Of a DNA stretch of 64,000 bases, positions 1 through 64,000 are shown piece after piece. The stretch is from Candidatus Ferrigenium bremense (lineage in GTDB: Bacteria; Pseudomonadota; Gammaproteobacteria; Burkholderiales; Gallionellaceae): positions 1 through 64,000 of the forward strand of contig JAGRPI010000004.1 in the NCBI GenBank assembly GCA_019449635.1, read 5' to 3'. The notes below the pieces were generated by a model, which did no database searches, was not told the origin of the DNA, and saw only the letters and a list, made by a program, of their open reading frames with translations. Position numbers and translations under genes: made by a program. The stretch's first letter is position 1. Every line of letters starts with the position of its first letter.

Positions 1-1
1 C

Positions 2-754
2 ATCGCCTACGGCATGGGGCTGACGGCGGAGAAGGTGGCGGAGCGCTGGAAGGTGTCGCGCGAGGCGCAGGATGCGTTCGCCTATGAGAGCCACCGGCGC
101 GCGCTGGTGGGAATTGCGAATGGCGAGTTTGCGGACGAGATCACGCCCTTCGAGATCGTCGAGCATCAGCCGGATCTGGATGCGCGCGAGGCGAAGGCGC
201 AGCGCCGCTTGGCCATACATGACGAGGGGCCGCGCGCCGACACCTCACTCGATGCCCTGGCGAAGCTCAGGCCGGTGTTCGCGCAGCAGGGTTCGGTGAC
301 GGCGGGCAACAGTTCGCAGATGTCGGACGGTGCGGGCGCGGTGCTGTTGTGCTCCGAGGCCGCGCTGAAGCGCTACAACCTCACGCCCATCGGCAAGTTC
401 CTCGGCTTCAGCGTCGCGGGCGTGCCGCCGGAGATCATGGGCATCGGCCCGAAGGAGGCGATTCCGCGCGTATTGAAGCAGGTCGGCCTCAAGCTTTCCG
501 ACATGGGCTGGATCGAGCTCAACGAGGCTTTCGCCGCGCAATCGCTCGCGGTGATCCGCGATGTCGGCCTCGACCCGGCCGTGGTCAACCCGCTCGGCGG
601 CGCGATCGCGCTCGGCCATCCTTTGGGTGCGACCGGCGCGATCCGCACCGCGACGCTGCTGCACGGCCTGCGCCGCCGCAAGCAGAAGTACGGCATGGTG
701 ACGATGTGCATCGGCACGGGGATGGGCGCGGCGGGAATCTTCGAGGCGCTGTAA
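2..754 (+). CDS. Acetyl-CoA acyltransferase (thiolase), C-terminal part
   Basis: The gene enters from the left edge: the frame is open from base 2, so the ATG at 14 is internal. The visible 250 residues are the second half of a thiolase, which cleaves 3-ketoacyl-CoA or condenses two acyl-CoA units in the cytoplasm. NEAFAAQ, the catalytic histidine loop GHPLGATG and the second catalytic cysteine in CIGTGMGAAG are all present; the first cysteine lies outside the window. The stop is at 752-754. It is probably the beta-oxidation type (FadA-like), but substrate cannot be read from this half. A degraded repeat follows the stop directly. Confidence 0.9.
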   Translation: MAYGMGLTAEKVAERWKVSREAQDAFAYESHRRALVGIANGEFADEITPFEIVEHQPDLDAREAKAQRRLAIHDEGPRADTSLDALAKLRPVFAQQGSVTAGNSSQMSDGAGAVLLCSEAALKRYNLTPIGKFLGFSVAGVPPEIMGIGPKEAIPRVLKQVGLKLSDMGWIELNEAFAAQSLAVIRDVGLDPAVVNPLGGAIALGHPLGATGAIRTATLLHGLRRRKQKYGMVTMCIGTGMGAAGIFEAL

Positions 755-756
755 AG

Positions 757-870
757 CTACTGCGCGCCGCCATGACGGTGTTGCCCAATCGCTCAGAATC
801 CTCATGTACTGGTTGTACATTCCGGTTCTTCGCGCTTGTGCGCCTTGTCCTGACGGCGCTCGTGACGCTT
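757..870. repeat. Degenerate third copy of the hupE-flanking repeat
   Basis: Directly after the thiolase stop lies a stretch with the core of the elements at 4038 and 4837: a CCTCATGTAC arm, a GTACATTCCGG arm and then a TTGTCCTGACGGCGCTCG-like tail. The ends are worn compared with the other two copies. It fills most of the gap before the next gene. Confidence 0.6.
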
Positions 871-935
871 TCCAGGTATTGCTTATCGCGGAAAACTCTC
901 GGCTATGCCGGGGGATATTGTCTGAAGGAAAGAAA

Positions 936-1499
936 GTGAAGAGATTTATTTTGATATTGCTGCTGTGCCTGTCCGCGCAGGCGTCCGCGCTGGAGGTGGC
1001 CGGGGTGAAGCTCGCGGACAGCGTGCAGGTCGCCAGCCGCGATCTGCAACTCAATGGCGCGGGGGTGCGCAGCAGGTTCTTTCTCGATCTGTACATCACG
1101 GCGCTCTACCTGCCCGGGAAAAGCACCAGTTTCGCGGCAGTGCTGGCTGACGGCGGCGAAAAGCGCATCGCGCTGCATCTGTTGATCGGCATCAGCGCCG
1201 ACCACCTGTATAGCGCGCTGAAGAATGCCATCGCGGCCAACCATACTCCCGCCGAACTGGGTGCGCTTGAGGCGCCTCTCAAGGAGTTCGCGGCGATCTT
1301 CCATGCGATCGATGAGATCAACAAGGGCGATGTCGTCACGCTGGATTACCTGCCGGGCAGCGGTACGCTGGTCAGCGTGAACAGGGTGGCGAAGGGCACG
1401 GTCGGCGGCGCGCCGTTCTATGGCGCGCTGCTGAAAGTCTGGCTGGGCGACAAGCCGGCGCAGGCCGATCTCAAGCAGAAGTTGCTGGGTGGGCAGTAA
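936..1499 (+). CDS. Secreted chalcone isomerase-like protein
   Basis: The track begins this frame at 804, but the GTG at 936 is the likely start: it has an AAGGAAAG ribosome site just upstream and opens a clear signal peptide (VKRFILILLLCLSAQASA). The 187-residue product matches the bacterial chalcone isomerase-like family, with LDLYITALYLPG near the N-terminus and GDVVTLDYLPGSGT plus FYGALLKVWLGD near the C-terminus. It should be periplasmic. Bacterial members have no settled activity and are not flavonoid enzymes as far as known. The stop TAA touches the GTG of the next gene, so the two are probably translationally coupled. Confidence 0.75.
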   Translation: MKRFILILLLCLSAQASALEVAGVKLADSVQVASRDLQLNGAGVRSRFFLDLYITALYLPGKSTSFAAVLADGGEKRIALHLLIGISADHLYSALKNAIAANHTPAELGALEAPLKEFAAIFHAIDEINKGDVVTLDYLPGSGTLVSVNRVAKGTVGGAPFYGALLKVWLGDKPAQADLKQKLLGGQ

Positions 1500-2819
1500 G
1501 TGAGCGAGGCGGAACGGCTCAACGCGGATTGCCAGGCTGCCCTGCTGGACCGCGCCGCGCTGCAGCGCGCGATGCACCGGGAAGGCGAGCTGTGGCGGAG
1601 CCTGGTGACCGAGCGTTGCCAGCACCTGTTTGCCGACGTGCCGGTGTTCATCACGGCTGTGCAGATGCGGCAGATGCGCGAGGTGATCGATGCGGTGGAG
1701 CGGGTGGTGATGCTGCCGGGGTGGGGCGTCCCTCCCCCGCAACCCCCTCTCCTCAATCCTCTCCCGCAAGCGGGAGAGGAGGCAAACGTGAAAAGCAATT
1801 TTCAATCCCTTGGTGTGTTCTTCGGCTACGACTTCCACCTGAACAGCGACGGCGCGCATCTCATCGAGATCAACAGCAACGCGGGCGGCGGATTCCTGAA
1901 TGCGCTGCTGCTCGACAGCCAGCGCGAGACCGCATGGCCGGGCGAGGCACCCGTTCATGCTGAGGTATCGAAGCATGGGAGTTCACCCTTCGATACATCA
2001 GGGCGAACGGATGTTTCTCTAAATAATGTCTTCCTGGAGATGTTCCGCAACGAGTGGCGGCTGGAGCGCGGCGAGGCAACGCTGCACAGCGTCGCCATCG
2101 TGGACGAGCAGCCGGAGGCGCAATACCTGTATCCCGAGTTCCTGCTGGCGCAGCGCATGTTCGAGCGCGCCGGGATCGCGGCCTATATCGCCGATCCTGC
2201 CGCGCTGCATTCGCGTGATGAAGGCGTTTATCTGGATGGCCAGAAGATCGACCTGGTGTACAACCGCCTGACGGATTTTTCCCTGCAGCAGCATCCCGTG
2301 TTGCGCCAGGCGTATCTGGAAGGCAGTACGGTCGTGACGCCCGGTCCCGCACACTATGCGCGCTACGCCGACAAGCGCAACCTGGCGCGTCTCACCGATG
2401 CGGAAGCATTGCGCACGCTAGGAGCGAGCGAAACGGACATCGCCATTCTGCAGGCGGGTGTGCCGCAGACCCGGTTGGTGGAGGCGGCGGATCAGGAGCA
2501 GTGGTGGCAGGAGCGCAAGCAATGGTTCTTCAAGCCCGCCACGGGTTTTGGCAGCAAGGGCAGCTACAGCGGCGCGAAGCTCACGCACCGGGTGTTCGAG
2601 GAGATCATGCGGGGCGGTTATGTCGCGCAGCGCATGGCCGCGCCGGGCGAGCGCATGGTCTGTGCGGAAGGAGCGGAACCGCAGCCGCTCAAGTACGATG
2701 TGCGCTGCTACGTTTACGACGGGCGGGTGCAACTGGTTGCGGCGCGGCTCTACCAGGGCCAGACCACCAACTTCCGCACGCCGGGCGGCGGCTTCGCGCC
2801 GGTCTGCCTGGTGGAGTAG
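1500..2819 (+). CDS. ATP-grasp-like protein with two repeat-derived insertions
   Basis: GTG start directly after the previous stop; 439 residues. FFGYDFHLN and LIEINSNAGGGFLNALL in the first half and KQWFFKPATGFGSKG and LKYDVRCYVYDGRVQLVAARLYQGQTTN (in part) in the C-terminal half look like an ATP-grasp fold: a phosphate-binding glycine loop and acidic and basic ligands. This suggests an ATP-dependent ligase or amide-bond former of unknown substrate. Two stretches do not look like the rest: residues about 82-100 and 150-170 are encoded by inverted-repeat elements also found elsewhere in the window, yet the frame stays open. The fold is inferred from motifs only; no precise function can be given. 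Confidence 0.6.
   Translation: MSEAERLNADCQAALLDRAALQRAMHREGELWRSLVTERCQHLFADVPVFITAVQMRQMREVIDAVERVVMLPGWGVPPPQPPLLNPLPQAGEEANVKSNFQSLGVFFGYDFHLNSDGAHLIEINSNAGGGFLNALLLDSQRETAWPGEAPVHAEVSKHGSSPFDTSGRTDVSLNNVFLEMFRNEWRLERGEATLHSVAIVDEQPEAQYLYPEFLLAQRMFERAGIAAYIADPAALHSRDEGVYLDGQKIDLVYNRLTDFSLQQHPVLRQAYLEGSTVVTPGPAHYARYADKRNLARLTDAEALRTLGASETDIAILQAGVPQTRLVEAADQEQWWQERKQWFFKPATGFGSKGSYSGAKLTHRVFEEIMRGGYVAQRMAAPGERMVCAEGAEPQPLKYDVRCYVYDGRVQLVAARLYQGQTTNFRTPGGGFAPVCLVE
1745..1800 (+). repeat. 56-base palindromic element inside the ATP-grasp-like gene
   Basis: Centred on the perfect palindrome CTCTCCCGCAAGCGGGAGAG. The 56 bases recur at 49530-49585 inside glnE (opposite strand) with only two differences, and the palindromic core recurs at about 63551. 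Here the element is read from the third base of a codon, giving LLNPLPQAGEEANVKSN. Confidence 0.9.
1951..2010. repeat. Inverted repeat (GAGGTATCGAAG family) inside a reading frame
   Basis: Left arm ends in TGAGGTATCGAAG and right arm begins CTTCGATACATCAGGGCG; the arms are close reverse complements. A second copy lies at 2875-2945. This copy is translated in frame as part of the ATP-grasp-like protein (HAEVSKHGSSPFDTSGRTD). Confidence 0.85.
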
Positions 2820-2874
2820 AATGCGCCGAGCAAGGATTGCACAGTACCTTTTGAGCATTCCATAATTCATTACA

Positions 2875-2945
2875 CCGTTCACCATGAGGTATCGAAGGGT
2901 GAAGTCTTGCGCCAACCTTGGGCTTCGATACCTCAGCCCGAACGG
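2875..2945. repeat. Intergenic copy of the GAGGTATCGAAG inverted repeat
   Basis: Arms CCGTTCACCATGAGGTATCG and CTTCGATACCTCAGCCCG around a 25-base spacer. It occupies most of the gap between the ATP-grasp-like gene and the coiled-coil gene and could fold as a long hairpin in the transcript. Confidence 0.85.
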
Positions 2946-2992
2946 GGCTGTTGTCGCAAACTGTAGAATGCTCAATATTTGGAGATGTGGCT

Positions 2993-3313
2993 ATGTTCCG
3001 GAATAAATTGGTGTTACCAGGCGCGCTGTTGCTGGCTGTTTTCCTGTTCGGCCTGCCGCCTGGGGTGCTGGCGAAGGATCTGTCCACCGTGCAGACGGCG
3101 CTGCGGATCGCACAGGATGAGATGAAAGCCGCCGAAGCGGAGCGCGATACCGATGCGAAACGCGTGGCTGCGACCGAAAAGGAAATGGTGCGCTTGAAAA
3201 ATCAATTGGAGGCCGAGCGGAAGAAAGCCGCCCAGTCGGAAAAGCGTTACATTGAAAGCAAGAAGCGGTCTGACAAGGCGCAAGCCGCTATGGATCAGGC
3301 CTGGAAGCGCTAA
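2993..3313 (+). CDS. Small exported coiled-coil protein
   Basis: The track start at 2918 lies in the repeat; the ATG at 2993 has GGAG eight bases upstream and starts a signal peptide (hydrophobic LVLPGALLLAVFLFGLPPG, cleavage near VLA-K). The mature part, about 80 residues, is almost all charged heptads (ALRIAQDEMKAAEAERD, RLKNQLEAERKKAAQSEKR) and should form one long helix or coiled coil in the periplasm. No enzyme motif is visible. The crcB-DUF190 pair follows 12 bases downstream and may share its transcript. Function unknown. Confidence 0.7.
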   Translation: MFRNKLVLPGALLLAVFLFGLPPGVLAKDLSTVQTALRIAQDEMKAAEAERDTDAKRVAATEKEMVRLKNQLEAERKKAAQSEKRYIESKKRSDKAQAAMDQAWKR

Positions 3314-3325
3314 GCGGACCGGGGT

Positions 3326-3709
3326 ATGACGCTCTATGCATTTCTCGCAGTAGGGATCGGCGCGGCGTTCGGCGCATGGCTGCGCTGGGGCTTCGGGCTA
3401 TGGTTCAACCCGGCGCTGCCGGAATTGCCGCTCGGCACGCTCGCGGCCAACCTGGTCGGCGGCTACCTGATCGGGCTGGTGATCGCCTTCTTCGTCCAGC
3501 ATCCGACCGTGTCGCCGGAATGGCGGTTGCTGATCATCACCGGCTTTCTTGGCGGGCTGACCACTTTTTCCACCTTCTCCGCGGAGACTGTCACCCTGCT
3601 GTTGCGCGGGCAGTATGCGTGGGGAGCGGGCATCATCGCGGCGCATCTTGGCGGTTCGCTGCTGATGACGGTGCTGGGTATACAGACTTTCAAGTGGCTT
3701 CAACATTAA
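3326..3709 (+). CDS. crcB: Fluoride ion exporter CrcB/Fluc
   Basis: 127 residues with four membrane segments, the usual length for one subunit of the dual-topology Fluc channel, which lets fluoride leave the cytoplasm. The family signature [13 protein letters not shown] is at residues 72-84, and the pore asparagine is in [12 protein letters not shown]. It lies 23 bases before a DUF190 gene, a common pairing. I looked for a fluoride riboswitch upstream and saw none; only 12 bases separate it from the preceding gene. Confidence 0.93.
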
Positions 3710-3732
3710 GACAGCTTTTTAGGAGGACGACG

Positions 3733-4038
3733 ATGAATCAGCTTACTTTTTATGTCACCGAAAAACAGCTCCATGCCGGTGTGCCTCTGCATGAATGGCT
3801 GCTGGAAGAGGCCAAGGGGCTCGGTATCCTCGGCGGTTCGGCATTTCGCGCCATTGCCGGGTTCGGGCGGCACGGCAGGCTGCATGAGGAGACTTTCTTC
3901 GAGCTGGCCGGGGAACTGGCGGTGAAGGTCGAGTTCATTCTGGATGACAAGCTCGCCGAACAGATGTTGCAGCGGGTGCGCGCGCAAAACCTGAATATCT
4001 TCCATGTGCGCTACAAGGTCGAGTCCGGGATAGTCTGA
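3733..4038 (+). CDS. DUF190 family protein
   Basis: The ATG at 3733 is preceded by a strong AGGAGG and gives a 101-residue cytoplasmic protein; the longer track frame starting at 3376 is a crcB shadow. YVTEKQLHAGVPLHEWLLEEA and GILGGSAFRAIAGFGRHG (each in part) are typical of DUF190, a small ferredoxin-like or PII-like fold often next to crcB. It may modulate the fluoride channel, but this is inference from position. Its TGA stop coincides with the first bases of a repeat element. Confidence 0.85.
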   Translation: MNQLTFYVTEKQLHAGVPLHEWLLEEAKGLGILGGSAFRAIAGFGRHGRLHEETFFELAGELAVKVEFILDDKLAEQMLQRVRAQNLNIFHVRYKVESGIV

Positions 4039-4228
4039 GAAGCTGTTTATAAAAGTGCTGCGCGATCGTGATGCAGGGTCGTGCGGTGCTCGGAATCCTC
4101 ATGTACTTCTGTGTACATTCCGGTTTGGCTACGACTAACCTGAAGGTAAGTCTTCACCGCAACTGCGTTGTCTGCGCTCCGGACTCCCTTACCTGACGAC
4201 CGCTCGGTGATTTTTCTAAACAGCTTCT
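4038..4228. repeat. MITE-like element, left copy flanking hupE
   Basis: Starts at the DUF190 stop with GAAGCTGTTTA and ends with TAAACAGCTTCTGA, so its ends are inverted repeats. It holds CTCGGAATCCTCATGTAC and GTACATTCCGG as an inner hairpin. It is an inverted, about 45 bases longer, relative of the element at 4837-4981. No transposase is encoded. Confidence 0.85.
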
Positions 4229-4246
4229 GAAAGGGGGACTAACGTC

Positions 4247-4837
4247 ATGAGCTCACCAATTTCGATGCGGCTGCTGTTGTCTGTAGTGGTGCTGGCGTTG
4301 CTGCCATCCTTTGCCTATGCCCATGTCGGTATCGGAGAAGCTGGCGGTCTTCTGCATGGCTTCACGCACCCAACCAGCGGCCTGGACCATGTCTGTGCGA
4401 TGCTGGCCGTCGGGCTGTGGGCGGCGCAGATGGGCGGACGTTCCGTGTGGGCGGTGCCGCTCACCTTCGTCGGCGTGATGGCGCTGGGCGGCGCATTGCC
4501 GCTGCTGGGCATCGGCCTGCCGTTCGTCGAGCAGGGCATCGTGCTGTCCGTGCTGCTGCTGGGCGTCTTGATCGCTGCGGCGATACGTCTGCCGCTCTGG
4601 CTGAGCAGCGGCATGGTCGGGTTGTTCGCGCTATGGCACGGCCATGCGCACGGCGCCGAGATGCCGGCGGCAGCCTCCGGAATCGAATATGCGCTGGGCT
4701 TCATGCTGGCGACGGCGTTGCTGCATGCCATCGGCATCGCGTTCGGCCTGGGGATGCAACGTCTGATGCATGAGCGCATTATTCCTGCGGCCGGCGCAAG
4801 CATCGCGCTGTGCGGGGTATATCTGGTAGCGGTATGA
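4247..4837 (+). CDS. hupE: HupE/UreJ family membrane protein
   Basis: 196 residues: N-terminal signal sequence ending near SFAYA, then the family motif HPTSGLDHVCAMLAVGLWA, about six membrane helices and a histidine-rich loop ALWHGHAHG. HupE and UreJ proteins are nickel or cobalt permeases or accessory proteins of hydrogenase and urease. Neither enzyme is encoded nearby, so general nickel or cobalt uptake is more likely. AGGGGG lies about ten bases before the ATG. The gene stands alone between two inverted copies of a repeat, whose right copy begins at its stop codon. Confidence 0.88.
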   Translation: MSSPISMRLLLSVVVLALLPSFAYAHVGIGEAGGLLHGFTHPTSGLDHVCAMLAVGLWAAQMGGRSVWAVPLTFVGVMALGGALPLLGIGLPFVEQGIVLSVLLLGVLIAAAIRLPLWLSSGMVGLFALWHGHAHGAEMPAAASGIEYALGFMLATALLHAIGIAFGLGMQRLMHERIIPAAGASIALCGVYLVAV

Positions 4838-4981
4838 GAAGCTGTTTAAAAAAATCAGCGAGCGGCTGTCAGGCGGGGGAGGCCGGAGCGCAGGAACCGG
4901 AGTGTACGCAAGAGTACATGAGGATTCCGAGCACCGCACGACCCCGCATCGCAGTCGCGCAGCATTTTTTTATCAGCTTCT
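4837..4981. repeat. MITE-like element, right copy flanking hupE
   Basis: Begins at the hupE TGA with GAAGCTGTTTAAAAAAATCA and ends TATCAGCTTCTGA. Read on the minus strand it aligns with the 4038 element over most of its length, including GTCGTGCGGTGCTCGGAATC. It lacks the extra 45 bases of the left copy. Confidence 0.85.
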
Positions 4982-4990
4982 GAGGCTGCG

Positions 4991-5755
4991 ATGCGCCTGA
5001 CTGTGCTGGGCTGTTATGGCGGGATCGGCGGTTCGCGGCGCACTACCGCGCTGCTGCTGGACGATGACATTCTCATCGATGCGGGCAGCGGCGCGGGCGA
5101 TCTCACGCTGGAGCGCATGGTGCTTCTGGATCATATCTTTCTCACCCATGCACACCTCGACCACAGCGGGTTTGTGCCGCTGCTGGCGGACGCCGCCGCC
5201 TATCTGCGCCAGCGCCCGCTGAATGTCCATGCGTTGCCAGAGACCATTGCCGCGCTGAAGAAGAATATGCTGAACAGCGAACTGTGGCCGGACTACAGCG
5301 TGCTGCCGAGCGCGGATGATCCTTACATCCGTTTTGTCCCGCTGGCGTGCGGCGCAACGCTGCAGCTCGGTGAGCGGCGCATCACGCCGCTGCCGGCCTG
5401 CCATTCGGTGCCGGCCGTGGGTTATCGCTTGGACAGCGGCGCCGCCAGTTTCGTCTATAGCGGCGACACCACGGACTGCGAAGAATTCTGGGCTGCGTTG
5501 AACCGCATCGACAACCTGCGCTATCTGATGGTCGAGACGACCTTCCTCAATGCCGCCAGCCAAGCCGCCGCCAGGTCCGGCCACCTTACCGCCGAACTGC
5601 TGGCGCGCGGCCTGGCGCGGTTGCAGCGCCCGGTGCAATTGCTCATCACGCACATGGAACCGGGCAGGGAAGAGCGTACCATGCAAGAAATCATGGCTGC
5701 CTGCGGTGCATTCCAGCCGAAGCAGTTGCAGCAAGGGCAGCAGTTTGTTTTTTAA
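4991..5755 (+). CDS. MBL-fold class II cyclic-nucleotide phosphodiesterase-like protein
   Basis: 254 residues. THAHLDHSGFVP at about residue 52 is the metallo-beta-lactamase metal motif; further ligands lie in ACHSVPAVGY, YSGDTT and LITHMEPG. The overall pattern, starting MRLTVLGCYGGIGG, resembles class II 3',5'-cyclic-nucleotide phosphodiesterases, which hydrolyse cAMP or cGMP. No signal peptide is visible, so it is probably cytoplasmic. A class III adenylate cyclase is encoded at 46218, so both ends of cAMP turnover may be in this window. A different MBL hydrolase substrate remains possible. Confidence 0.7.
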   Translation: MRLTVLGCYGGIGGSRRTTALLLDDDILIDAGSGAGDLTLERMVLLDHIFLTHAHLDHSGFVPLLADAAAYLRQRPLNVHALPETIAALKKNMLNSELWPDYSVLPSADDPYIRFVPLACGATLQLGERRITPLPACHSVPAVGYRLDSGAASFVYSGDTTDCEEFWAALNRIDNLRYLMVETTFLNAASQAAARSGHLTAELLARGLARLQRPVQLLITHMEPGREERTMQEIMAACGAFQPKQLQQGQQFVF

Positions 5756-5789
5756 TATGACGTCAAGATTGAAGTGGCAATTTCTGAAG

Positions 5790-5930
5790 CCGCTCGTGGT
5801 GAGCTTGTCGAATTATGAATGGCCGACGGAAAGGCTGTTCACCCTTCGACAGGCTGATAAAACAACTAGCCATTCCACTTGGTTGTCAAAAAAACGACAA
5901 CCAAGTAGCTGGTTATCAGGGCGAACGGTT
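5790..5930. repeat. Inverted repeat interrupted by a second repeat
   Basis: Left arm CCGCTCGTGGTGAGCTTGTC and right arm TTCGACAGGCT ... CAGGGCGAACGG. The right arm is split by a hairpin of another family (5864-5914), so one element appears inserted in the other. It fills the space before the dienelactone hydrolase gene. Confidence 0.75.
5864..5914. repeat. Covarying hairpin element, copy 1
   Basis: Outer stem AACTAGC/GCTGGTT and inner perfect 11-pair stem ACTTGGTTGTC/GACAACCAAGT around an A7C loop. Shares GCCATTC and CCAAG-N-(A/C)GCTGGTTA flanks and the A-rich loop with the copies at 20455 and 20511, but the five stem pairs next to the loop differ. Confidence 0.8.
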
Positions 5931-5981
5931 GTTTATGTGGCATTGTTTATGTCGTTACGTTTAAACAACAGGGAGGACGTT

Positions 5982-6776
5982 ATGAAAAAGTTCATGATGC
6001 TGGTTTCGCTGTTTTGTTTGGCTGTTCCGGCGGCACAGGCTGCAGTGCAGGGCAAGGAGGTGAGCTATCAGGCGAATGGCACGACCCTCAAGGGTTATCT
6101 CGCCTATGACGCTGCCATCAAGGGCCGGCGCCCGGCGGTGCTGGTGGTGCATGAGTGGTGGGGGCACAACGGCTACGCGCGCAAGCGCGCTGACATGCTG
6201 GCGGGATTGGGCTATACCGCGCTGGCGGTGGATATGTATGGCGACGGCAAGCAGGCCAATCATCCGGACGAGGCGGGCAAGTTCGCCACCGAGGTGAGCA
6301 AGAATATGCCGCTGGCCAGGGCGCGTTTCGAGGCTGGCATGCAATTGCTGCGCAAACAGAAGACCGTGGACGCCGGACGGATGGCGGCGATCGGTTATTG
6401 TTTCGGCGGCGCTGTGGTGCTGAACATGGCGCGCATGGGAGTGGACCTGAGAGGCGTGGCGAGTTTCCACGGTTCGCTCGGCACGGGCAATCCCGCGCAG
6501 CCCGGCAAGGTCAAGGCGCGCATCATTTCTTTCACCGGCGAAGACGACCCGATGATCCCGGCCGATACGGTCGCCGCCTTTAGGAAGGAAATGGAAAGCG
6601 CAGGTGCGGATTTCAAGGTGGTCACCTATCCCGGCGTGAAGCACAGCTTCACCAATCCCGATGCGGATGAACTGGGTAGGAGATTCAATTTGCCGCTGGC
6701 TTATAACGCCGCAGCCGACCAGGACTCGTGGCAGCAAGCCACGGTGTTCATGCGCGAAATATTTGCCACGAGGTGA
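5982..6776 (+). CDS. Exported dienelactone hydrolase family protein
   Basis: The ATG at 5982 follows GGGAGGACGT and starts a signal peptide (MKKFMMLVSLFCLAVPAAQA); the track start is far upstream in repeats. The 264-residue alpha/beta hydrolase shows the catalytic triad of the family: cysteine in GYCFGG, aspartate in GEDDPMIP and histidine in VKHSFTNP, plus HEWWGHNGYARKRAD near the front. It is predicted to be periplasmic, where it may hydrolyse esters or lactones; the substrate is not evident. The DedA gene follows closely and may be cotranscribed. Confidence 0.87.
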   Translation: MKKFMMLVSLFCLAVPAAQAAVQGKEVSYQANGTTLKGYLAYDAAIKGRRPAVLVVHEWWGHNGYARKRADMLAGLGYTALAVDMYGDGKQANHPDEAGKFATEVSKNMPLARARFEAGMQLLRKQKTVDAGRMAAIGYCFGGAVVLNMARMGVDLRGVASFHGSLGTGNPAQPGKVKARIISFTGEDDPMIPADTVAAFRKEMESAGADFKVVTYPGVKHSFTNPDADELGRRFNLPLAYNAAADQDSWQQATVFMREIFATR

Positions 6777-6813
6777 TTCCAGCGCAATGGGCCAAGTTGG
6801 TGAGTATCTGACT

Positions 6814-7380
6814 ATGAGCCTTTCGGATTTCATCGCGCAGTACGGCTACGCCGCGCTGTTCCTGGGTACCCTGCTGGAGGGCGAGACGCTGCTGATACTG
6901 GCCGGGTTCGCGGCGCATCAGGGTTATCTGCAACTGCACTGGGTAATAGCCATCGCGCTGTTCGGTGGCTTCCTGGGCGACCAGATCTATTTCTGGCTGG
7001 GAAGGCAGCGCGGTCCGTGGGTGCTGTCCCATTTTCCGCAGCTTGTCCCCGCGTTCGGACGAGCCAATGCACTGATAGATCGTTATCACGAGGTGCTCAT
7101 CGTGGGCATGCGGTTCCTCTACGGCTTGCGCACGGTAGGGCCGATGGCACTGGGGATGAGTGCCGTGCCAGCGTGGCGTTTTGTGTCGTTCAACCTGCTG
7201 GGTGCGGCTGTCTGGGCGGCAGGGATTGGTGGAGCTGGCTATCTTTTCGGGCATGCATTGGAGCTGCTCTTTGATGATTTAAAAAAGCTGGAAGAGATAT
7301 TGCTAATCGCCATCCTGTTCGGAGGCGCAGTCGTCTGGGGCTGGCGACGCTGGAGGTTTCGCAGGAAATTCCGCCAGTAA
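6814..7380 (+). CDS. DedA family membrane protein
   Basis: 188 residues from the ATG at 6814; an alternative ATG at 6787 would add nine residues and has AGGTGA upstream, so the start is open. DFIAQYGYAALFLGTLLEGE, ILAGFAAHQGYLQL, GDQIYFWLGRQRG and MRFLYGLRTVGPMALGMS are DedA/SNARE-associated signatures with four or more membrane helices. DedA proteins act as lipid-carrier or phospholipid flippases in the inner membrane and influence envelope stress tolerance. The C-terminus is a basic tail (RRWRFRRKFRQ). Confidence 0.87.
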   Translation: MSLSDFIAQYGYAALFLGTLLEGETLLILAGFAAHQGYLQLHWVIAIALFGGFLGDQIYFWLGRQRGPWVLSHFPQLVPAFGRANALIDRYHEVLIVGMRFLYGLRTVGPMALGMSAVPAWRFVSFNLLGAAVWAAGIGGAGYLFGHALELLFDDLKKLEEILLIAILFGGAVVWGWRRWRFRRKFRQ

Positions 7381-7440
7381 GTGCGAATAGGATTGGCGGA
7401 TTCAACTCTGAAGTGCAACTTTTCTAAGCGGGCAGCGGGC

Positions 7441-7484
7441 GTAGGGTGCATTCCATGCACCATGGCGCGCATAGCGCACCCTAC
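7441..7484. repeat. Short inverted repeat GTAGGGTGCA ... GCGCACCCTAC
   Basis: Arms GTAGGGTGCA and GCGCACCCTAC enclose about 23 bases between the converging DedA and VOC genes. Related arms occur at 26521-26603 and 58901-58982. As a hairpin between convergent genes it could end transcription, though it has no T-run. Confidence 0.65.
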
Positions 7485-7488
7485 AAAG

Positions 7489-7929
7489 CTATAGTCTCAG
7501 CGGTTTGACGGTTGCCACGGCAGCCGGATTGTCGCGCCATAGCCTGGGGTCGGCATCCACGTACAACTCGATCTCGATGCCGTCCGGGTCCTTGATGTAG
7601 AGCGACTGGCTGACGCCGTGGTCGCTGCTGCCGAGTATGGTAACGCCATGCCGTTCCAGATGCGCCTTGCATTCGCGCAATTCGTCGAGCGAGTCACCGA
7701 CCTTGAATGCGACGTGATACAGGCCGAGGCTGTGCGGGCCGGGCAGTTCGGCCTGTGCGCCGAGTTGCAGCAGGCCGAGGTCGTGGTGGTTCTGCCCGAG
7801 CGAAAAAAACACCATCGCGTCCCGATAGCGCGCGACTTCCTTCATGCCGAGGAGGTCGCGGTAGAAGGCGACCGAGCGTTCCAGGCTGCGCACCTTGAGT
7901 ACCACATGGCCGAGTGCTTTGATCTGCAT
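7489..7929 (-). CDS. VOC superfamily (glyoxalase / extradiol dioxygenase-like) protein
   Basis: 146 residues on the minus strand forming one vicinal oxygen chelate module: LGHVVLKVRSLERSVAFYRD at the start, LGLYHVAFKVGD in the middle and DPDGIEIELYVD at the end. The histidines in GHVV and YHVAF and the glutamate in EIELYV are the expected metal ligands. Members include glyoxalase I, fosfomycin resistance proteins and ring-cleaving dioxygenases; sequence alone does not choose between them. It stands alone downstream of dnaJ on the same strand, separated by a repeat. Confidence 0.82.
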   Translation of the reverse strand: MQIKALGHVVLKVRSLERSVAFYRDLLGMKEVARYRDAMVFFSLGQNHHDLGLLQLGAQAELPGPHSLGLYHVAFKVGDSLDELRECKAHLERHGVTILGSSDHGVSQSLYIKDPDGIEIELYVDADPRLWRDNPAAVATVKPLRL

Positions 7930-7950
7930 GGCGGACTCCAGAAACAGTTG

Positions 7951-8014
7951 GGAGACTTAAGACGTGAGTCGTAAGCAAAACCCGGAGTGGTTTTAACTTA
8001 TGTCTTACGTCTCC
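7951..8014. repeat. Inverted repeat of the CTTACGTCTTACG family, 3' of dnaJ
   Basis: Arms GGAGACTTAAGACGTGAGTC and CTTATGTCTTACGTCTCC, with AAAACC/GGTTTT pairing inside. A relative lies at 9167-9244, so dnaJ is bracketed by the family. A third copy is at 50425. Confidence 0.8.
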
Positions 8015-8032
8015 AGATTTGCGTCTAAAGCG

Positions 8033-9166
8033 TTACTGCCCAAAAAAATCCTTTACTTTATCCATCCAGGATTTGGCGCGCGGGTTGTGGTGACCGCTGT
8101 CGGTTGCATTGATCGTTTCAAACTCGCGCAGCAGTTCCTTCTGCCGATCGGTCAGGTTCACCGGCGTTTCCACGATGACGTGGCAGTGCAGATCGCCGTG
8201 GCTCGAACTGCGCACGCCCTTGATGCCCTTGCCGCGCAGGCGGAATTGCTTGCCGCTTTGCGTTTCGGCGGGAATCTTGATGCGCGCCGCACCGTCCAGA
8301 GTGGGGATCTCGATCTCGCCGCCCAGCGCGGCGGTGCTGAAGCTGATCGGCATTTCGCAATGCAGGTCGTTGTGGTCGCGCTGGAACACCGCGTGCGGCT
8401 TGATGTGGATCACCACATACAGATCGCCGGGCGGCCCGCCGTTCATGCCATGCTCACCCTCGCCGGACAGGCGGATACGGTCGTCGTTGTCCACGCCTGC
8501 CGGGATCTTCACCGACAGCGTTTTGTGCTGCTTGATGCGTCCGTTGCCGCTGCAATCCTTGCACGGCGAGGCGATTATTTTGCCGCTGCCGTGGCAGCGC
8601 GGGCAGGGTTGCTGGATGGAGAAGAAGCCCTGCTGCATGCGCACCTGGCCCATTCCGCCGCAAGTGGTGCAGGAGGTCGGGCTGGTGCCGGGCTTGGCGC
8701 CCGAGCCGTGGCAGGTCTCGCATTCCGCCATGGTCGGCACGCGGATCTGCGTCTCGGTTCCGCGCGCGGCCTGCTCCAGCGTGATCTCCATGTTGTAGCG
8801 CAGATCGGCGCCGCGCTGCACGTTGCTGCGCCCGCCGCCTCCGCGCCCGCCGCCGAAGATGTCGCCGAAGATGTCGGAGAAATCGAAGCCTGCCGCGCCC
8901 GCGCCACCCGCGCCGAACGGGCTGCCGCCGCCCATGCCGCCCGCCTCGAACGCAGCATGTCCATATTGGTCGTAAGCCGCGCGCTTTTGCCCGTCGCTCA
9001 GCGTCTCATAGGCTTCCTTGGCTTCCTTGAAGTGTTCCTCCGCCTTCGGGTTGTCCGGGTTGCGGTCGGGGTGGTGCTTCATCGCCAGTTTGCGATAAGC
9101 CTTCTTGATCTCTTCGTCCGAGGCGTCGCGGTTGACGCCCAGCACTTCGTAGTAGTCTTTTTTCAT
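8033..9166 (-). CDS. dnaJ: Chaperone protein DnaJ
   Basis: 377 residues with the full type I layout: J domain (residues 1-70) with the HPD motif in [10 protein letters not shown], a glycine-rich linker ([19 protein letters not shown]), four zinc repeats ([32 protein letters not shown]) and the substrate-binding C-terminal domains. It delivers unfolded proteins to DnaK and stimulates its ATPase. It lies downstream of dnaK on the same strand with an 83-base gap filled by a repeat; no separate heat-shock promoter was seen in that gap. Confidence 0.98.
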
Positions 9167-9244
9167 AGTCGTAAGACGTAAGTCGCAAGACGTAAGTTGA
9201 AAAGCATCCCGAAGGTTTTGCTTACGACTTACGTCTTACGTCTC
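9167..9244. repeat. Inverted repeat of the CTTACGTCTTACG family between dnaK and dnaJ
   Basis: AGTCGTAAGACGTAAGTCGC is followed by a second GTAAG unit and then the complementary CTTACGACTTACGTCTTACG. It occupies essentially the whole dnaK-dnaJ gap and would form a stable hairpin in the dnaKJ message. Confidence 0.85.
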
Positions 9245-9249
9245 CGTGC

Positions 9250-11175
9250 TTATTTTTTATCCTTTACTTCCGTAAACTCCGCATCCACCACGTCGCCTTC
9301 ATCCCTGGCGGGTTCCGCGTGCGTTTCACCGCTTGCGCCGGCCTGCGCTTTGGCCTGTTCGGCAGCGTACATCTTCTCGCCCAGCTTCTGCGCGGCAGTC
9401 GCCAGTGCTTCGGTCCTGGCTTCGATGGCTTCCTTGTCGTCGCCTTTTACCACTTCTTCGGCTTCCTTCAGGGCGGCTTCGATGGCGGCCTTTTCCTCGG
9501 TATTCAGTTGCTCGCCATATTCCTTAAGCGACTTGTGCGTCGAGTGGATCAGCGAGTCGAGCTGATTGCGTGCGGTCACCAGTTCCAGCGCCTTGCGGTC
9601 GTCTTCGGCATGGACTTCGGCATCCTGCACCATGCGATCGATCTCTGCTTCGCTCAAGCCGGAGCTGGCCTGGATCTTGATCTTGTTCTCCTTGCCGGTC
9701 GCCTTGTCCTTCGCAGACACATGCAGGATGCCGTTTGCGTCGATGTCGAAGGTCACTTCGATCTGCGGCATGCCGCGCGGTGCGGGCGGGATGTCGGACA
9801 GGTTGAACTGCCCCAGGCTCTTGTTGCCGGAAACCACTTCGCGCTCGCCTTGCAGCACATGGATGGTCACCGCGCTTTGGTTGTCGTCGGCAGTGGAGAA
9901 CACCTGCGACGCCTTGGTCGGGATGGTGGTGTTCTTCTTGATGAGTTTGGTCATCACGCCGCCCATGGTCTCGATACCCAGGGATAATGGTGTCACGTCC
10001 AGCAGCAGCACGTCCTTCACCTCGCCTTGCAGCACGCCGCCCTGGATCGCCGCACCGACTGCGACGGCTTCGTCCGGGTTCACGTCCTTGCGCGGTTCCT
10101 TGCCGAAGAACGCCTTCACTTTTTCCTGAACCAAAGGCATACGCGTCTGGCCGCCGACCAGGATCACGTCGGCGATGTCAGCATTGGACACGCCCGCATC
10201 CTTCATGGCGATCTTGCACGGTTCGATAGTGCGTGCGACCAGGTCTTCCACCAGGCTTTCCAGCTTGGCGCGGGTGATCTTCACGGCCAGGTGTTTCGGA
10301 CCGCCCGCATCCGCGGTGATGTACGGCAGGTTCACTTCGGTTTGCTGCGCGGAAGACAGTTCGATCTTGGCCTTTTCCGCCGCGTCCTTCAGGCGTTGCA
10401 GCGCCAGCATGTCCTTCTTCAGGTCGATGCCGCTTTCCTTCTTGAATTCGTCCACCAGGAATTCGATCACGCGCATGTCGAAGTCTTCTCCGCCGAGGAA
10501 GGTATCGCCGTTGGTGGACATCACTTCGAACTGGTGCTCGCCTTCGATTTCGGCGATGTCGATGATGGAGATGTCGAACGTGCCGCCGCCCAGGTCATAT
10601 ACCGCGATCTTGCGGTCGCCTTCCTGTTTGTCCAGGCCGAAAGCCAGCGCGGCTGCGGTGGGTTCGTTGATGATGCGCTTCACTTCCAGCCCGGCGATGC
10701 GCCCCGCGTCTTTGGTGGCCTGGCGCTGCGAGTCGTTGAAGTAGGCGGGCACGGTGATGACCGCTTCAGTGACCGGCTCGCCGAGGTAGTCTTCGGCGGT
10801 CTTTTTCATCTTCGCCAGCACTTGCGCGGAGATTTCCGGTGCGGAGATATCCTTGTCGCGCACCTTGATCCACGCATCGCCGTTCTTCGCCTTGACGATG
10901 TTGTAGGGCACCATGCCGATGTCCTTCTGCACCATCTTCTCCTCGAAGCGGCGGCCGATCAGGCGCTTCACGCCGTACAGCGTGTTCTTCGGGTTGGTCA
11001 CGGCCTGGCGCTTGGCCGCCGCGCCGACCAGTATCTCGCCGTCTTCCATGTAGGCGATGATGGACGGGGTGGTGCGCGCGCCCTCGGCGTTCTCAATCAC
11101 CTTGGTCTTGCCGTTTTCCATGATGGCCACACAGGAGTTGGTCGTGCCCAGGTCAATGCCGATGATTTTTCCCAT
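9250..11175 (-). CDS. dnaK: Chaperone protein DnaK (Hsp70)
   Basis: 641 residues, the usual length. The nucleotide-binding domain opens [19 protein letters not shown] and has [12 protein letters not shown] and [11 protein letters not shown]; the substrate-binding domain starts after [14 protein letters not shown]; the tail ends in an acidic stretch [15 protein letters not shown]. It binds exposed hydrophobic peptides in an ATP cycle driven by DnaJ and GrpE. Gene order on the minus strand is grpE-dnaK-dnaJ. A sigma-32-like promoter lies just upstream. Confidence 0.99.
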
Positions 11176-11228
11176 GATGCTTTTCCTTTCAGTTGAATGT
11201 GTTGAATTCGTAAAACTGCTGCCGCTTA

Positions 11229-11256
11229 AAGTGGGGCGGGTAATCCATATTTCAAG
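11229..11256 (-). promoter_or_regulatory. Sigma-32 type heat-shock promoter of dnaK
   Basis: Read on the minus strand: CTTGAA, 14 bases, CCCCACTT. This matches the heat-shock consensus CTTGAA-N13-17-CCCCATnT with one change in the -10 box. It sits about 55 bases before the dnaK ATG, a fitting distance. Confidence 0.75.
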
Positions 11257-11266
11257 TGGTTGATTT

Positions 11267-11347
11267 GGAGAAGGGAGAAGAGGGAAGGGAGAAGGGTAAA
11301 CCCGCGCCTTTTATTCGGAGAACAGGCTCTCACCCTTCCCCCTTCCC
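11267..11347. repeat. Polypurine/polypyrimidine inverted repeat between grpE and dnaK
   Basis: A purine run with GAAGAGGGAAGGGAGAAGGG is answered by CTCACCCTTCCCCCTTCCC. A relative is at 16627-16708. It sits just upstream of the dnaK heat-shock promoter and could fold as a hairpin in the grpE-dnaK transcript. Confidence 0.75.
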
Positions 11348-11352
11348 GGTAT

Positions 11353-11901
11353 TTATTCCTTGCCCTTCGCCACCATCACCAGCGCCGGGCGCAGCACCCG
11401 GTCATTCAGCGCATAGCCCTTCTGCATCACGCTGACCACGGTATTGGCGGGCTGGTCGCTGTCCAGCATGCCGATCGCCTGGTGTTTGTGCGGGTCCAGC
11501 TTTTCGCCGACCGGGTTGATCTCGCTGATGTTGAATTTTTCGAACACACCTGACAGTTGCTTGAGCGTCAGTTCCATGCCGCTCTTGAAGCTTTCCACGT
11601 TCTGCGTGGTGACCGCCAGGCCGGCTTCCAGGCTGTCCTTCACCGCCAGCATCTCACCGGAAAAACGTTCCACGGCGAACTTCTGCGCCTTGCTTGCGTC
11701 ATCGGCAGCGCGGCGGCGGATGTTCTCGCCCTCGGCCTTGGCGTACATCCACGCGTCATAATGCTCCTGCGCCTTGCGCTCGGCCTCCTTGAGCATCTCC
11801 TCCAGGCTGGGCATGACTTCCGGCGCGCTGGCCGCGGCGGGTTCGGCGCTTGCCGGGGTTGCCTGCTGTTCAAGTTGCGGGTTGGTTTCGTTTTGTTCCA
11901 T
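11353..11901 (-). CDS. grpE: Nucleotide exchange factor GrpE
   Basis: 182 residues. A low-complexity N-terminus ([17 protein letters not shown]) leads into the long dimerising helix, then the conserved [15 protein letters not shown] and [20 protein letters not shown], and ends with the exchange domain [21 protein letters not shown]. GrpE opens DnaK to release ADP. It is the first gene of the grpE-dnaK-dnaJ block and has its own sigma-32-like promoter. The regulator gene hrcA is not present beside it. Confidence 0.97.
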
Positions 11902-11931
11902 GCTGTATCTCCCTAGATCGACTCGCGGTTC

Positions 11932-11958
11932 AATTGGGGCGAAGTTTCCGTTTTCAAG
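11932..11958 (-). promoter_or_regulatory. Sigma-32 type heat-shock promoter of grpE
   Basis: On the minus strand CTTGAA, 13 bases, CCCCAATT, close to the heat-shock consensus. It lies about 30 bases upstream of the grpE ATG. Together with the dnaK promoter this gives two heat-inducible entry points. Confidence 0.75.
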
Positions 11959-12020
11959 AGCAGAAGCAATATTATTTTTGCGGCATGAGATAATGCGCGC
12001 CGTTCGTAAGTTGCATCGTC

Positions 12021-13178
12021 ATGTCCACCACCAAGAACTACCACTGGCGCATCGCTGGCTTCTATTTCTTCTATTACGCCTTCGTGGGGATGTTCGCGCC
12101 CTATTGGAGCCTGTATCTCCGATCCATCCACTTCGATGCCATCGAGATCGCCATCCTGATGTCGGTGCAGCCGGTGATGCGCATGATCGCGCCGAACATC
12201 TGGGGCTGGCTGGCTGACCGATCCGGGAAACGCAGGGAGGTGGTTGTCGCGGCTGCGAGTCTGAGCGCCGTGTTCTACCTGGGTGTGTTCGCCACCACCA
12301 GTTTCTGGGGCATGTTGCTGGTGCTGGGGCTGATGAGCTTCTTCTGGAGCGCGTCGATGCCGCTGGTGGAGGCGACCACGCTCACCTGGCTCGGCAAACA
12401 TACCGCGCATTACGGGCGCATCCGCTCGTGGGGCTCGATCGGATTCATCGTTGCGGTGGTGGGGCTGGGCTACGCCTTCGACTATATCGCCATCGCCTGG
12501 CTGCTGTGGGCCGGGCTGGCCTGCGAGTTGGGCATCCTGCTGTTCGCGCGGCAGATCCCGCCCACCGAAGTGCTGGCGCACCATACTGACAGCCAGTCGA
12601 TCCGGAACATCGTGCTGCAGCCGCGCGTGCTGGCGCTGTTCGGCGCCTGTTTCCTGATGTCTGTCGCGCACGGCCCTTATTACACTTTCTTCTCGATCTA
12701 CCTGGTCGAACACGGTTACGCCAAGAGCGCGGTCGGCGGGCTGTGGGCGCTCGGCGTGATCTGTGAGATCGGCGTGTTTTTCCTGATGCCGTGGCTGGGG
12801 CGGCGCTTTGGGTTTACGCGCATCCTGGTTGTCAGCCTCGGCTTGGCCGTGCTGCGCTTCATGCTGATCGGCTGGGGCGTGGATTTCCTGTTGCTGCTGC
12901 TCGTCGCCCAGGTGCTGCACGCCGCCACTTTCGGCGCGTATCACGCCGCCTCGGTGGGGCTGGTGCATGAGTTCTTCCAGGGGCGGCATCAATCGAAAGG
13001 CCAGGCCATGTTCGGCAGCCTCACCTACGGCGCGGGCGGCATGCTGGGCGGGCTGGCGAGCGGCCCGATCTGGCAGCACTACGGCGCCAGCGTGCTGTAT
13101 TCGTGCAGCGCGGGCATGGCGCTGCTGGGATTGTTGCTGATGGGGTGGAAACTCGGCATGGCGCGCCCGGCGGTGTGA
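12021..13178 (+). CDS. MFS transporter (MFS_1-like, HcaT type)
   Basis: 385 residues with about twelve membrane helices. The opening YHWRIAGFYFFYYAFVGMFA, the loop WGWLADRSGKRREVV after helix 2 and RIRSWGSIGFIVAV are typical of the family that includes HcaT and other small organic substrate permeases. Transport is probably proton-driven across the inner membrane; substrate unknown. It diverges from grpE with about 120 bases between start codons. No metabolic partner gene lies next to it, and leuC follows with its own promoter. Confidence 0.85.
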   Translation: MSTTKNYHWRIAGFYFFYYAFVGMFAPYWSLYLRSIHFDAIEIAILMSVQPVMRMIAPNIWGWLADRSGKRREVVVAAASLSAVFYLGVFATTSFWGMLLVLGLMSFFWSASMPLVEATTLTWLGKHTAHYGRIRSWGSIGFIVAVVGLGYAFDYIAIAWLLWAGLACELGILLFARQIPPTEVLAHHTDSQSIRNIVLQPRVLALFGACFLMSVAHGPYYTFFSIYLVEHGYAKSAVGGLWALGVICEIGVFFLMPWLGRRFGFTRILVVSLGLAVLRFMLIGWGVDFLLLLLVAQVLHAATFGAYHAASVGLVHEFFQGRHQSKGQAMFGSLTYGAGGMLGGLASGPIWQHYGASVLYSCSAGMALLGLLLMGWKLGMARPAV

Positions 13179-13213
13179 TCGGCGGCGTGCCTCGTGCCAT
13201 GCCGCCCCCGTTG

Positions 13214-13222
13214 TGGCATAAT
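13214..13222 (+). promoter_or_regulatory. Possible extended -10 promoter of leuC
   Basis: TGGCATAAT is an extended -10 (TGnTATAAT with one change) 40 bases before the leuC ATG. The matching -35 position reads GTGCCA, which is poor. No leucine-rich leader peptide is visible in the short gap. Confidence 0.35.
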
Positions 13223-13261
13223 CGTGCGCTCTTAAAATGAGTATCAAGCAAGCGAAACAAC

Positions 13262-14665
13262 ATGAACGCACAAACTCTTTACGACAAACTCTGGAATGCT
13301 CACGTGGTGCGGCAGGAAGCCGACGGCACCGCGCTGATTTATATCGACCGACATCTGGTGCATGAAGTAACCAGCCCGCAGGCATTCGAAGGATTGAAGC
13401 TGGCCGGACGCAAGCCGTGGCGCACCGCTTCGATGCTCGCGGTGGCCGACCACAATGTGCCGACCGCCAACCGTGCTGCGGGCATCGCCGATCCGGTTTC
13501 GCGCCTGCAGGTGGAGACGCTGGACAACAATTGCGCCGAGTTCGGCGTGACCGAATTCAGGATGGATGACGTGCGCCAGGGCATCGTGCATGTGATCGGG
13601 CCGGAGCAGGGCGCGACCTTGCCGGGCATGACGGTAGTGTGCGGCGATTCGCACACCAGCACGCACGGCGCGTTCGCCGCGCTGGCGTTCGGCATCGGCA
13701 CCTCCGAGGTCGAGCATGTGATGGCGACGCAATGCCTGCTGATGAAAAAATCCATGGCCATGCAGGTGGTGGTGGACGGCGCATTGGGCAAGGGCGTGAC
13801 CGCCAAGGACATCGCGCTGGCGGTGGTCGGCAGGATCGGCACGGCGGGCGGCACCGGCTACGCGATCGAGTTTGCCGGCAGCACGATCCGCAACCTTTCC
13901 ATGGAAGGGCGCATGACGCTGTGCAACATGGCGATCGAGGCGGGCGCGCGTGCCGGCATGATCGCCGCGGACGATACGACGATTGCTTACCTCAAGGGCC
14001 GCCCATTCGCGCCGCAGGGCGCGGCATGGGACCAAGCGGCGGCCTACTGGCGCACATTGCACAGCGACGACGGCGCGCGGTTCGACAAGGTGGTGCATCT
14101 CGATGCCGCCGAAATCAGGCCGCAGGTGACCTGGGGCACGTCGCCGGAAATGGTGGTGGCGGTGGACGGGTGCGTGCCCGATCCGGCTGCCATGGCCGAC
14201 CCGGTCAAGCGCGAGGGTGCCGAGCGTGCCTTGCACTATATGGGGCTGGCGGCGAACACACCGATCACGCAGATCAAGATCGACAAGGTGTTCATTGGTT
14301 CCTGCACCAATGCACGCATCGAGGATATGCGCGCCGCCGCGGCAGTGGCGCGCGGCAAGCATGTCGCCCCGAACGTGAAGCTGGCGATGGTGGTGCCCGG
14401 CTCCGGCCTGGTAAAGCAGCAGGCCGAGCAGGAAGGCTTGGACAGGATATTCGTTGCGGCGGGTTTCGAGTGGCGCGACCCGGGTTGCTCGATGTGCCTG
14501 GCGATGAATGACGACCGGCTCTCGCCGGGCGAGCGTTGCGCCTCGACTTCCAACCGCAACTTCGAGGGGCGGCAGGGTCAGGGCGGGCGTACCCATCTGG
14601 TGAGTCCGGAGATGGCGGCGGCCGCCGCGATTGCCGGGCATTTTGTCGATGTGAGTGTTGATTAA
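13262..14665 (+). CDS. leuC: 3-isopropylmalate dehydratase large subunit
   Basis: 467 residues, normal length. It starts [16 protein letters not shown] and carries the aconitase-family iron-sulfur cysteines in GSCTN and [11 protein letters not shown], with [13 protein letters not shown] in the active site. With LeuD it isomerises 2- to 3-isopropylmalate in leucine synthesis. It heads the leuC-(lipoprotein)-leuD-leuB run. Confidence 0.98.
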
Positions 14666-14678
14666 ATAGGAGATGACG

Positions 14679-14798
14679 ATGAAAGCAGTTGCATTGTTTT
14701 TGGCGGTGTTGATGTTGGCGGGTTGCAATGCCATGGAAGGCTTGGGCAAGGATATCCAGAAGGGCGGCGAGAAATTGGAGAAGGCAGCGAACAAGTAA
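14679..14798 (+). CDS. Entericidin-like small lipoprotein
   Basis: This gene is too short for the track. ATG at 14679 with AGGAG six bases before, 39 residues, ending in a TAA that overlaps the leuD ATG (TAATG). The product has a lipoprotein signal with lipobox LAGC and a short amphipathic tail ([19 protein letters not shown]), the pattern of entericidin A/B proteins. Those are tiny outer-membrane lipoproteins linked to stationary-phase lysis in E. coli. The overlap couples its translation to leuD. A similar gene at this place is, as I recall, common in betaproteobacteria. Confidence 0.88.
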
Positions 14799-15430
14799 TG
14801 CAAAAATTTACCTTGCTTGATGGCTTGGTCATGCCGTTGGATAGAGCCAACGTGGATACCGATGCGATCATCCCCAAGCAGTTCCTGAAGTCGATCAAGC
14901 GGTCCGGATTCGGCCCGAATGCGTTCGACGAATGGCGCTATCTGGATCACGGCGAGCCGGGCATGGACAACGGCAAGCGTCCGCTCAATCCGGATTTTGT
15001 GCTGAACCAGCCGCGCTATCAGGGCGCGCAGATCCTGCTGGCGCGCGAGAATTTCGGCTGCGGCAGTTCGCGCGAACACGCTCCCTGGGCGCTCGAAGAC
15101 TACGGCTTCCGCGCCATCATCGCGCCGAGTTTCGCCGACATCTTTTTCAACAATTGCTTCAAGAACGGGCTGCTGCCGATCCGCCTGACTGCGCAACAGG
15201 TGGATGCGCTGTTCAAGGCAGTGGAGGCGACGCCGGGGTACCGTTTGACGATCGACCTGGAGCGGCAGAGCATCACCGCGCCGGACGGTACGGTGTATCG
15301 GTTCGAGGTGGAGGCGTTCCGCAAGCATTGCCTGCTGAACGGCCTGGACGATATCGGCCTGACCTTGCAGCATGTGGGCGAGATCAGGGAGTTCGAGGCG
15401 AAGTATCGCGCGGAACAGCCGTGGCTTTAA
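14798..15430 (+). CDS. leuD: 3-isopropylmalate dehydratase small subunit
   Basis: The ATG at 14798 shares a base with the preceding stop; the track start at 14723 is too early. 210 residues beginning [20 protein letters not shown], with the swivelling-domain motif [15 protein letters not shown] and [15 protein letters not shown]. It forms the heterodimer with LeuC. Length and motifs are intact. Confidence 0.98.
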
Positions 15431-15436
15431 GAGGCG

Positions 15437-15524
15437 GGGAGTGGGGAGTAGGGAGTGGGGGAGGGCGGGTTTCCCACTTCCCACTGAGACGCGAAGCGTC
15501 GATCCACTCACCACTTACCACTTC
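15437..15524. repeat. Inverted repeat GGGGAGTGGGGAGTAGGG ... CCACTTACCACTTCC
   Basis: A purine-rich arm of GGGAGT units is answered by CCCACTTCCCACT and CCACTCACCACTTACCAC. It fills the leuD-leuB gap (124 bases) and could form a hairpin within the leu transcript, possibly lowering leuB expression. Confidence 0.65.
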
Positions 15525-15554
15525 CTGTGTTTCACGTATTTATAGGAATTTGAA

Positions 15555-16619
15555 ATGAAGATTGCAGTTTTGCCAGGTGACGGGATAGGCCCGGAGATCG
15601 TCGCGCAAGCGGTGAAAATGCTGGAAGCGTTGCGCAGCGACGGTTTGAAGATCGAGATGGAATACGCGCACCTTGGCGGTGCGGGATATGACGCGGCGGG
15701 CGATCCGTTCCCGCCCGCGACTGAAAAATTGGCGCATGCCGCCGACGCGGTGCTGCTCGGCGCGGTGGGTGGTTACCAGTACGATATGCTGCCGCGGCCG
15801 ATGCGCCCGGAGCAAGGCTTGCTGCGCATCCGCAAAGGCCTGGGGTTGTTCGCCAACCTGCGTCCGGCGCTGGTGTATCCCGAGCTGGCCAATGCGTCCA
15901 GCCTGAAACCGGAACTGGTTGCCGGCCTGGATATCATGATTTTGCGCGAGCTGACCGGCGACATCTATTTCGGCCAGCCGCGCGGCATCCGCATGCTGGA
16001 CAACGGCGAGCAGCAGGGCTTCGATACCATGATGTACAGCGAGTCGGAGATCCGCCGCGTGGCGCATGTCGGCTTCCAGATCGCGCTGAAGCGCGGCAGG
16101 AAACTGTGCTCGGTGGACAAGGCCAACGTGCTGGATACCAGCATGTTCTGGCGCGAGATCGTCATCGATGTGGCCAAGGAATATCCGGCTGTCGAGCTGT
16201 CGCACATGTACGTGGACAATGCCGCGATGCAACTGGTGCGCGCGCCCAAGCAGTTCGACGTGATCCTGACCGGCAATATCTTCGGCGACATCCTGTCCGA
16301 CGAGGCCTCGATGCTGACCGGCTCGATCGGCATGTTGCCGTCCGCTTCGCTGGATGCGCACAACAAGGGCCTGTACGAGCCATGCCACGGCTCGGCGCCG
16401 GATATCGCGGGGGCGGACATCGCCAATCCGCTGGCGACCATCCTGTCGGTGGCGATGATGATGCGTTACACTTTTGCGCGCGAAGACATCGCGCAGCGCA
16501 TCGAAACGGCGGTGCGCAAGACGCTGCAACAGGGACTGCGCACGGCGGACATTGCCGAGGCAGGCATGCAGAAGATAGGCTGTGCGGCGATGGGCGACGC
16601 GGTGGTCGCGGCGCTTTAA
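15555..16619 (+). CDS. leuB: 3-isopropylmalate dehydrogenase
   Basis: 354 residues. [20 protein letters not shown] opens the isocitrate/isopropylmalate dehydrogenase fold; [23 protein letters not shown] and [13 protein letters not shown] are the substrate and NAD binding stretches. It oxidises and decarboxylates 3-isopropylmalate, the third leucine-specific step. Intact. Confidence 0.98.
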
Positions 16620-16626
16620 TATATTA

Positions 16627-16708
16627 GGAAGGGGAAAGAGGGAAGGGAGAAGGGTAACAGTGGTGAGAGATTTTCACCCTTATCCCTTCCCTCTTATCCC
16701 TTTCTCCA
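16627..16708. repeat. Polypurine/polypyrimidine inverted repeat between leuB and asd
   Basis: GAAGGGGAAAGAGGGAAGGG is matched by CCCTTATCCCTTCCCTCTTA. Same family as 11267-11347. It lies between two biosynthetic genes on the same strand. Confidence 0.75.
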
Positions 16709-16736
16709 GATTTATCGAGTTTAGTCGGGGAAAATA

Positions 16737-17759
<1,023 letters not shown>

Positions 17760-17846
17760 GACATAATGCGAAAAATATTATGAGCTTGTGCTTATAACTC
17801 CATGATGTTATTTTACTTGTTCAATAAATAAACATAAGGTGATAGC

Positions 17847-20408
17847 GTGCGAAAGTCACTACTGAAACTGCTCGGGGTCGTTGCTGCTTTAACACTATCC
17901 ACATGTGTTTCCGCCGTTGGCATGGGCGGAATCAAAGTGTCTTCCGCTTTGGGGCAGCCGCTGAAAGCCGATATCGAATTGGTGGCAGTCAACAAGGCCG
18001 ACAAACCCAGTCTGGTTGCCCGTCTTGCGTCGCCAGATATCTACCGGGGAGCCGGACTGGAATACCCGTTTGGTACCAAGTTCAAGTTTCAGATCGAGAG
18101 CCGCGCGAGCGGCGAGTCGTATATCAGGGTAAGCAGCGCGCAACCGATCAATGATCCTTTCGTGAGCATGCTGGTCGAGTTGACCTGGGCGTCCGGCAAA
18201 CTGCTGCGCGAATATACTTTCCTGCTCGATCCGCCTGACTATGTTGCGGAACAACCCAAGCCGGTTGAAGTGCAAGCCGTCGCACCGGCAGTGCAAGCCG
18301 CGCCGCCGGAAACTGCCGCCAAACCTCTTGAACAAGCCCCGGTAGCTGCAGCGCCGGTTGAGAGTCAGCCTGCCGAGAAACCAGCCAGCAAACCGGCGAT
18401 TGCAGAGCCGGCCAAACCGGCCGCAGTCGCGCCAACGGAAAAGAGTATCGCGACGGGTAACATTACCGTCCACCGCGGCGACACACTGAACAAGATCGCC
18501 ATGCAGAACAAACCGGCTGAAGTGAGCCTGGAGCGTATGCTGGTCGCGCTATACCGTGCCAACGCCGATCAATTCGACGGCAAGAACATGAACCGCATCA
18601 AGGCCGGCAAGATTCTGCGCCTGCCCGACCAGAGCGCGTTGATGAATGTGGCGCAGTCCGATGCGGCAAAGGAAATCCGCGCCCAGACAGCCGACTGGAA
18701 TGCCTACCGGCAAAAACTGGCTGCTGCCCCGGCCGCCAGCCAGCCACAGGAAGCCCAGCAAGTTGCCACCGGCAAGATCGCTAGTTCGGTTGCAGACAAG
18801 GCTCCTGTCGCCAAGGAGTCCGCCAAGGAAGTGCTGAAATTGTCCAAGGGCGAAGCTCCGGGAGACAAGGCCGCCGCCGGTGCGGCAGGCAAATCCGCGA
18901 CTGCCCAGGACAAGAAGAATGCCGAGCAGGAAGATGCGATCGCCAAGGAAAAGAGCCTGAAGGAAGAGCAGGCGCGCGCCGCATTGCTGGAAAAAAACCT
19001 CAAGGACATGGAACGCCTCGCCCAATTGAAATCCGAGGCTGCAGCACTGGCGGCGCAATCGCCTGTCGCGGCATCCCCAAGCGCGGTATCTGCAGTCGCC
19101 GCCGCTTCCGGGGTTGCTGCAGCCAGCGAAGTCAAACCGGCAGCCGTTGCCAAGCCCAAACCCAAGCCACAACCGGTGGTTGTGCCGCAACCTTCCCTAG
19201 TGGACCAGATTCTGGGCGAGCCGCTTTATCTGATTGGCGGAACGGCGATTCTGCTTGGCTTGGGCGGCCTTGGCTTTATGTTGAGCCGCCGCAAGCAAAC
19301 TGCAGCAGTCGAAGGAAAAGATGAGGATGCCGGCTCGGTAACCGGCCAGCTTACCGCACCGGTCGCTCCTTCTCCCGAGACTGGCGATTTCACCAGTGCG
19401 ACAGGAGGGCATCCCGCAGCGGCTCCCGCCTCGGATGAAGTCGATCCGATCAACGAGGCGGACCTGTTCCTGAATTTCGGCCGCGATGTGCAGGCGGAGG
19501 AAATATTGAAGGAAGCCTTGCAGAACACGCCCAACAATCATCAGATCCATCTCAAGCTGCTGGGTATTTACGCCAATCGCAAAGATGTAAATTCCTTCTC
19601 GGCCATTGCGCGTCAGTTGAAGGATGCGGGCGATGAAGAGGCATGGCAGCAGGCTGCGGCAACGGGGCGCAAGCTCGAGCCGAACAACCCGATGTACGGA
19701 GGTGCCGGAACCATCGAGGATGACGGCAGCGCGACCAGGCAGGTGACCGCCGCGCACGATGCGGCCGCAGCACAGGGAGCATCGGCACCCGATGTGGATT
19801 TTGATTTGGGTGGTGCTACGGAAAAAACCGCGACTCTGTCAACTGACGACAGGGCTGCGGCTAAAGCAGAAGCCATGGATTTTGATGTGACTTCCACTGG
19901 CCCATCGCTCGCTGCCCCGACAGGCATGGATTTCGATATCACTTCGACCAGCCCTTCGATGCCGGCGGCTGTTGGAGAGAAGGAAGCCGCGCTACCTAAT
20001 CTGGACGACCTGATTTTTGACGTGACATCCACCCATCCACCCATGCCGGCGGTGCAACCGGAGGTCGAACCGGCAAAAGCCGCGCAAGCCGACGAGGGCG
20101 GCATGGAGTTCACGCTCGACTTCCCGATTGAAGAGGCGGTTGCGAAGCCTGCACCTGCGGCGCAACCAGCCGAGGCCGGCTTGGCGGGCATCAGCCTGAA
20201 TCTGGACGACATCGGAGCGCCGGGAGAACCGGCATCGGATGACAAGGACGAGCATTGGCATGAGGTTGCCACCAAACTCGATCTGGCCAAGGCCTATCAG
20301 GAAATGGGCGATGCGACCGGCGCGCGTGAAATCCTCGAGGAAGTCTTGCGCGAGGGCGATGCGGGGCAGCGTGAGGCAGCGCAGTCCATGCTCGACCAGC
20401 TCGGCTAA
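17847..20408 (+). CDS. fimV: FimV-type inner membrane protein
   Basis: 853 residues from a GTG start with AAGGTGA upstream. Order: signal peptide, the N-terminal FimV domain (IKVSSALGQPLKADIELVAV), a proline/alanine linker, a LysM domain at about 204-265 (ITVHRGDTLNKIAMQNKP), a coiled region, one membrane helix at about 456-478, an acidic cytoplasmic part and the C-terminal FimV motif (LAKAYQEMGDATGAREILEE). FimV binds peptidoglycan and helps type IV pilus, type II secretion or polar organisation. The cytoplasmic part has three FDVTST-like repeats. Confidence 0.93.
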   Translation: MRKSLLKLLGVVAALTLSTCVSAVGMGGIKVSSALGQPLKADIELVAVNKADKPSLVARLASPDIYRGAGLEYPFGTKFKFQIESRASGESYIRVSSAQPINDPFVSMLVELTWASGKLLREYTFLLDPPDYVAEQPKPVEVQAVAPAVQAAPPETAAKPLEQAPVAAAPVESQPAEKPASKPAIAEPAKPAAVAPTEKSIATGNITVHRGDTLNKIAMQNKPAEVSLERMLVALYRANADQFDGKNMNRIKAGKILRLPDQSALMNVAQSDAAKEIRAQTADWNAYRQKLAAAPAASQPQEAQQVATGKIASSVADKAPVAKESAKEVLKLSKGEAPGDKAAAGAAGKSATAQDKKNAEQEDAIAKEKSLKEEQARAALLEKNLKDMERLAQLKSEAAALAAQSPVAASPSAVSAVAAASGVAAASEVKPAAVAKPKPKPQPVVVPQPSLVDQILGEPLYLIGGTAILLGLGGLGFMLSRRKQTAAVEGKDEDAGSVTGQLTAPVAPSPETGDFTSATGGHPAAAPASDEVDPINEADLFLNFGRDVQAEEILKEALQNTPNNHQIHLKLLGIYANRKDVNSFSAIARQLKDAGDEEAWQQAAATGRKLEPNNPMYGGAGTIEDDGSATRQVTAAHDAAAAQGASAPDVDFDLGGATEKTATLSTDDRAAAKAEAMDFDVTSTGPSLAAPTGMDFDITSTSPSMPAAVGEKEAALPNLDDLIFDVTSTHPPMPAVQPEVEPAKAAQADEGGMEFTLDFPIEEAVAKPAPAAQPAEAGLAGISLNLDDIGAPGEPASDDKDEHWHEVATKLDLAKAYQEMGDATGAREILEEVLREGDAGQREAAQSMLDQLG

Positions 20409-20414
20409 TCATGG

Positions 20415-20575
20415 CTTTGTATAGCCATCTGACAAGTTGGTAAACGCGTTGCATAGCCATTCTGCTAAGTCACCAAAAGACGATGACCAAGCCGCTGGTT
20501 AGCTCTGCATGGCCATTCAACTAAGCTGGCAAAAAACGCCAGCCAAGTTGCCGGTCAACGCCAACAAAGTCATTG
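20415..20575. repeat. Cluster of covarying hairpin elements downstream of fimV
   Basis: Two clear copies (20455-20501 and 20511-20557) and a worn piece on the left. Constant parts: GCCATTC, CTAAG, loop AAAA(G/A)AC, CCAAG and GCYGGTYA. The five bases next to the loop pair in both but differ: TCACC/GATGA (one mismatch) and CTGGC/GCCAG. Copy 1 at 5864 has TTGTC/GACAA. Confidence 0.8.
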
Positions 20576-20578
20576 GTT

Positions 20579-20613
20579 AACGGCAGTCCGCTTCCGGGCT
20601 GCCGTTTTCTTTT
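20579..20613 (+). terminator. Rho-independent terminator after fimV
   Basis: Stem AACGGCAG/CTGCCGTT around an inner CC/GG, followed by TTTTCTTTT. It lies directly before the TTG start of the next gene, so it either ends the fimV message or partially attenuates read-through. Confidence 0.8.
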
Positions 20614-20623
20614 GGAGTGAAGA

Positions 20624-21238
20624 TTGCAATTCCATCCAGCCGCACAAATCCTGACCTGGTGTCTGCTGGTTGCTGCCATGCAGGTATTGGCGCCCGGCCG
20701 GTTGCTGATTGCCGCCGGTTTGATCCTGCTGTGCGCCTTCGCCGTTTCCAGGCACAAATTCATCCAGCTGGTGCGCCGCACCCGCTGGATCATGCTGTCG
20801 CTATTGCTGATCTACGCCTACAGTACGCCCGGACAAACGGTGTCGGCCGAGTTCGGCATGTTCGGCCCGACCCGCGAAGGGCTGGCCGATGGCGTGCTGC
20901 AATTGACCCGTTTGCTGGCCGCACTGGCCGGCTTGGCGATACTGCTGGACCGCCTGCATCGCCAGCAGCTGGTCGCCGGGCTATACACACTGCTTGCACC
21001 ATTGCAATGGCTGGGGCTGTCGCGCGAACGGTTCGCGGTACGGCTGGCCTTGACCTTGCACTATACCGAGGCGGCGATGCTGCGCGAGACGCATGATTGG
21101 CAAGATGCCTTGCGCAGCCTGTTCGAGCCGCATGGCGAGGCTACCCGGTACATGGAATTGCCGCTGTACCGTTTCGGCATCGGCGATGTGCTGCTGCTGA
21201 GTTTTGCGCTGCTGCTGTTCCTGGGGGCGCTGCGATGA
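20624..21238 (+). CDS. CbiQ-like / ECF transporter T-component-like membrane protein
   Basis: 204 residues from a TTG start; GGAGTGA lies about seven bases upstream and no better start exists. There are four to five membrane helices (LLIAAGLILLCAFAV, WIMLSLLLIYAYS, LLAALAGLAILLDRL, IGDVLLLSFALLLFLGAL). The helix pair after the third segment (LYTLLAPLQWLGLSRERFAV) resembles the coupling region of CbiQ-type energy-coupling subunits. No ATPase or substrate-binding partner is next to it, so transport function is uncertain. Its TGA overlaps the truA ATG (ATGA). Confidence 0.55.
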   Translation: MQFHPAAQILTWCLLVAAMQVLAPGRLLIAAGLILLCAFAVSRHKFIQLVRRTRWIMLSLLLIYAYSTPGQTVSAEFGMFGPTREGLADGVLQLTRLLAALAGLAILLDRLHRQQLVAGLYTLLAPLQWLGLSRERFAVRLALTLHYTEAAMLRETHDWQDALRSLFEPHGEATRYMELPLYRFGIGDVLLLSFALLLFLGALR

Positions 21239-22023
21239 GGATAGCTCTTGGGGTCGAATACGATGGCCGCCCGTATTCCGGCTGGCAGAGCCAGGCGGAT
21301 GGGCACACCGTGCAGGACACGCTGCAGCGCGCGTTGACCCAGATTGCCGGCGAAACAGTCTCGGTCATCGCCGCGGGACGCACCGACACCGGCGTGCATG
21401 CGCTGGAACAGGTGGTGCATTTCGATACCAGCGCACAAAGGCCGCTGACTGCCTGGGTGCGCGGCGCGAATGCCATGCTGCCGGACAGCGTCGCGGTGCG
21501 CTGGGCGCATCCGGTACCCGATGAATTCCATGCGCGCTTTTCCGCGCACGGGCGCAGCTACCGCTACCTGCTGATCAACCGGCCGGTGCGCAGCGCCATC
21601 CATGCCGGCAAGGCGGGCTGGTTCCATGCGCCGCTGGATGTCGCGGCGATGCAGGCCGCCACGCAATGCCTGCTCGGCAAACATGACTTCAGCGCGTTCC
21701 GCGCGTCCGAATGCCAGGCCAAATCGCCGGTCAAGCATTTGCGCCAACTGGACATCCGCCGCGAAGGCGAGATGCTGATCTTCGATCTGAGCGCCGATGC
21801 GTTCCTGCATCACATGGTGCGCAACATCGTCGGTTGCCTGGTGTATGTCGGCAAGGGCAAGCATCCGCCGGACTGGCTGGCAGAAGTATTGGGCGGCCGC
21901 GAGCGCAGTCTCGCCGCGCCGACTTTCGCGCCGGATGGCTTATACTTGCGCCGCATACAATACGAGGCGAAGTGGGGGTTGCCGCACATGGATAAGGAAA
22001 CAATGCTGGGAGAATTGCTGTGA
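21235..22023 (+). CDS. truA: tRNA pseudouridine(38-40) synthase
   Basis: The ATG at 21235 overlaps the previous stop and gives 262 residues starting [20 protein letters not shown]. The catalytic aspartate is in [26 protein letters not shown] and [13 protein letters not shown] are typical. It makes pseudouridine at positions 38-40 in the anticodon arm. Its stop overlaps the trpF GTG. Confidence 0.97.
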
Positions 22024-22652
22024 CGCGCGTCAAGATCTGCGGCATCACCCGCGTGGCAGATGCGCTGGCGACCGTGCAGGCTGGCGCGGATGCCATCGGG
22101 CTGGTGTTCTACGAGCGCAGCCCGCGCCGCGTGGATATCGCACAGGCCGCGCAACTGGCCACCGCGCTGCCGCCGTTCGTTTCTGCAGTAGGATTGTTCG
22201 TCAACGCCGAAGCCACCCTGGTGCGCGAGGTGCTGGCGCATGTGCCGCTCGACCTGTTGCAATTCCACGGCGACGAATCTCCCGAGTTTTGCGCGCAATT
22301 CGCCCGACCCTATCTCAAGGCGATCCGCGTCAAGGCCGGGGTGGATTTGCTACAATGCGCGTCCGTTTTTAGCAGCGCCAAGGGCTTGTTGCTCGACGCC
22401 CATGTGGAAGGGGTGCCGGGCGGCACCGGAGCGACCTTCGACTGGAGCCTGATCCCAAAGCATTTGCCGTTGCCGGTGATCCTGTCCGGCGGGCTGGATG
22501 CGGAAAATATCGCGGCGGCGATCGAACAAGTGCGGCCCTACGCGGTGGACGTATCCAGTGGCGTGGAGACGAGCAAGGGAATCAAAGATGCGGCGAAGAT
22601 CGCCCGCTTCATACAAGAGGTTAAACGAGCAGATGTACGACTACCCGGATAA
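22020..22652 (+). CDS. trpF: Phosphoribosylanthranilate isomerase
   Basis: 210 residues from a GTG overlapping the truA stop. [12 protein letters not shown] holds the catalytic cysteine; [12 protein letters not shown] and [15 protein letters not shown] complete the TIM-barrel active site. It performs the third tryptophan-specific step. trpE, trpG, trpD and trpC are not in the window. Confidence 0.97.
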
Positions 22653-23829
22653 GAACGGCCACTTCGGCCCGTACGGCGGCATTTATGTCGCCGAGACCCT
22701 GATGGGCGCGCTGGACGAGTTGAACCAGGCCTACGAGAAATACCGCCGCGACCCGGAATTCATCGCCGAACTGGATGCCGACCTCAAGCACTATGTGGGG
22801 CGCCCCAGCCCGATCTATCACGCCAGGCATCTGTCGCACCACCTCGGCGGCGCGCAGATCTACCTGAAGCGCGAGGACCTCAACCATACCGGCGCGCACA
22901 AGGTGAACAACACCATCGGCCAGGCCTTGCTGGCCAAGCGCATGGGCAAGAAGCGCGTGATCGCCGAGACCGGCGCTGGTCAGCATGGCGTGGCGACGGC
23001 GACCGTCGCGGCGCGCTACGGCATGGAGTGCGTGGTGTACATGGGCGCGGAGGATGTGCAGCGCCAGTCGCCGAACGTATTCCGCATGAAGCTGCTCGGC
23101 GCGACGGTCGTGCCGGTGGAGAGCGGCTCGAAGACGCTCAAGGACGCGCTGAACGAGGCGATGCGTGACTGGGTGACCAACATCGAAAACACCTTCTACA
23201 TCATCGGCACCGTGGCCGGCCCGCATCCGTATCCGATGATGGTGCGCGATTTCAATGCCGTCGTCAGCAAGGAATGCGTGGTGCAGATGCCGGAGCTGGC
23301 GTGCCGCCAGCCGGATGCGGTGATCGCCTGCGTCGGCGGCGGCTCCAACGCGATGGGCGTGTTCTACCACTATATCGATATGCCCGGCGTGAAGCTGATC
23401 GGCGTGGAAGCGGGCGGACACGGCATCGGCAGCGGATCACACGCCGCACCCTTGACCGCCAACAGCCCGGTCGGCGTGCTGCACGGCAACAAGACCTACC
23501 TGATGCAGGATGCGGACGGCCAGATCATCGAGACGCATTCCATTTCGGCGGGACTGGATTATCCTGGAGTCGGCCCCGAACATGCCTGGCTGAAGGACAG
23601 CGGGCGCGCTCAATATGTCGCGATCGACGACGACGAGGCATTGCGCGCCTTCCATGACCTGTGCCACTTCGAGGGCATCATCCCGGCGCTGGAATCCAGC
23701 CACGCCCTGGCGCACGCGATGAAGATTGCGCCGACCATGGGCAAGGACAAGGTGCTGCTGGTCAACCTGTCCGGGCGCGGCGACAAAGACATCAATACCG
23801 TGGCCAAACTGGCGGGGATCACGCTGTAA
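22633..23829 (+). CDS. trpB: Tryptophan synthase beta subunit
   Basis: 398 residues from the ATG at 22633, which overlaps trpF by 20 bases; the track start at 22498 is a frame extension. PLP lysine in [15 protein letters not shown], phosphate loop [10 protein letters not shown], and [12 protein letters not shown] near the indole channel. It condenses indole with serine. The gene is followed not by trpA, as is usual, but by a hicAB-like pair. Confidence 0.98.
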
Positions 23830-24086
23830 TCAAGGGTAAATATGAGAAGCTGGTTTTTCAGATACTGCACGGAATGTCGGATGCCAATATCGGGTTTGAT
23901 GAACTTTGCAGTTTGCTGAGCCACTTGGGATTCGAAATGATGGTTCGCGGGAGCCACCATGTTTTCCGCAAACAAGGGGTGCCGGAGAAGATAAATCTTC
24001 AGCGCCAAGGCTCACAAGCTAAGCCCTATCAGGTAAAACAGATCAGGGCCATCATCCAGAAGCACAAACTTGCCAAGGAGGAATAA
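23829..24086 (+). CDS. hicA: HicA-type toxin (mRNA interferase) family protein
   Basis: About 85 residues with the compact double-stranded-RNA-binding fold of HicA: LCSLLSHLGFEMMVRGSHHVF, with the catalytic histidine pair in GSHH, then INLQRQGSQAKPYQVKQIR. Family similarity seems to start at KGKYEKLVFQIL, but no ATG, GTG or TTG precedes that stretch in frame. The first ATG is at 23874. Translation may therefore start at a weak codon beside the trpB stop (ATC at 23829, or CTG at 23850), or the N-terminus may be damaged. The stop overlaps the next ATG (TAATG). Confidence 0.75.
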   Translation: MKGKYEKLVFQILHGMSDANIGFDELCSLLSHLGFEMMVRGSHHVFRKQGVPEKINLQRQGSQAKPYQVKQIRAIIQKHKLAKEE

Positions 24087-24295
24087 TGGATCGCTACGAA
24101 ATCATTCTTTACTGGAGCGCCGAAGATGCGGTGTTCATCGCTGAGGTGCCTGAATTGTCGGGCTGCATGGCGCATGGGGATACGCAGGAAAAAGCATTGT
24201 CCAGCGTAAAAGAGGCGATGGGCTTGTGGATAGATACCGCGCGTGAGTTTGGCGATCCTGTCCCCGAGCCGCGCGGACGCCTCATATATGCCTGA
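24086..24295 (+). CDS. hicB: HicB-type antitoxin family protein
   Basis: 69 residues. YWSAEDAVFIAEVPELSGCM and THG-like AHGDTQEKALSSVKEAMGLW form the partial RNase H-like HicB fold that masks HicA. There is no C-terminal DNA-binding domain, so this is the short form; it may not autoregulate by itself. An AAGGAGG ribosome site in the end of hicA precedes the ATG, and the two genes overlap by one base. The pair sits between trpB and trpA on the same strand. Confidence 0.85.
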   Translation: MDRYEIILYWSAEDAVFIAEVPELSGCMAHGDTQEKALSSVKEAMGLWIDTAREFGDPVPEPRGRLIYA

Positions 24296-24322
24296 ACAGA
24301 ATTTAAGATGGGACACCGAGCA

Positions 24323-25123
24323 ATGAGCCGCATCCAAACTACCTTCGATAAACTCAAGCAGCATAAACGCAAGGCGCTCATCCCGTTCTTCACGGCGGGC
24401 GATCCCAATCCGGCGCTCACCGTGCCGCTGCTGCACGCGCTGGTGGAGGCGGGTGCGGACGTCATCGAGCTGGGTGTGCCATTCTCCGATCCGATGGCGG
24501 ACGGGCCAACCATCCAGCGCGCTTCCGAGCGCGCCCTCAAGCACCATGTCGGCCTGCATCACGTGCTGGATATGGTCGCCGAATTCCGCAGCAGCAACAG
24601 CAGCACGCCCATCGTGTTGATGGGCTACGGCAATCCGATCGAGGCGATGGGCTGGGAGACCTTTGCGCAGCGTTGTGCCGAAGTCGGCGTGGACGGCGTG
24701 CTGACCGTGGACTTCCCGCCGGAAGAAGGCCATGAGGCATTTGCGCACCTGACCAGGCACGGCATCGACCCGATCTTCCTGATCGCGCCAACCAGCAGCG
24801 ATGCGCGCGTGGCGCGCGTCGCCAAACAGGCGCGCGGCTATGTGTATTATGTCTCGCTGAAAGGCGTGACCGGTGCGGGACATCTCGACCTGGCCGCCAT
24901 CGAACAGAAGATCCCGCAGCTGCGCAAGCATATCCAGTTGCCCATCGGTATCGGTTTCGGCATCCGCGATGCCGCGACCGCGCTGGCGGTGGCGAAGCTG
25001 TGCGACGGCGTCGTGGTGGGCAGCCGCATCGTGCAGGAAATCGAAGACTCGACCGGACAGAATGTCGTCGCCAACGTGAGCAAACTGGTCAAAGAACTGA
25101 GACAGGCTGTCGATCGAGCCTGA
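24323..25123 (+). CDS. trpA: Tryptophan synthase alpha subunit
   Basis: 266 residues from the ATG at 24323 ([13 protein letters not shown]); an ATG at 24308 would add five residues. Catalytic residues lie in [17 protein letters not shown] and [13 protein letters not shown], and the phosphate loop is in GIGFGIRD and VVGSRIV. It cleaves indole-glycerol phosphate and passes indole to TrpB. The last codons form the left half of a 20-base direct repeat around an inserted palindrome. Confidence 0.97.
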
Positions 25124-25227
25124 AAAACAATGTAGGTTGGGTTAGCGTAGCGTAACCCAACGTTTGCAATGTTGGGTTATGCGATGAAGCCGCTAACCCA
25201 ACCTACGACTGAGACAGGCTGTCGATC
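25096..25227. repeat. Palindromic insertion flanked by a 20-base direct repeat
   Basis: ACTGAGACAGGCTGTCGATC occurs at 25096-25115 (end of trpA) and again at 25208-25227. Between them lies an inverted repeat with arms TGTAGGTTGGGTTAGCGTAG and GCTAACCCAACCTAC. The pattern looks like an insertion that duplicated the trpA end. Confidence 0.85.
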
Positions 25228-25247
25228 AGGCCTAAGGAGAAAAGAGC

Positions 25248-26129
<882 letters not shown>

Positions 26130-26134
26130 TGTAA

Positions 26135-26485
26135 ATGTTTTACTACGCGCTGAAAATTGGTATTTCCGCATTAGTCATTGTGGCGATAACGGAAATCGCC
26201 AAGCGCAGTAGCGGTTTCGCCGCGCTGCTCGCCGCACTGCCACTGACCTCTTTGCTGGCGTTCATGTGGCTGCATATCGAGGGGACAGAGCCTTTACGTA
26301 TCGCCGAGCTTTCCAGCCAAATCTTCTGGCTGGTGCTGCCCTCGCTGGTTTTGTTCTTGCTCTTGCCGTTGTTGCTTAGACAGGGCTTTGGATTCTGGCT
26401 TAGCCTGGTACTTTCAATTTCAATTACCGCTGCTTGTTACTTTGCCATGTTGCCTTTACTGCGCAAGTTCGGGGTGCAGTTGTGA
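26135..26485 (+). CDS. DUF3147 family small membrane protein
   Basis: 116 residues with four membrane helices and few charged residues: MFYYALKIGISALVIVAITE, GFAALLAALPLTSLLAFMW, IFWLVLPSLVLFLLLPLLL and a last helix before LRKFGVQL. This is the DUF3147 pattern. It follows accD by five bases and is probably cotranscribed; it is not usually part of this operon, as far as I recall. Function unknown. Confidence 0.75.
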   Translation: MFYYALKIGISALVIVAITEIAKRSSGFAALLAALPLTSLLAFMWLHIEGTEPLRIAELSSQIFWLVLPSLVLFLLLPLLLRQGFGFWLSLVLSISITAACYFAMLPLLRKFGVQL

Positions 26486-26520
26486 GGGTTTAATTTTCGA
26501 CATGCCGAACACCCTGGCAA

Positions 26521-26603
26521 GCGTAGGACGCAATAATCAACGGGCATGGCGCCAGATGTTTCAACGAGATTTGGTGCAATGCGCTTTGCTTATTGCACCC
26601 TAC
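26521..26603. repeat. Inverted repeat of the GCAATGCGCT-GCTTATTGC family before folC
   Basis: Arms around GTAGGACGCAATAATC and GCTTATTGCACCCTAC, with CCAGATGTTTCAACGA in the centre. It shares the centre and the right arm with 58901-58982. The right arm ends just before the folC ATG. Confidence 0.75.
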
Positions 26604-26611
26604 AAAACCCA

Positions 26612-27898
26612 ATGCCCACGACTCTTGCCGACTGGCTGACCTACTTTGAATCCCTGCATCCCGAGACCATCGCACTCGGCCTGGAGCGCGTCGCGCAGGT
26701 CAGGCAGCGGCTGAATCTTGATCCCGGTTTCCCTATCATCACAGTAGGCGGCACCAACGGCAAGGGCTCGGTATGCGCGATGCTGGAAAGCATGCTGCAT
26801 GCCGCCGGCTACCGCGTCGGCTGCTACACCTCGCCGCACCTGCTGCATTACAACGAGCGCGTGCGCATCGGAAAAAAGCAGGCGAGCGATGCGCAGCTGT
26901 GCGCTTCCTTTGAAAAAATCGAGCAGGCACGCGGTGATATTTCACTCACATACTTCGAGTTCGGCACGCTGGCCGCGATGCAGTGTTTCATCGAGCACAA
27001 GGTGGAGATCGCGATCCTGGAAGTGGGGCTGGGCGGCAGGCTGGATGCGGTGAACGTGTTCGGCAGCGATTGCGCGGTAGTGACCAGCGTGGATATCGAC
27101 CATACCGATTACCTCGGCGACACGCGCGAGGCCATTGCTTATGAAAAGGCGGGCATCTTCCGCACAGGCAAGGTGGCGATCTGCGCGGATAGCGATGTGC
27201 CGCAGGCGATCCGTGCACATGCACAGCAGATAGGCGCGCAGTTATGGTGCATCGGCAGCGAGTTCGGTTTTACAGCCCACCAGGGGCAGTGGGACTACCG
27301 CAGCTTGATCGGCACGCGCAACGCGCTGCCATATCCGGCGTTGCGTGGCGCATTCCAGTTGAGCAACGCCAGCGCGGCGCTGGCGGCATTGGATGCGCTG
27401 AAAGGGCGTTTGCCGGTGAGCATGGAGGCGGTGCGGCGCGGGCTGGTCGAGGTGCAACTCGCCGGGCGCTTCCAGTTCGTGCCGGGCAGGCCGACGCTGA
27501 TCCTGGATGTGGCGCACAACCCGCACGCGGCGCGCTCGCTGGCGCAGAACTTCGCCGGCCTGCCGCCATGCCCGCATACCTGGGCGGTGTTCGCGATGCT
27601 CAGGGACAAGGACATGGCAGGCGTGGCGGCGGCGCTCGACCCGTTTATCGATACCTGGCTGGTGGCGGGCATCGCCGTACCGCGCGGCGCGACCGCTGCG
27701 GAACTGGCGCAAGTGCTGCAAAACACTGGCGTGCGCGGGGATATTCAAACCTTCCATGATGTCGGCGAAGCGTTGCGTTATGCCTGTAACGCTGCGGGCG
27801 AAAATGATAGAATTGCGGCCTTCGGATCGTTCTATACCGTGGCGGAAGCGATGGCCGCAAAAGGACTGAAATTTCAAGATTCGCTGAGGGTTCCCTAA
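26612..27898 (+). CDS. folC: Bifunctional folylpolyglutamate / dihydrofolate synthase
   Basis: 428 residues from the ATG at 26612 (MPTTLADWLTYFESLHPE); the longer track frame is repeat sequence. P-loop GGTNGKGSVCAMLES at about residue 48, YTSPHL, EVGLGGRLDAVN and SVDIDHTDYLG are all present. It adds glutamate to dihydropteroate or folates. No good ribosome site is visible before the ATG, where the repeat ends. Confidence 0.96.
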   Translation: MPTTLADWLTYFESLHPETIALGLERVAQVRQRLNLDPGFPIITVGGTNGKGSVCAMLESMLHAAGYRVGCYTSPHLLHYNERVRIGKKQASDAQLCASFEKIEQARGDISLTYFEFGTLAAMQCFIEHKVEIAILEVGLGGRLDAVNVFGSDCAVVTSVDIDHTDYLGDTREAIAYEKAGIFRTGKVAICADSDVPQAIRAHAQQIGAQLWCIGSEFGFTAHQGQWDYRSLIGTRNALPYPALRGAFQLSNASAALAALDALKGRLPVSMEAVRRGLVEVQLAGRFQFVPGRPTLILDVAHNPHAARSLAQNFAGLPPCPHTWAVFAMLRDKDMAGVAAALDPFIDTWLVAGIAVPRGATAAELAQVLQNTGVRGDIQTFHDVGEALRYACNAAGENDRIAAFGSFYTVAEAMAAKGLKFQDSLRVP

Positions 27899-27901
27899 CG
27901 T

Positions 27902-28594
27902 ATGGCAAAACAGTTGACGGATGACGAGCTGAATCTCAGGCGCAATGCGCGCCGCCGCCTGATCGGGGCGATCGCGCTCACGCTGGCGGTGGTGGTGATC
28001 CTGCCGATGGTGCTGGACAGCGAGCCCAAGCCCACCGGGCAGGACATCGAGCTGCGCATCCCGGCTCCCGACAAGGCCGGCGAGTTCGTTCCTGGGGTGG
28101 CGGTTTCCGAAGTGGCGGCAGCTTTGCCACTGGCATCATCCGCAGTCGGGGCCGTTTCGGCTCCGGCTGCCGCTCTCGCCGTGGCGCAAGCCAAACCGGC
28201 TAGCGCGCCGGCTGTTGCAGCACCGGGCAAGCCTGCCGCAAACAATCCCAGGAGTGAAGCGCAGGGCAAGATACAACCCGCCGCCAATAAACAGCCGGAA
28301 GCAAAGGCTGCGGAAGTCAAGAGCCCTGAATCAAAGAGCCCTGAATCCAAAAATACGGGCAAGCCGGCCAGCGGCGAAAGTTTCGTTGTGCAGGTCGGTG
28401 CCTATGCCAATCCCGATACCGCAAAACAGGAAGCGGACCGGCTGAAGAAACTGGGCTTCAAGGCTTACACCGAAAAAGCCGGCGACAAGGTGCGCGTGCG
28501 CGTCGGGCCGTATGCGGAGCGTGACAAAGCCGAGAAGGTGCGCCAACTGCTGGAGAAGCATGGGCTGCACCCGGTAGTAACTACTGCCAAATGA
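27902..28594 (+). CDS. SPOR-domain cell division protein (DedD-like)
   Basis: 230 residues. Short cytoplasmic N-terminus, one membrane helix (GAIALTLAVVVILPMVL), an alanine/proline periplasmic linker with two ESKSP repeats, and a C-terminal SPOR domain (SFVVQVGAYANPDTAKQEAD to LLEKHGLHPVV). SPOR domains bind denuded glycan at the division septum. DedD in E. coli lies in the same folC-dedD-cvpA-purF order. Its stop overlaps the cvpA ATG. Confidence 0.9.
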   Translation: MAKQLTDDELNLRRNARRRLIGAIALTLAVVVILPMVLDSEPKPTGQDIELRIPAPDKAGEFVPGVAVSEVAAALPLASSAVGAVSAPAAALAVAQAKPASAPAVAAPGKPAANNPRSEAQGKIQPAANKQPEAKAAEVKSPESKSPESKNTGKPASGESFVVQVGAYANPDTAKQEADRLKKLGFKAYTEKAGDKVRVRVGPYAERDKAEKVRQLLEKHGLHPVVTTAK

Positions 28595-29085
28595 CCGGAT
28601 TTGATTTTTCCGTCATAGCGATATTGCTGGTTTCGCTGACGTTCGGTGTGTGGCGCGGTATGGTTTACGAAGTGTTGTCGCTGGCGGGTTGGCTGGTCGC
28701 GTTCCTGTTGAGCAAATGGTTCGGCGGCAGCGTCGCCCCGATGATGCCGGGGGCGCAGGAGACGGTGCGCCTGGCACTGGCCTACGCGGTAGTGTTCATT
28801 GCTGCATTGATCGTGTGGGGTGTGCTGGCCTGGCTGCTCTCCAAACTGGTGAAAGCGGCCGGGCTGGGCTGGCTGGACAGGATGCTGGGCGCGTTGTTCG
28901 GCTTGCTGCGCGGTATGCTGGTGATACTCGCGCTGGTGTGGCTGTCCGGATTGACGCATATTCCGGAGCAGCCGTTCTGGCGTAGTGCGCAGACGAGCAG
29001 AGCGGCGGAGAATGTCGCCTTGCTGACCAAGTCATGGTTGCCGGACGACATCGCGCGGCGCATCCGTTACGGCGCTCGCAGTTAA
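28591..29085 (+). CDS. cvpA: CvpA family membrane protein
   Basis: 164 residues starting in the ATGA overlap. Four membrane helices, with the family features FGVWRGMVYEVLSLAGWLVAF and LDRMLGALFGLLRGMLVI. CvpA is needed for colicin V production in E. coli and for envelope stress tolerance; its exact activity is unknown. Its usual neighbour purF follows by 17 bases. Confidence 0.93.
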   Translation: MTGFDFSVIAILLVSLTFGVWRGMVYEVLSLAGWLVAFLLSKWFGGSVAPMMPGAQETVRLALAYAVVFIAALIVWGVLAWLLSKLVKAAGLGWLDRMLGALFGLLRGMLVILALVWLSGLTHIPEQPFWRSAQTSRAAENVALLTKSWLPDDIARRIRYGARS

Positions 29086-29102
29086 TTTTGGGATAAAAAC
29101 AC

Positions 29103-30629
<1,527 letters not shown>

Positions 30630-30634
30630 TGGGC

Positions 30635-30671
30635 GGGATTCAGAAATCGGGATTCAGGATTCAGGATTCAG
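30635..30671 (+). repeat. Short tandem repeat of GGATTCA
   Basis: GGGATTCAG-AAATC-GGGATTCAG-GATTCAG-GATTCAG between purF and metZ. It is a seven-base repeat in three adjacent units plus one spaced unit. It lies between the purF stop and the metZ ribosome site. Confidence 0.8.
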
Positions 30672-30691
30672 ACGAGATTATGAGGGACGAG

Positions 30692-31864
30692 ATGAGCGAG
30701 CAAAATTATCAGCCGGAAACCCTGGCGGTGCGCGCCGGTGCGGTGCGCAGCCAGTTCGGCGAAAACAGCGAGGCGCTGTTCCTGACCTCCAGCTTCGTGT
30801 TCGAAAGTGCCGCGCAGGCCGCCGCGCGTTTCATCGGCGAGCAGCCGGGCAACATCTATTCGCGCTTCACCAACCCGACCGTGACGATGTTCGAGGAACG
30901 GCTCGCCGCGCTGGAAGGCGCGGAGCAATGCGTCGCCACGGCCTCGGGCATGTCGGCGATCCTGGCATGCGTGATGGGCCTGCTGAAGGCAGGCGATCAC
31001 ATCGTCGCCTCGCAAAGCATTTTCGGCGCGACGGTCAACCTGTTCAACAACGTCATCAGGAAATTCGGCGTGGAGACGACTTATGTCTCCGCCACCGATG
31101 TGCCCGAGTGGCAGGCGGCGGTGCGCCCCAACACCAAGCTGTTCTTCCTCGAGACGCCGTCCAATCCGCTCACCGAGATTTCGGACATCGCCGCGATCGC
31201 CGAGGTGGCGAAGGGTTGCGGCGCGCTGCTGGCGGTGGACAACTGCTTTTGCACGCCGATCCTGCAGCGTCCGCTGGAACTGGGTGCGGACATCGTGATC
31301 CAGTCCGCGACCAAGTACATCGACGGGCAGGGGCGTGTGCTGGGCGGTGCGGTGCTGGGCAGCAGGAAGAACATGGAGGGCGTGTACGGTTTCCTGCGCA
31401 CTGCCGGGCCGACGCTGAGCGCTTTCAACGCCTGGGTATTGCTGAAGGGCATGGAGACGCTCAAGCTGCGCATGGACGCGCACAGCGCCAATTCACTGGA
31501 GTTGGCGCGCTGGCTGGAGGCGCAGCCCAATGTGGCGCGGGTCTTTTATCCGGGCTTGCCGTCGCATCCTCAACATCAATTGGCGATGAAACAACAGAAG
31601 AGCGGCGGCGGCATCGTGTCGTTCGAGGTCAAGGGCGGCAAGGAGGCCGCGTGGCGCGTGATCGACAATACGCGGCTGATCTCCATCACCGCCAATCTGG
31701 GCGATACCAAGACCACCATCACCCATCCGGCCAGCACCACCCATGGGCGCATTTCGCCGGAGGCGCGCGCCGCCGCAGGCATTACGGACGGCCTGATCCG
31801 CATCGCGGTCGGGCTGGAGGCTGTCGTGGATATTCAGAACGACCTCGCGCGTGGGTTAGGTTGA
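30692..31864 (+). CDS. metZ: O-succinylhomoserine sulfhydrylase
   Basis: 390 residues from the ATG at 30692, which has GAGGGACGAG upstream; the track start at 30626 runs through the tandem repeat. Cys/Met PLP family: YSRFTNPTVTMFEERLAALE, ASGMSAILA, PLP lysine in QSATKYIDGQGRVLGG, and the C-terminal THPASTTHGRI. It makes homocysteine directly from sulfide. MetZ after purF is a familiar order; O-acetylhomoserine use cannot be excluded. Confidence 0.92.
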   Translation: MSEQNYQPETLAVRAGAVRSQFGENSEALFLTSSFVFESAAQAAARFIGEQPGNIYSRFTNPTVTMFEERLAALEGAEQCVATASGMSAILACVMGLLKAGDHIVASQSIFGATVNLFNNVIRKFGVETTYVSATDVPEWQAAVRPNTKLFFLETPSNPLTEISDIAAIAEVAKGCGALLAVDNCFCTPILQRPLELGADIVIQSATKYIDGQGRVLGGAVLGSRKNMEGVYGFLRTAGPTLSAFNAWVLLKGMETLKLRMDAHSANSLELARWLEAQPNVARVFYPGLPSHPQHQLAMKQQKSGGGIVSFEVKGGKEAAWRVIDNTRLISITANLGDTKTTITHPASTTHGRISPEARAAAGITDGLIRIAVGLEAVVDIQNDLARGLG

Positions 31865-31875
31865 ATTCAGGTGCG

Positions 31876-31957
31876 ATGATTAGCCACGGATTAACACGGA
31901 TGTCCACGGATAGAACCATGGTTTTGTCTGTGCTAATCCGTGTATATCCGTGGCTAA
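31876..31957. repeat. Inverted repeat TTAGCCACGGATTAACACGG
   Basis: Left arm TTAGCCACGGATTAACACGG, right arm CTAATCCGTGTATATCCGTGG, centre with ACCATGGT. It fills the metZ-pncC gap and reaches into the longer track version of pncC. Confidence 0.85.
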
Positions 31958-31979
31958 ATTGCCTTTCTGGCGAGAACTG

Positions 31980-32471
31980 ATGGACATCCTGGCCGCTCAA
32001 GTCGGTGGTTTGCTCAAGGCGCACGGACTGAAGCTGGCGACGGCGGAATCCTGCACCGGCGGCGGCGTGGCGCATGCGATCACCGATGTGGCGGGCAGCT
32101 CGGCATGGTTCGAGCGCGGCTTCATCACTTATTCCAATCTTGCCAAGCAACAGATGCTGGGTGTGAGCGAAGCGACGCTCAGCCAGCATGGCGCAGTATC
32201 CGAGGCGACGGTGCGCGAGATGGTGACGGGCGCGCTGGCCAACAGTGCGGCACAAGTGGCATTGGCGGTGAGCGGCATCGCCGGTCCGGATGGCGGCACG
32301 CCGGACAAGCCGGCCGGCACGGTATGGTTCGCCTGGGGGCTCAAGCACGGCGCGACGCACGCGCAACGCCATCAGATCGGCGGCAGCCGCGCCGAAGTGC
32401 GCGCGCAGTCTGTGCATATCGCCTTGCAGGGCGTGCTCGACCTGCTCGGGCGGCGCACGGAACTGGCTTGA
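31980..32471 (+). CDS. pncC: Nicotinamide-nucleotide amidohydrolase PncC (CinA C-terminal type)
   Basis: 163 residues from the ATG at 31980 (MDILAAQVGGLLKAHGL), since the upstream track residues come from a repeat. LATAESCTGGGVAHAITDV and VSGIAGPDGGTPDKPAGTVW are the family signatures. It deamidates nicotinamide mononucleotide to recycle pyridine nucleotides. The competence-type N-terminal CinA domain is absent, as in other stand-alone PncC. Confidence 0.93.
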   Translation: MDILAAQVGGLLKAHGLKLATAESCTGGGVAHAITDVAGSSAWFERGFITYSNLAKQQMLGVSEATLSQHGAVSEATVREMVTGALANSAAQVALAVSGIAGPDGGTPDKPAGTVWFAWGLKHGATHAQRHQIGGSRAEVRAQSVHIALQGVLDLLGRRTELA

Positions 32472-32477
32472 TCCCAA

Positions 32478-32640
32478 ATAATCCATTAGGCCGTCTACCG
32501 GCGAAGGCCGGTATCCAGCAATAAAAGATAGGCCGCGAAGCGGACAAAACATGAAGTTGTCCCACTTCGTGGGGGTTTATTAAACAACTGGATACCGGCC
32601 TTCGCCGGTATGACGTAAATTTTTGCTAATGGATTATCTC
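32478..32640. repeat. Composite inverted repeat upstream of recA
   Basis: Outer arms ATAATCCATTAG/CTAATGGATTAT, next arms ACCGGCGAAGGCCGGTATCC and GGATACCGGCCTTCGCCGGT, and inside a hairpin CCCACTTCGTGGG. A direct near-copy lies at 36930-37083. No protein is encoded in the element. Confidence 0.9.
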
Positions 32641-32642
32641 GG

Positions 32643-32669
32643 TTGATTTTTCATAGGGTGTGCCATAAT
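32643..32669 (+). promoter_or_regulatory. Probable recA promoter
   Basis: TTGATT, 15 bases, then TGCCATAAT, an extended -10 form; the ATG follows 28 bases later with GGGGAG as ribosome site. The spacer is two bases short of ideal. No CTGT-N8-ACAG LexA box is visible here. Confidence 0.45.
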
Positions 32670-32697
32670 CCGCGCACTATTTTTTGGGGAGAAAACG

Positions 32698-33772
<1,075 letters not shown>

Positions 33773-33789
<17 letters not shown>

Positions 33790-34261
33790 GTTAAGCCTGC
33801 GCGCGCGCGCCCTGCAATATCTGGCGCGCCGCGAATACAGCCGCGCCGAGCTGCGCGGCAAGCTGTTGCCGCACGTGAAAGCAGGTGAAGATTTCGGGCA
33901 GTCATTTGATTCCTCTGGGCCGGTCAATTTGGATGCGCTGCTGGACGATTTGACGGCGCGCGGCTGGCTGTCTGATGCCCGCGCCGCCACACAACTGGTA
34001 CATGCCAAGCGCAGCCGTTTCGGCACCCAGCGCATTGCCCATGATCTGCGCCAAAAAGGTATTCCGGAAGAGTTAGTCAGTGCCGCATTGCCCGCATTGA
34101 AGGAAAGCGAGTTGGAAGCCGCGCGCAGTGTGTGGCAAAGGAAGTACGGCGCAATGCCGCAGGATGCCGGAGAAAAAGCCCGGCAAATGCGCTTCCTGCA
34201 ATCGCGCGGGTTCGGGTTCGAGGTGATTTTTCAGGTGTTGCGACTGGCAGAAGAAAACTAG
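33773..34261 (+). CDS. recX: RecA regulator RecX
   Basis: 162 residues. The ATG at 33773 overlaps the recA end by 17 bases; an ATG at 33761 is also possible, so the start is uncertain. [51 protein letters not shown] and [13 protein letters not shown] give the three tandem three-helix RecX repeats. RecX caps or inhibits RecA filaments. The overlap suggests coupled translation. Confidence 0.93.
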
Positions 34262-34285
34262 TCGTTTTGTTTTGGGAATGTGAAG

Positions 34286-36907
<2,622 letters not shown>

Positions 36908-36929
36908 GGCACCTCTAAAAATTCAGATT

Positions 36930-37083
36930 TCGTCGTTCCGGCGAAGGCCGGAATCCAGCAATAAAAAACAGGCCGCGTAGCGGACAAAAATATGAAGTTG
37001 CCCCACTTCGTGGGGATTTATTAAACAACTGGATACCGGCCTTCGCCGGCATGACGTAAATTTTTGCTAATGGATTATCTCGG
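36930..37083. repeat. Composite inverted repeat downstream of alaS
   Basis: Near-copy of 32478-32640 in the same orientation, sharing CAGGCCGCGTAGCGGAC-like inner sequence, the CCCACTTCGTGGG hairpin and the end TTTTTGCTAATGGATTATCT. The left outer arm differs. It lies before the response regulator gene. Confidence 0.9.
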
Positions 37084-37114
37084 ATAAAGGCTCACACATT
37101 AAGGAACGATACAG

Positions 37115-37579
37115 GTGAACACAGGCCGTTATAACGTGTTGCTGGTCGAGGACGATTTACTGACCACGGATCTGGCGCGCCGCGCCGCTGCCGAGTCTTG
37201 TCCAGAGATCAATCTGACCATGGTGGGGAGCGGTGATGCCGTGCTGGATTGGTTGAGCGACAGCGTCGCGAAAAAAGAACAAATACCGCATATCATCCTG
37301 ATGGATCTGAAGCTGCCGAAACTGGATGGTTTGGCGGTGTTGCGCACTCTCCGCAAGCATGATGCCATGCGCGATATTCCCATTGTGGCATTTTCGGCGG
37401 AATACACGCAGGCCGACGTGTTGATGAGTTATCAGGTCGGGGCAAACAGTTTTGTGGCCAAGCCGGCCGACCTTGAGCAATTCACCGGATTTTTCCGCGA
37501 GCAGCTGGCCTACTGGATGCAACCGCGCCAACGCGAACTGGCCTTTGCCCCGGGGAAGGGCGCAACAGGCCGACCCTGA
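37115..37579 (+). CDS. Single-domain response regulator (CheY/Rcp1-like)
   Basis: 154 residues from a GTG with AAGGA nine bases upstream. Receiver domain only: acidic pair E12 D13 D14 in LLVEDD, phosphoacceptor D64 in ILMDLKLPKLDG, switch serine in FSAEY and K116 in FVAKPAD. The extended loop before D64 (SVAKKEQIPH) is like Rcp1 regulators that partner with phytochrome-type kinases, but no kinase lies next to it. Convergent with the PilZ gene; terminator not obvious. Confidence 0.88.
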   Translation: MNTGRYNVLLVEDDLLTTDLARRAAAESCPEINLTMVGSGDAVLDWLSDSVAKKEQIPHIILMDLKLPKLDGLAVLRTLRKHDAMRDIPIVAFSAEYTQADVLMSYQVGANSFVAKPADLEQFTGFFREQLAYWMQPRQRELAFAPGKGATGRP

Positions 37580-37601
37580 TCGTTGCGGTCATCAATCTCG
37601 G

Positions 37602-38537
37602 CTACACCACGTAGTTCGGGCTCTCGACGATCTGCTGGTAGATCATGCTTTGCAGGATGATCATGTCATTCGGTTGCAGGCTTTGGAATTCGATGCTGTG
37701 GCGGATGGTCTCCGGATCGGAGATATCGTCCTCGCCGCTGCGCATGGCGCGGATGATTCCCCTGATCGACAGGAATGCATCGATCTTGTGCAGGTTTACA
37801 CGGAACGCCAAGTTGAGGATGTCGCCCTTTTTGCCCAGGGGACGCTTGCTATCAAGCGCCGCGCCGTTGGCGCTGAGGTTGGAAATGAGCGCCGGAGTCT
37901 GCTCCCCTGCGGTGCGCGAATTGCCGTTCTGCACTGCCGCGATGATGTTGGTCTTGACCCGGGCCGCCTTGCGTATCACGATTCCCTGTATGGTATCGGG
38001 AAATGACAGGTGCAGGTATTCGTAAGGCAGTCTGCATGCACGTTCCACGGTGCAGGCGAAGGCGAACGCATTCTGTCCAGAGAAGGAACGCATAACGACC
38101 TTCTCTCCCTCCATGAGCTGCAGCCGGACGCCATTGGCCGTGGCAGGCGCGGTGACCAGCAGGCTGACACCCCTCAGATAGCCGATCACCTTGACCAGGA
38201 TGCGTTCGCTCCCCAGCTGTTTGGGAGGTTCGAGTTGCAGGCGGCCTTCCGCCTTCAGCTTCATGTCGTCAAAGGTGAACTGCGTGCCGAGTTCGTCTGC
38301 GTTGCTTTGGTCGGGAGTCATCTGGGCAGCGGAAAGGTGGTTGCCGCCGTTCTTGTCGCTGGGCGCTTCCCATGACAGTTCGCGGTAGACACCGTTGGCC
38401 AGCAGGAGGTCCAGATGTTCTTTGTCACGGACTATGCCTCCTTGTTCTACCAGGACCTGGTGTCCTTGGTCATACAACTGCCAAGGCAATGGTTTGCCGA
38501 GGGCAATATCGTTTCTGTTGACAAGAATCAGGCTCAT
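37602..38537 (-). CDS. PilZ-domain protein, YcgR-like
   Basis: 311 residues. The N-terminal half (ERILVKVIGYLRGVSLLVTA, GEKVVMRSFSGQNAFAFACTV) resembles the YcgR N-terminal domain, and the C-terminal half has the PilZ motif ISNLSANGAAL for cyclic di-GMP. The arginine pair that should precede it is present only in a loose form (RKAARVKTN). In YcgR such proteins slow flagellar motors; others control exopolysaccharide. No flagellar gene is here. A GGDEF/EAL protein is encoded 2 kb away on the same strand. Confidence 0.75.
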   Translation of the reverse strand: MSLILVNRNDIALGKPLPWQLYDQGHQVLVEQGGIVRDKEHLDLLLANGVYRELSWEAPSDKNGGNHLSAAQMTPDQSNADELGTQFTFDDMKLKAEGRLQLEPPKQLGSERILVKVIGYLRGVSLLVTAPATANGVRLQLMEGEKVVMRSFSGQNAFAFACTVERACRLPYEYLHLSFPDTIQGIVIRKAARVKTNIIAAVQNGNSRTAGEQTPALISNLSANGAALDSKRPLGKKGDILNLAFRVNLHKIDAFLSIRGIIRAMRSGEDDISDPETIRHSIEFQSLQPNDMIILQSMIYQQIVESPNYVV

Positions 38538-38620
38538 AGCGCCAATCGCTCCCTTGGGTTATTTCGAAGATTATAGGCAACAAGCCTTGCCCGGCATAAA
38601 ATTTTTTGTGTCAGCCTCAT

Positions 38621-40018
38621 TTAGAACGGCAGTTGCAAATGTGGTGCTGCTTGCCGGAACATCCCGCGGAAATCGTCCTGGATGCGCTGCAGCGCAGCCT
38701 CGCTGTCTGCCTCGAAGCGCAATACGATCACCGGCGTGGTGTTACTGGGGCGCGCCAGCCCGAAGCCGTCGGCATACTCCACGCGCAGCCCGTCCAGCGT
38801 GATGATCTCCCTTGCTTCAGTAAACATGGGCGCATCGGCAAACTTTGCGGTTTGCTGCAATTGTGCGAGCAGCGCGTGGTTCTCGCCTTCGGCGGTGCGG
38901 ATGTGGAGTTCCGGGGTGCAGATTGCATCCGGCAGCGCGTTCAGCGCCGAGCTCGGGTCTGCCACCTTGCTGAGGATTTCCAGCAGGCGCGCGCCGGCAT
39001 AAAGCCCGTCGTCGAAGCCGTACCAGCGTTCCTTGAAGAACATATGGCCGCTCATCTCGCCGGCCAGCAGCGCGCCGGTTTCGCGCATCTTGGCCTTGAC
39101 CAGCGAATGGCCAGTCTTCCACAGCACCGGCTTGCCGCCGTGCGAGCGTATCCAGAAAAAGAGATTGCGCGTGGATTTGACGTCGAAAATGATTTCCGCG
39201 CCGGGGTTGCGGCTCAGCACATCGGCGGCGAACAGCATCAGCTGGCGGTCCGGATAGATGATCCTGCCGTCCCTGGTGACCACGCCGAGCCGGTCGCCGT
39301 CGCCGTCGAATGCCAAGCCCAGCTCGCTGTCGTTATCGCGCAGCGCGGCAATCAGGTCTGCGAGGTTGTGCGGGTCGGACGGGTCGGGATGGTGGTTGGG
39401 AAAATGGCCGTCCACCTCGCAGTACATCTCCGTTACTTCGCAGCCCAGCTGGCGGTACAGATTGGCGGCATAGTCGCCCGCCACGCCGTTGCCGCAGTCC
39501 ACGGTGATCTTCATCGGGCGCGCCAGCCTGATGTCGGAGACGATGCGCGCGAGGTAATCCGCGCCGATGTCGCGTTGCACGTAACTGCCGGAGCCATGCG
39601 TGAGATCATTCCGCTCGATGCGCGAGCGCAGTTTCTGTATGGTCTCTCCGGACAGCGTTTCTCCGGCCAGCACCATTTTCAGTCCGTTGTAATCCGGCGG
39701 GTTGTGGCTGCCGGTGAGCATCACCGCGCAGTGGGTCTGTAACTGGTAGGCGGCGAAATACACCATCGGCGTCGCGACGCGCCCCACGTCGATCACGTCG
39801 ATGCCGCTTTTCCGGATGCCGCGCGCCAGGGCGGAACTCAGTTCCGGGCCGGACAACCTGCCGTCGCGGCCGATCGCAATCGTGCGCTGTCCGCGCGCCA
39901 TGGCTTCCGAGCCGAGCGCATGGCCGATGGCCTCCACCACTTCTGGTGTCAGCGTCCGGCCGACGATGCCGCGAATGTCATAAGCCTTGAAGATTTCTTT
40001 GGGCAGGTCCTGCAGCAT
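38621..40018 (-). CDS. Phosphomannomutase / phosphoglucomutase
   Basis: About 465 residues from the ATG at 40018; the track starts six codons earlier at a TTG. Active-site phosphoserine in VMLTGSHNPPDYNGLK, metal loop AFDGDGDRLGVV, sugar loop GEMSGHMFF and the C-terminal phosphate loop RPSNTTPVIVLRFEA. This matches AlgC/ManB-type enzymes that interconvert 6- and 1-phosphates of mannose or glucose for lipopolysaccharide and exopolysaccharide precursors. Confidence 0.94.
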   Translation of the reverse strand: MLQDLPKEIFKAYDIRGIVGRTLTPEVVEAIGHALGSEAMARGQRTIAIGRDGRLSGPELSSALARGIRKSGIDVIDVGRVATPMVYFAAYQLQTHCAVMLTGSHNPPDYNGLKMVLAGETLSGETIQKLRSRIERNDLTHGSGSYVQRDIGADYLARIVSDIRLARPMKITVDCGNGVAGDYAANLYRQLGCEVTEMYCEVDGHFPNHHPDPSDPHNLADLIAALRDNDSELGLAFDGDGDRLGVVTRDGRIIYPDRQLMLFAADVLSRNPGAEIIFDVKSTRNLFFWIRSHGGKPVLWKTGHSLVKAKMRETGALLAGEMSGHMFFKERWYGFDDGLYAGARLLEILSKVADPSSALNALPDAICTPELHIRTAEGENHALLAQLQQTAKFADAPMFTEAREIITLDGLRVEYADGFGLARPSNTTPVIVLRFEADSEAALQRIQDDFRGMFRQAAPHLQLPF

Positions 40019-40190
40019 GATGGGTATCGGTTTCAATGAAGTTGGGCAAATTAAATGTTTTTTGAATCATGCCGATCTGCCGGCCTGTATCCAAGGATAG
40101 TCAGCTGGTGTCGGAGATCATTAGTGCCGAATCGGCCAATAGCGGAGCTTGAAGCAGTCCGGTACAGGCTGCATCCTGATGCAAGGTTCA

Positions 40191-43004
40191 TTATGCGTTA
40201 TGCTCCCGAAGGTATTCGGCAAATCGTTCCGCCGCCAGGGGCTTGCTGAAATAATAGCCCTGGATCGTGTCGCATTGCCAGCCGCGCAGCAGGTCGAGTT
40301 GACCCTCCGTCTCTACGCCTTCCGCCACAACGGATTTGCCCAGGGTGTGTGCGAGTGTAACGATCACCTCGGCGATGGCGCGCGCGTTGTCGTCGTCGAC
40401 CATGTCATCGATGAACGACTTGTCTATCTTTATGCAGTCCATGGGCAGCCATCTCAGGTAAGACATGGACGAATACCCGGTGCCAAAGTCGTCGATCGTC
40501 ACTTTCAGCCCCATTTGCCGTAGCTCATTGAGTACCGACGTCACATCGCAGGTTTCGTCCATGAAAAGGCTCTCGGTGACTTCGATTTCCAGTGCGCTGG
40601 ACGGTGTGGACGTTGTTTGCAGCGCTTCGTTGATGATCTGGATCAGGTCGCCGCGCCGGAACTGCCGCCCGGAAACGTTGACGGCTATTCGCGGGGCATC
40701 GACACCCGCAGCCCGCCATGCCGCGTGTTGGGTGCAGGCCTGCCATATCACATTCCTGCCGACCTCCTCGATGATTCCGGTGTCCTCGGCGACGCCGATG
40801 AAGACATCCGGATAAACCAGGCCGCGGGTCGGGTGGTTCCACCGCAAGAGGGCCTCCGCCCCTGTGACGCTGCCGGTGCGCAAGTCTACCTTCGGCTGAT
40901 AGTGAAGCAGGAACTCATCGCGAAGCAAGCCTTGCCGTATCTCGCGTTCCAGGTTCATGTGCTCGGTTGCCTCAACGTTCATCTGCTCTTCGAAATAGAC
41001 GAACCTGCCGCGCCCGAGAGCCTTGGCACGGTACATGGCCGTGTCGGCCTTTCTGAGCAGCTCTTCGCTGTCATTGCCGTCCACGGGGGAGATGGCGATG
41101 CCGATGCTGGCACTGATATGGTTCTCCTGGCCGGCAATCTCGAAAGGCTGCGAGAATGCTTGCAGGATGTGCTCCGCTACCGTGGTGGCGCTGCGTATTC
41201 CCGGGATGGCCGGCAGGATGATGGCAAACTCGTCGCCGCCGAGGCGTGCGACGGTATCGCTCCCGCGGTTGCAGCGGCGCAATCGCTGGGCGGCTTCCTT
41301 CAGCAGCTCGTCGCCCGCCGAGTGACCGAGCGTGTCATTGATACTTTTAAAGCGATCAAGATCGACGAACAGTAACGCCATGATGCGCCCCTCGCGCTGG
41401 GCGAAGGATATCTCGCTGGAAAGCTGTTCCTTGAACAGGAGGCGATTCGGCAGGCCGGTCAGGTCGTCGTGGCGAGCCTGAAAGATCAGCTTCTCGTCAC
41501 GTGCAACGGCGGACATGGCGACACCGATACGATCGCCAAGGTCGCGCAGATGGATCAGCGTGTGCGGCGGCAAGTCACCGGCGTTTTTGAATGCAAGGCA
41601 GATAAAGGCACTCAGGGTCCCTTCGGCGAGGATGGGCAGTATGAACAATCGCCCGTCTATCTGAAACCCCGGCTGGTGGATGTAATGCTGAAGGCTCGCG
41701 GCGTCATCCAGCCAGAAGCCCTGGTCCCGCCCGGCAAATTCCTGCAGCCTTCCGGCATTCACCCGGATCCGATTCGATTCCATGTTGGAGTCAGGCCCGG
41801 CTTGCATAAAATAGATCCGTGCTTCGCACGCCGCCGGCTTCTCCAGCACGACGATGCCCGCAAAGCCGGCGGAAGTGAGCTTGCGGATGCGCTCCAGCAC
41901 GATGCCGAAAACAGGCTCGATATTCAAATCGGACAAGATCACCCGGTCGATATTGGATAGCACCTTGAGGGTGTCGAGCTGACTGCCAAGTCGCCCGGCC
42001 ATGTCGTTGAACGAAGCGGACAGTTCTCCGAATTCGTCGTGGCCCACCACGTCGACCCGGTGGTCGAACTTCCCGTCAGCAACGCGCCGGGTACCATTGA
42101 TCAGCTTCTCCAGCGGCCCCATGGTCCGGCGGATCTGGCCGACGCTCAGGAGCGCCGCCAGCAGCAGGGCCAGCACGATGACTCCGATGAAGATTCGACT
42201 GAATTTTTCGGCTTGGCGCAAGCCGATCGCCATCGGTTGCGCAGCGACCGCAGTCCAGTACGGCTCGTGAAACTTGGGTTTCAGGAAGAGCTGCCATTGC
42301 CCCATGATCCAGGGTTCGCCGCTGATCTGCATCTGGGGCTCAGCCGGGGCGCCAATCTTGTTTGTCAGCATGGCGGACTGTGTTTCAAGTTCGCGTTTCG
42401 AGCAGAACAGCATGACGCCGGTACCGGAATACATGCACAAGCCGGTCATGAACGGATAGTTCTCCTCACCTCCCCAGATTTGCGCAGGATTAAGTTCCGC
42501 GACCATAGCGGTGCTATCCGGCTGGCCTGCATCGACCGCGTGCAGGAGCAGAATCCGGGGTGACGCGCCGAAACCTGGTTGAACGACCAGAACAGACTCA
42601 CCCTTCGCCAGGTGGGCGCGCTCTGTCTCTCCGAGCTCCGGCCAGGCGAGAGCCTCGCCTATGAGCGGGGTGCTCCGTGTACCGGCCTTGACGAGGGTCA
42701 GGCTGGAAAACAACCCCCTGAGGGACGCCAAGACTGGAGTGCTTGGCATTAAATGGTCATCGTGTATATCCAGTGCGGTTCGCGCGAGGCTGCCCTGCAT
42801 CAGCTGCAGCCGTTGATTGACGGACATGGCGAAATCCTTGCCGGTTTCGACCAGTCTGGAGCGGGTCTGCTCGGCAATGATGCTGCGCACCTGGCTGTAG
42901 GTCAGCACGGCCATCACCACCATGGGAAGGAAAGCGGACAGGACAAACAAGGCAAAGATACGGCGCGCCACGCCGCCACGCATGAACGTCGTTTCGATCC
43001 TCAT
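40191..43004 (-). CDS. Membrane sensor with HAMP, GAF-like, GGDEF and EAL domains
   Basis: 937 residues. Membrane helix near residues 15-35, a periplasmic sensor of about 230 residues, a second helix (IGVIVLALLLAALLSVGQI), HAMP at about 290-340, a GAF-like part, then GGDEF at about 588 and EALLRW at about 715 with DDFGTGYSS near 833. Both catalytic signatures are intact and an RxxD inhibitory site (RGSD) lies five residues before GGDEF. It may make and break cyclic di-GMP. The pseudopilin gene ends 13 bases upstream, so the two form an operon. Confidence 0.93.
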   Translation of the reverse strand: MRIETTFMRGGVARRIFALFVLSAFLPMVVMAVLTYSQVRSIIAEQTRSRLVETGKDFAMSVNQRLQLMQGSLARTALDIHDDHLMPSTPVLASLRGLFSSLTLVKAGTRSTPLIGEALAWPELGETERAHLAKGESVLVVQPGFGASPRILLLHAVDAGQPDSTAMVAELNPAQIWGGEENYPFMTGLCMYSGTGVMLFCSKRELETQSAMLTNKIGAPAEPQMQISGEPWIMGQWQLFLKPKFHEPYWTAVAAQPMAIGLRQAEKFSRIFIGVIVLALLLAALLSVGQIRRTMGPLEKLINGTRRVADGKFDHRVDVVGHDEFGELSASFNDMAGRLGSQLDTLKVLSNIDRVILSDLNIEPVFGIVLERIRKLTSAGFAGIVVLEKPAACEARIYFMQAGPDSNMESNRIRVNAGRLQEFAGRDQGFWLDDAASLQHYIHQPGFQIDGRLFILPILAEGTLSAFICLAFKNAGDLPPHTLIHLRDLGDRIGVAMSAVARDEKLIFQARHDDLTGLPNRLLFKEQLSSEISFAQREGRIMALLFVDLDRFKSINDTLGHSAGDELLKEAAQRLRRCNRGSDTVARLGGDEFAIILPAIPGIRSATTVAEHILQAFSQPFEIAGQENHISASIGIAISPVDGNDSEELLRKADTAMYRAKALGRGRFVYFEEQMNVEATEHMNLEREIRQGLLRDEFLLHYQPKVDLRTGSVTGAEALLRWNHPTRGLVYPDVFIGVAEDTGIIEEVGRNVIWQACTQHAAWRAAGVDAPRIAVNVSGRQFRRGDLIQIINEALQTTSTPSSALEIEVTESLFMDETCDVTSVLNELRQMGLKVTIDDFGTGYSSMSYLRWLPMDCIKIDKSFIDDMVDDDNARAIAEVIVTLAHTLGKSVVAEGVETEGQLDLLRGWQCDTIQGYYFSKPLAAERFAEYLREHNA

Positions 43005-43017
43005 CTACAGCCCGCGC

Positions 43018-43467
43018 TCAAAAGTCGACCGCATAACCCAGGAACTGGCCGTTGCGCGCCCGAATGATATCGTCCCGGCTCGCCTTCGCGGTCAGCGGCG
43101 TTTTACTGTCGCGATCCTTGCCCATGCTATAGAGATCGAAGTCGGAGTTGAGCGGGTGCAGCGATTTGTCCTTGCGCGTCGTGCATGCAGATGTTCCCGA
43201 CGCGAGTTCGCAGTACTGATAGGGTTTTCCCCAGGGGTCAAGCAGGGTCCCCGCGCCCACGGTGCCCAGTTGCTGCGGGTAAGCCTTGTTGTCGGCATAG
43301 TATTGTGCGATTGCCGTTTCGATTTTTTTAATGTCGGACTTTGCTTGGGCGAATTTGACTTTATCCTGATAGTCACCATATTGAGAAGCCGCTAATGCGC
43401 CAAGCACGCCTAGAATGGCTGCCGCCAAGATCAATTCGATCAGAGTGAAACCCGCGTAGTGTCGCAT
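43018..43467 (-). CDS. Type II pseudopilin-like (GspG-type) protein
   Basis: 149 residues from the ATG at 43467, giving a short leader MRHYAG before FTLIELILAAAILG, the prepilin cleavage and methylation site with glutamate 5. The C-terminal part has LLDPWGKPYQY and DLYSMGKDRDS, typical of GspG major pseudopilins with a calcium loop. The track start at 43611 would hide the leader deep inside. No other secretion genes are near; instead it precedes the GGDEF/EAL gene by 13 bases. Confidence 0.85.
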   Translation of the reverse strand: MRHYAGFTLIELILAAAILGVLGALAASQYGDYQDKVKFAQAKSDIKKIETAIAQYYADNKAYPQQLGTVGAGTLLDPWGKPYQYCELASGTSACTTRKDKSLHPLNSDFDLYSMGKDRDSKTPLTAKASRDDIIRARNGQFLGYAVDF

Positions 43468-43694
43468 CGCGACACGCCGGAACGGGATTTGTGATCCGGC
43501 CAAAGAGGCGATCAGCTGGCGAAGAAATATTAGTTTCATGATATCGGCAGGAACAGGCTTGATTTTGGAAGTAGTCCGCTCGATTGAAGCAACCGGGTAC
43601 GAATTTTCCACGAATTCCTTTTGTTTTAAACGGCCGGCCGGTTTGTGTAAGCCTGTCTGTGCTGCATTCTAAGCGGTTGACTTGCGCCATACAA

Positions 43695-43724
43695 TAGACC
43701 GAAATGCCTATATATTTCGGTCTA
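43695..43724. terminator. Perfect 11-base inverted repeat between waaF and the pseudopilin gene
   Basis: TAGACCGAAAT and ATTTCGGTCTA are exact reverse complements around an eight-base loop. It is downstream of waaF on the minus strand and upstream of the pseudopilin gene. No T-run follows, so it may be a terminator stem or an operator. Confidence 0.5.
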
Positions 43725-43760
43725 GGTGGTACTGAAAGAGTACTTGGCGATTCTTTGGTT

Positions 43761-44822
43761 CTATTTCGTGTGCCCTGTGGTCAAAGGCGGTCGGTTTTCA
43801 CCGAGGGTGCGTTGCAATCTCTCCCACACCAGATCGGGTGTGAGTCGCGTCATGCAATTGAAATGCCCGAGCGGGCATTCGCGTTTGAAGCACGGGCTGC
43901 ACTCGATGTCGAGCTTGACGACCTGCGCCTGCGCCGACTGCGGCGGGGTGAACTGCGGGCTGCTGGAACCGAACAGCGCGAGCATTGGCCGGTCCAGCGC
44001 GGCGGCCAGGTGCATCAGGCCGGAGTCGTTGCTGATGACCAGTTGCGCGCTCGCCAGTAGCGCGAGCGCATCGCCCAGGTCGGTGCTGCCGCACAGGTTG
44101 ATGCATTGGCCTTCGGCGAGGCGGTCGATTTCGTCCGCGACCGGCTTGTCCTTGGCGGAACCGATCAGCCAGACCGCATAACCGCGTTGCCACAGGCGCT
44201 GTGCGATGTCCGCATAATAGGCTGCCGGCCAGCGCTTGGCGGGGCCGTATTCGGCGCCGGGGCAGAATACCGCGACGGGTTGGTCCAGCGTCAGGCCCAG
44301 CTTGTGCAGCGTAGCTGCGCGCTGAGTTTCGGAGATCGCCAGTTTCGGGTTCGCCAGGGGGCGCGGAATTTCGCCTTGCACATCTTCGGCGAGCTGCGCG
44401 AAGCGTTCCACCATCAGCGGCAGTTTCTGCTTGTCGAGTTTGCGCGCATCATTGAGCAGGAGGTAGCGCGACTCGCCGACAAAACCGGTGCGCAGCGGGA
44501 TACGCGCGAGGAACGGCACGAGCGCGGATTTCCATGAGTTGGGCAGCACGATGGCCTGGTTGTAGCACGCAACGCGCAGTTGTATGCCGAGCAGGTAGCG
44601 TGCCGTCAGTTGCAGTGCGCCGTGCGGGAACGGGTTGATGATGACGTCATGCACTTCAGGCATCTGGCGCAGCAGCTTCTCCGTCCATGGCGGGGCGAAC
44701 ACGTCGATGCGGCAGCCGGGATGGCGTTGTCTGAGGCGCATCAGCATCGGCTGCATCAGCATGCAGTCGCCCACCCAGCTCGGGCTGATAACCAGAATTT
44801 TGCGTATCGCGGTTTTGGGCAT
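43761..44822 (-). CDS. waaF: Lipopolysaccharide heptosyltransferase II
   Basis: 353 residues, GT-B fold of family GT9. ILVISPSWVGDCMLMQPML at the N-terminus, FCPGAEYGPAKRWPAAYYAD at the interdomain part and the nucleotide-sugar loop LVISNDSGLMHLAAALD. It adds the second heptose to the inner core from ADP-heptose at the inner membrane. It lies alone on the minus strand, without the rest of a waa cluster. Confidence 0.92.
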   Translation of the reverse strand: MPKTAIRKILVISPSWVGDCMLMQPMLMRLRQRHPGCRIDVFAPPWTEKLLRQMPEVHDVIINPFPHGALQLTARYLLGIQLRVACYNQAIVLPNSWKSALVPFLARIPLRTGFVGESRYLLLNDARKLDKQKLPLMVERFAQLAEDVQGEIPRPLANPKLAISETQRAATLHKLGLTLDQPVAVFCPGAEYGPAKRWPAAYYADIAQRLWQRGYAVWLIGSAKDKPVADEIDRLAEGQCINLCGSTDLGDALALLASAQLVISNDSGLMHLAAALDRPMLALFGSSSPQFTPPQSAQAQVVKLDIECSPCFKRECPLGHFNCMTRLTPDLVWERLQRTLGENRPPLTTGHTK

Positions 44823-44864
44823 CAGCAGGGTTGCGTACCTTGGTGTGCTGTAGGGTGCATTGGG

Positions 44865-45065
44865 TTAATGATGCGCCTTGGGCAATTCACCCTTGAATTT
44901 ATACAAGGTGCCGCAATACGGGCAACGCGCTTCACCGCCGTGGTTCAGCGGGATCATCACTCTCGGGTGGGCATTCCACAGGCTCATGTTCGGCATCGGG
45001 CAGGTCAGCGGCAGGTCGTGCGCGGTCACTTCGATGTAGCGCTGGGTGATGTTTTCGTTGCTCAC
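44865..45065 (-). CDS. Small zinc-finger (zf-CHCC) protein
   Basis: 66 residues. LTCPMPNMSLWNAHPRV and ARCPYCGTLYKF give one cysteine and one histidine in the first part and CPYC in the second, the CHCC zinc-binding pattern also seen in the mitochondrial NDUFS6 subunit. In bacteria the role is unknown. It follows ilvE by 12 bases on the same strand and is probably cotranscribed. Confidence 0.85.
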   Translation of the reverse strand: MSNENITQRYIEVTAHDLPLTCPMPNMSLWNAHPRVMIPLNHGGEARCPYCGTLYKFKGELPKAHH

Positions 45066-45077
45066 GATGTTTTCCCC

Positions 45078-45998
45078 TTAGATGTAGGCCAGCCAATCGG
45101 TGTGTTGCGGATGCTTGCCCGCCACGCAATCGAAGAACGCCTGTTGCAGCCGGGTGGTGACCGGGCCGCGCGAGCCGCAGCCGATGGTGCGGTGATCGAG
45201 TTCGCGGATCGGGGTCACCTCGGCGGCCGTGCCGGTGAAGAAGGCTTCTTCGGCGCAATAGATCTCGTCGCGGGTGATGCGCTTCTCGATCACCTCGATG
45301 CCCATTTCCCTGGAGAGAGTGATGACGGAATCGCGCGTGATGCCTTCCAGGCAGGAGGTCAGGTCGGGCGTGTACAGCTTGCCTTTCTTGACGATGAAGA
45401 TGTTCTCGCCGGCGCCTTCCGCGACGTAACCGTCCACATCGAGCAACAGGGCCTCGTCGTAGTTGTCGTTGGCGGCTTCATGATGCGCCATTATCGAGTT
45501 GGTGTAGGTCGCCACCGACTTGGCGCGGCACATGTTCACGTTGACATGATGGCGGGTGAAGCTGGAAGTCTTGACGCGGATGCCTTTTTGCATGCCTTCC
45601 GCGCCGAGATAGGCCCCCCACGGCCAGGCGGCGATCGCGACATGGGTGGACAGCGTCGTTGCGGCGATGCCCATTGCTTCCGAGCCGTAGAACACGATCG
45701 GGCGGATGTAGCAGGATTCCAGCTTGTTGGCGCGCACCACTTCGCGCTGTGCTTCCAGTATGGTCGCCTTGTCCCAGGGCATTTTCATCTGGAAGATATG
45801 CGCGGAATTGAACAGCCTGTCGGTGTGTTCCTGCAGGCGGAAGATCGCCGTGCCTTTGGCGGCCTTGTAGGCGCGCACGCCTTCAAACACGCCCATGCCG
45901 TAATGCAGCGTGTGGGTCAGCACGTGGGTGGTGGCATCGCGCCACGGCACGAGCTTGCCGTCATACCAGATAAAACCGTCGCGGTCGGACATCGACAT
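45078..45998 (-). CDS. ilvE: Branched-chain amino acid aminotransferase
   Basis: 306 residues. IWYDGKLVPWRDATTHVLTH at the front, the PLP lysine in CRAKSVATYTNSI, and YVAEGAGENIFIVKKG, all typical of class IV aminotransferase IlvE. It makes leucine, isoleucine and valine from the keto acids and glutamate. It completes the leucine pathway begun by the leu genes upstream, although on another transcript. Confidence 0.96.
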   Translation of the reverse strand: MSMSDRDGFIWYDGKLVPWRDATTHVLTHTLHYGMGVFEGVRAYKAAKGTAIFRLQEHTDRLFNSAHIFQMKMPWDKATILEAQREVVRANKLESCYIRPIVFYGSEAMGIAATTLSTHVAIAAWPWGAYLGAEGMQKGIRVKTSSFTRHHVNVNMCRAKSVATYTNSIMAHHEAANDNYDEALLLDVDGYVAEGAGENIFIVKKGKLYTPDLTSCLEGITRDSVITLSREMGIEVIEKRITRDEIYCAEEAFFTGTAAEVTPIRELDHRTIGCGSRGPVTTRLQQAFFDCVAGKHPQHTDWLAYI

Positions 45999-46177
45999 GA
46001 TGGGGGTTCCTTTGATGGGTCGGTTGCAAAGCGCGGATTCTAGCGTTTTCTGGCCGGTTTTTGAAGAAGCATGGCTAAATTATCCGGCCCGAATGGGCGA
46101 GTGAAATGATAATGCCTGCCGGCTCGGTAGCCAGCCTTATTTTTTACTTGGTAATTCGGGTATGATGACCGGGTTTG

Positions 46178-46201
46178 CCAGATAATGTCCCAGATAATGT
46201 C
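46178..46201 (+). promoter_or_regulatory. Tandem 12-base duplication with two GATAAT boxes
   Basis: CCAGATAATGTC occurs twice in a row, ending 16 bases before the adenylate cyclase ATG. Each unit contains GATAAT, a fair -10 box. No good -35 stands at the right distance, so promoter function is only a possibility. Confidence 0.4.
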
Positions 46202-46217
46202 TTAGAGCCATAACCGA

Positions 46218-47522
46218 ATGGCAACTGCACCGATGATCAAACTGTCTGAAATCACTGCGGAAACAACGGATACGCAAGAAGAGAAGTTGCGCAAGAGCCT
46301 GTTGATCCTGGCCTGTGCCTTCATGAACCTGGGAGTGGTGTTGTGGCTGGCCATTTACTGGCTGATGGGGCTGCAATTCTCGGCGAATGTGCCGTTGATC
46401 TATCAGTTGATCTCCGTAGTTTCACTGGTCCACTATTTCAAAACCAGACGGTTTGGACCGTTCCGTTTTGTCCAGTTGTGCCTGTTCCTGTTTGTGCCGT
46501 TCATCATGCAATGGAGCCTCGGCAGCTCGGTGACATCGAGCGGGGTGATGCTGTGGGCATTGCTGGCTCCGATCAGCGCGCTGGTCGTGTCGGGTTGGCG
46601 CGATTCCATCCCCTGGTTTGTCGCGTATATCGTGATGACGGTCGTATCCGGGGTATTCGATTATTTTCTCGGTTTTGGAAGCGTTTCCGGGATGCCGGCG
46701 AAGGCCATCGGCGTATTCTTCGCGCTTAATTTTGGCGGGATTTCATCCATCATTTACTTTCTGATGCGTTATTTCGTCATCGAGATGGACAAGATCAAGA
46801 GCCAGCTCGACCAGCAGCACCGATTGCTGGCCGAGGAGCAGGAAAAATCCGAGCGCGTGCTGCTCAACATGTTGCCAGGCAGCATCGCGCAACGGCTGAA
46901 GAACCATCAGGGCCTGATCGCGGATGGACATGCGGATGTGACGGTGATGTTCGCCGACCTGGTGAATTTCACGCAACTGACCGAGTCGCTCCCTCCCGGA
47001 CAAATGGTCACTTTACTCAACATTATTTTCTCCGGTTTCGACGAGCTGTGCGAAAAATACGGCGTGGAGAAAATCAAGACGATAGGCGATGCCTACATGG
47101 TGGTCGGCGGGCTGAACCGCGACAGGCCGGACTACACCTGCGATATCGCGGATCTGGCGCTGGAGATGGGCCAGTTTGTGGCCAACCACCCCGAGCTGTC
47201 CAGATTCAAGTTGGGTATGCACACCGGCATTGCTACCGGCCCCGTGGTTGCCGGGGTGATCGGTACCAAGCGATTCGTCTATGACTTATGGGGCGACACG
47301 GTCAACATCGCCAGCCGCCTGACCAACGAGGCGGCGCCGGGCGTGATCAAGGTGGACAAAACAACCTACAACCGGATCCGGCATGAGTACGCCTTCGAAC
47401 CGCCCGCCACGATCTGCGTCAAGGGCAAAGGCGAAATGGTCATGTATCGCCTCACCGCACGCCTCGGCGGTTCCACGCGCCGGGCGAATGCGCCGTTGCC
47501 GGGGGCGGTGCCGGAAGTTTAG
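46218..47522 (+). CDS. Membrane-bound class III adenylate cyclase
   Basis: 434 residues. Six membrane helices in the first 190 residues (KSLLILACAFMNLGVVLWL onward), a coiled linker (DQQHRLLAEEQEKSERVLLNM) and a cyclase domain. VMFADLVNFTQL has the first metal aspartate, EKIKTIGDAYMVVGG the second plus the adenine-binding lysine, and YDLWGDTVNIASRL the specificity aspartate, transition-state asparagine and arginine. All key residues point to ATP rather than GTP. It makes cAMP at the inner membrane; the sensed signal is unknown. It converges on glnE with 11 bases between. Confidence 0.92.
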   Translation: MATAPMIKLSEITAETTDTQEEKLRKSLLILACAFMNLGVVLWLAIYWLMGLQFSANVPLIYQLISVVSLVHYFKTRRFGPFRFVQLCLFLFVPFIMQWSLGSSVTSSGVMLWALLAPISALVVSGWRDSIPWFVAYIVMTVVSGVFDYFLGFGSVSGMPAKAIGVFFALNFGGISSIIYFLMRYFVIEMDKIKSQLDQQHRLLAEEQEKSERVLLNMLPGSIAQRLKNHQGLIADGHADVTVMFADLVNFTQLTESLPPGQMVTLLNIIFSGFDELCEKYGVEKIKTIGDAYMVVGGLNRDRPDYTCDIADLALEMGQFVANHPELSRFKLGMHTGIATGPVVAGVIGTKRFVYDLWGDTVNIASRLTNEAAPGVIKVDKTTYNRIRHEYAFEPPATICVKGKGEMVMYRLTARLGGSTRRANAPLPGAVPEV

Positions 47523-47533
47523 GCTTCCTCCAG

Positions 47534-50386
47534 CTAGGCATTCTCGAAAAGCAATCCCCATAACTTCCGGCACGCGGTAACTTCGATCTGTCCGTGTTCA
47601 ACGCGGCACGGCAACTGGCTGTTAAGCCGGATGCGGTGTTGCGTCTGGCGCAATATGCGGTACAGCGTGCGGGTCTGTTCGGCAAGCTCGGCAGGAATCA
47701 GGCCAAGTTCGCCCGCCAGCTTGAGCAGCGCCAGGTTGCCGATATTGCCGGTCAGTTGCGGGTGTCGATGGGCGTAGGCGAGCACCAGATATTGCACCAT
47801 GAACTCGATGTCCACCATGCCGCCCCGGTCGTGCTTGATGTCGAACAGGTCGGTATCGTTGGGATGGCCGTCGAGCATCTTCTGGCGCATCTCCAGAATC
47901 TCCTTGCGTAAGGCCGCCAGTTCGTGCGGCTGGCACAGTACCTGTTTGCGGATGTCCTCGAAGGCGGCGCCGACCTGTGCATCGCCCGCGCAGAAACGCG
48001 CGCGCGTCAGGGCCTGGTGTTCCCATACCCAGGCTTGCTTCTGCTGGTATTCGGCAAACGCCTCAACCGTGCTGACCAGCAGGCCGCTCGCGCCGTTCGG
48101 GCGCAGGCGCAGGTCTGTTTCGTAGAGGCGGCCGGAAGAGGTGTAGCTGCTCAGCATGGTGTTGATGCGCTGCCCCAGCCGCGCGTAGTTTTCCTGCGCA
48201 TCGGGGTGGTCGTCATCGTAGAGGAAGATCAGGTCGAGGTCGGAGGCGTAGCTCAGTTCCTTGCCGCCCAGCTTGCCGTACGCGATGATGGCGAATCTCG
48301 GTTCGTCGCGATGCCGTTTGCGCGCGGTCGCCCAGCTCAGCCTCAGCACATGGCGCAGCAGCAGATCGGCCAGATCGCTCAGGTGGTCGCTGAGTTTTTC
48401 CAGCGGCAGCAGGCCTTGCAGGTCCATCGCCAGCAACTGGAAGGTCTGTTCCTGCTGGACCAGGCGCAACACATCCAGTTGCCGTTCGGCATCCCCGGCG
48501 CAGTCATCCAGCCGGCTTTGCAGATTGCGGTCAAGCTGCTGCCACTGCGGCGGCTGGTACATCTCACGCGCAGCCAGCAATTCGTCGAACAGTGCCGGGT
48601 GCTGGGTCATGTATTCGCCCGCCCAGCTGCTGGCGGCGACCATCCGGGTCAGGCGCTGCATGGCCTGCGGGTACTCGGCCAGGAAGGCGAGGTAGGAAGC
48701 GCGGCGGCTGATGCCTTCCACCAGGGTGAGCAACCTGGACAATGTTTCGTCCGGATTGGCTTGTTGCGCGCACAGGGCTATGAATTGCGGGACCAGCTTG
48801 TCCAGCCTCTGCTTGCTGAGTTCGGGCAATTGCTGGTAGCGGTTGCCGGCTTGCAGTTGCAACAGGCGTTGCGCACTGTCGCTTGCAGTGCGGTAACCGA
48901 GTTTTGCGAGGCGGGCCTGCAATTCTTCGGCGCTGACCCCTTCATGCCAGAATTGCCCGTCGTCCTGCCCTTCCTCAGGCGCGCCGAAAATCAGCTCGAA
49001 TTGCTGGTTGACCAGAGCGCGATGGCGATCGAGCTCAATCAGCAGTGTGGCGTAATCCGCGTAGCCCATCGCATCGGCGATGATTTCCCGGTCTTCGGTT
49101 TTTTCGGGCAGTTCCTGGGTCTGCTGGTCATCCAGATATTGCAGGCGGTGCTCGAGGTTGCGCAGGAATACATAGGCCGTATCCAGGTCGGCGACGACCG
49201 GCGCGGGCAGCTGGCCGTTCTTTGCGAGTTGCTGCAGCGCAGCCTGGGTGGGGCGGATGCGCAAAGCGGCGTCGCGCCCGCCGCGGATCAACTGGAATAC
49301 CTGCGCGGTGAATTCGATCTCGCGTATGCCGCCGGGGCCGAGCTTGATGTTGTTGAGCCGGTCGCGGCGCAGTACTTCCTGGCGTATTTGCGCGTGCAGC
49401 TTGCGCATCGAATCGATCGCGCCGAAGTCGAGGTATTTGCGGAACACGAACGGCTGCGCGAGCTGCATCAGTTCGTTAACGTAAGACTCGCGCAGCGATT
49501 CGTTTGCCTCCTCGCCCGCAGGAATCAACAATTGCTTTTCTCGTTCGCCTCCTCTCCCGCTTGCGGGAGAGGATTGAGGAGAGGGCATCGGGAGAGGGGA
49601 ACGGGCATGATGACTATTCGCGGGAGAAACGACGCGCGCCTTGATCCAGGCGTAGCGCTCCCATTCGCGCCCCTGGCTGACCAGGTATTCCTCCAGCGCG
49701 GCGAAACTCACCACCAGCGGACCGCTGTCGCCGTAGGGGCGCAGCCGCATGTCCACGCGGAACACATAGCCGTCGCCGGTCGGCTCGTTGATCAGGCTGA
49801 TCAGGCGGCGCCCCAGCCGCGTGAAGAACTCATGGTTGCTCAGCTTGCGCGGTCCATCCGTTTCGCCGTCTTCCGGATAAACGAAGATCAGGTCGATGTC
49901 GGACGAGACATTCAGTTCGCCGCCGCCCAGTTTGCCCATGCCGATGACCAGCAATGGCTGCGGCGTTGTGCCGTTTTCGCCCAGCGGTGTGCCGAATTGC
50001 GCCTGCAGGACCTCCATCAGACAGGCCTGCGCCTGCTGGATGCATACTTCCGCCAGTGCGGTCATGGCTTGCATCACCTCGTCCAGACCGGCCAGCCCGT
50101 TGAGGTCGCGCAGGATCAGCTTGGCCATCACCTGCTTGCGCAGCCTGCGCACGGCACGCGCCAGGCCGGCTTCGTCATCAGGGCCGAGGCCGTATTGCTG
50201 CAACAAGGCCTGCATTTCCGCGCGCTCGCACGGCGTGAGGTAATTTTCCTGCAACCAATTCAACAGCGGCGGGTCTGCTTCCAGTACATGCCTGGCATAA
50301 CGGCTGCAGCGCAGCGCCTTTTGCAGCAGGCCATCGAAGGGCCTGTCCTGAGCCAGGTCGAAGGGCGGCAAGTTTGCGGTATTCAT
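47534..50386 (-). CDS. glnE: Glutamine synthetase adenylyltransferase / adenylyl-removing enzyme
   Basis: 950 residues with two nucleotidyltransferase halves: GMGKLGGGELNVSSDIDLIF at about residue 150 (adenylyl removal) and AYGKLGGKELSYASDLDLIF at about 705 (adenylylation). It switches glutamine synthetase in response to PII and glutamine. Two parts come from repeat elements: residues about 7-18 (PFDLAQDRPFDG), and a longer stretch around 267-285 in front of FRKYLDFGAIDSM. The frame is not disturbed, so the enzyme is probably active. Confidence 0.95.
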   Translation of the reverse strand: MNTANLPPFDLAQDRPFDGLLQKALRCSRYARHVLEADPPLLNWLQENYLTPCERAEMQALLQQYGLGPDDEAGLARAVRRLRKQVMAKLILRDLNGLAGLDEVMQAMTALAEVCIQQAQACLMEVLQAQFGTPLGENGTTPQPLLVIGMGKLGGGELNVSSDIDLIFVYPEDGETDGPRKLSNHEFFTRLGRRLISLINEPTGDGYVFRVDMRLRPYGDSGPLVVSFAALEEYLVSQGREWERYAWIKARVVSPANSHHARSPLPMPSPQSSPASGRGGEREKQLLIPAGEEANESLRESYVNELMQLAQPFVFRKYLDFGAIDSMRKLHAQIRQEVLRRDRLNNIKLGPGGIREIEFTAQVFQLIRGGRDAALRIRPTQAALQQLAKNGQLPAPVVADLDTAYVFLRNLEHRLQYLDDQQTQELPEKTEDREIIADAMGYADYATLLIELDRHRALVNQQFELIFGAPEEGQDDGQFWHEGVSAEELQARLAKLGYRTASDSAQRLLQLQAGNRYQQLPELSKQRLDKLVPQFIALCAQQANPDETLSRLLTLVEGISRRASYLAFLAEYPQAMQRLTRMVAASSWAGEYMTQHPALFDELLAAREMYQPPQWQQLDRNLQSRLDDCAGDAERQLDVLRLVQQEQTFQLLAMDLQGLLPLEKLSDHLSDLADLLLRHVLRLSWATARKRHRDEPRFAIIAYGKLGGKELSYASDLDLIFLYDDDHPDAQENYARLGQRINTMLSSYTSSGRLYETDLRLRPNGASGLLVSTVEAFAEYQQKQAWVWEHQALTRARFCAGDAQVGAAFEDIRKQVLCQPHELAALRKEILEMRQKMLDGHPNDTDLFDIKHDRGGMVDIEFMVQYLVLAYAHRHPQLTGNIGNLALLKLAGELGLIPAELAEQTRTLYRILRQTQHRIRLNSQLPCRVEHGQIEVTACRKLWGLLFENA
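49530..49585 (-). repeat. 56-base palindromic element inside glnE
   Basis: Reverse complement of 1745-1800 with two differences. In glnE it is read from the first base of a codon, giving PSPQSSPASGRGGEREKQ. The surrounding codons (ARSPLPM before, IPAGEEANESL after) also look foreign, so the insertion is probably 90 bases or longer. Confidence 0.9.
50331..50367. repeat. Repeat arm encoding the glnE N-terminus
   Basis: CCATCGAAGGGCCTGTCCTG followed by AGCCAGGTCGAAGGG. It pairs with itself (GAAGGG ... and its complement on the coding strand) and is related to GCCCTTCGACTGAGCTCAGG at 53391. Confidence 0.65.
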
Positions 50387-50424
50387 AGGCGGGGCTTCAA
50401 GTTAAAATGCGGATGATTATAAGG

Positions 50425-50517
50425 CAGTCGTAAGTCGTAAGACGTAAGTTGAACAATACCCGCGCAGCAGGCAGCGCCAGCTTGCGTCTTACTCCTTCCA
50501 GCTTACGTCTTCCAACT
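50425..50517. repeat. Inverted repeat of the CTTACGTCTTACG family before the YhdP-like gene
   Basis: AGTCGTAAGTCGTAAGACGT on the left and CTTGCGTCTTAC plus CTTACGTCTTCC on the right. It lies in the glnE/YhdP divergent gap and extends into the overlong track ORF. Confidence 0.75.
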
Positions 50518-50538
50518 AACGACTACCAACTGAACTTC

Positions 50539-53500
50539 ATGCTGAATTCTCTTCCCATCCGCCTGCTCTGGCACAGCCTCAACTGGCTGACGCGACTGAC
50601 CATCGTCGCGTCGGCGGTGCTGGCCGTGCTGACGGCGCTGGCGATCCTCATGTTGCGCTATTGGCTGTTGCCGAATGTCGAGCAGTATCACGACCGGATC
50701 GCCGCTTCTTTGGCAGGCGCGATCGGCAATCCGGTCACCATCGGCAGGATCGAAGGCGATTGGATGGGGTTCCGGCCGCGCCTGAGCTTCGCCGATGTGC
50801 ATATCCTGAACGAGCAGCGGCAACCCGCACTGGTGCTGCCCCATATTGACGGCAGCGTGTCGTGGATGTCGCTGTTCACCGCGGAACTGCGGCTGGCCAG
50901 CCTGGAGGTCGACAGGCCGGAATTGCGGATACGCCGCGATGCGCAAGGGAAGATTTTTATCGGCGGCGTGGAACTCTCCAAACAGGGCAGCGGTAACGAT
51001 CTGGCCGACTGGCTGCTGCGCCAGTCGCGCATGGTGGCGCGCGATGCGCTCATCATCTGGGTGGACGAACAGCGCGATGCGACACCGCTGGTGCTGCAAC
51101 GGGTCAATCTGCGCATCGAGAACCTGTTCAGCCATCACCGCTTCGCCTTGCGTGCTGTGCCGCCAGCCGGACTGGCGACTCCGCTGGACGTGCGCGGCGA
51201 TTTTGACGGGGCAAGTTTCGATGGCCTGGGCGCCTGGCACGGCCAGGTTTATGCCAGGCTCGATTACACCGATGTGACGGCCTGGCGGACCTGGCTGGAT
51301 TTGCCCGGCGAATTCAGCCGGGGCCGCGGCGCGCTGCGCGGCTGGCTGGACGTCGAGGGTGGCAGGGTGACGGGGATCACCGCCGACCTGGGCTTGCGCG
51401 ATGTGGCGACCAAGCTGGCCGAGGATGTGCCGGAAATGCTATTGCTCGATTTGCGCGGACGCGCCGCATGGAAAGCCGTGGCGGGTGGCATGGAGGTTTC
51501 CACCAAGCGCCTGGCGATGCGCTTGCATAACGGCATCGAGCTGCAACCGACGGATTTTTATTTCCGCACCGCAAAGGCTGCCGATGGACTATCTGCTACC
51601 AGCGAGATACGCGCCAATCTGCTGCAACTGGAAAGCCTCACCGGCCTGGCCAATTTTCTGCCGCTGGAAGCCGGCCTGCGCGCCAAACTGGATGCCTATG
51701 CGCCAAGAGGAAAGGTGTCCAACCTGAATGCGCAATGGCAGGGCATGCTCGAAAAACCGGATAGCTACAAGATCACGAGTTACAAAATCAAGGGGCAGTT
51801 CGAGAACCTCGCGCTGCGCCAGGTCGGCGGGCTGCCCGGTTTCTCCGGCCTGTCGGCTGAGGTGGACGGCAGCGATGCGGGCGGCAGACTGCATATCGAT
51901 TCACGCCAGTTGGCGGTGGATGCGCCGGGGGTGATGCGCGAACCGCTGTTTTTTGCCACTTTGACCGGTCAGGCCGGCTGGCAGCACAAGCGCGGGGAGT
52001 TGCTGGTCAAAGTCGACAATGTCGCCGTCGCCAACGATGACCTGGCGGGCAACCTGTATGGCAGTTACCAGACCAAGGCGGGCACTCTGGGGGTGCTGGA
52101 CCTGACGGTCAGCCTGACGCGCGGCGATGTCCGGCGCGCCGCCCGCTACACCCCGCTGGTTGCGCTGGACAAGGAAGACAACGACTGGCTGAACGGCGCG
52201 ATGCTGGCGGGACATACCGAGGATTTCCGCGTGCGCGTAAAGGGCAACCTGAGCGATTTCCCCTTGAAGGAGGGAACGGAAGATGCGCTGCTCGAGGTCG
52301 GCGGGCATGCGCGGGATGTGTCCATGGAATTCGACAAGGATTGGCCGCGCATCGAAAACATCTCGGGCGAATTCTGGATACGCGGCAACAAGATGGAAGT
52401 GAAGTCGCCGTCTGCGACCATGCTGGACGCACATTTGCAGAACCTCACCGTCTCCATAGCGGATTTGCAGAGCGATGATCTGCCGCTGGAGATAAAGGGC
52501 AGCGCGGCGGGTGCGAGCGATACCTTTTTGCGATTCATCCAGCAAAGCCCGGTGCGCGGCTACATAGACGGATTTACCGACGGCATGAGCGCCAACGGCA
52601 ACGGGCATCTCGGCCTATCCTTGCATATTCCGCTGGGCGGTACGACACGGTGTGCGAAATCATCCGGTGCGGGAGTGCCGCCCACTCGCCTCCTCCCGCA
52701 AACGGCTGGCTGCACCAGTAACGTGTCGGAGGCGGGGGGTGACAAGCCGGTCAAGGTGTCCGGCACGTTCCGCGTGCAGGATAACGATATCAACCTGGGT
52801 GTAGGGGTGCCGCTGTTGCGCAGGACGCGCGGCGAACTGTCGTTCACCGAATCGGGCATGCATGCCAGCGGCGTGTCGGCGGAAATACTGGGCGGAGCGA
52901 CCAGCATCAATGTGCAGACCGCCGCAGGCGGTGTGGTGCATGCCTCCGTGAAAGGGCGCAGCAACCTCGATGTGTTGCGCAAGATCGATCCGCATCCGCT
53001 GCTGAACTATCTGTACGGGAGCGCGGCATGGGATGCCGACATCAGCGTGGTGAAAAAATCCGCGCAGTTGACCATCAATTCCAATCTGCAGGGGATCGGC
53101 TCAAATCTGCCGGAACCTTTTGCCAAGCCTGCCGATGAAGTGATGCCGTTGCGCCTGGAGAAGAAGAATGTCGCCGAAGGGCAGGACGTCATCATCGTGC
53201 AACTGGGCAAACTGCTCAGCGCGCGGTTGGCGCGGCGCGATGAAAACGGTGCCATGGTCATCAGGCGCGGCACCGTCAATTTCGGCGCAGAGAATATTCC
53301 CGGCAATCAGGGGAGGCGTTCGGGTACCCGCCGGCTGCAGGAACAGCTTCTGGGTGCCGGGGCCACCGGTGCAGCTCCGCGCAGCAGGGGTGGCCCTTCG
53401 ACTGAGCTCAGGACAGGCATATGGCTGAGCGGCAGCTTGCCGGAGCTGTCTTTGCAGGGCTGGGGCGGCCTGCTCGGTGCGTCGGGCGGTACGACTGGCG

Positions 53501-54612
53501 TGTCGGAGGTGGGCGGCTTGCCGATTGCCGGTGCGGATCTCGTGATCGGCAGGGTGAGCGGGTTCGGCATGCATATCGATAACCTGAAGATCGATGCCGG
53601 CAAGCGCGGCGACGGATTGTTCGCGCATTTGTCCAGCAGCGCGCTGAATGGCGAAGTGGATTGGCAGCCGCGCGGGGAAGGTAAATTGACGGCGCGCTTG
53701 CAGAACCTGCTATGGAGCGGCAATGGCCATGCGGCAACCCCTCCTGTCAAACCAGTTCAATCCGCACAATCCGCATCGGTGCCGCCCGGCAGCCTGCCAG
53801 CCCTGCAGATATCCATCGAGAATTTGCAGGTGGAAGGCAAACAGGTCGGGCGGCTGGAACTGGTGGGGCATCCGGACGGCGATGATTGGCGGCTGCGCCG
53901 CTTGAACATCGTCAACCCGGATGGCAGCCTGGTCGGGGACGGGGTGTGGCGCAACGCGCAGACCCAGGCCAATCTGTTGCTGCAAATCAGCGATGCCGGA
54001 AAAATCCTGGCGCGTTCCGGTTACCCCAATACCGTCAAGGGCGGCAGCGGGAAACTGGCGGCGGATCTGTCATGGGCCGGCAACCCCGGCGAATTCAACT
54101 ATGCGACGCTGGATGGTTCGCTCAAGCTGGATACCAGCAAGGGGCAATTCCTCAAGATGGATCCGGGCCTCGGCAAATTGCTTGGCATCCTCAGCCTGCA
54201 GGCATTGCCCAAGCGCATCACGCTGGATTTCGCCGATGTGTTCAGCGACGGTTTCCAGTTCGACAATATCAATGGCAATGCGGCCATCAAGAGCGGCGTG
54301 ATCGACACGCAGGATTTTCACATCGACGGTTCGGCCGCCAAGGTGACCATGAAAGGCAGTGTCGACCTGAACAGCGAAACCCAGAATCTGCGCGTGCTGA
54401 TTCTTCCCGCGCTGGGCGACAGCGTATCGCTGCTCGGCGCCTTTGCTGCCGGTCCGGTGGCGGGTATCGGTTCGCTGCTCATCAACAAGGTATTGGGCGA
54501 TCCGCTCGATAAGTTGGCGTCGTTTGAATACAATGTCAGCGGCACCTGGAGCGATCCCAGGGTGGTCAAGGTGGGCGAAGCGCCAGTCAAGGCAAATAAT
54601 AAGCGTAAATAG
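50539..54612 (+). CDS. YhdP-family (AsmA-like, DUF3971) envelope protein
   Basis: 1357 residues from the ATG at 50539 (MLNSLPIRLLWHSLNWLTRL); the track start at 50449 is repeat sequence. One N-terminal membrane helix, then a very long beta-rich periplasmic part with GRIEGDWMGFRPRLSFADV and a C-terminal AsmA-like block (GKLAADLSWAGNPGEFNYAT to PVAGIGSLLINKVLGD). E. coli YhdP, with TamB and YdbH, moves phospholipids to the outer membrane. Residues about 700-734 and 924-962 do not fit the pattern and carry repeat-like sequence. Confidence 0.88.
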   Translation: MLNSLPIRLLWHSLNWLTRLTIVASAVLAVLTALAILMLRYWLLPNVEQYHDRIAASLAGAIGNPVTIGRIEGDWMGFRPRLSFADVHILNEQRQPALVLPHIDGSVSWMSLFTAELRLASLEVDRPELRIRRDAQGKIFIGGVELSKQGSGNDLADWLLRQSRMVARDALIIWVDEQRDATPLVLQRVNLRIENLFSHHRFALRAVPPAGLATPLDVRGDFDGASFDGLGAWHGQVYARLDYTDVTAWRTWLDLPGEFSRGRGALRGWLDVEGGRVTGITADLGLRDVATKLAEDVPEMLLLDLRGRAAWKAVAGGMEVSTKRLAMRLHNGIELQPTDFYFRTAKAADGLSATSEIRANLLQLESLTGLANFLPLEAGLRAKLDAYAPRGKVSNLNAQWQGMLEKPDSYKITSYKIKGQFENLALRQVGGLPGFSGLSAEVDGSDAGGRLHIDSRQLAVDAPGVMREPLFFATLTGQAGWQHKRGELLVKVDNVAVANDDLAGNLYGSYQTKAGTLGVLDLTVSLTRGDVRRAARYTPLVALDKEDNDWLNGAMLAGHTEDFRVRVKGNLSDFPLKEGTEDALLEVGGHARDVSMEFDKDWPRIENISGEFWIRGNKMEVKSPSATMLDAHLQNLTVSIADLQSDDLPLEIKGSAAGASDTFLRFIQQSPVRGYIDGFTDGMSANGNGHLGLSLHIPLGGTTRCAKSSGAGVPPTRLLPQTAGCTSNVSEAGGDKPVKVSGTFRVQDNDINLGVGVPLLRRTRGELSFTESGMHASGVSAEILGGATSINVQTAAGGVVHASVKGRSNLDVLRKIDPHPLLNYLYGSAAWDADISVVKKSAQLTINSNLQGIGSNLPEPFAKPADEVMPLRLEKKNVAEGQDVIIVQLGKLLSARLARRDENGAMVIRRGTVNFGAENIPGNQGRRSGTRRLQEQLLGAGATGAAPRSRGGPSTELRTGIWLSGSLPELSLQGWGGLLGASGGTTGVSEVGGLPIAGADLVIGRVSGFGMHIDNLKIDAGKRGDGLFAHLSSSALNGEVDWQPRGEGKLTARLQNLLWSGNGHAATPPVKPVQSAQSASVPPGSLPALQISIENLQVEGKQVGRLELVGHPDGDDWRLRRLNIVNPDGSLVGDGVWRNAQTQANLLLQISDAGKILARSGYPNTVKGGSGKLAADLSWAGNPGEFNYATLDGSLKLDTSKGQFLKMDPGLGKLLGILSLQALPKRITLDFADVFSDGFQFDNINGNAAIKSGVIDTQDFHIDGSAAKVTMKGSVDLNSETQNLRVLILPALGDSVSLLGAFAAGPVAGIGSLLINKVLGDPLDKLASFEYNVSGTWSDPRVVKVGEAPVKANNKRK
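53391..53420. repeat. Repeat fragment inside the YhdP-like gene
   Basis: GCCCTTCGACTGAGCTCAGG continuing into ACAGGC. Similar to the glnE 5' repeat and the CAGGGCGAACGG elements. It is translated in frame as RGGPSTELRTGIW. Confidence 0.65.
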
Positions 54613-54622
54613 AAAGCAATCC

Positions 54623-55468
54623 ATGCCGCAAGGAAATTTCACACAGCAGCCTGCACCGCGAGTCAACGCATTCAAGGTGGCCGCCATCCAGATGGCTTCC
54701 GGCCCGAACGTCACGGGTAATTTGAACGAGGCACGCCGCCTCATCGCCAAAGCCGCCGAACAGGGGGCGCGCCTGGTGGTGTTGCCGGAATTCTTCGCCA
54801 TCATGGGCATGTCCGAACAGGACAAGGTCGTGGCGCGCGAGCAGCCGGGTCAGGGGCCGATCCAGTCGTTCCTCAGCGAAACCGCGCGCCAGCACAAGAT
54901 CTGGCTGGTGGGCGGCTCGATCCCGCTGGCGGCCGGTGCGCCGGACAAGGTGCTGAACAGCTGCCTGGTATTCGATGAGCAGGGCGAGCAAGCGGCGCGC
55001 TACGACAAGATCCATCTGTTCAATCTGGAATTGGGCAACGAGCGTTATGACGAAGCCAGGACCATCGAACCTGGCAACCAGGTCGTGGTGGTGGATAGTC
55101 CGTTCGGGCGTATCGGTCTGGCGGTTTGCTACGACCTGCGTTTCCCCGAGCTGTTCCGCGCGATGAAAGACGTGGATATCATCGTGCTGCCTGCGGCGTT
55201 CACCGAGACCACCGGCAAGATGCACTGGGAAGTGCTGGTGCGCGCCCGCGCCGTGGAAAACCTGGCGTATGTGGTGGCCGCCGCGCAAGGCGGCTATCAC
55301 GTCAGCGGACGCGAGACGCACGGCAACAGCATGGTCGTCGGCCCGTGGGGCAGCGTACTGGACAGGCTGCCGCGCGGTTCGGGCGTGGTGATCGCCGAAG
55401 TGAACCCGTCCTATCAGGCCAGCCTGCGCGCCAGCCTGCCGGCGCTGACGCACCGCGTCTTGTTTTAG
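54623..55468 (+). CDS. Carbon-nitrogen hydrolase (nitrilase superfamily, Nit-like amidase)
   Basis: 281 residues from the ATG at 54623 (MPQGNFTQQPAPRVN); the track start is upstream inside the YhdP-like gene. The catalytic triad is glutamate in VVLPEFFAIMG, lysine in YDKIHLFNLEL and cysteine in LAVCYDLRFPELF. This pattern matches Nit1/omega-amidase-type enzymes, some of which repair deaminated glutathione. The YhdP-Nit-TldD order is, as I recall, frequent in proteobacteria. Confidence 0.9.
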   Translation: MPQGNFTQQPAPRVNAFKVAAIQMASGPNVTGNLNEARRLIAKAAEQGARLVVLPEFFAIMGMSEQDKVVAREQPGQGPIQSFLSETARQHKIWLVGGSIPLAAGAPDKVLNSCLVFDEQGEQAARYDKIHLFNLELGNERYDEARTIEPGNQVVVVDSPFGRIGLAVCYDLRFPELFRAMKDVDIIVLPAAFTETTGKMHWEVLVRARAVENLAYVVAAAQGGYHVSGRETHGNSMVVGPWGSVLDRLPRGSGVVIAEVNPSYQASLRASLPALTHRVLF

Positions 55469-55496
55469 CTGCGCGCCGAGCAGAGAAAAAAGCTTT

Positions 55497-55615
55497 ACCA
55501 CGAAGAACACGAAGACTTTATCGAGGAATGAACAATATTGGGATTTGACTACAAAGCGACTGTTACTTTGGGGCGGTATATCGCTTTTCTTCGTGGCCTT
55601 CGTGTTCTTCGTGGT
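55497..55615. repeat. Inverted repeat CCACGAAGAACACGAAG ... CTTCGTGTTCTTCGTGG
   Basis: Left arm CCACGAAGAACACGAAGAC, right arm TTCGTGGCCTTCGTGTTCTT, separated by about 70 bases. It fills the gap between the amidase and tldD genes. Confidence 0.85.
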
Positions 55616-55629
55616 TCAGTGGTTTAATA

Positions 55630-57108
55630 ATGGAATTTGAGTTTATGCATACCATGCAACAAGACCAGTCCTTCGATACGCTATTCGCCACGGCTCAGCA
55701 ATCGCTGCTGGCTCCGCATTCCGTCGAGACGCGCCATATCGAACAGGTGTTCGCCAGCATGATGGCGCATCGCCTCGATTACGCCGATCTGTATTTCCAG
55801 TACAGCCGTGCCGAGAGCTGGTCGCTGGAGGAGGGTATCGTCAAATCCGGCAGTTTCAACATCGATCAGGGTGTCGGCGTGCGTGCGGTGAGCGGCGAGA
55901 AGACCGCCTTTGCCTATTCCGATGACATCAGCCTGAACGCGCTGGAAAGCGCAGCGCAGGCCACGCGCGCGATCGCCAAGCAGGGCGGCACGCAGACCGT
56001 ACCGATGTTGTATCAGGGTTCACGGCGCGAGATCTATCTGCCGCACGACCCGATCGCCAGCCTCAAGGATGCCGACAAGGTGGCGTTGCTGGAGCGGCTC
56101 GAAGGCTACGCACGCGCACGCGATCCGCGCGTGAAGCAGGTGATGGCCGGGCTGGCGGGCGAATATGAAGTGGTGATGGTGGCGCGCAGCGACGGCCTGA
56201 TGAACGCCGACATCCGCCCGCTGGTGCGCCTGTCGCTCACGGTCATCATCGAGAGCAACGGCAAGCGCGAACAGGGTTCGGCGGGCGGCGGCGGGCGTTT
56301 CGATTACGCCTATTTCGACGACGCGCTGCTGCGCAAATATGCCGCGCAGGCGGTGCATCAGGCGGTGACCAACCTGGATGCCGCACCGGCTCCGGCAGGC
56401 AACATGACCGTGGTGCTGGGCAACGGCTGGCCGGGCATCCTGCTGCACGAAGCGATCGGGCATGGCCTGGAAGGCGACTTCAACCGCAAGGGCAGCTCGG
56501 CGTTTTCCGGCCGCGTCGGCGAGCGCGTCGCGGCACCGGGCGTCACCGTGGTGGACGACGGCACGCTGGTGCGGCGGCGCGGTTCGTTGCAGATGGACGA
56601 CGAAGGCAACCCCGCGCAATGCACCACGCTGATCGAGAATGGCATCTTGCGCGGTTATTTGCAGGACTCGCTCAATGCTCGGCTGATGGGCGCGGCTCTG
56701 ACAGGCAATGCGCGTCGCGAGTCTTATGCGCACCTGCCGATGCCGCGCATGACCAACACTTACATGCTCAATGGCGACAAAGATCCGCAGGAGATCATCG
56801 CCTCGGTGAAACACGGCCTGTACGCGGTGAATTTCGGCGGCGGGCAGGTGGACATCACCAGCGGCAAATTCGTGTTTTCCACCGCCGAGGCCTATATGAT
56901 CGAAGACGGCAGGATCACCCATCCGGTCAAGGGCGCGACACTGATCGGCAACGGCCCCGACGTGCTGACACGCATCTCGATGATAGGCAACGACATGGCG
57001 CTCGACCCCGGTGTCGGCACCTGCGGCAAGGAAGGGCAGAGTGTGCCGGTCGGCGTGGGGCAGCCTACGGTCAGGATCGACGGCCTGACGGTAGGCGGAA
57101 CGGCATAG
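55630..57108 (+). CDS. tldD: Metalloprotease TldD
   Basis: 492 residues on the track start; ATGs at 55645 and 55654 are also possible, and none has a strong ribosome site. Zinc motif [18 protein letters not shown] at about residue 275, and the C-terminal cysteine motif [18 protein letters not shown]. With TldE (not in this window) it forms a protease that matures modified peptides such as microcin B17 and degrades unfolded peptides. Confidence 0.95.
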
Positions 57109-57146
57109 CATGATGCTTCGTTTACATAACTAATCTATTCGATGAC

Positions 57147-58010
57147 ATGAACCAAATCTCGCCGGAGCTGGCAAAAAAACTCACCCTGGCCGTGGAAAAG
57201 ATGCCCGCCTTTCCCAAGAGCGTGCAGAAAATCCTGGAGTTGACGAGGAATCTGGACTGCGAGCCGAAGCAACTGGTGCAGGTGATCGAAAAAGATCCGG
57301 TGATGACGGTCAAGATCCTCAGGGTGCTCAACTCGGCCTATTACAACCTGCCCAGCAAGATCACTTCGGTCAATCACTCGGTGGTTTTCCTCGGCTTCAA
57401 TACCATCAAGAACCTGGCGCTCAGCATCGCCTCGGTCGGCATTCTGCCCAAGTATAATGCCGCCGGTTTCGATATCCAGCATTATCTGCTGCATTCCCTG
57501 ACCACTGCCGGCATCGCCAAATCGCTGGCCGGCAAGCTGGGGGGGGCCGACCCGATGGATTGCTATATCGCCGGGTTGCTGCACGATTTCGGCAAGGTGG
57601 TGTTCGCCCAGTTCATGCCCGACGAATTCAACCAGGCGATGCAGAAAAGCCGCAGTGAAAATATATCGCTGCATGTGGCGGAAAGCCAGGTGATCGGCGT
57701 CGATCATACCGTCGTGGGCTCGATGCTGGCGGAGAAATGGCAATTCCCCCAAACGCTGATCGATTGCATACGCAACCATCATTCCGCGGATAGCGGTGAA
57801 GGAGGGATGTGGGCCAGCGTCTATGCCGCCAACCAGATCAGCAAGAAGCTGTCTTTCGGCGACAGCGGCAATCCCTGCATCGAGACGCTACCCCCGGCAG
57901 TCTGCAACTATTTCGGCGGTGATATCGATGAAATCATCGCCTCGCTCAGAGACCTGCCGAAAATCGTCGAGGAAGCGCAGTTGTTTTCCCAAGTCGGAGC
58001 CGACGCATGA
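57147..58010 (+). CDS. HDOD-domain signalling protein
   Basis: 287 residues, nearly all HDOD: LPAFPKS-like start KMPAFPKSVQKILELTRNL, VIEKDPVMTVKILRVLNSAYY, HSVVFLGFNTIKNLALSIA, and GLLHDFGKVVF. HDOD domains are catalytically poor relatives of HD phosphodiesterases that act as scaffolds in signalling. The stop overlaps the next ATG (ATGA), so it is coupled with the MBL protein. Confidence 0.88.
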   Translation: MNQISPELAKKLTLAVEKMPAFPKSVQKILELTRNLDCEPKQLVQVIEKDPVMTVKILRVLNSAYYNLPSKITSVNHSVVFLGFNTIKNLALSIASVGILPKYNAAGFDIQHYLLHSLTTAGIAKSLAGKLGGADPMDCYIAGLLHDFGKVVFAQFMPDEFNQAMQKSRSENISLHVAESQVIGVDHTVVGSMLAEKWQFPQTLIDCIRNHHSADSGEGGMWASVYAANQISKKLSFGDSGNPCIETLPPAVCNYFGGDIDEIIASLRDLPKIVEEAQLFSQVGADA

Positions 58011-58894
58011 AAATCAGATTCTGGGGTGTGCGCGGCTCGATTCCCTCTCCCGGCCCCAACACCGTCAAATATGGCGGCAACACCACCTGCATCGAGATAC
58101 GCACCGACGACAACGAACTGATCATCCTCGACGCCGGCACGGGGATTTTCGCGCTGTCGCAAGCGCTGCTCAAGGAGATGCCGGTTGCCGCAAACGTCTT
58201 TATCACCCACACCCATTGGGATCATATCCAGGGCTTACCGTTCTTCATCCCGATTTTCATTCCCGGCAATACCCTGCGCCTGCATGGCGCATTCGATCCC
58301 GTTTCCGGACGCGGCATCGAGCAGATCATGGAAGTGCAGTTGCAGTACAGTTATTTCCCGGTGCGCGAAGCCGAAATGAAGGCCAAGATCGAATACGAAA
58401 CCCTGATGCCGGGACAAAGCGTGCAGATCGGCTCGGCCACGATCACGCCGACGCTGCTCAATCACCCGGTCATCAACTTCGGTTACCGCATCGATTGCAA
58501 CGGCAAATCGGTTTTCTTTACCGGCGACCACGAACCCTATTACAACATCTATGCTCCCGGCGACGAAGGCTACGAGGAATACCGGATGCTGATCGAGGAC
58601 AAGGAAAAATCCATCATCGAGGCGATGCGCGGCGTGGACGTTCTGATTGCCGATTCGTCCTACACGACCGGGGAATACCCGTCGAAAAAAGGCTGGGGGC
58701 ATGGCACATTCGATTCCAGCATCGCCATGGCAAAAAAAGCCGGTGCCAGGATCGTGTATTGCACCCACCACGAACCCACCCGCAATGACGAGGCATTGGA
58801 ACGGGAATTCGAGAAAGTGCTGGCACTTCATCCCCGGGAGGGCTGCGGCCCGGAATGCCGACTGGCGCGCGAAGGCGAGGAAATCGAGATATAA
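58007..58894 (+). CDS. MBL-fold metallohydrolase
   Basis: 295 residues. MKIRFWGVRGSIPSPGPNT at the start, then THTHWDHIQGLPFF, YTTGDH-like FFTGDHEPYYN and CTHHEPTRND as metal ligands. The family includes PhnP-like phosphodiesterases and unassigned hydrolases often fused or linked to response regulators and HDOD or GGDEF proteins. Coupling to the HDOD gene suggests a signalling role, possibly nucleotide hydrolysis. Substrate unknown. Confidence 0.82.
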   Translation: MKIRFWGVRGSIPSPGPNTVKYGGNTTCIEIRTDDNELIILDAGTGIFALSQALLKEMPVAANVFITHTHWDHIQGLPFFIPIFIPGNTLRLHGAFDPVSGRGIEQIMEVQLQYSYFPVREAEMKAKIEYETLMPGQSVQIGSATITPTLLNHPVINFGYRIDCNGKSVFFTGDHEPYYNIYAPGDEGYEEYRMLIEDKEKSIIEAMRGVDVLIADSSYTTGEYPSKKGWGHGTFDSSIAMAKKAGARIVYCTHHEPTRNDEALEREFEKVLALHPREGCGPECRLAREGEEIEI

Positions 58895-58900
58895 GTGTGC

Positions 58901-58982
58901 TTACGGTGCAATGACCGGCAGGCATTGCACCAGGTGTTTCAACGATCAATGGCGCAATGCGCTACGCTTATTGCGCCCTACG
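58901..58982. repeat. Inverted repeat of the GCAATGCGCT-GCTTATTGC family before ribF
   Basis: Arms GTGCAATGACCGGCAGGCAT and GCGCAATGCGC...CTTATTGCGCCC, with CCAGGTGTTTCAACGA in the centre as at 26521. A TATAAT lies two bases after the element and nine bases before the ribF ATG. Confidence 0.8.
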
Positions 58983-58997
58983 GTATAATCCGCGCCC

Positions 58998-59924
58998 ATG
59001 TTGATTCTACGCGGCCTCTATTCTCCAGATACCCAGCCTGTTGCGCTCACCATCGGCAATTTCGACGGTGTGCATCTGGGCCACCAGGCGTTGCTGAACG
59101 AACTGCGCACAGTGGCGCAGGCACGCGGGCTGCAAACAGCGGTGGTGATTTTCGAGCCGCATCCGCGCGAGTTTTTTACGCCGCTGCAGGCGCCGGCCCG
59201 ACTGACCAGTTTGCGCGAGAAGCTGGAACTATTCGGCGCCATGGGCATCGGCCACGTGCACGTGTGCCGCTTCAATGCGCGCTTCGCGCAGATAACTGCG
59301 GACGGGTTCATTCATGCGCTGCATGAAAGACTGTCGGCGAAGTTCGTGCTGATCGGCGACGATTTCCGCTTCGGCAGCGGGCGCGCCGGCGATTTTGCGC
59401 TGATGGAAAAAATCGGTATGCAGCACGGCTTTGCGGTTCAGGCGGTGCGCAGCGTGACGCACGGCGGCGTGCGCATTTCCAGCACGGCGGTGCGCGCCGC
59501 GCTGGCGGAGGGCAACATGCGCGTGGCGCAGTCCTACCTGGGGCGGCCATACAGCATCAGCGGGCGCGTGGAGCATGGCGACGGCCTGGGCAAGAAGCTG
59601 GGTTTTCCGACCGCCAACATCCAGTTGAAACACAATCGCCCGCCGCTGTCCGGGATTTTCGTGGTGCGCGTGCATGGCGATGGCTTGCCGCCGATGCAGG
59701 GCGTGGCGAGCCTGGGCGTGCGCCCGACGGTGAGGCAGGACGGCAAAGCGGTGCTGGAAGTGCATGTGTTCGATTTCTCGGGCGAGATTTACAACAGGCA
59801 TATACGCCTGGACTTCCTGCACAAGCTGCGCGACGAAGAAAAATATCCCGATGTGGAAACGTTGACGCGTCAGATCGCGTTGGATGTGGAAAATGCAAAG
59901 CAATGGTTAAAACAACATGACTGA
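58998..59924 (+). CDS. ribF: Bifunctional riboflavin kinase / FMN adenylyltransferase
   Basis: 308 residues. The adenylyltransferase half has LTIGNFDGVHLGHQALL and the kinase half VEHGDGLGKKLGFPTANIQL. It turns riboflavin into FMN and FAD. It precedes ileS and lspA, the usual order. The ATG follows a TATAAT box by nine bases and has no ribosome site, so the message may be leaderless. Confidence 0.97.
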   Translation: MLILRGLYSPDTQPVALTIGNFDGVHLGHQALLNELRTVAQARGLQTAVVIFEPHPREFFTPLQAPARLTSLREKLELFGAMGIGHVHVCRFNARFAQITADGFIHALHERLSAKFVLIGDDFRFGSGRAGDFALMEKIGMQHGFAVQAVRSVTHGGVRISSTAVRAALAEGNMRVAQSYLGRPYSISGRVEHGDGLGKKLGFPTANIQLKHNRPPLSGIFVVRVHGDGLPPMQGVASLGVRPTVRQDGKAVLEVHVFDFSGEIYNRHIRLDFLHKLRDEEKYPDVETLTRQIALDVENAKQWLKQHD

Positions 59925-59975
59925 TTTCAACGCTTCGTCATTCCGGCGTTATATAGATTTTGTTTTGGAAAAACT

Positions 59976-62909
59976 ATGACTGACTATAAAAACACGCTTA
60001 ATCTGCCCGATACCCCGTTCCCGATGCGCGGCGACCTCGCCAAACGCGAGCCGCAGATGGTGGCGCGCTGGCAGGCGCAGCAACGCTATCAGAAGATCCG
60101 CGCGGCCAGGCAGGGCAAACCGAAATTCATCCTGCACGACGGCCCGCCGTATGCGAATGGCGACATCCACATCGGCCACGCGGTGAACAAGGTGCTCAAG
60201 GATATCATCGTCAAGAGCAAGACGCTGGCGGGTTTCGACGCGCCCTATGTGCCGGGCTGGGATTGCCATGGCCTGCCGATCGAGTTGCAGGTGGAAAAGA
60301 AACACGGCAAGGCGATCCCCCCCGCGCAGTTCCGCGAGTTGTGCCGCGAATACGCCAAGGAACAGATCGAGCGGCAGAAGAAGGACTTCATCCGTCTCGG
60401 CGTGCTGGGCGACTGGGAGCATCCCTACCTGACGATGGACTTCAGGACCGAGGCCGACATCATGCGCTCGCTCGGCAGCATCTACGAGCGCGGCTACCTC
60501 TACCAGGGGCGCAAGCCGGTGAACTGGTGCCTGGATTGCCAGTCGGCGCTGGCCGAAGCGGAAGTGGAATACGAGGACAAGACTTCGCCCGCGATCGATG
60601 TGGGATTCGAGGTCAAGGACAGGCCGGCGCTGGAAAAGGCATTCGGCGTGTCGCTGCCGATCGACGCGAAAGTATATGCGGTGATCTGGACCACCACGCC
60701 GTGGACATTGCCCGCGAACCAGGCGGTGAGTGTACATCCCGAAATGGAATATGCCTTGGTTAAAACGGAGAAAGGTTATTTGATTCTGTGTGCGGAGTTG
60801 GATACGTCACCGCAGTACGTTAGATCATCGCCTGCAGATGGAAAGCCCCATGTACCTGAATTTCAGATACCCCCAAAGTATGCGGCCATTCTTCAGAGGT
60901 ACGCTTTAGAGAATCAGGGTGAAGTGGGGCGTTGTAAAGGAGGTGCGCTGGAATTGTTGGCGTTGCAGCACCCGTTCCATGAGCGCAGCGTGCCGATCAT
61001 CTGCGGCGAGCATGTCACGCTGGAAGCGGGTACCGGGCTGGTGCATACCGCCCCGGCGCATGGCCTGGACGATTACTTCGTCGGCCAGAAATACAATCTG
61101 CCGACCGACAACCCGGTCGGCGACGACGGCAAGTTCATCGCCAGCACGCCCCCGGCGGGAGAAAACGCTTTGGCGGGGCTGTTCGTATGGAAAGCCAACG
61201 ACGTGGTGATAGCCGCGCTGCAGGCCAGCGGCCATCTGCTGCACATGGAGAAGATGCAGCACAGCTATCCGCATTGCTGGCGGCATAAGACGCCGATCAT
61301 CTTCCGTTCCACGCCGCAGTGGTTCATCGGCATGGACAACGCCGCCTATCCGATGGCGGCAGAGGCCGAGAGGCTGGTGCGTGAGGGCCGTTCCCATGCG
61401 AAACATGACGGCACAACCCTGCGCGACCTCGCCAACCGTGCGGTCGAACATACCGAATTCTTTCCTGCCTGGGGGCGCGCGCGCCTCGAGGCGATGATCA
61501 GGAACCGTCCGGACTGGTGCGTGTCGCGCCAGCGCAATTGGGGCGTGCCGATGCCGTTCTTCGTGCACAAGGAAACGATGCAGCTCCATCCGCGCACCCC
61601 GGAATTGCTGGAACGGGTTGCGCAGCGCGTCGAGCAGGACGGCATCGAGGCATGGTTCGACCTGAACTCGGTGGACCTGCTCGGCGAGGAGGCGGCGCAC
61701 TACCGCAAGCTCACCGACACGCTGGACGTATGGTTCGATTCGGGCGTCACGCACGTGTCCGTGTTGCAGCGCCGCATGGAACTGCATGCGCCCGCCGACC
61801 TGTACCTGGAAGGCTCCGACCAGCACCGCGGCTGGTTCCAGTCCAGCCTGCTGACCGGCTGCGCGATCAACGGCCATGCGCCCTTCAAGGCGCTGCTCAC
61901 GCACGGCTTCGTCGTGGACGGGCAGGGCCACAAGATGTCCAAGTCCAAGGGAAATGTGATCGCGCCGCAGAAGGTGCTCGACACGCTCGGCGCCGACATC
62001 CTGCGCCTGTGGGCGGCCCTGACCGACTACTCGGGCGAGCTGACCATCTCCGACGAAATCCTCAAGCGCGTGGTGGAGAGCTACCGGCGCATCCGCAACA
62101 CCCTGCGTTTCCTGCTGGCCAACATCTCGGATTTCGAACCGCAGCGGCATGCGCTGCCGGTGGAACAATGGCTGGAGATCGACCGTTATGCGCTGGCGCT
62201 GGTGGAACGGTTGCAGGATGAAGTGAAACAGGATTACGCGCGCTATGAATTCCATCTGATCGCACAAAAATTACAGACCTTCTGTTCCGAGGATCTCGGC
62301 GGTTTCTATCTCGACATCCTGAAAGACCGCCTGTATACCGCCGGGGAAGATTCCCGGGCGCGCCGCTCCGCACAGAATGCGCTGTACCACATCACCCACA
62401 GCCTGGTGCGCCTGATGGCGCCGATCCTCAGCTTCACGGCGGAAGAGGCGTGGGAGGTGCTGGGCGGCAGGGAGGATGGCAGTATTTTTATCGAAGAATG
62501 GTATGGTTTGCCCGATGCGCAACTGGATGGCGAGGCGATTGCCGCATGGCTGAAGATCGGAGCATGGCGCGCCAAGGCGAACAAGCAACTGGAAGAGGCG
62601 CGCAGCGTCGGGCTGATCGGCTCGGCGCTGGCCGCCGAGGTGGACGTGCATGTGGCCGGGCAGGACTACGACGTGCTGGCGCGCCTCGGCGATGACTTGC
62701 GTTTCGTGTTCATCACCTCGCGCGCCACGGTGCATCGCGTGGCGACTGAAGCCGAACAGCACCTCGATGTTGCCGCGAGCCTGCACGACAAATGCGAACG
62801 CTGCTGGCATTACCGCGAAGACGTGGGCAGGGATGCCGACCATCCGACTATCTGCGGCCGCTGCGTGAGCAACCTGTTCGGCAGCGGCGAGGCGCGAAAG
62901 TATGCGTAA
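59976..62909 (+). CDS. ileS: Isoleucine-tRNA ligase
   Basis: 977 residues, somewhat longer than most bacterial Ile[16 protein letters not shown] (HIGH), KMSKSKGN, and the C-terminal zinc finger [12 protein letters not shown] with [10 protein letters not shown] are present. A stretch in the editing domain, about [20 protein letters not shown], has no counterpart in the IleS proteins I recall and is AT-richer (bases about 60755-60930). The stop overlaps the lspA start by eight bases. Confidence 0.97.
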
Positions 62910-63465
62910 AACCCCTCCCGGCCTCCCCTTGTCAGGGGAGGAGATAGGCTTCCCCACTGATAAGGGGGGAGAGCTTGCGAGGGGGCAGAGGGGGGGCAGA
63001 TTTACTCTCTTCAAATGGCTCTCCTTGAGCGCGCTGGTGATCGCGCTCGACCAGTTGAGCAAGATTTGGATCACCGGTCACTTTGTCTTCGGCGAGAGCC
63101 TCCGCGTCCTCGGCGTGTTCGATCTGGTGCTGGCGCACAACACCGGCGCGGCGTTCAGCTTCCTGCACGACGCGGGCGGGATGCAGCGCTGGCTGTTCAG
63201 CGGCATCGCCATCGTCGCGTCGCTGTGGATCGTCTGGCTGTTGCGCGGGCACGGCGCGCAAACGCTGTTTGCGCTGGCGCTGAGCCTGATCCTCGGCGGT
63301 GCGCTCGGCAACCTGATCGACCGCATCGCCTACGGCTATGTGGTGGATTTCCTGCATTTCCACTGGAACGAACATTACTTCCCGGCATTCAATATCGCCG
63401 ATTCCGCAATCACCTGCGGCGCGTTTTTATTGATCCTGGACAGCCTCACAGGCAAGGTAAAATGA
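62902..63465 (+). CDS. lspA: Lipoprotein signal peptidase
   Basis: 187 residues. Four membrane helices and the two catalytic aspartates in [20 protein letters not shown] and [12 protein letters not shown]. It cleaves prolipoprotein signal peptides at the inner membrane. The first 33 residues ([20 protein letters not shown] and following) are encoded by a palindromic repeat and do not look like LspA; the normal protein starts at about [20 protein letters not shown]. Translation may start here or further inside. Confidence 0.93.
62912..62999. repeat. Palindromic repeat encoding the LspA N-terminus
   Basis: Contains CTCCCCTTGTCAGGGGAG, a seven-base-arm palindrome, and further GGGGGGAGAG and GGGGGCAGAGG runs matching the first half. 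It reads through without a stop in the lspA frame. Confidence 0.8.
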
Positions 63466-63534
63466 CATTCATGATGATGCGATTACTCTTGCAGGGTTAT
63501 TGGCGTTGGGCAGTAACCTGCAAAGCTGCGCCTG

Positions 63535-63585
63535 TTTCCCCCTCCCTATCCCTCCCCCGCAAGCGGGAGAGGGGAGGAAGGTTTC
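63535..63585. repeat. Palindromic element between lspA and ispH
   Basis: Holds CTCCCCCGCAAGCGGGAGAG, the same core as 1745 and 49530. The 153-base gap shows no gene; a short ORF through it has no recognisable domain. fkpB, often between lspA and ispH, is absent. Confidence 0.75.
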
Positions 63586-63618
63586 GCTACGCGAGCTTTA
63601 CGTTTACCGAGCGCAAGC

Positions 63619-64000
63619 ATGGATCTGCTGCTGGCTAATCCGCGCGGCTTCTGCGCCGGTGTGGATCGCGCCATTACCATCGTCGAGCGCGCGCTGGCAT
63701 TGCACGGCGCGCCGGTTTATGTGCGCCACGAGGTAGTGCACAACAAATTCGTCGTGGACGGCTTGCGCAAGAAAGGCGCGGTGTTCGTCGAAGACCTGGC
63801 CGATGTGCCGCCCGGCAGCATTCTGGTATTCAGCGCGCACGGCGTACCGCAGTCGGTGCGCCGCGAGGCCGAAGCGCGCGGTCTGACGGTGTTCGATGCG
63901 ACTTGCCCGCTGGTCACCAAGATACACATCGAAGTAGCGCGGCTGCGCAGGCAGGGCAAGGAGATCATCGTGATCGGACATGCCGGGCATCCGGAAGTGG
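63619..64000 (+). CDS. ispH: 4-hydroxy-3-methylbut-2-enyl diphosphate reductase, N-terminal part
   Basis: Starts ATG at 63619 ([19 protein letters not shown]) and runs off the right edge after about 127 residues; it is not in the track because it has no stop in the window. Iron-sulfur cysteines in RGFCAGV and DATCPLV and the motifs [14 protein letters not shown] and IGHAGHPEV are typical of IspH/LytB. It makes isopentenyl and dimethylallyl diphosphate in the last step of the MEP pathway. Confidence 0.96.

Follow-up and report, generated by a model that had tools for sequence, protein, structure and literature searches.

The three hairpins of the window (the whole stretch of 64,000 nucleotides that was analysed), two of them behind fimV, belong to a dispersed family that is a mobile DNA element rather than an RNA motif. 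It is probably a non-autonomous palindromic element of the REP or Rickettsia palindromic element (RPE) kind, for which we propose a HUH step acting in trans. The evidence throughout is comparative and the assembly is a draft. To our knowledge, direct evidence of movement has long been lacking for small bacterial palindromes. The present family offers dozens of exact before-and-after sites in one genome, junctions that follow a precise rule (C^T without duplication), parallel insertion into the same gene (mfd) in two species and strong structural covariation, so that both mechanism and shape recognition are directly testable. New features are, besides the family as such, the many exact empty sites, a preference for landing in other repeats, nesting in frame and a stem covariation with statistical support.

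Hairpins of the window and distribution of the family

The original prediction had described three hairpins in the window whose apical arms change together with a single mismatch, two of them behind fimV and ahead of a terminator. All of this is borne out by the sequence, with the following features:

5840–5928, +: host repeat interrupted by the element, CACCCTTCGACAGGC / element / TCAGGGCGAACGG (junction match C23:5854)
5855–5866, +: class-1 5′ leader, TGATAAAACAAC, preceded by the target C at 5854
5867–5915, +: class-1 hairpin, 49 nt (67.5 bits; DNA folding z −5.1)
17847–20408, +: fimV/hubP, upstream of the nested hairpins (TIGR03505, NCBIfam FimV_Cterm, and TIGR03504)
20422–20440, +: left arm of an outer hairpin of the same family, split by two inner copies (by eye against intact relatives)
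20446–20453, +: class-2 leader of inner copy A, GCGTTGCA
20454–20501, +: hairpin of inner copy A, apical stem TCACC/GATGA (75.8 bits)
20502–20509, +: class-2 leader of inner copy B, GCTCTGCA, joining copy A directly
20510–20557, +: hairpin of inner copy B, apical stem CTGGC/GCCAG (71.1 bits)
20561–20579, +: right arm of the outer hairpin, CCAAC..GTCA..TGGTTA (by eye)
~20581–20613, +: terminator-like inverted repeat and T run behind fimV, outside the element

The hairpin at 5867–5915 consists of the foot TAGCCA/TGGTTA, a middle stem, the apical stem TTGTC/GACAA and an A-rich loop; the only mismatch among the three apical stems is a C.A in that of copy A. At fimV, two tandem class-2 copies (leader GCnnTGCA) split one outer hairpin. 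A single stable combined fold of this nested locus is weakly supported, with a DNA folding z of only −1.67 for the whole 179 nt (11 of 200 shuffles as good).

When the fimV stretch was searched by BLAST, 27 matches came from its own genome. The original prediction had also proposed a covariance-model search of this and related genomes, and that search uncovered a dispersed family: model R1, built from ten copies and run against the 2.41-Mb draft genome at E ≤ 0.1, returned 132 matches in the window's own genome, nearly all far below E 0.1. The set of 131 copies used below lacks the window copy at 20502 and adds a weak place, C6:4288, which is absent from the 132 matches. Matches were found in 102 of 120 genomes and 14 of 15 genera of the family, taken as Gallionellaceae from record titles (Gallionella, Sideroxydans and Ferrigenium are named among those listed), and in 24 of the 25 genomes of the genus, own genome included. 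No hairpin match was found in 16 single genomes from other families, and an order-level sample gave matches in 17 of 200 genomes, 11 of these 17 lying in six other families. The copies are diverse (129 distinct of 133) and old, which is a point against the preferred reading as far as current activity is concerned. No description of this element in Gallionella or Sideroxydans was found in the open-access literature.

Pairing and covariation of the stem

The consensus is a three-part stem: the TAGCCA/TGGTTA foot, the middle stem, and, beyond a conserved bulge (mostly AA or AG facing CA), a six-pair apical stem closed by the A-rich loop. Stem changes in the further copies are not random. In the 129 distinct copies 94.1% of cells pair, against 83.2% after shuffling and 33–34% when slid by one column, and double changes occur at 14 of the 17 stem pairs, in 231 cells against a shuffled mean of 60.4 (none of 500 shuffles as high). 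The original prediction had suggested a significance test by R-scape. In an imitation of that program, not the program itself, with a null set of 60 alignments based on a FastTree tree, 4 of 2211 column pairs were significant (E < 0.05), all four in the stem: 31–59, at which all four Watson–Crick pair types occur, 32–58, 33–57 and 23–67. The remaining 13 stem pairs fell below significance, several of them hardly varying. Judged from these aligned copies, the stem is shown to stay paired while its letters change.

Palindromes are corrected by template switching between their arms, and the paired changes could have arisen by such mutation between the arms of imperfect palindromes rather than by selection for shape. 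The occurrence of all four Watson–Crick types at single pairs fits this explanation; however, the foot and the middle stem are equally palindromic yet hardly vary, and mismatched stems persist, the loop-proximal pair 33–57 being mismatched in 24 of 127 scored copies. Eight pairs of copies with matching flanks were found, only one of them (L051/L108) being an orthologous pair between records, too few to separate selection from switching. We regard such a mutational origin of the paired changes as unlikely.

A structured RNA or 3′-UTR element in transcripts (a stabiliser, attenuator or sRNA), spread as a by-product, would also show compensatory change and good hairpin folding (median z −4.77 for 131 copies against mononucleotide shuffles), and the fimV copies do precede a terminator-like repeat. 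This explanation is nevertheless highly improbable, because orientation with respect to flanking genes is near-even: of 81 copies, 25 are co-directional sense, 18 co-directional antisense, 11 divergent and 5 convergent. Moreover, no Rfam family matches the hairpins at the gathering score, the fimV site is one among ~130 unrelated sites, and the copies, which lie mostly in DNA repeats in either orientation, are seamless insertions into unrelated repeats and coding frames. The undescribed structured RNA motif, one of the two possibilities originally raised, was given up on these grounds. The sole Rfam match in the window lies elsewhere (4844–4919, −) and is to sX9, a Xanthomonas sRNA family (54.2 bits against a gathering score of 44).

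Element boundaries and empty sites

In the main form, a leader of 12–13 nt (TGATGnAACnAC) is joined to a hairpin of 42–49 nt, for a total of usually 60 nt. Alignment of the flanks places the conserved block TGATGnAACnAC directly 5′ of the hairpin, and similarity drops abruptly before this block and after GGTTA, the 3′ foot that forms the very end of the element. The limits of class 2 are less certain than those of class 1. Of 81 copies examined, 63 were scored as class 1; 52 of these have a C immediately 5′ of the element, ten a T and one a G, and on the 3′ side 57 have a T, four an A and two a C. For the 102 class-1 copies of the 131, a C precedes in 95 (a 12- or 13-nt leader being allowed) and a T follows in 96, with C^A sites in 3. 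Total length could be set in 95 copies, of which 68 measure 60 nt and 12 measure 54 nt; it is a multiple of three in 81, which are not independent events, since related copies inherit their length. A subset of nine class-1 copies in genome G000 combines a 47-nt hairpin with a 13-nt leader, which keeps the total at 60 nt.

Empty sites were sought by removing the element, joining 40 nt from each side and searching the 0.54 Mb fetched of the genome. The joined flanks matched an unoccupied place across the junction for 55 of 101 class-1 copies, whereas control joins between flanks of different copies did so for 2, 5, 5, 5 and 7 of 101. The host repeat at 5840–5928 of the window has its unoccupied form at 11 places elsewhere in the genome. 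No target-site duplication was found at closed empty sites, either in the own genome or in the valS and mfd orthologues; a MITE with terminal inverted repeats (TIR) would be expected to leave one. On this comparison of sequences, insertion is shown to be exact, after C and usually before T, with no target bases duplicated or lost, and the targets are shown to be mostly pre-existing palindromic repeats, own copies included.

The hosts comprise CCCTTCGACAGGC^TCAGGGCGAACGG, entered in both orientations, CTCCTCCCC^TGACAAGGGGAGG, CTC^TCCCGC..GCGGGAG, CACGTTAC^TGGCGAAGCCA and a CGTC-type repeat (C4:8153), as well as a truncated tRNA-Phe fragment adjoining an intact tRNA-Phe gene. At this last place (L207:1473–1566) the truncated 5′ part of the tRNA is split by an antisense hairpin copy, and the intact gene stands ~130 bp downstream (1692–1767). 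Self-insertion was also seen: 13 of 131 copies directly follow another hairpin end, although three of the 13 stand at contig ends, where the assembly may have duplicated them. Locus L019 has three layers, with a hairpin inside a TIR element inside a hairpin inside a further repeat.

Some copies do lie within a larger repeated block, and one could imagine from them that larger repeats recombine or convert one another and so spread the copies, with no transposition at all. The exact 60-nt differences between otherwise alignable orthologues and the many unrelated host repeats leave this barely conceivable. The block in question is the TIR element (GGAACCTCTGATTAAGTC..), which carries a hairpin at L019 1250–1850 (reverse strand), L188 6300–6700 and L193 10800–11200, and which we take to be perhaps an IS5-like MITE. 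At L019 the TIR element has in turn entered another hairpin, apparently duplicating CTAA.

Proposed mechanism and search for a mobilising enzyme

For the mobile element, we propose that a TnpA_REP-like HUH nuclease/ligase acting on single strands and provided in trans would recognise the bulged hairpin by its shape, cut the element at both ends and join it into C^T sites of single-stranded palindromes; the letters of the apical stem would then drift freely provided that pairing holds. According to the available parts of PMC8266576, TnpA_REP cleaves REP sequences at CT when they are single-stranded (in one case at CA as well), and the enzyme of E. coli requires a bulged stem, the upper part of which serves it only as structure. 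The present family, with its seamless C^T (rarely C^A) junctions, its bulged hairpin and its variable but paired upper stem, resembles this in vitro behaviour, a likeness and not membership. A mobile element recognised by shape was the other possibility originally raised; it is supported by the seamless insertions, the matching empty sites and the covariation confined to the stem, recognition by shape being what we infer.

No linkage to a Y1_Tnp gene was found that would name the enzyme. None of 33 Y1_Tnp loci in the genus has a hairpin nearby, which counts against the preferred reading. Of 20 further loci three have one, and in the two inspected closely the copies stand among other repeats: both copies at L218 lie inside the gene's own GTAG-type GTAGGGCGGGT repeats, and one copy at L211 lies beside repeats of another kind. 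The RAYT-like genes of these two loci (L218 in G013, L211 in G007) are flanked by GTAG-type repeats (GTAGGGCGGGT.. and GTAGGGGCGATTCG..) unrelated to the hairpin. Linkage to RAYT was rejected, the association with Y1_Tnp loci being inconsistent. Neither G083 (one contig, 33 copies) nor G099 (34 copies) has a Y1_Tnp or IS110 transposase match. Among recurrent neighbour genes, no family stands beside copies in more than five loci, and the largest clusters (at most five loci) look like housekeeping genes, as judged from their sequences without a family search. No preference for the G-rich strand was seen (21 of 42 copies, with local skew noisy over stretches of at least 7 kb); single-strand transposition on the lagging strand would predict such a preference, and this result therefore counts against it. 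Given the absent Y1 linkage, the Y1- and IS110-free genomes G083 and G099 and the lack of strand preference, the enzyme may have been lost, may act rarely in trans or may be of another class.

One such class would be an IS110-type bridge-RNA recombinase moving the element in trans, which also uses CT cores and REP targets. IS621 enters REP elements with a CT core (available parts of PMC11208160), most left ends of the present element read CT, and G000 has two IS110 matches. Against this, the right end reads A|T instead of CT, so the two cores do not match, and some sites are C^A (3 of 102); there is also no Transposase_20 match in G083 or in G007, which has 62 copies. Because the cores are unequal we hold an IS110 route to be quite improbable, and linkage to IS110 was rejected, copies being present without association to it. 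The likeness to the IS110 elements found in REP (IS621 and ISPpu9) extends to palindromic landing sites and the CT junction (PMC11208160, PMC8450116, in the portions available), but the present element has no internal gene, shows AT at its right end where the same core dinucleotide (CT at the left) would be expected, and occurs in genomes without an IS110 match. Contig 1 of G104, a one-contig genome without a hairpin match, gives nine equal-score matches of one IS110-family transposase.

A close likeness in form is to REP sequences of the GTAG superfamily and their TnpA_REP/RAYT. In the accessible parts of PMC8266576 and PMC3733652 these are short, bulged, high-copy palindromes with CT (rarer CA) junctions and a free upper stem, occurring as dimers, in clusters and occasionally in genes. 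The present element shares the bulged imperfect palindrome and the C^T junctions. Unlike GTAG REPs, it has no unpaired GTAG at its 5′ foot, which reads CTAG (class 1) or ATRG (class 2) with TAG/TRG paired in the stem; it has a 12–13-nt leader and a longer hairpin, its copies do not consistently flank a Y1 gene (0 of 33 and 3 of 20 loci), and genomes with many copies lack a Y1 match. Nesting is known from REP dimers in palindromes (Anabaena GTAG-15, T. roseum GTAG-23 and H. neapolitanus CGTC-1), although REP-free targets were not found for two of the hosts in the part of PMC3733652 that treats them, whereas unoccupied targets are abundant here. IS200/IS605 MITEs have a fixed tetra- or pentanucleotide 5′ target and hairpins at both ends; in the present element only the preceding C and the following T are strongly conserved, and there is a single terminal hairpin.

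Copies inside genes

By a home-made codon score, whose thresholds for coding are rough here as in the orientation count of 81 copies, and a crude gene caller, 23 of the 131 copies lie in coding ORFs, 19 in sense (18 of them in one phase) and 4 in antisense. In public genomes, 8 of 92 tested copies are in sense, all in that same phase, and 2 in antisense. As the common form carries an open frame on its sense strand, genes can accommodate copies, and an in-frame copy is mostly read as D-x-T-T-S-H-S-T-R-L-..-S-Q-V-A-G-Y. The copy-carrying ORFs, named from their Pfam domains, include sucA, mfd, valS, aroA-cmk, glnD and lpxK, and further cobB/Q, lysA, murD, def, a RluD-like gene, acrB and tsaD. An AlphaFold model of the copy-carrying peptide deformylase was uninformative, with a mean pLDDT of 48.

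In-gene palindromes have been described for Rickettsia (RPEs) and several REP-bearing species (PMC3733652 and PMC10969869, in the parts available). Like RPEs as portrayed there, the present element enters, in frame, genes whose functions are unrelated and often essential, and the frame stays open through it. It differs from RPEs in sequence and host class and in length, 60 nt against ~150 bp in the available account (PMC10969869). RPEs belong in part to the CGTC superfamily (RPE-4, RPE-6); a CGTC tag is absent from the present consensus, and the element lands mainly in other repeats. In-frame peptide insertion into core proteins, best known from Rickettsia, is thus also found in free-living iron oxidisers, by way of nested repeats. 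More tentatively, the family might be a hyperparasitic, shape-recognised palindrome of 60 nt that lands in host REP-type repeats, owes its movement to a single-strand recombinase that is neither Y1/RAYT nor IS110, and survives in essential genes as a 20-residue peptide by virtue of a length divisible by three; we consider this compound picture possible but rather doubtful.

Relatives show exact empty sites for both valS and mfd. The valS of G021 has neither host repeat nor hairpin and reads ..AGRSGESVMLQ, that of G012 has the host repeat alone as a REP peptide (APSPDKERAGGEVSIM), and in that of G000 a REP peptide of this kind is interrupted, after APSP, by DETTSHSTRLSKDDSQVAGY. For mfd, the 20 residues are missing from the orthologue in G020 (92% identical); that of G022 has been entered independently, at a different site of the same repeat. 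Across the valS and mfd orthologues of the genus (L277–L306 and L307–L336), different in-frame REP peptides stand at the same two positions in different species, and these sites therefore tolerate repeated insertion.
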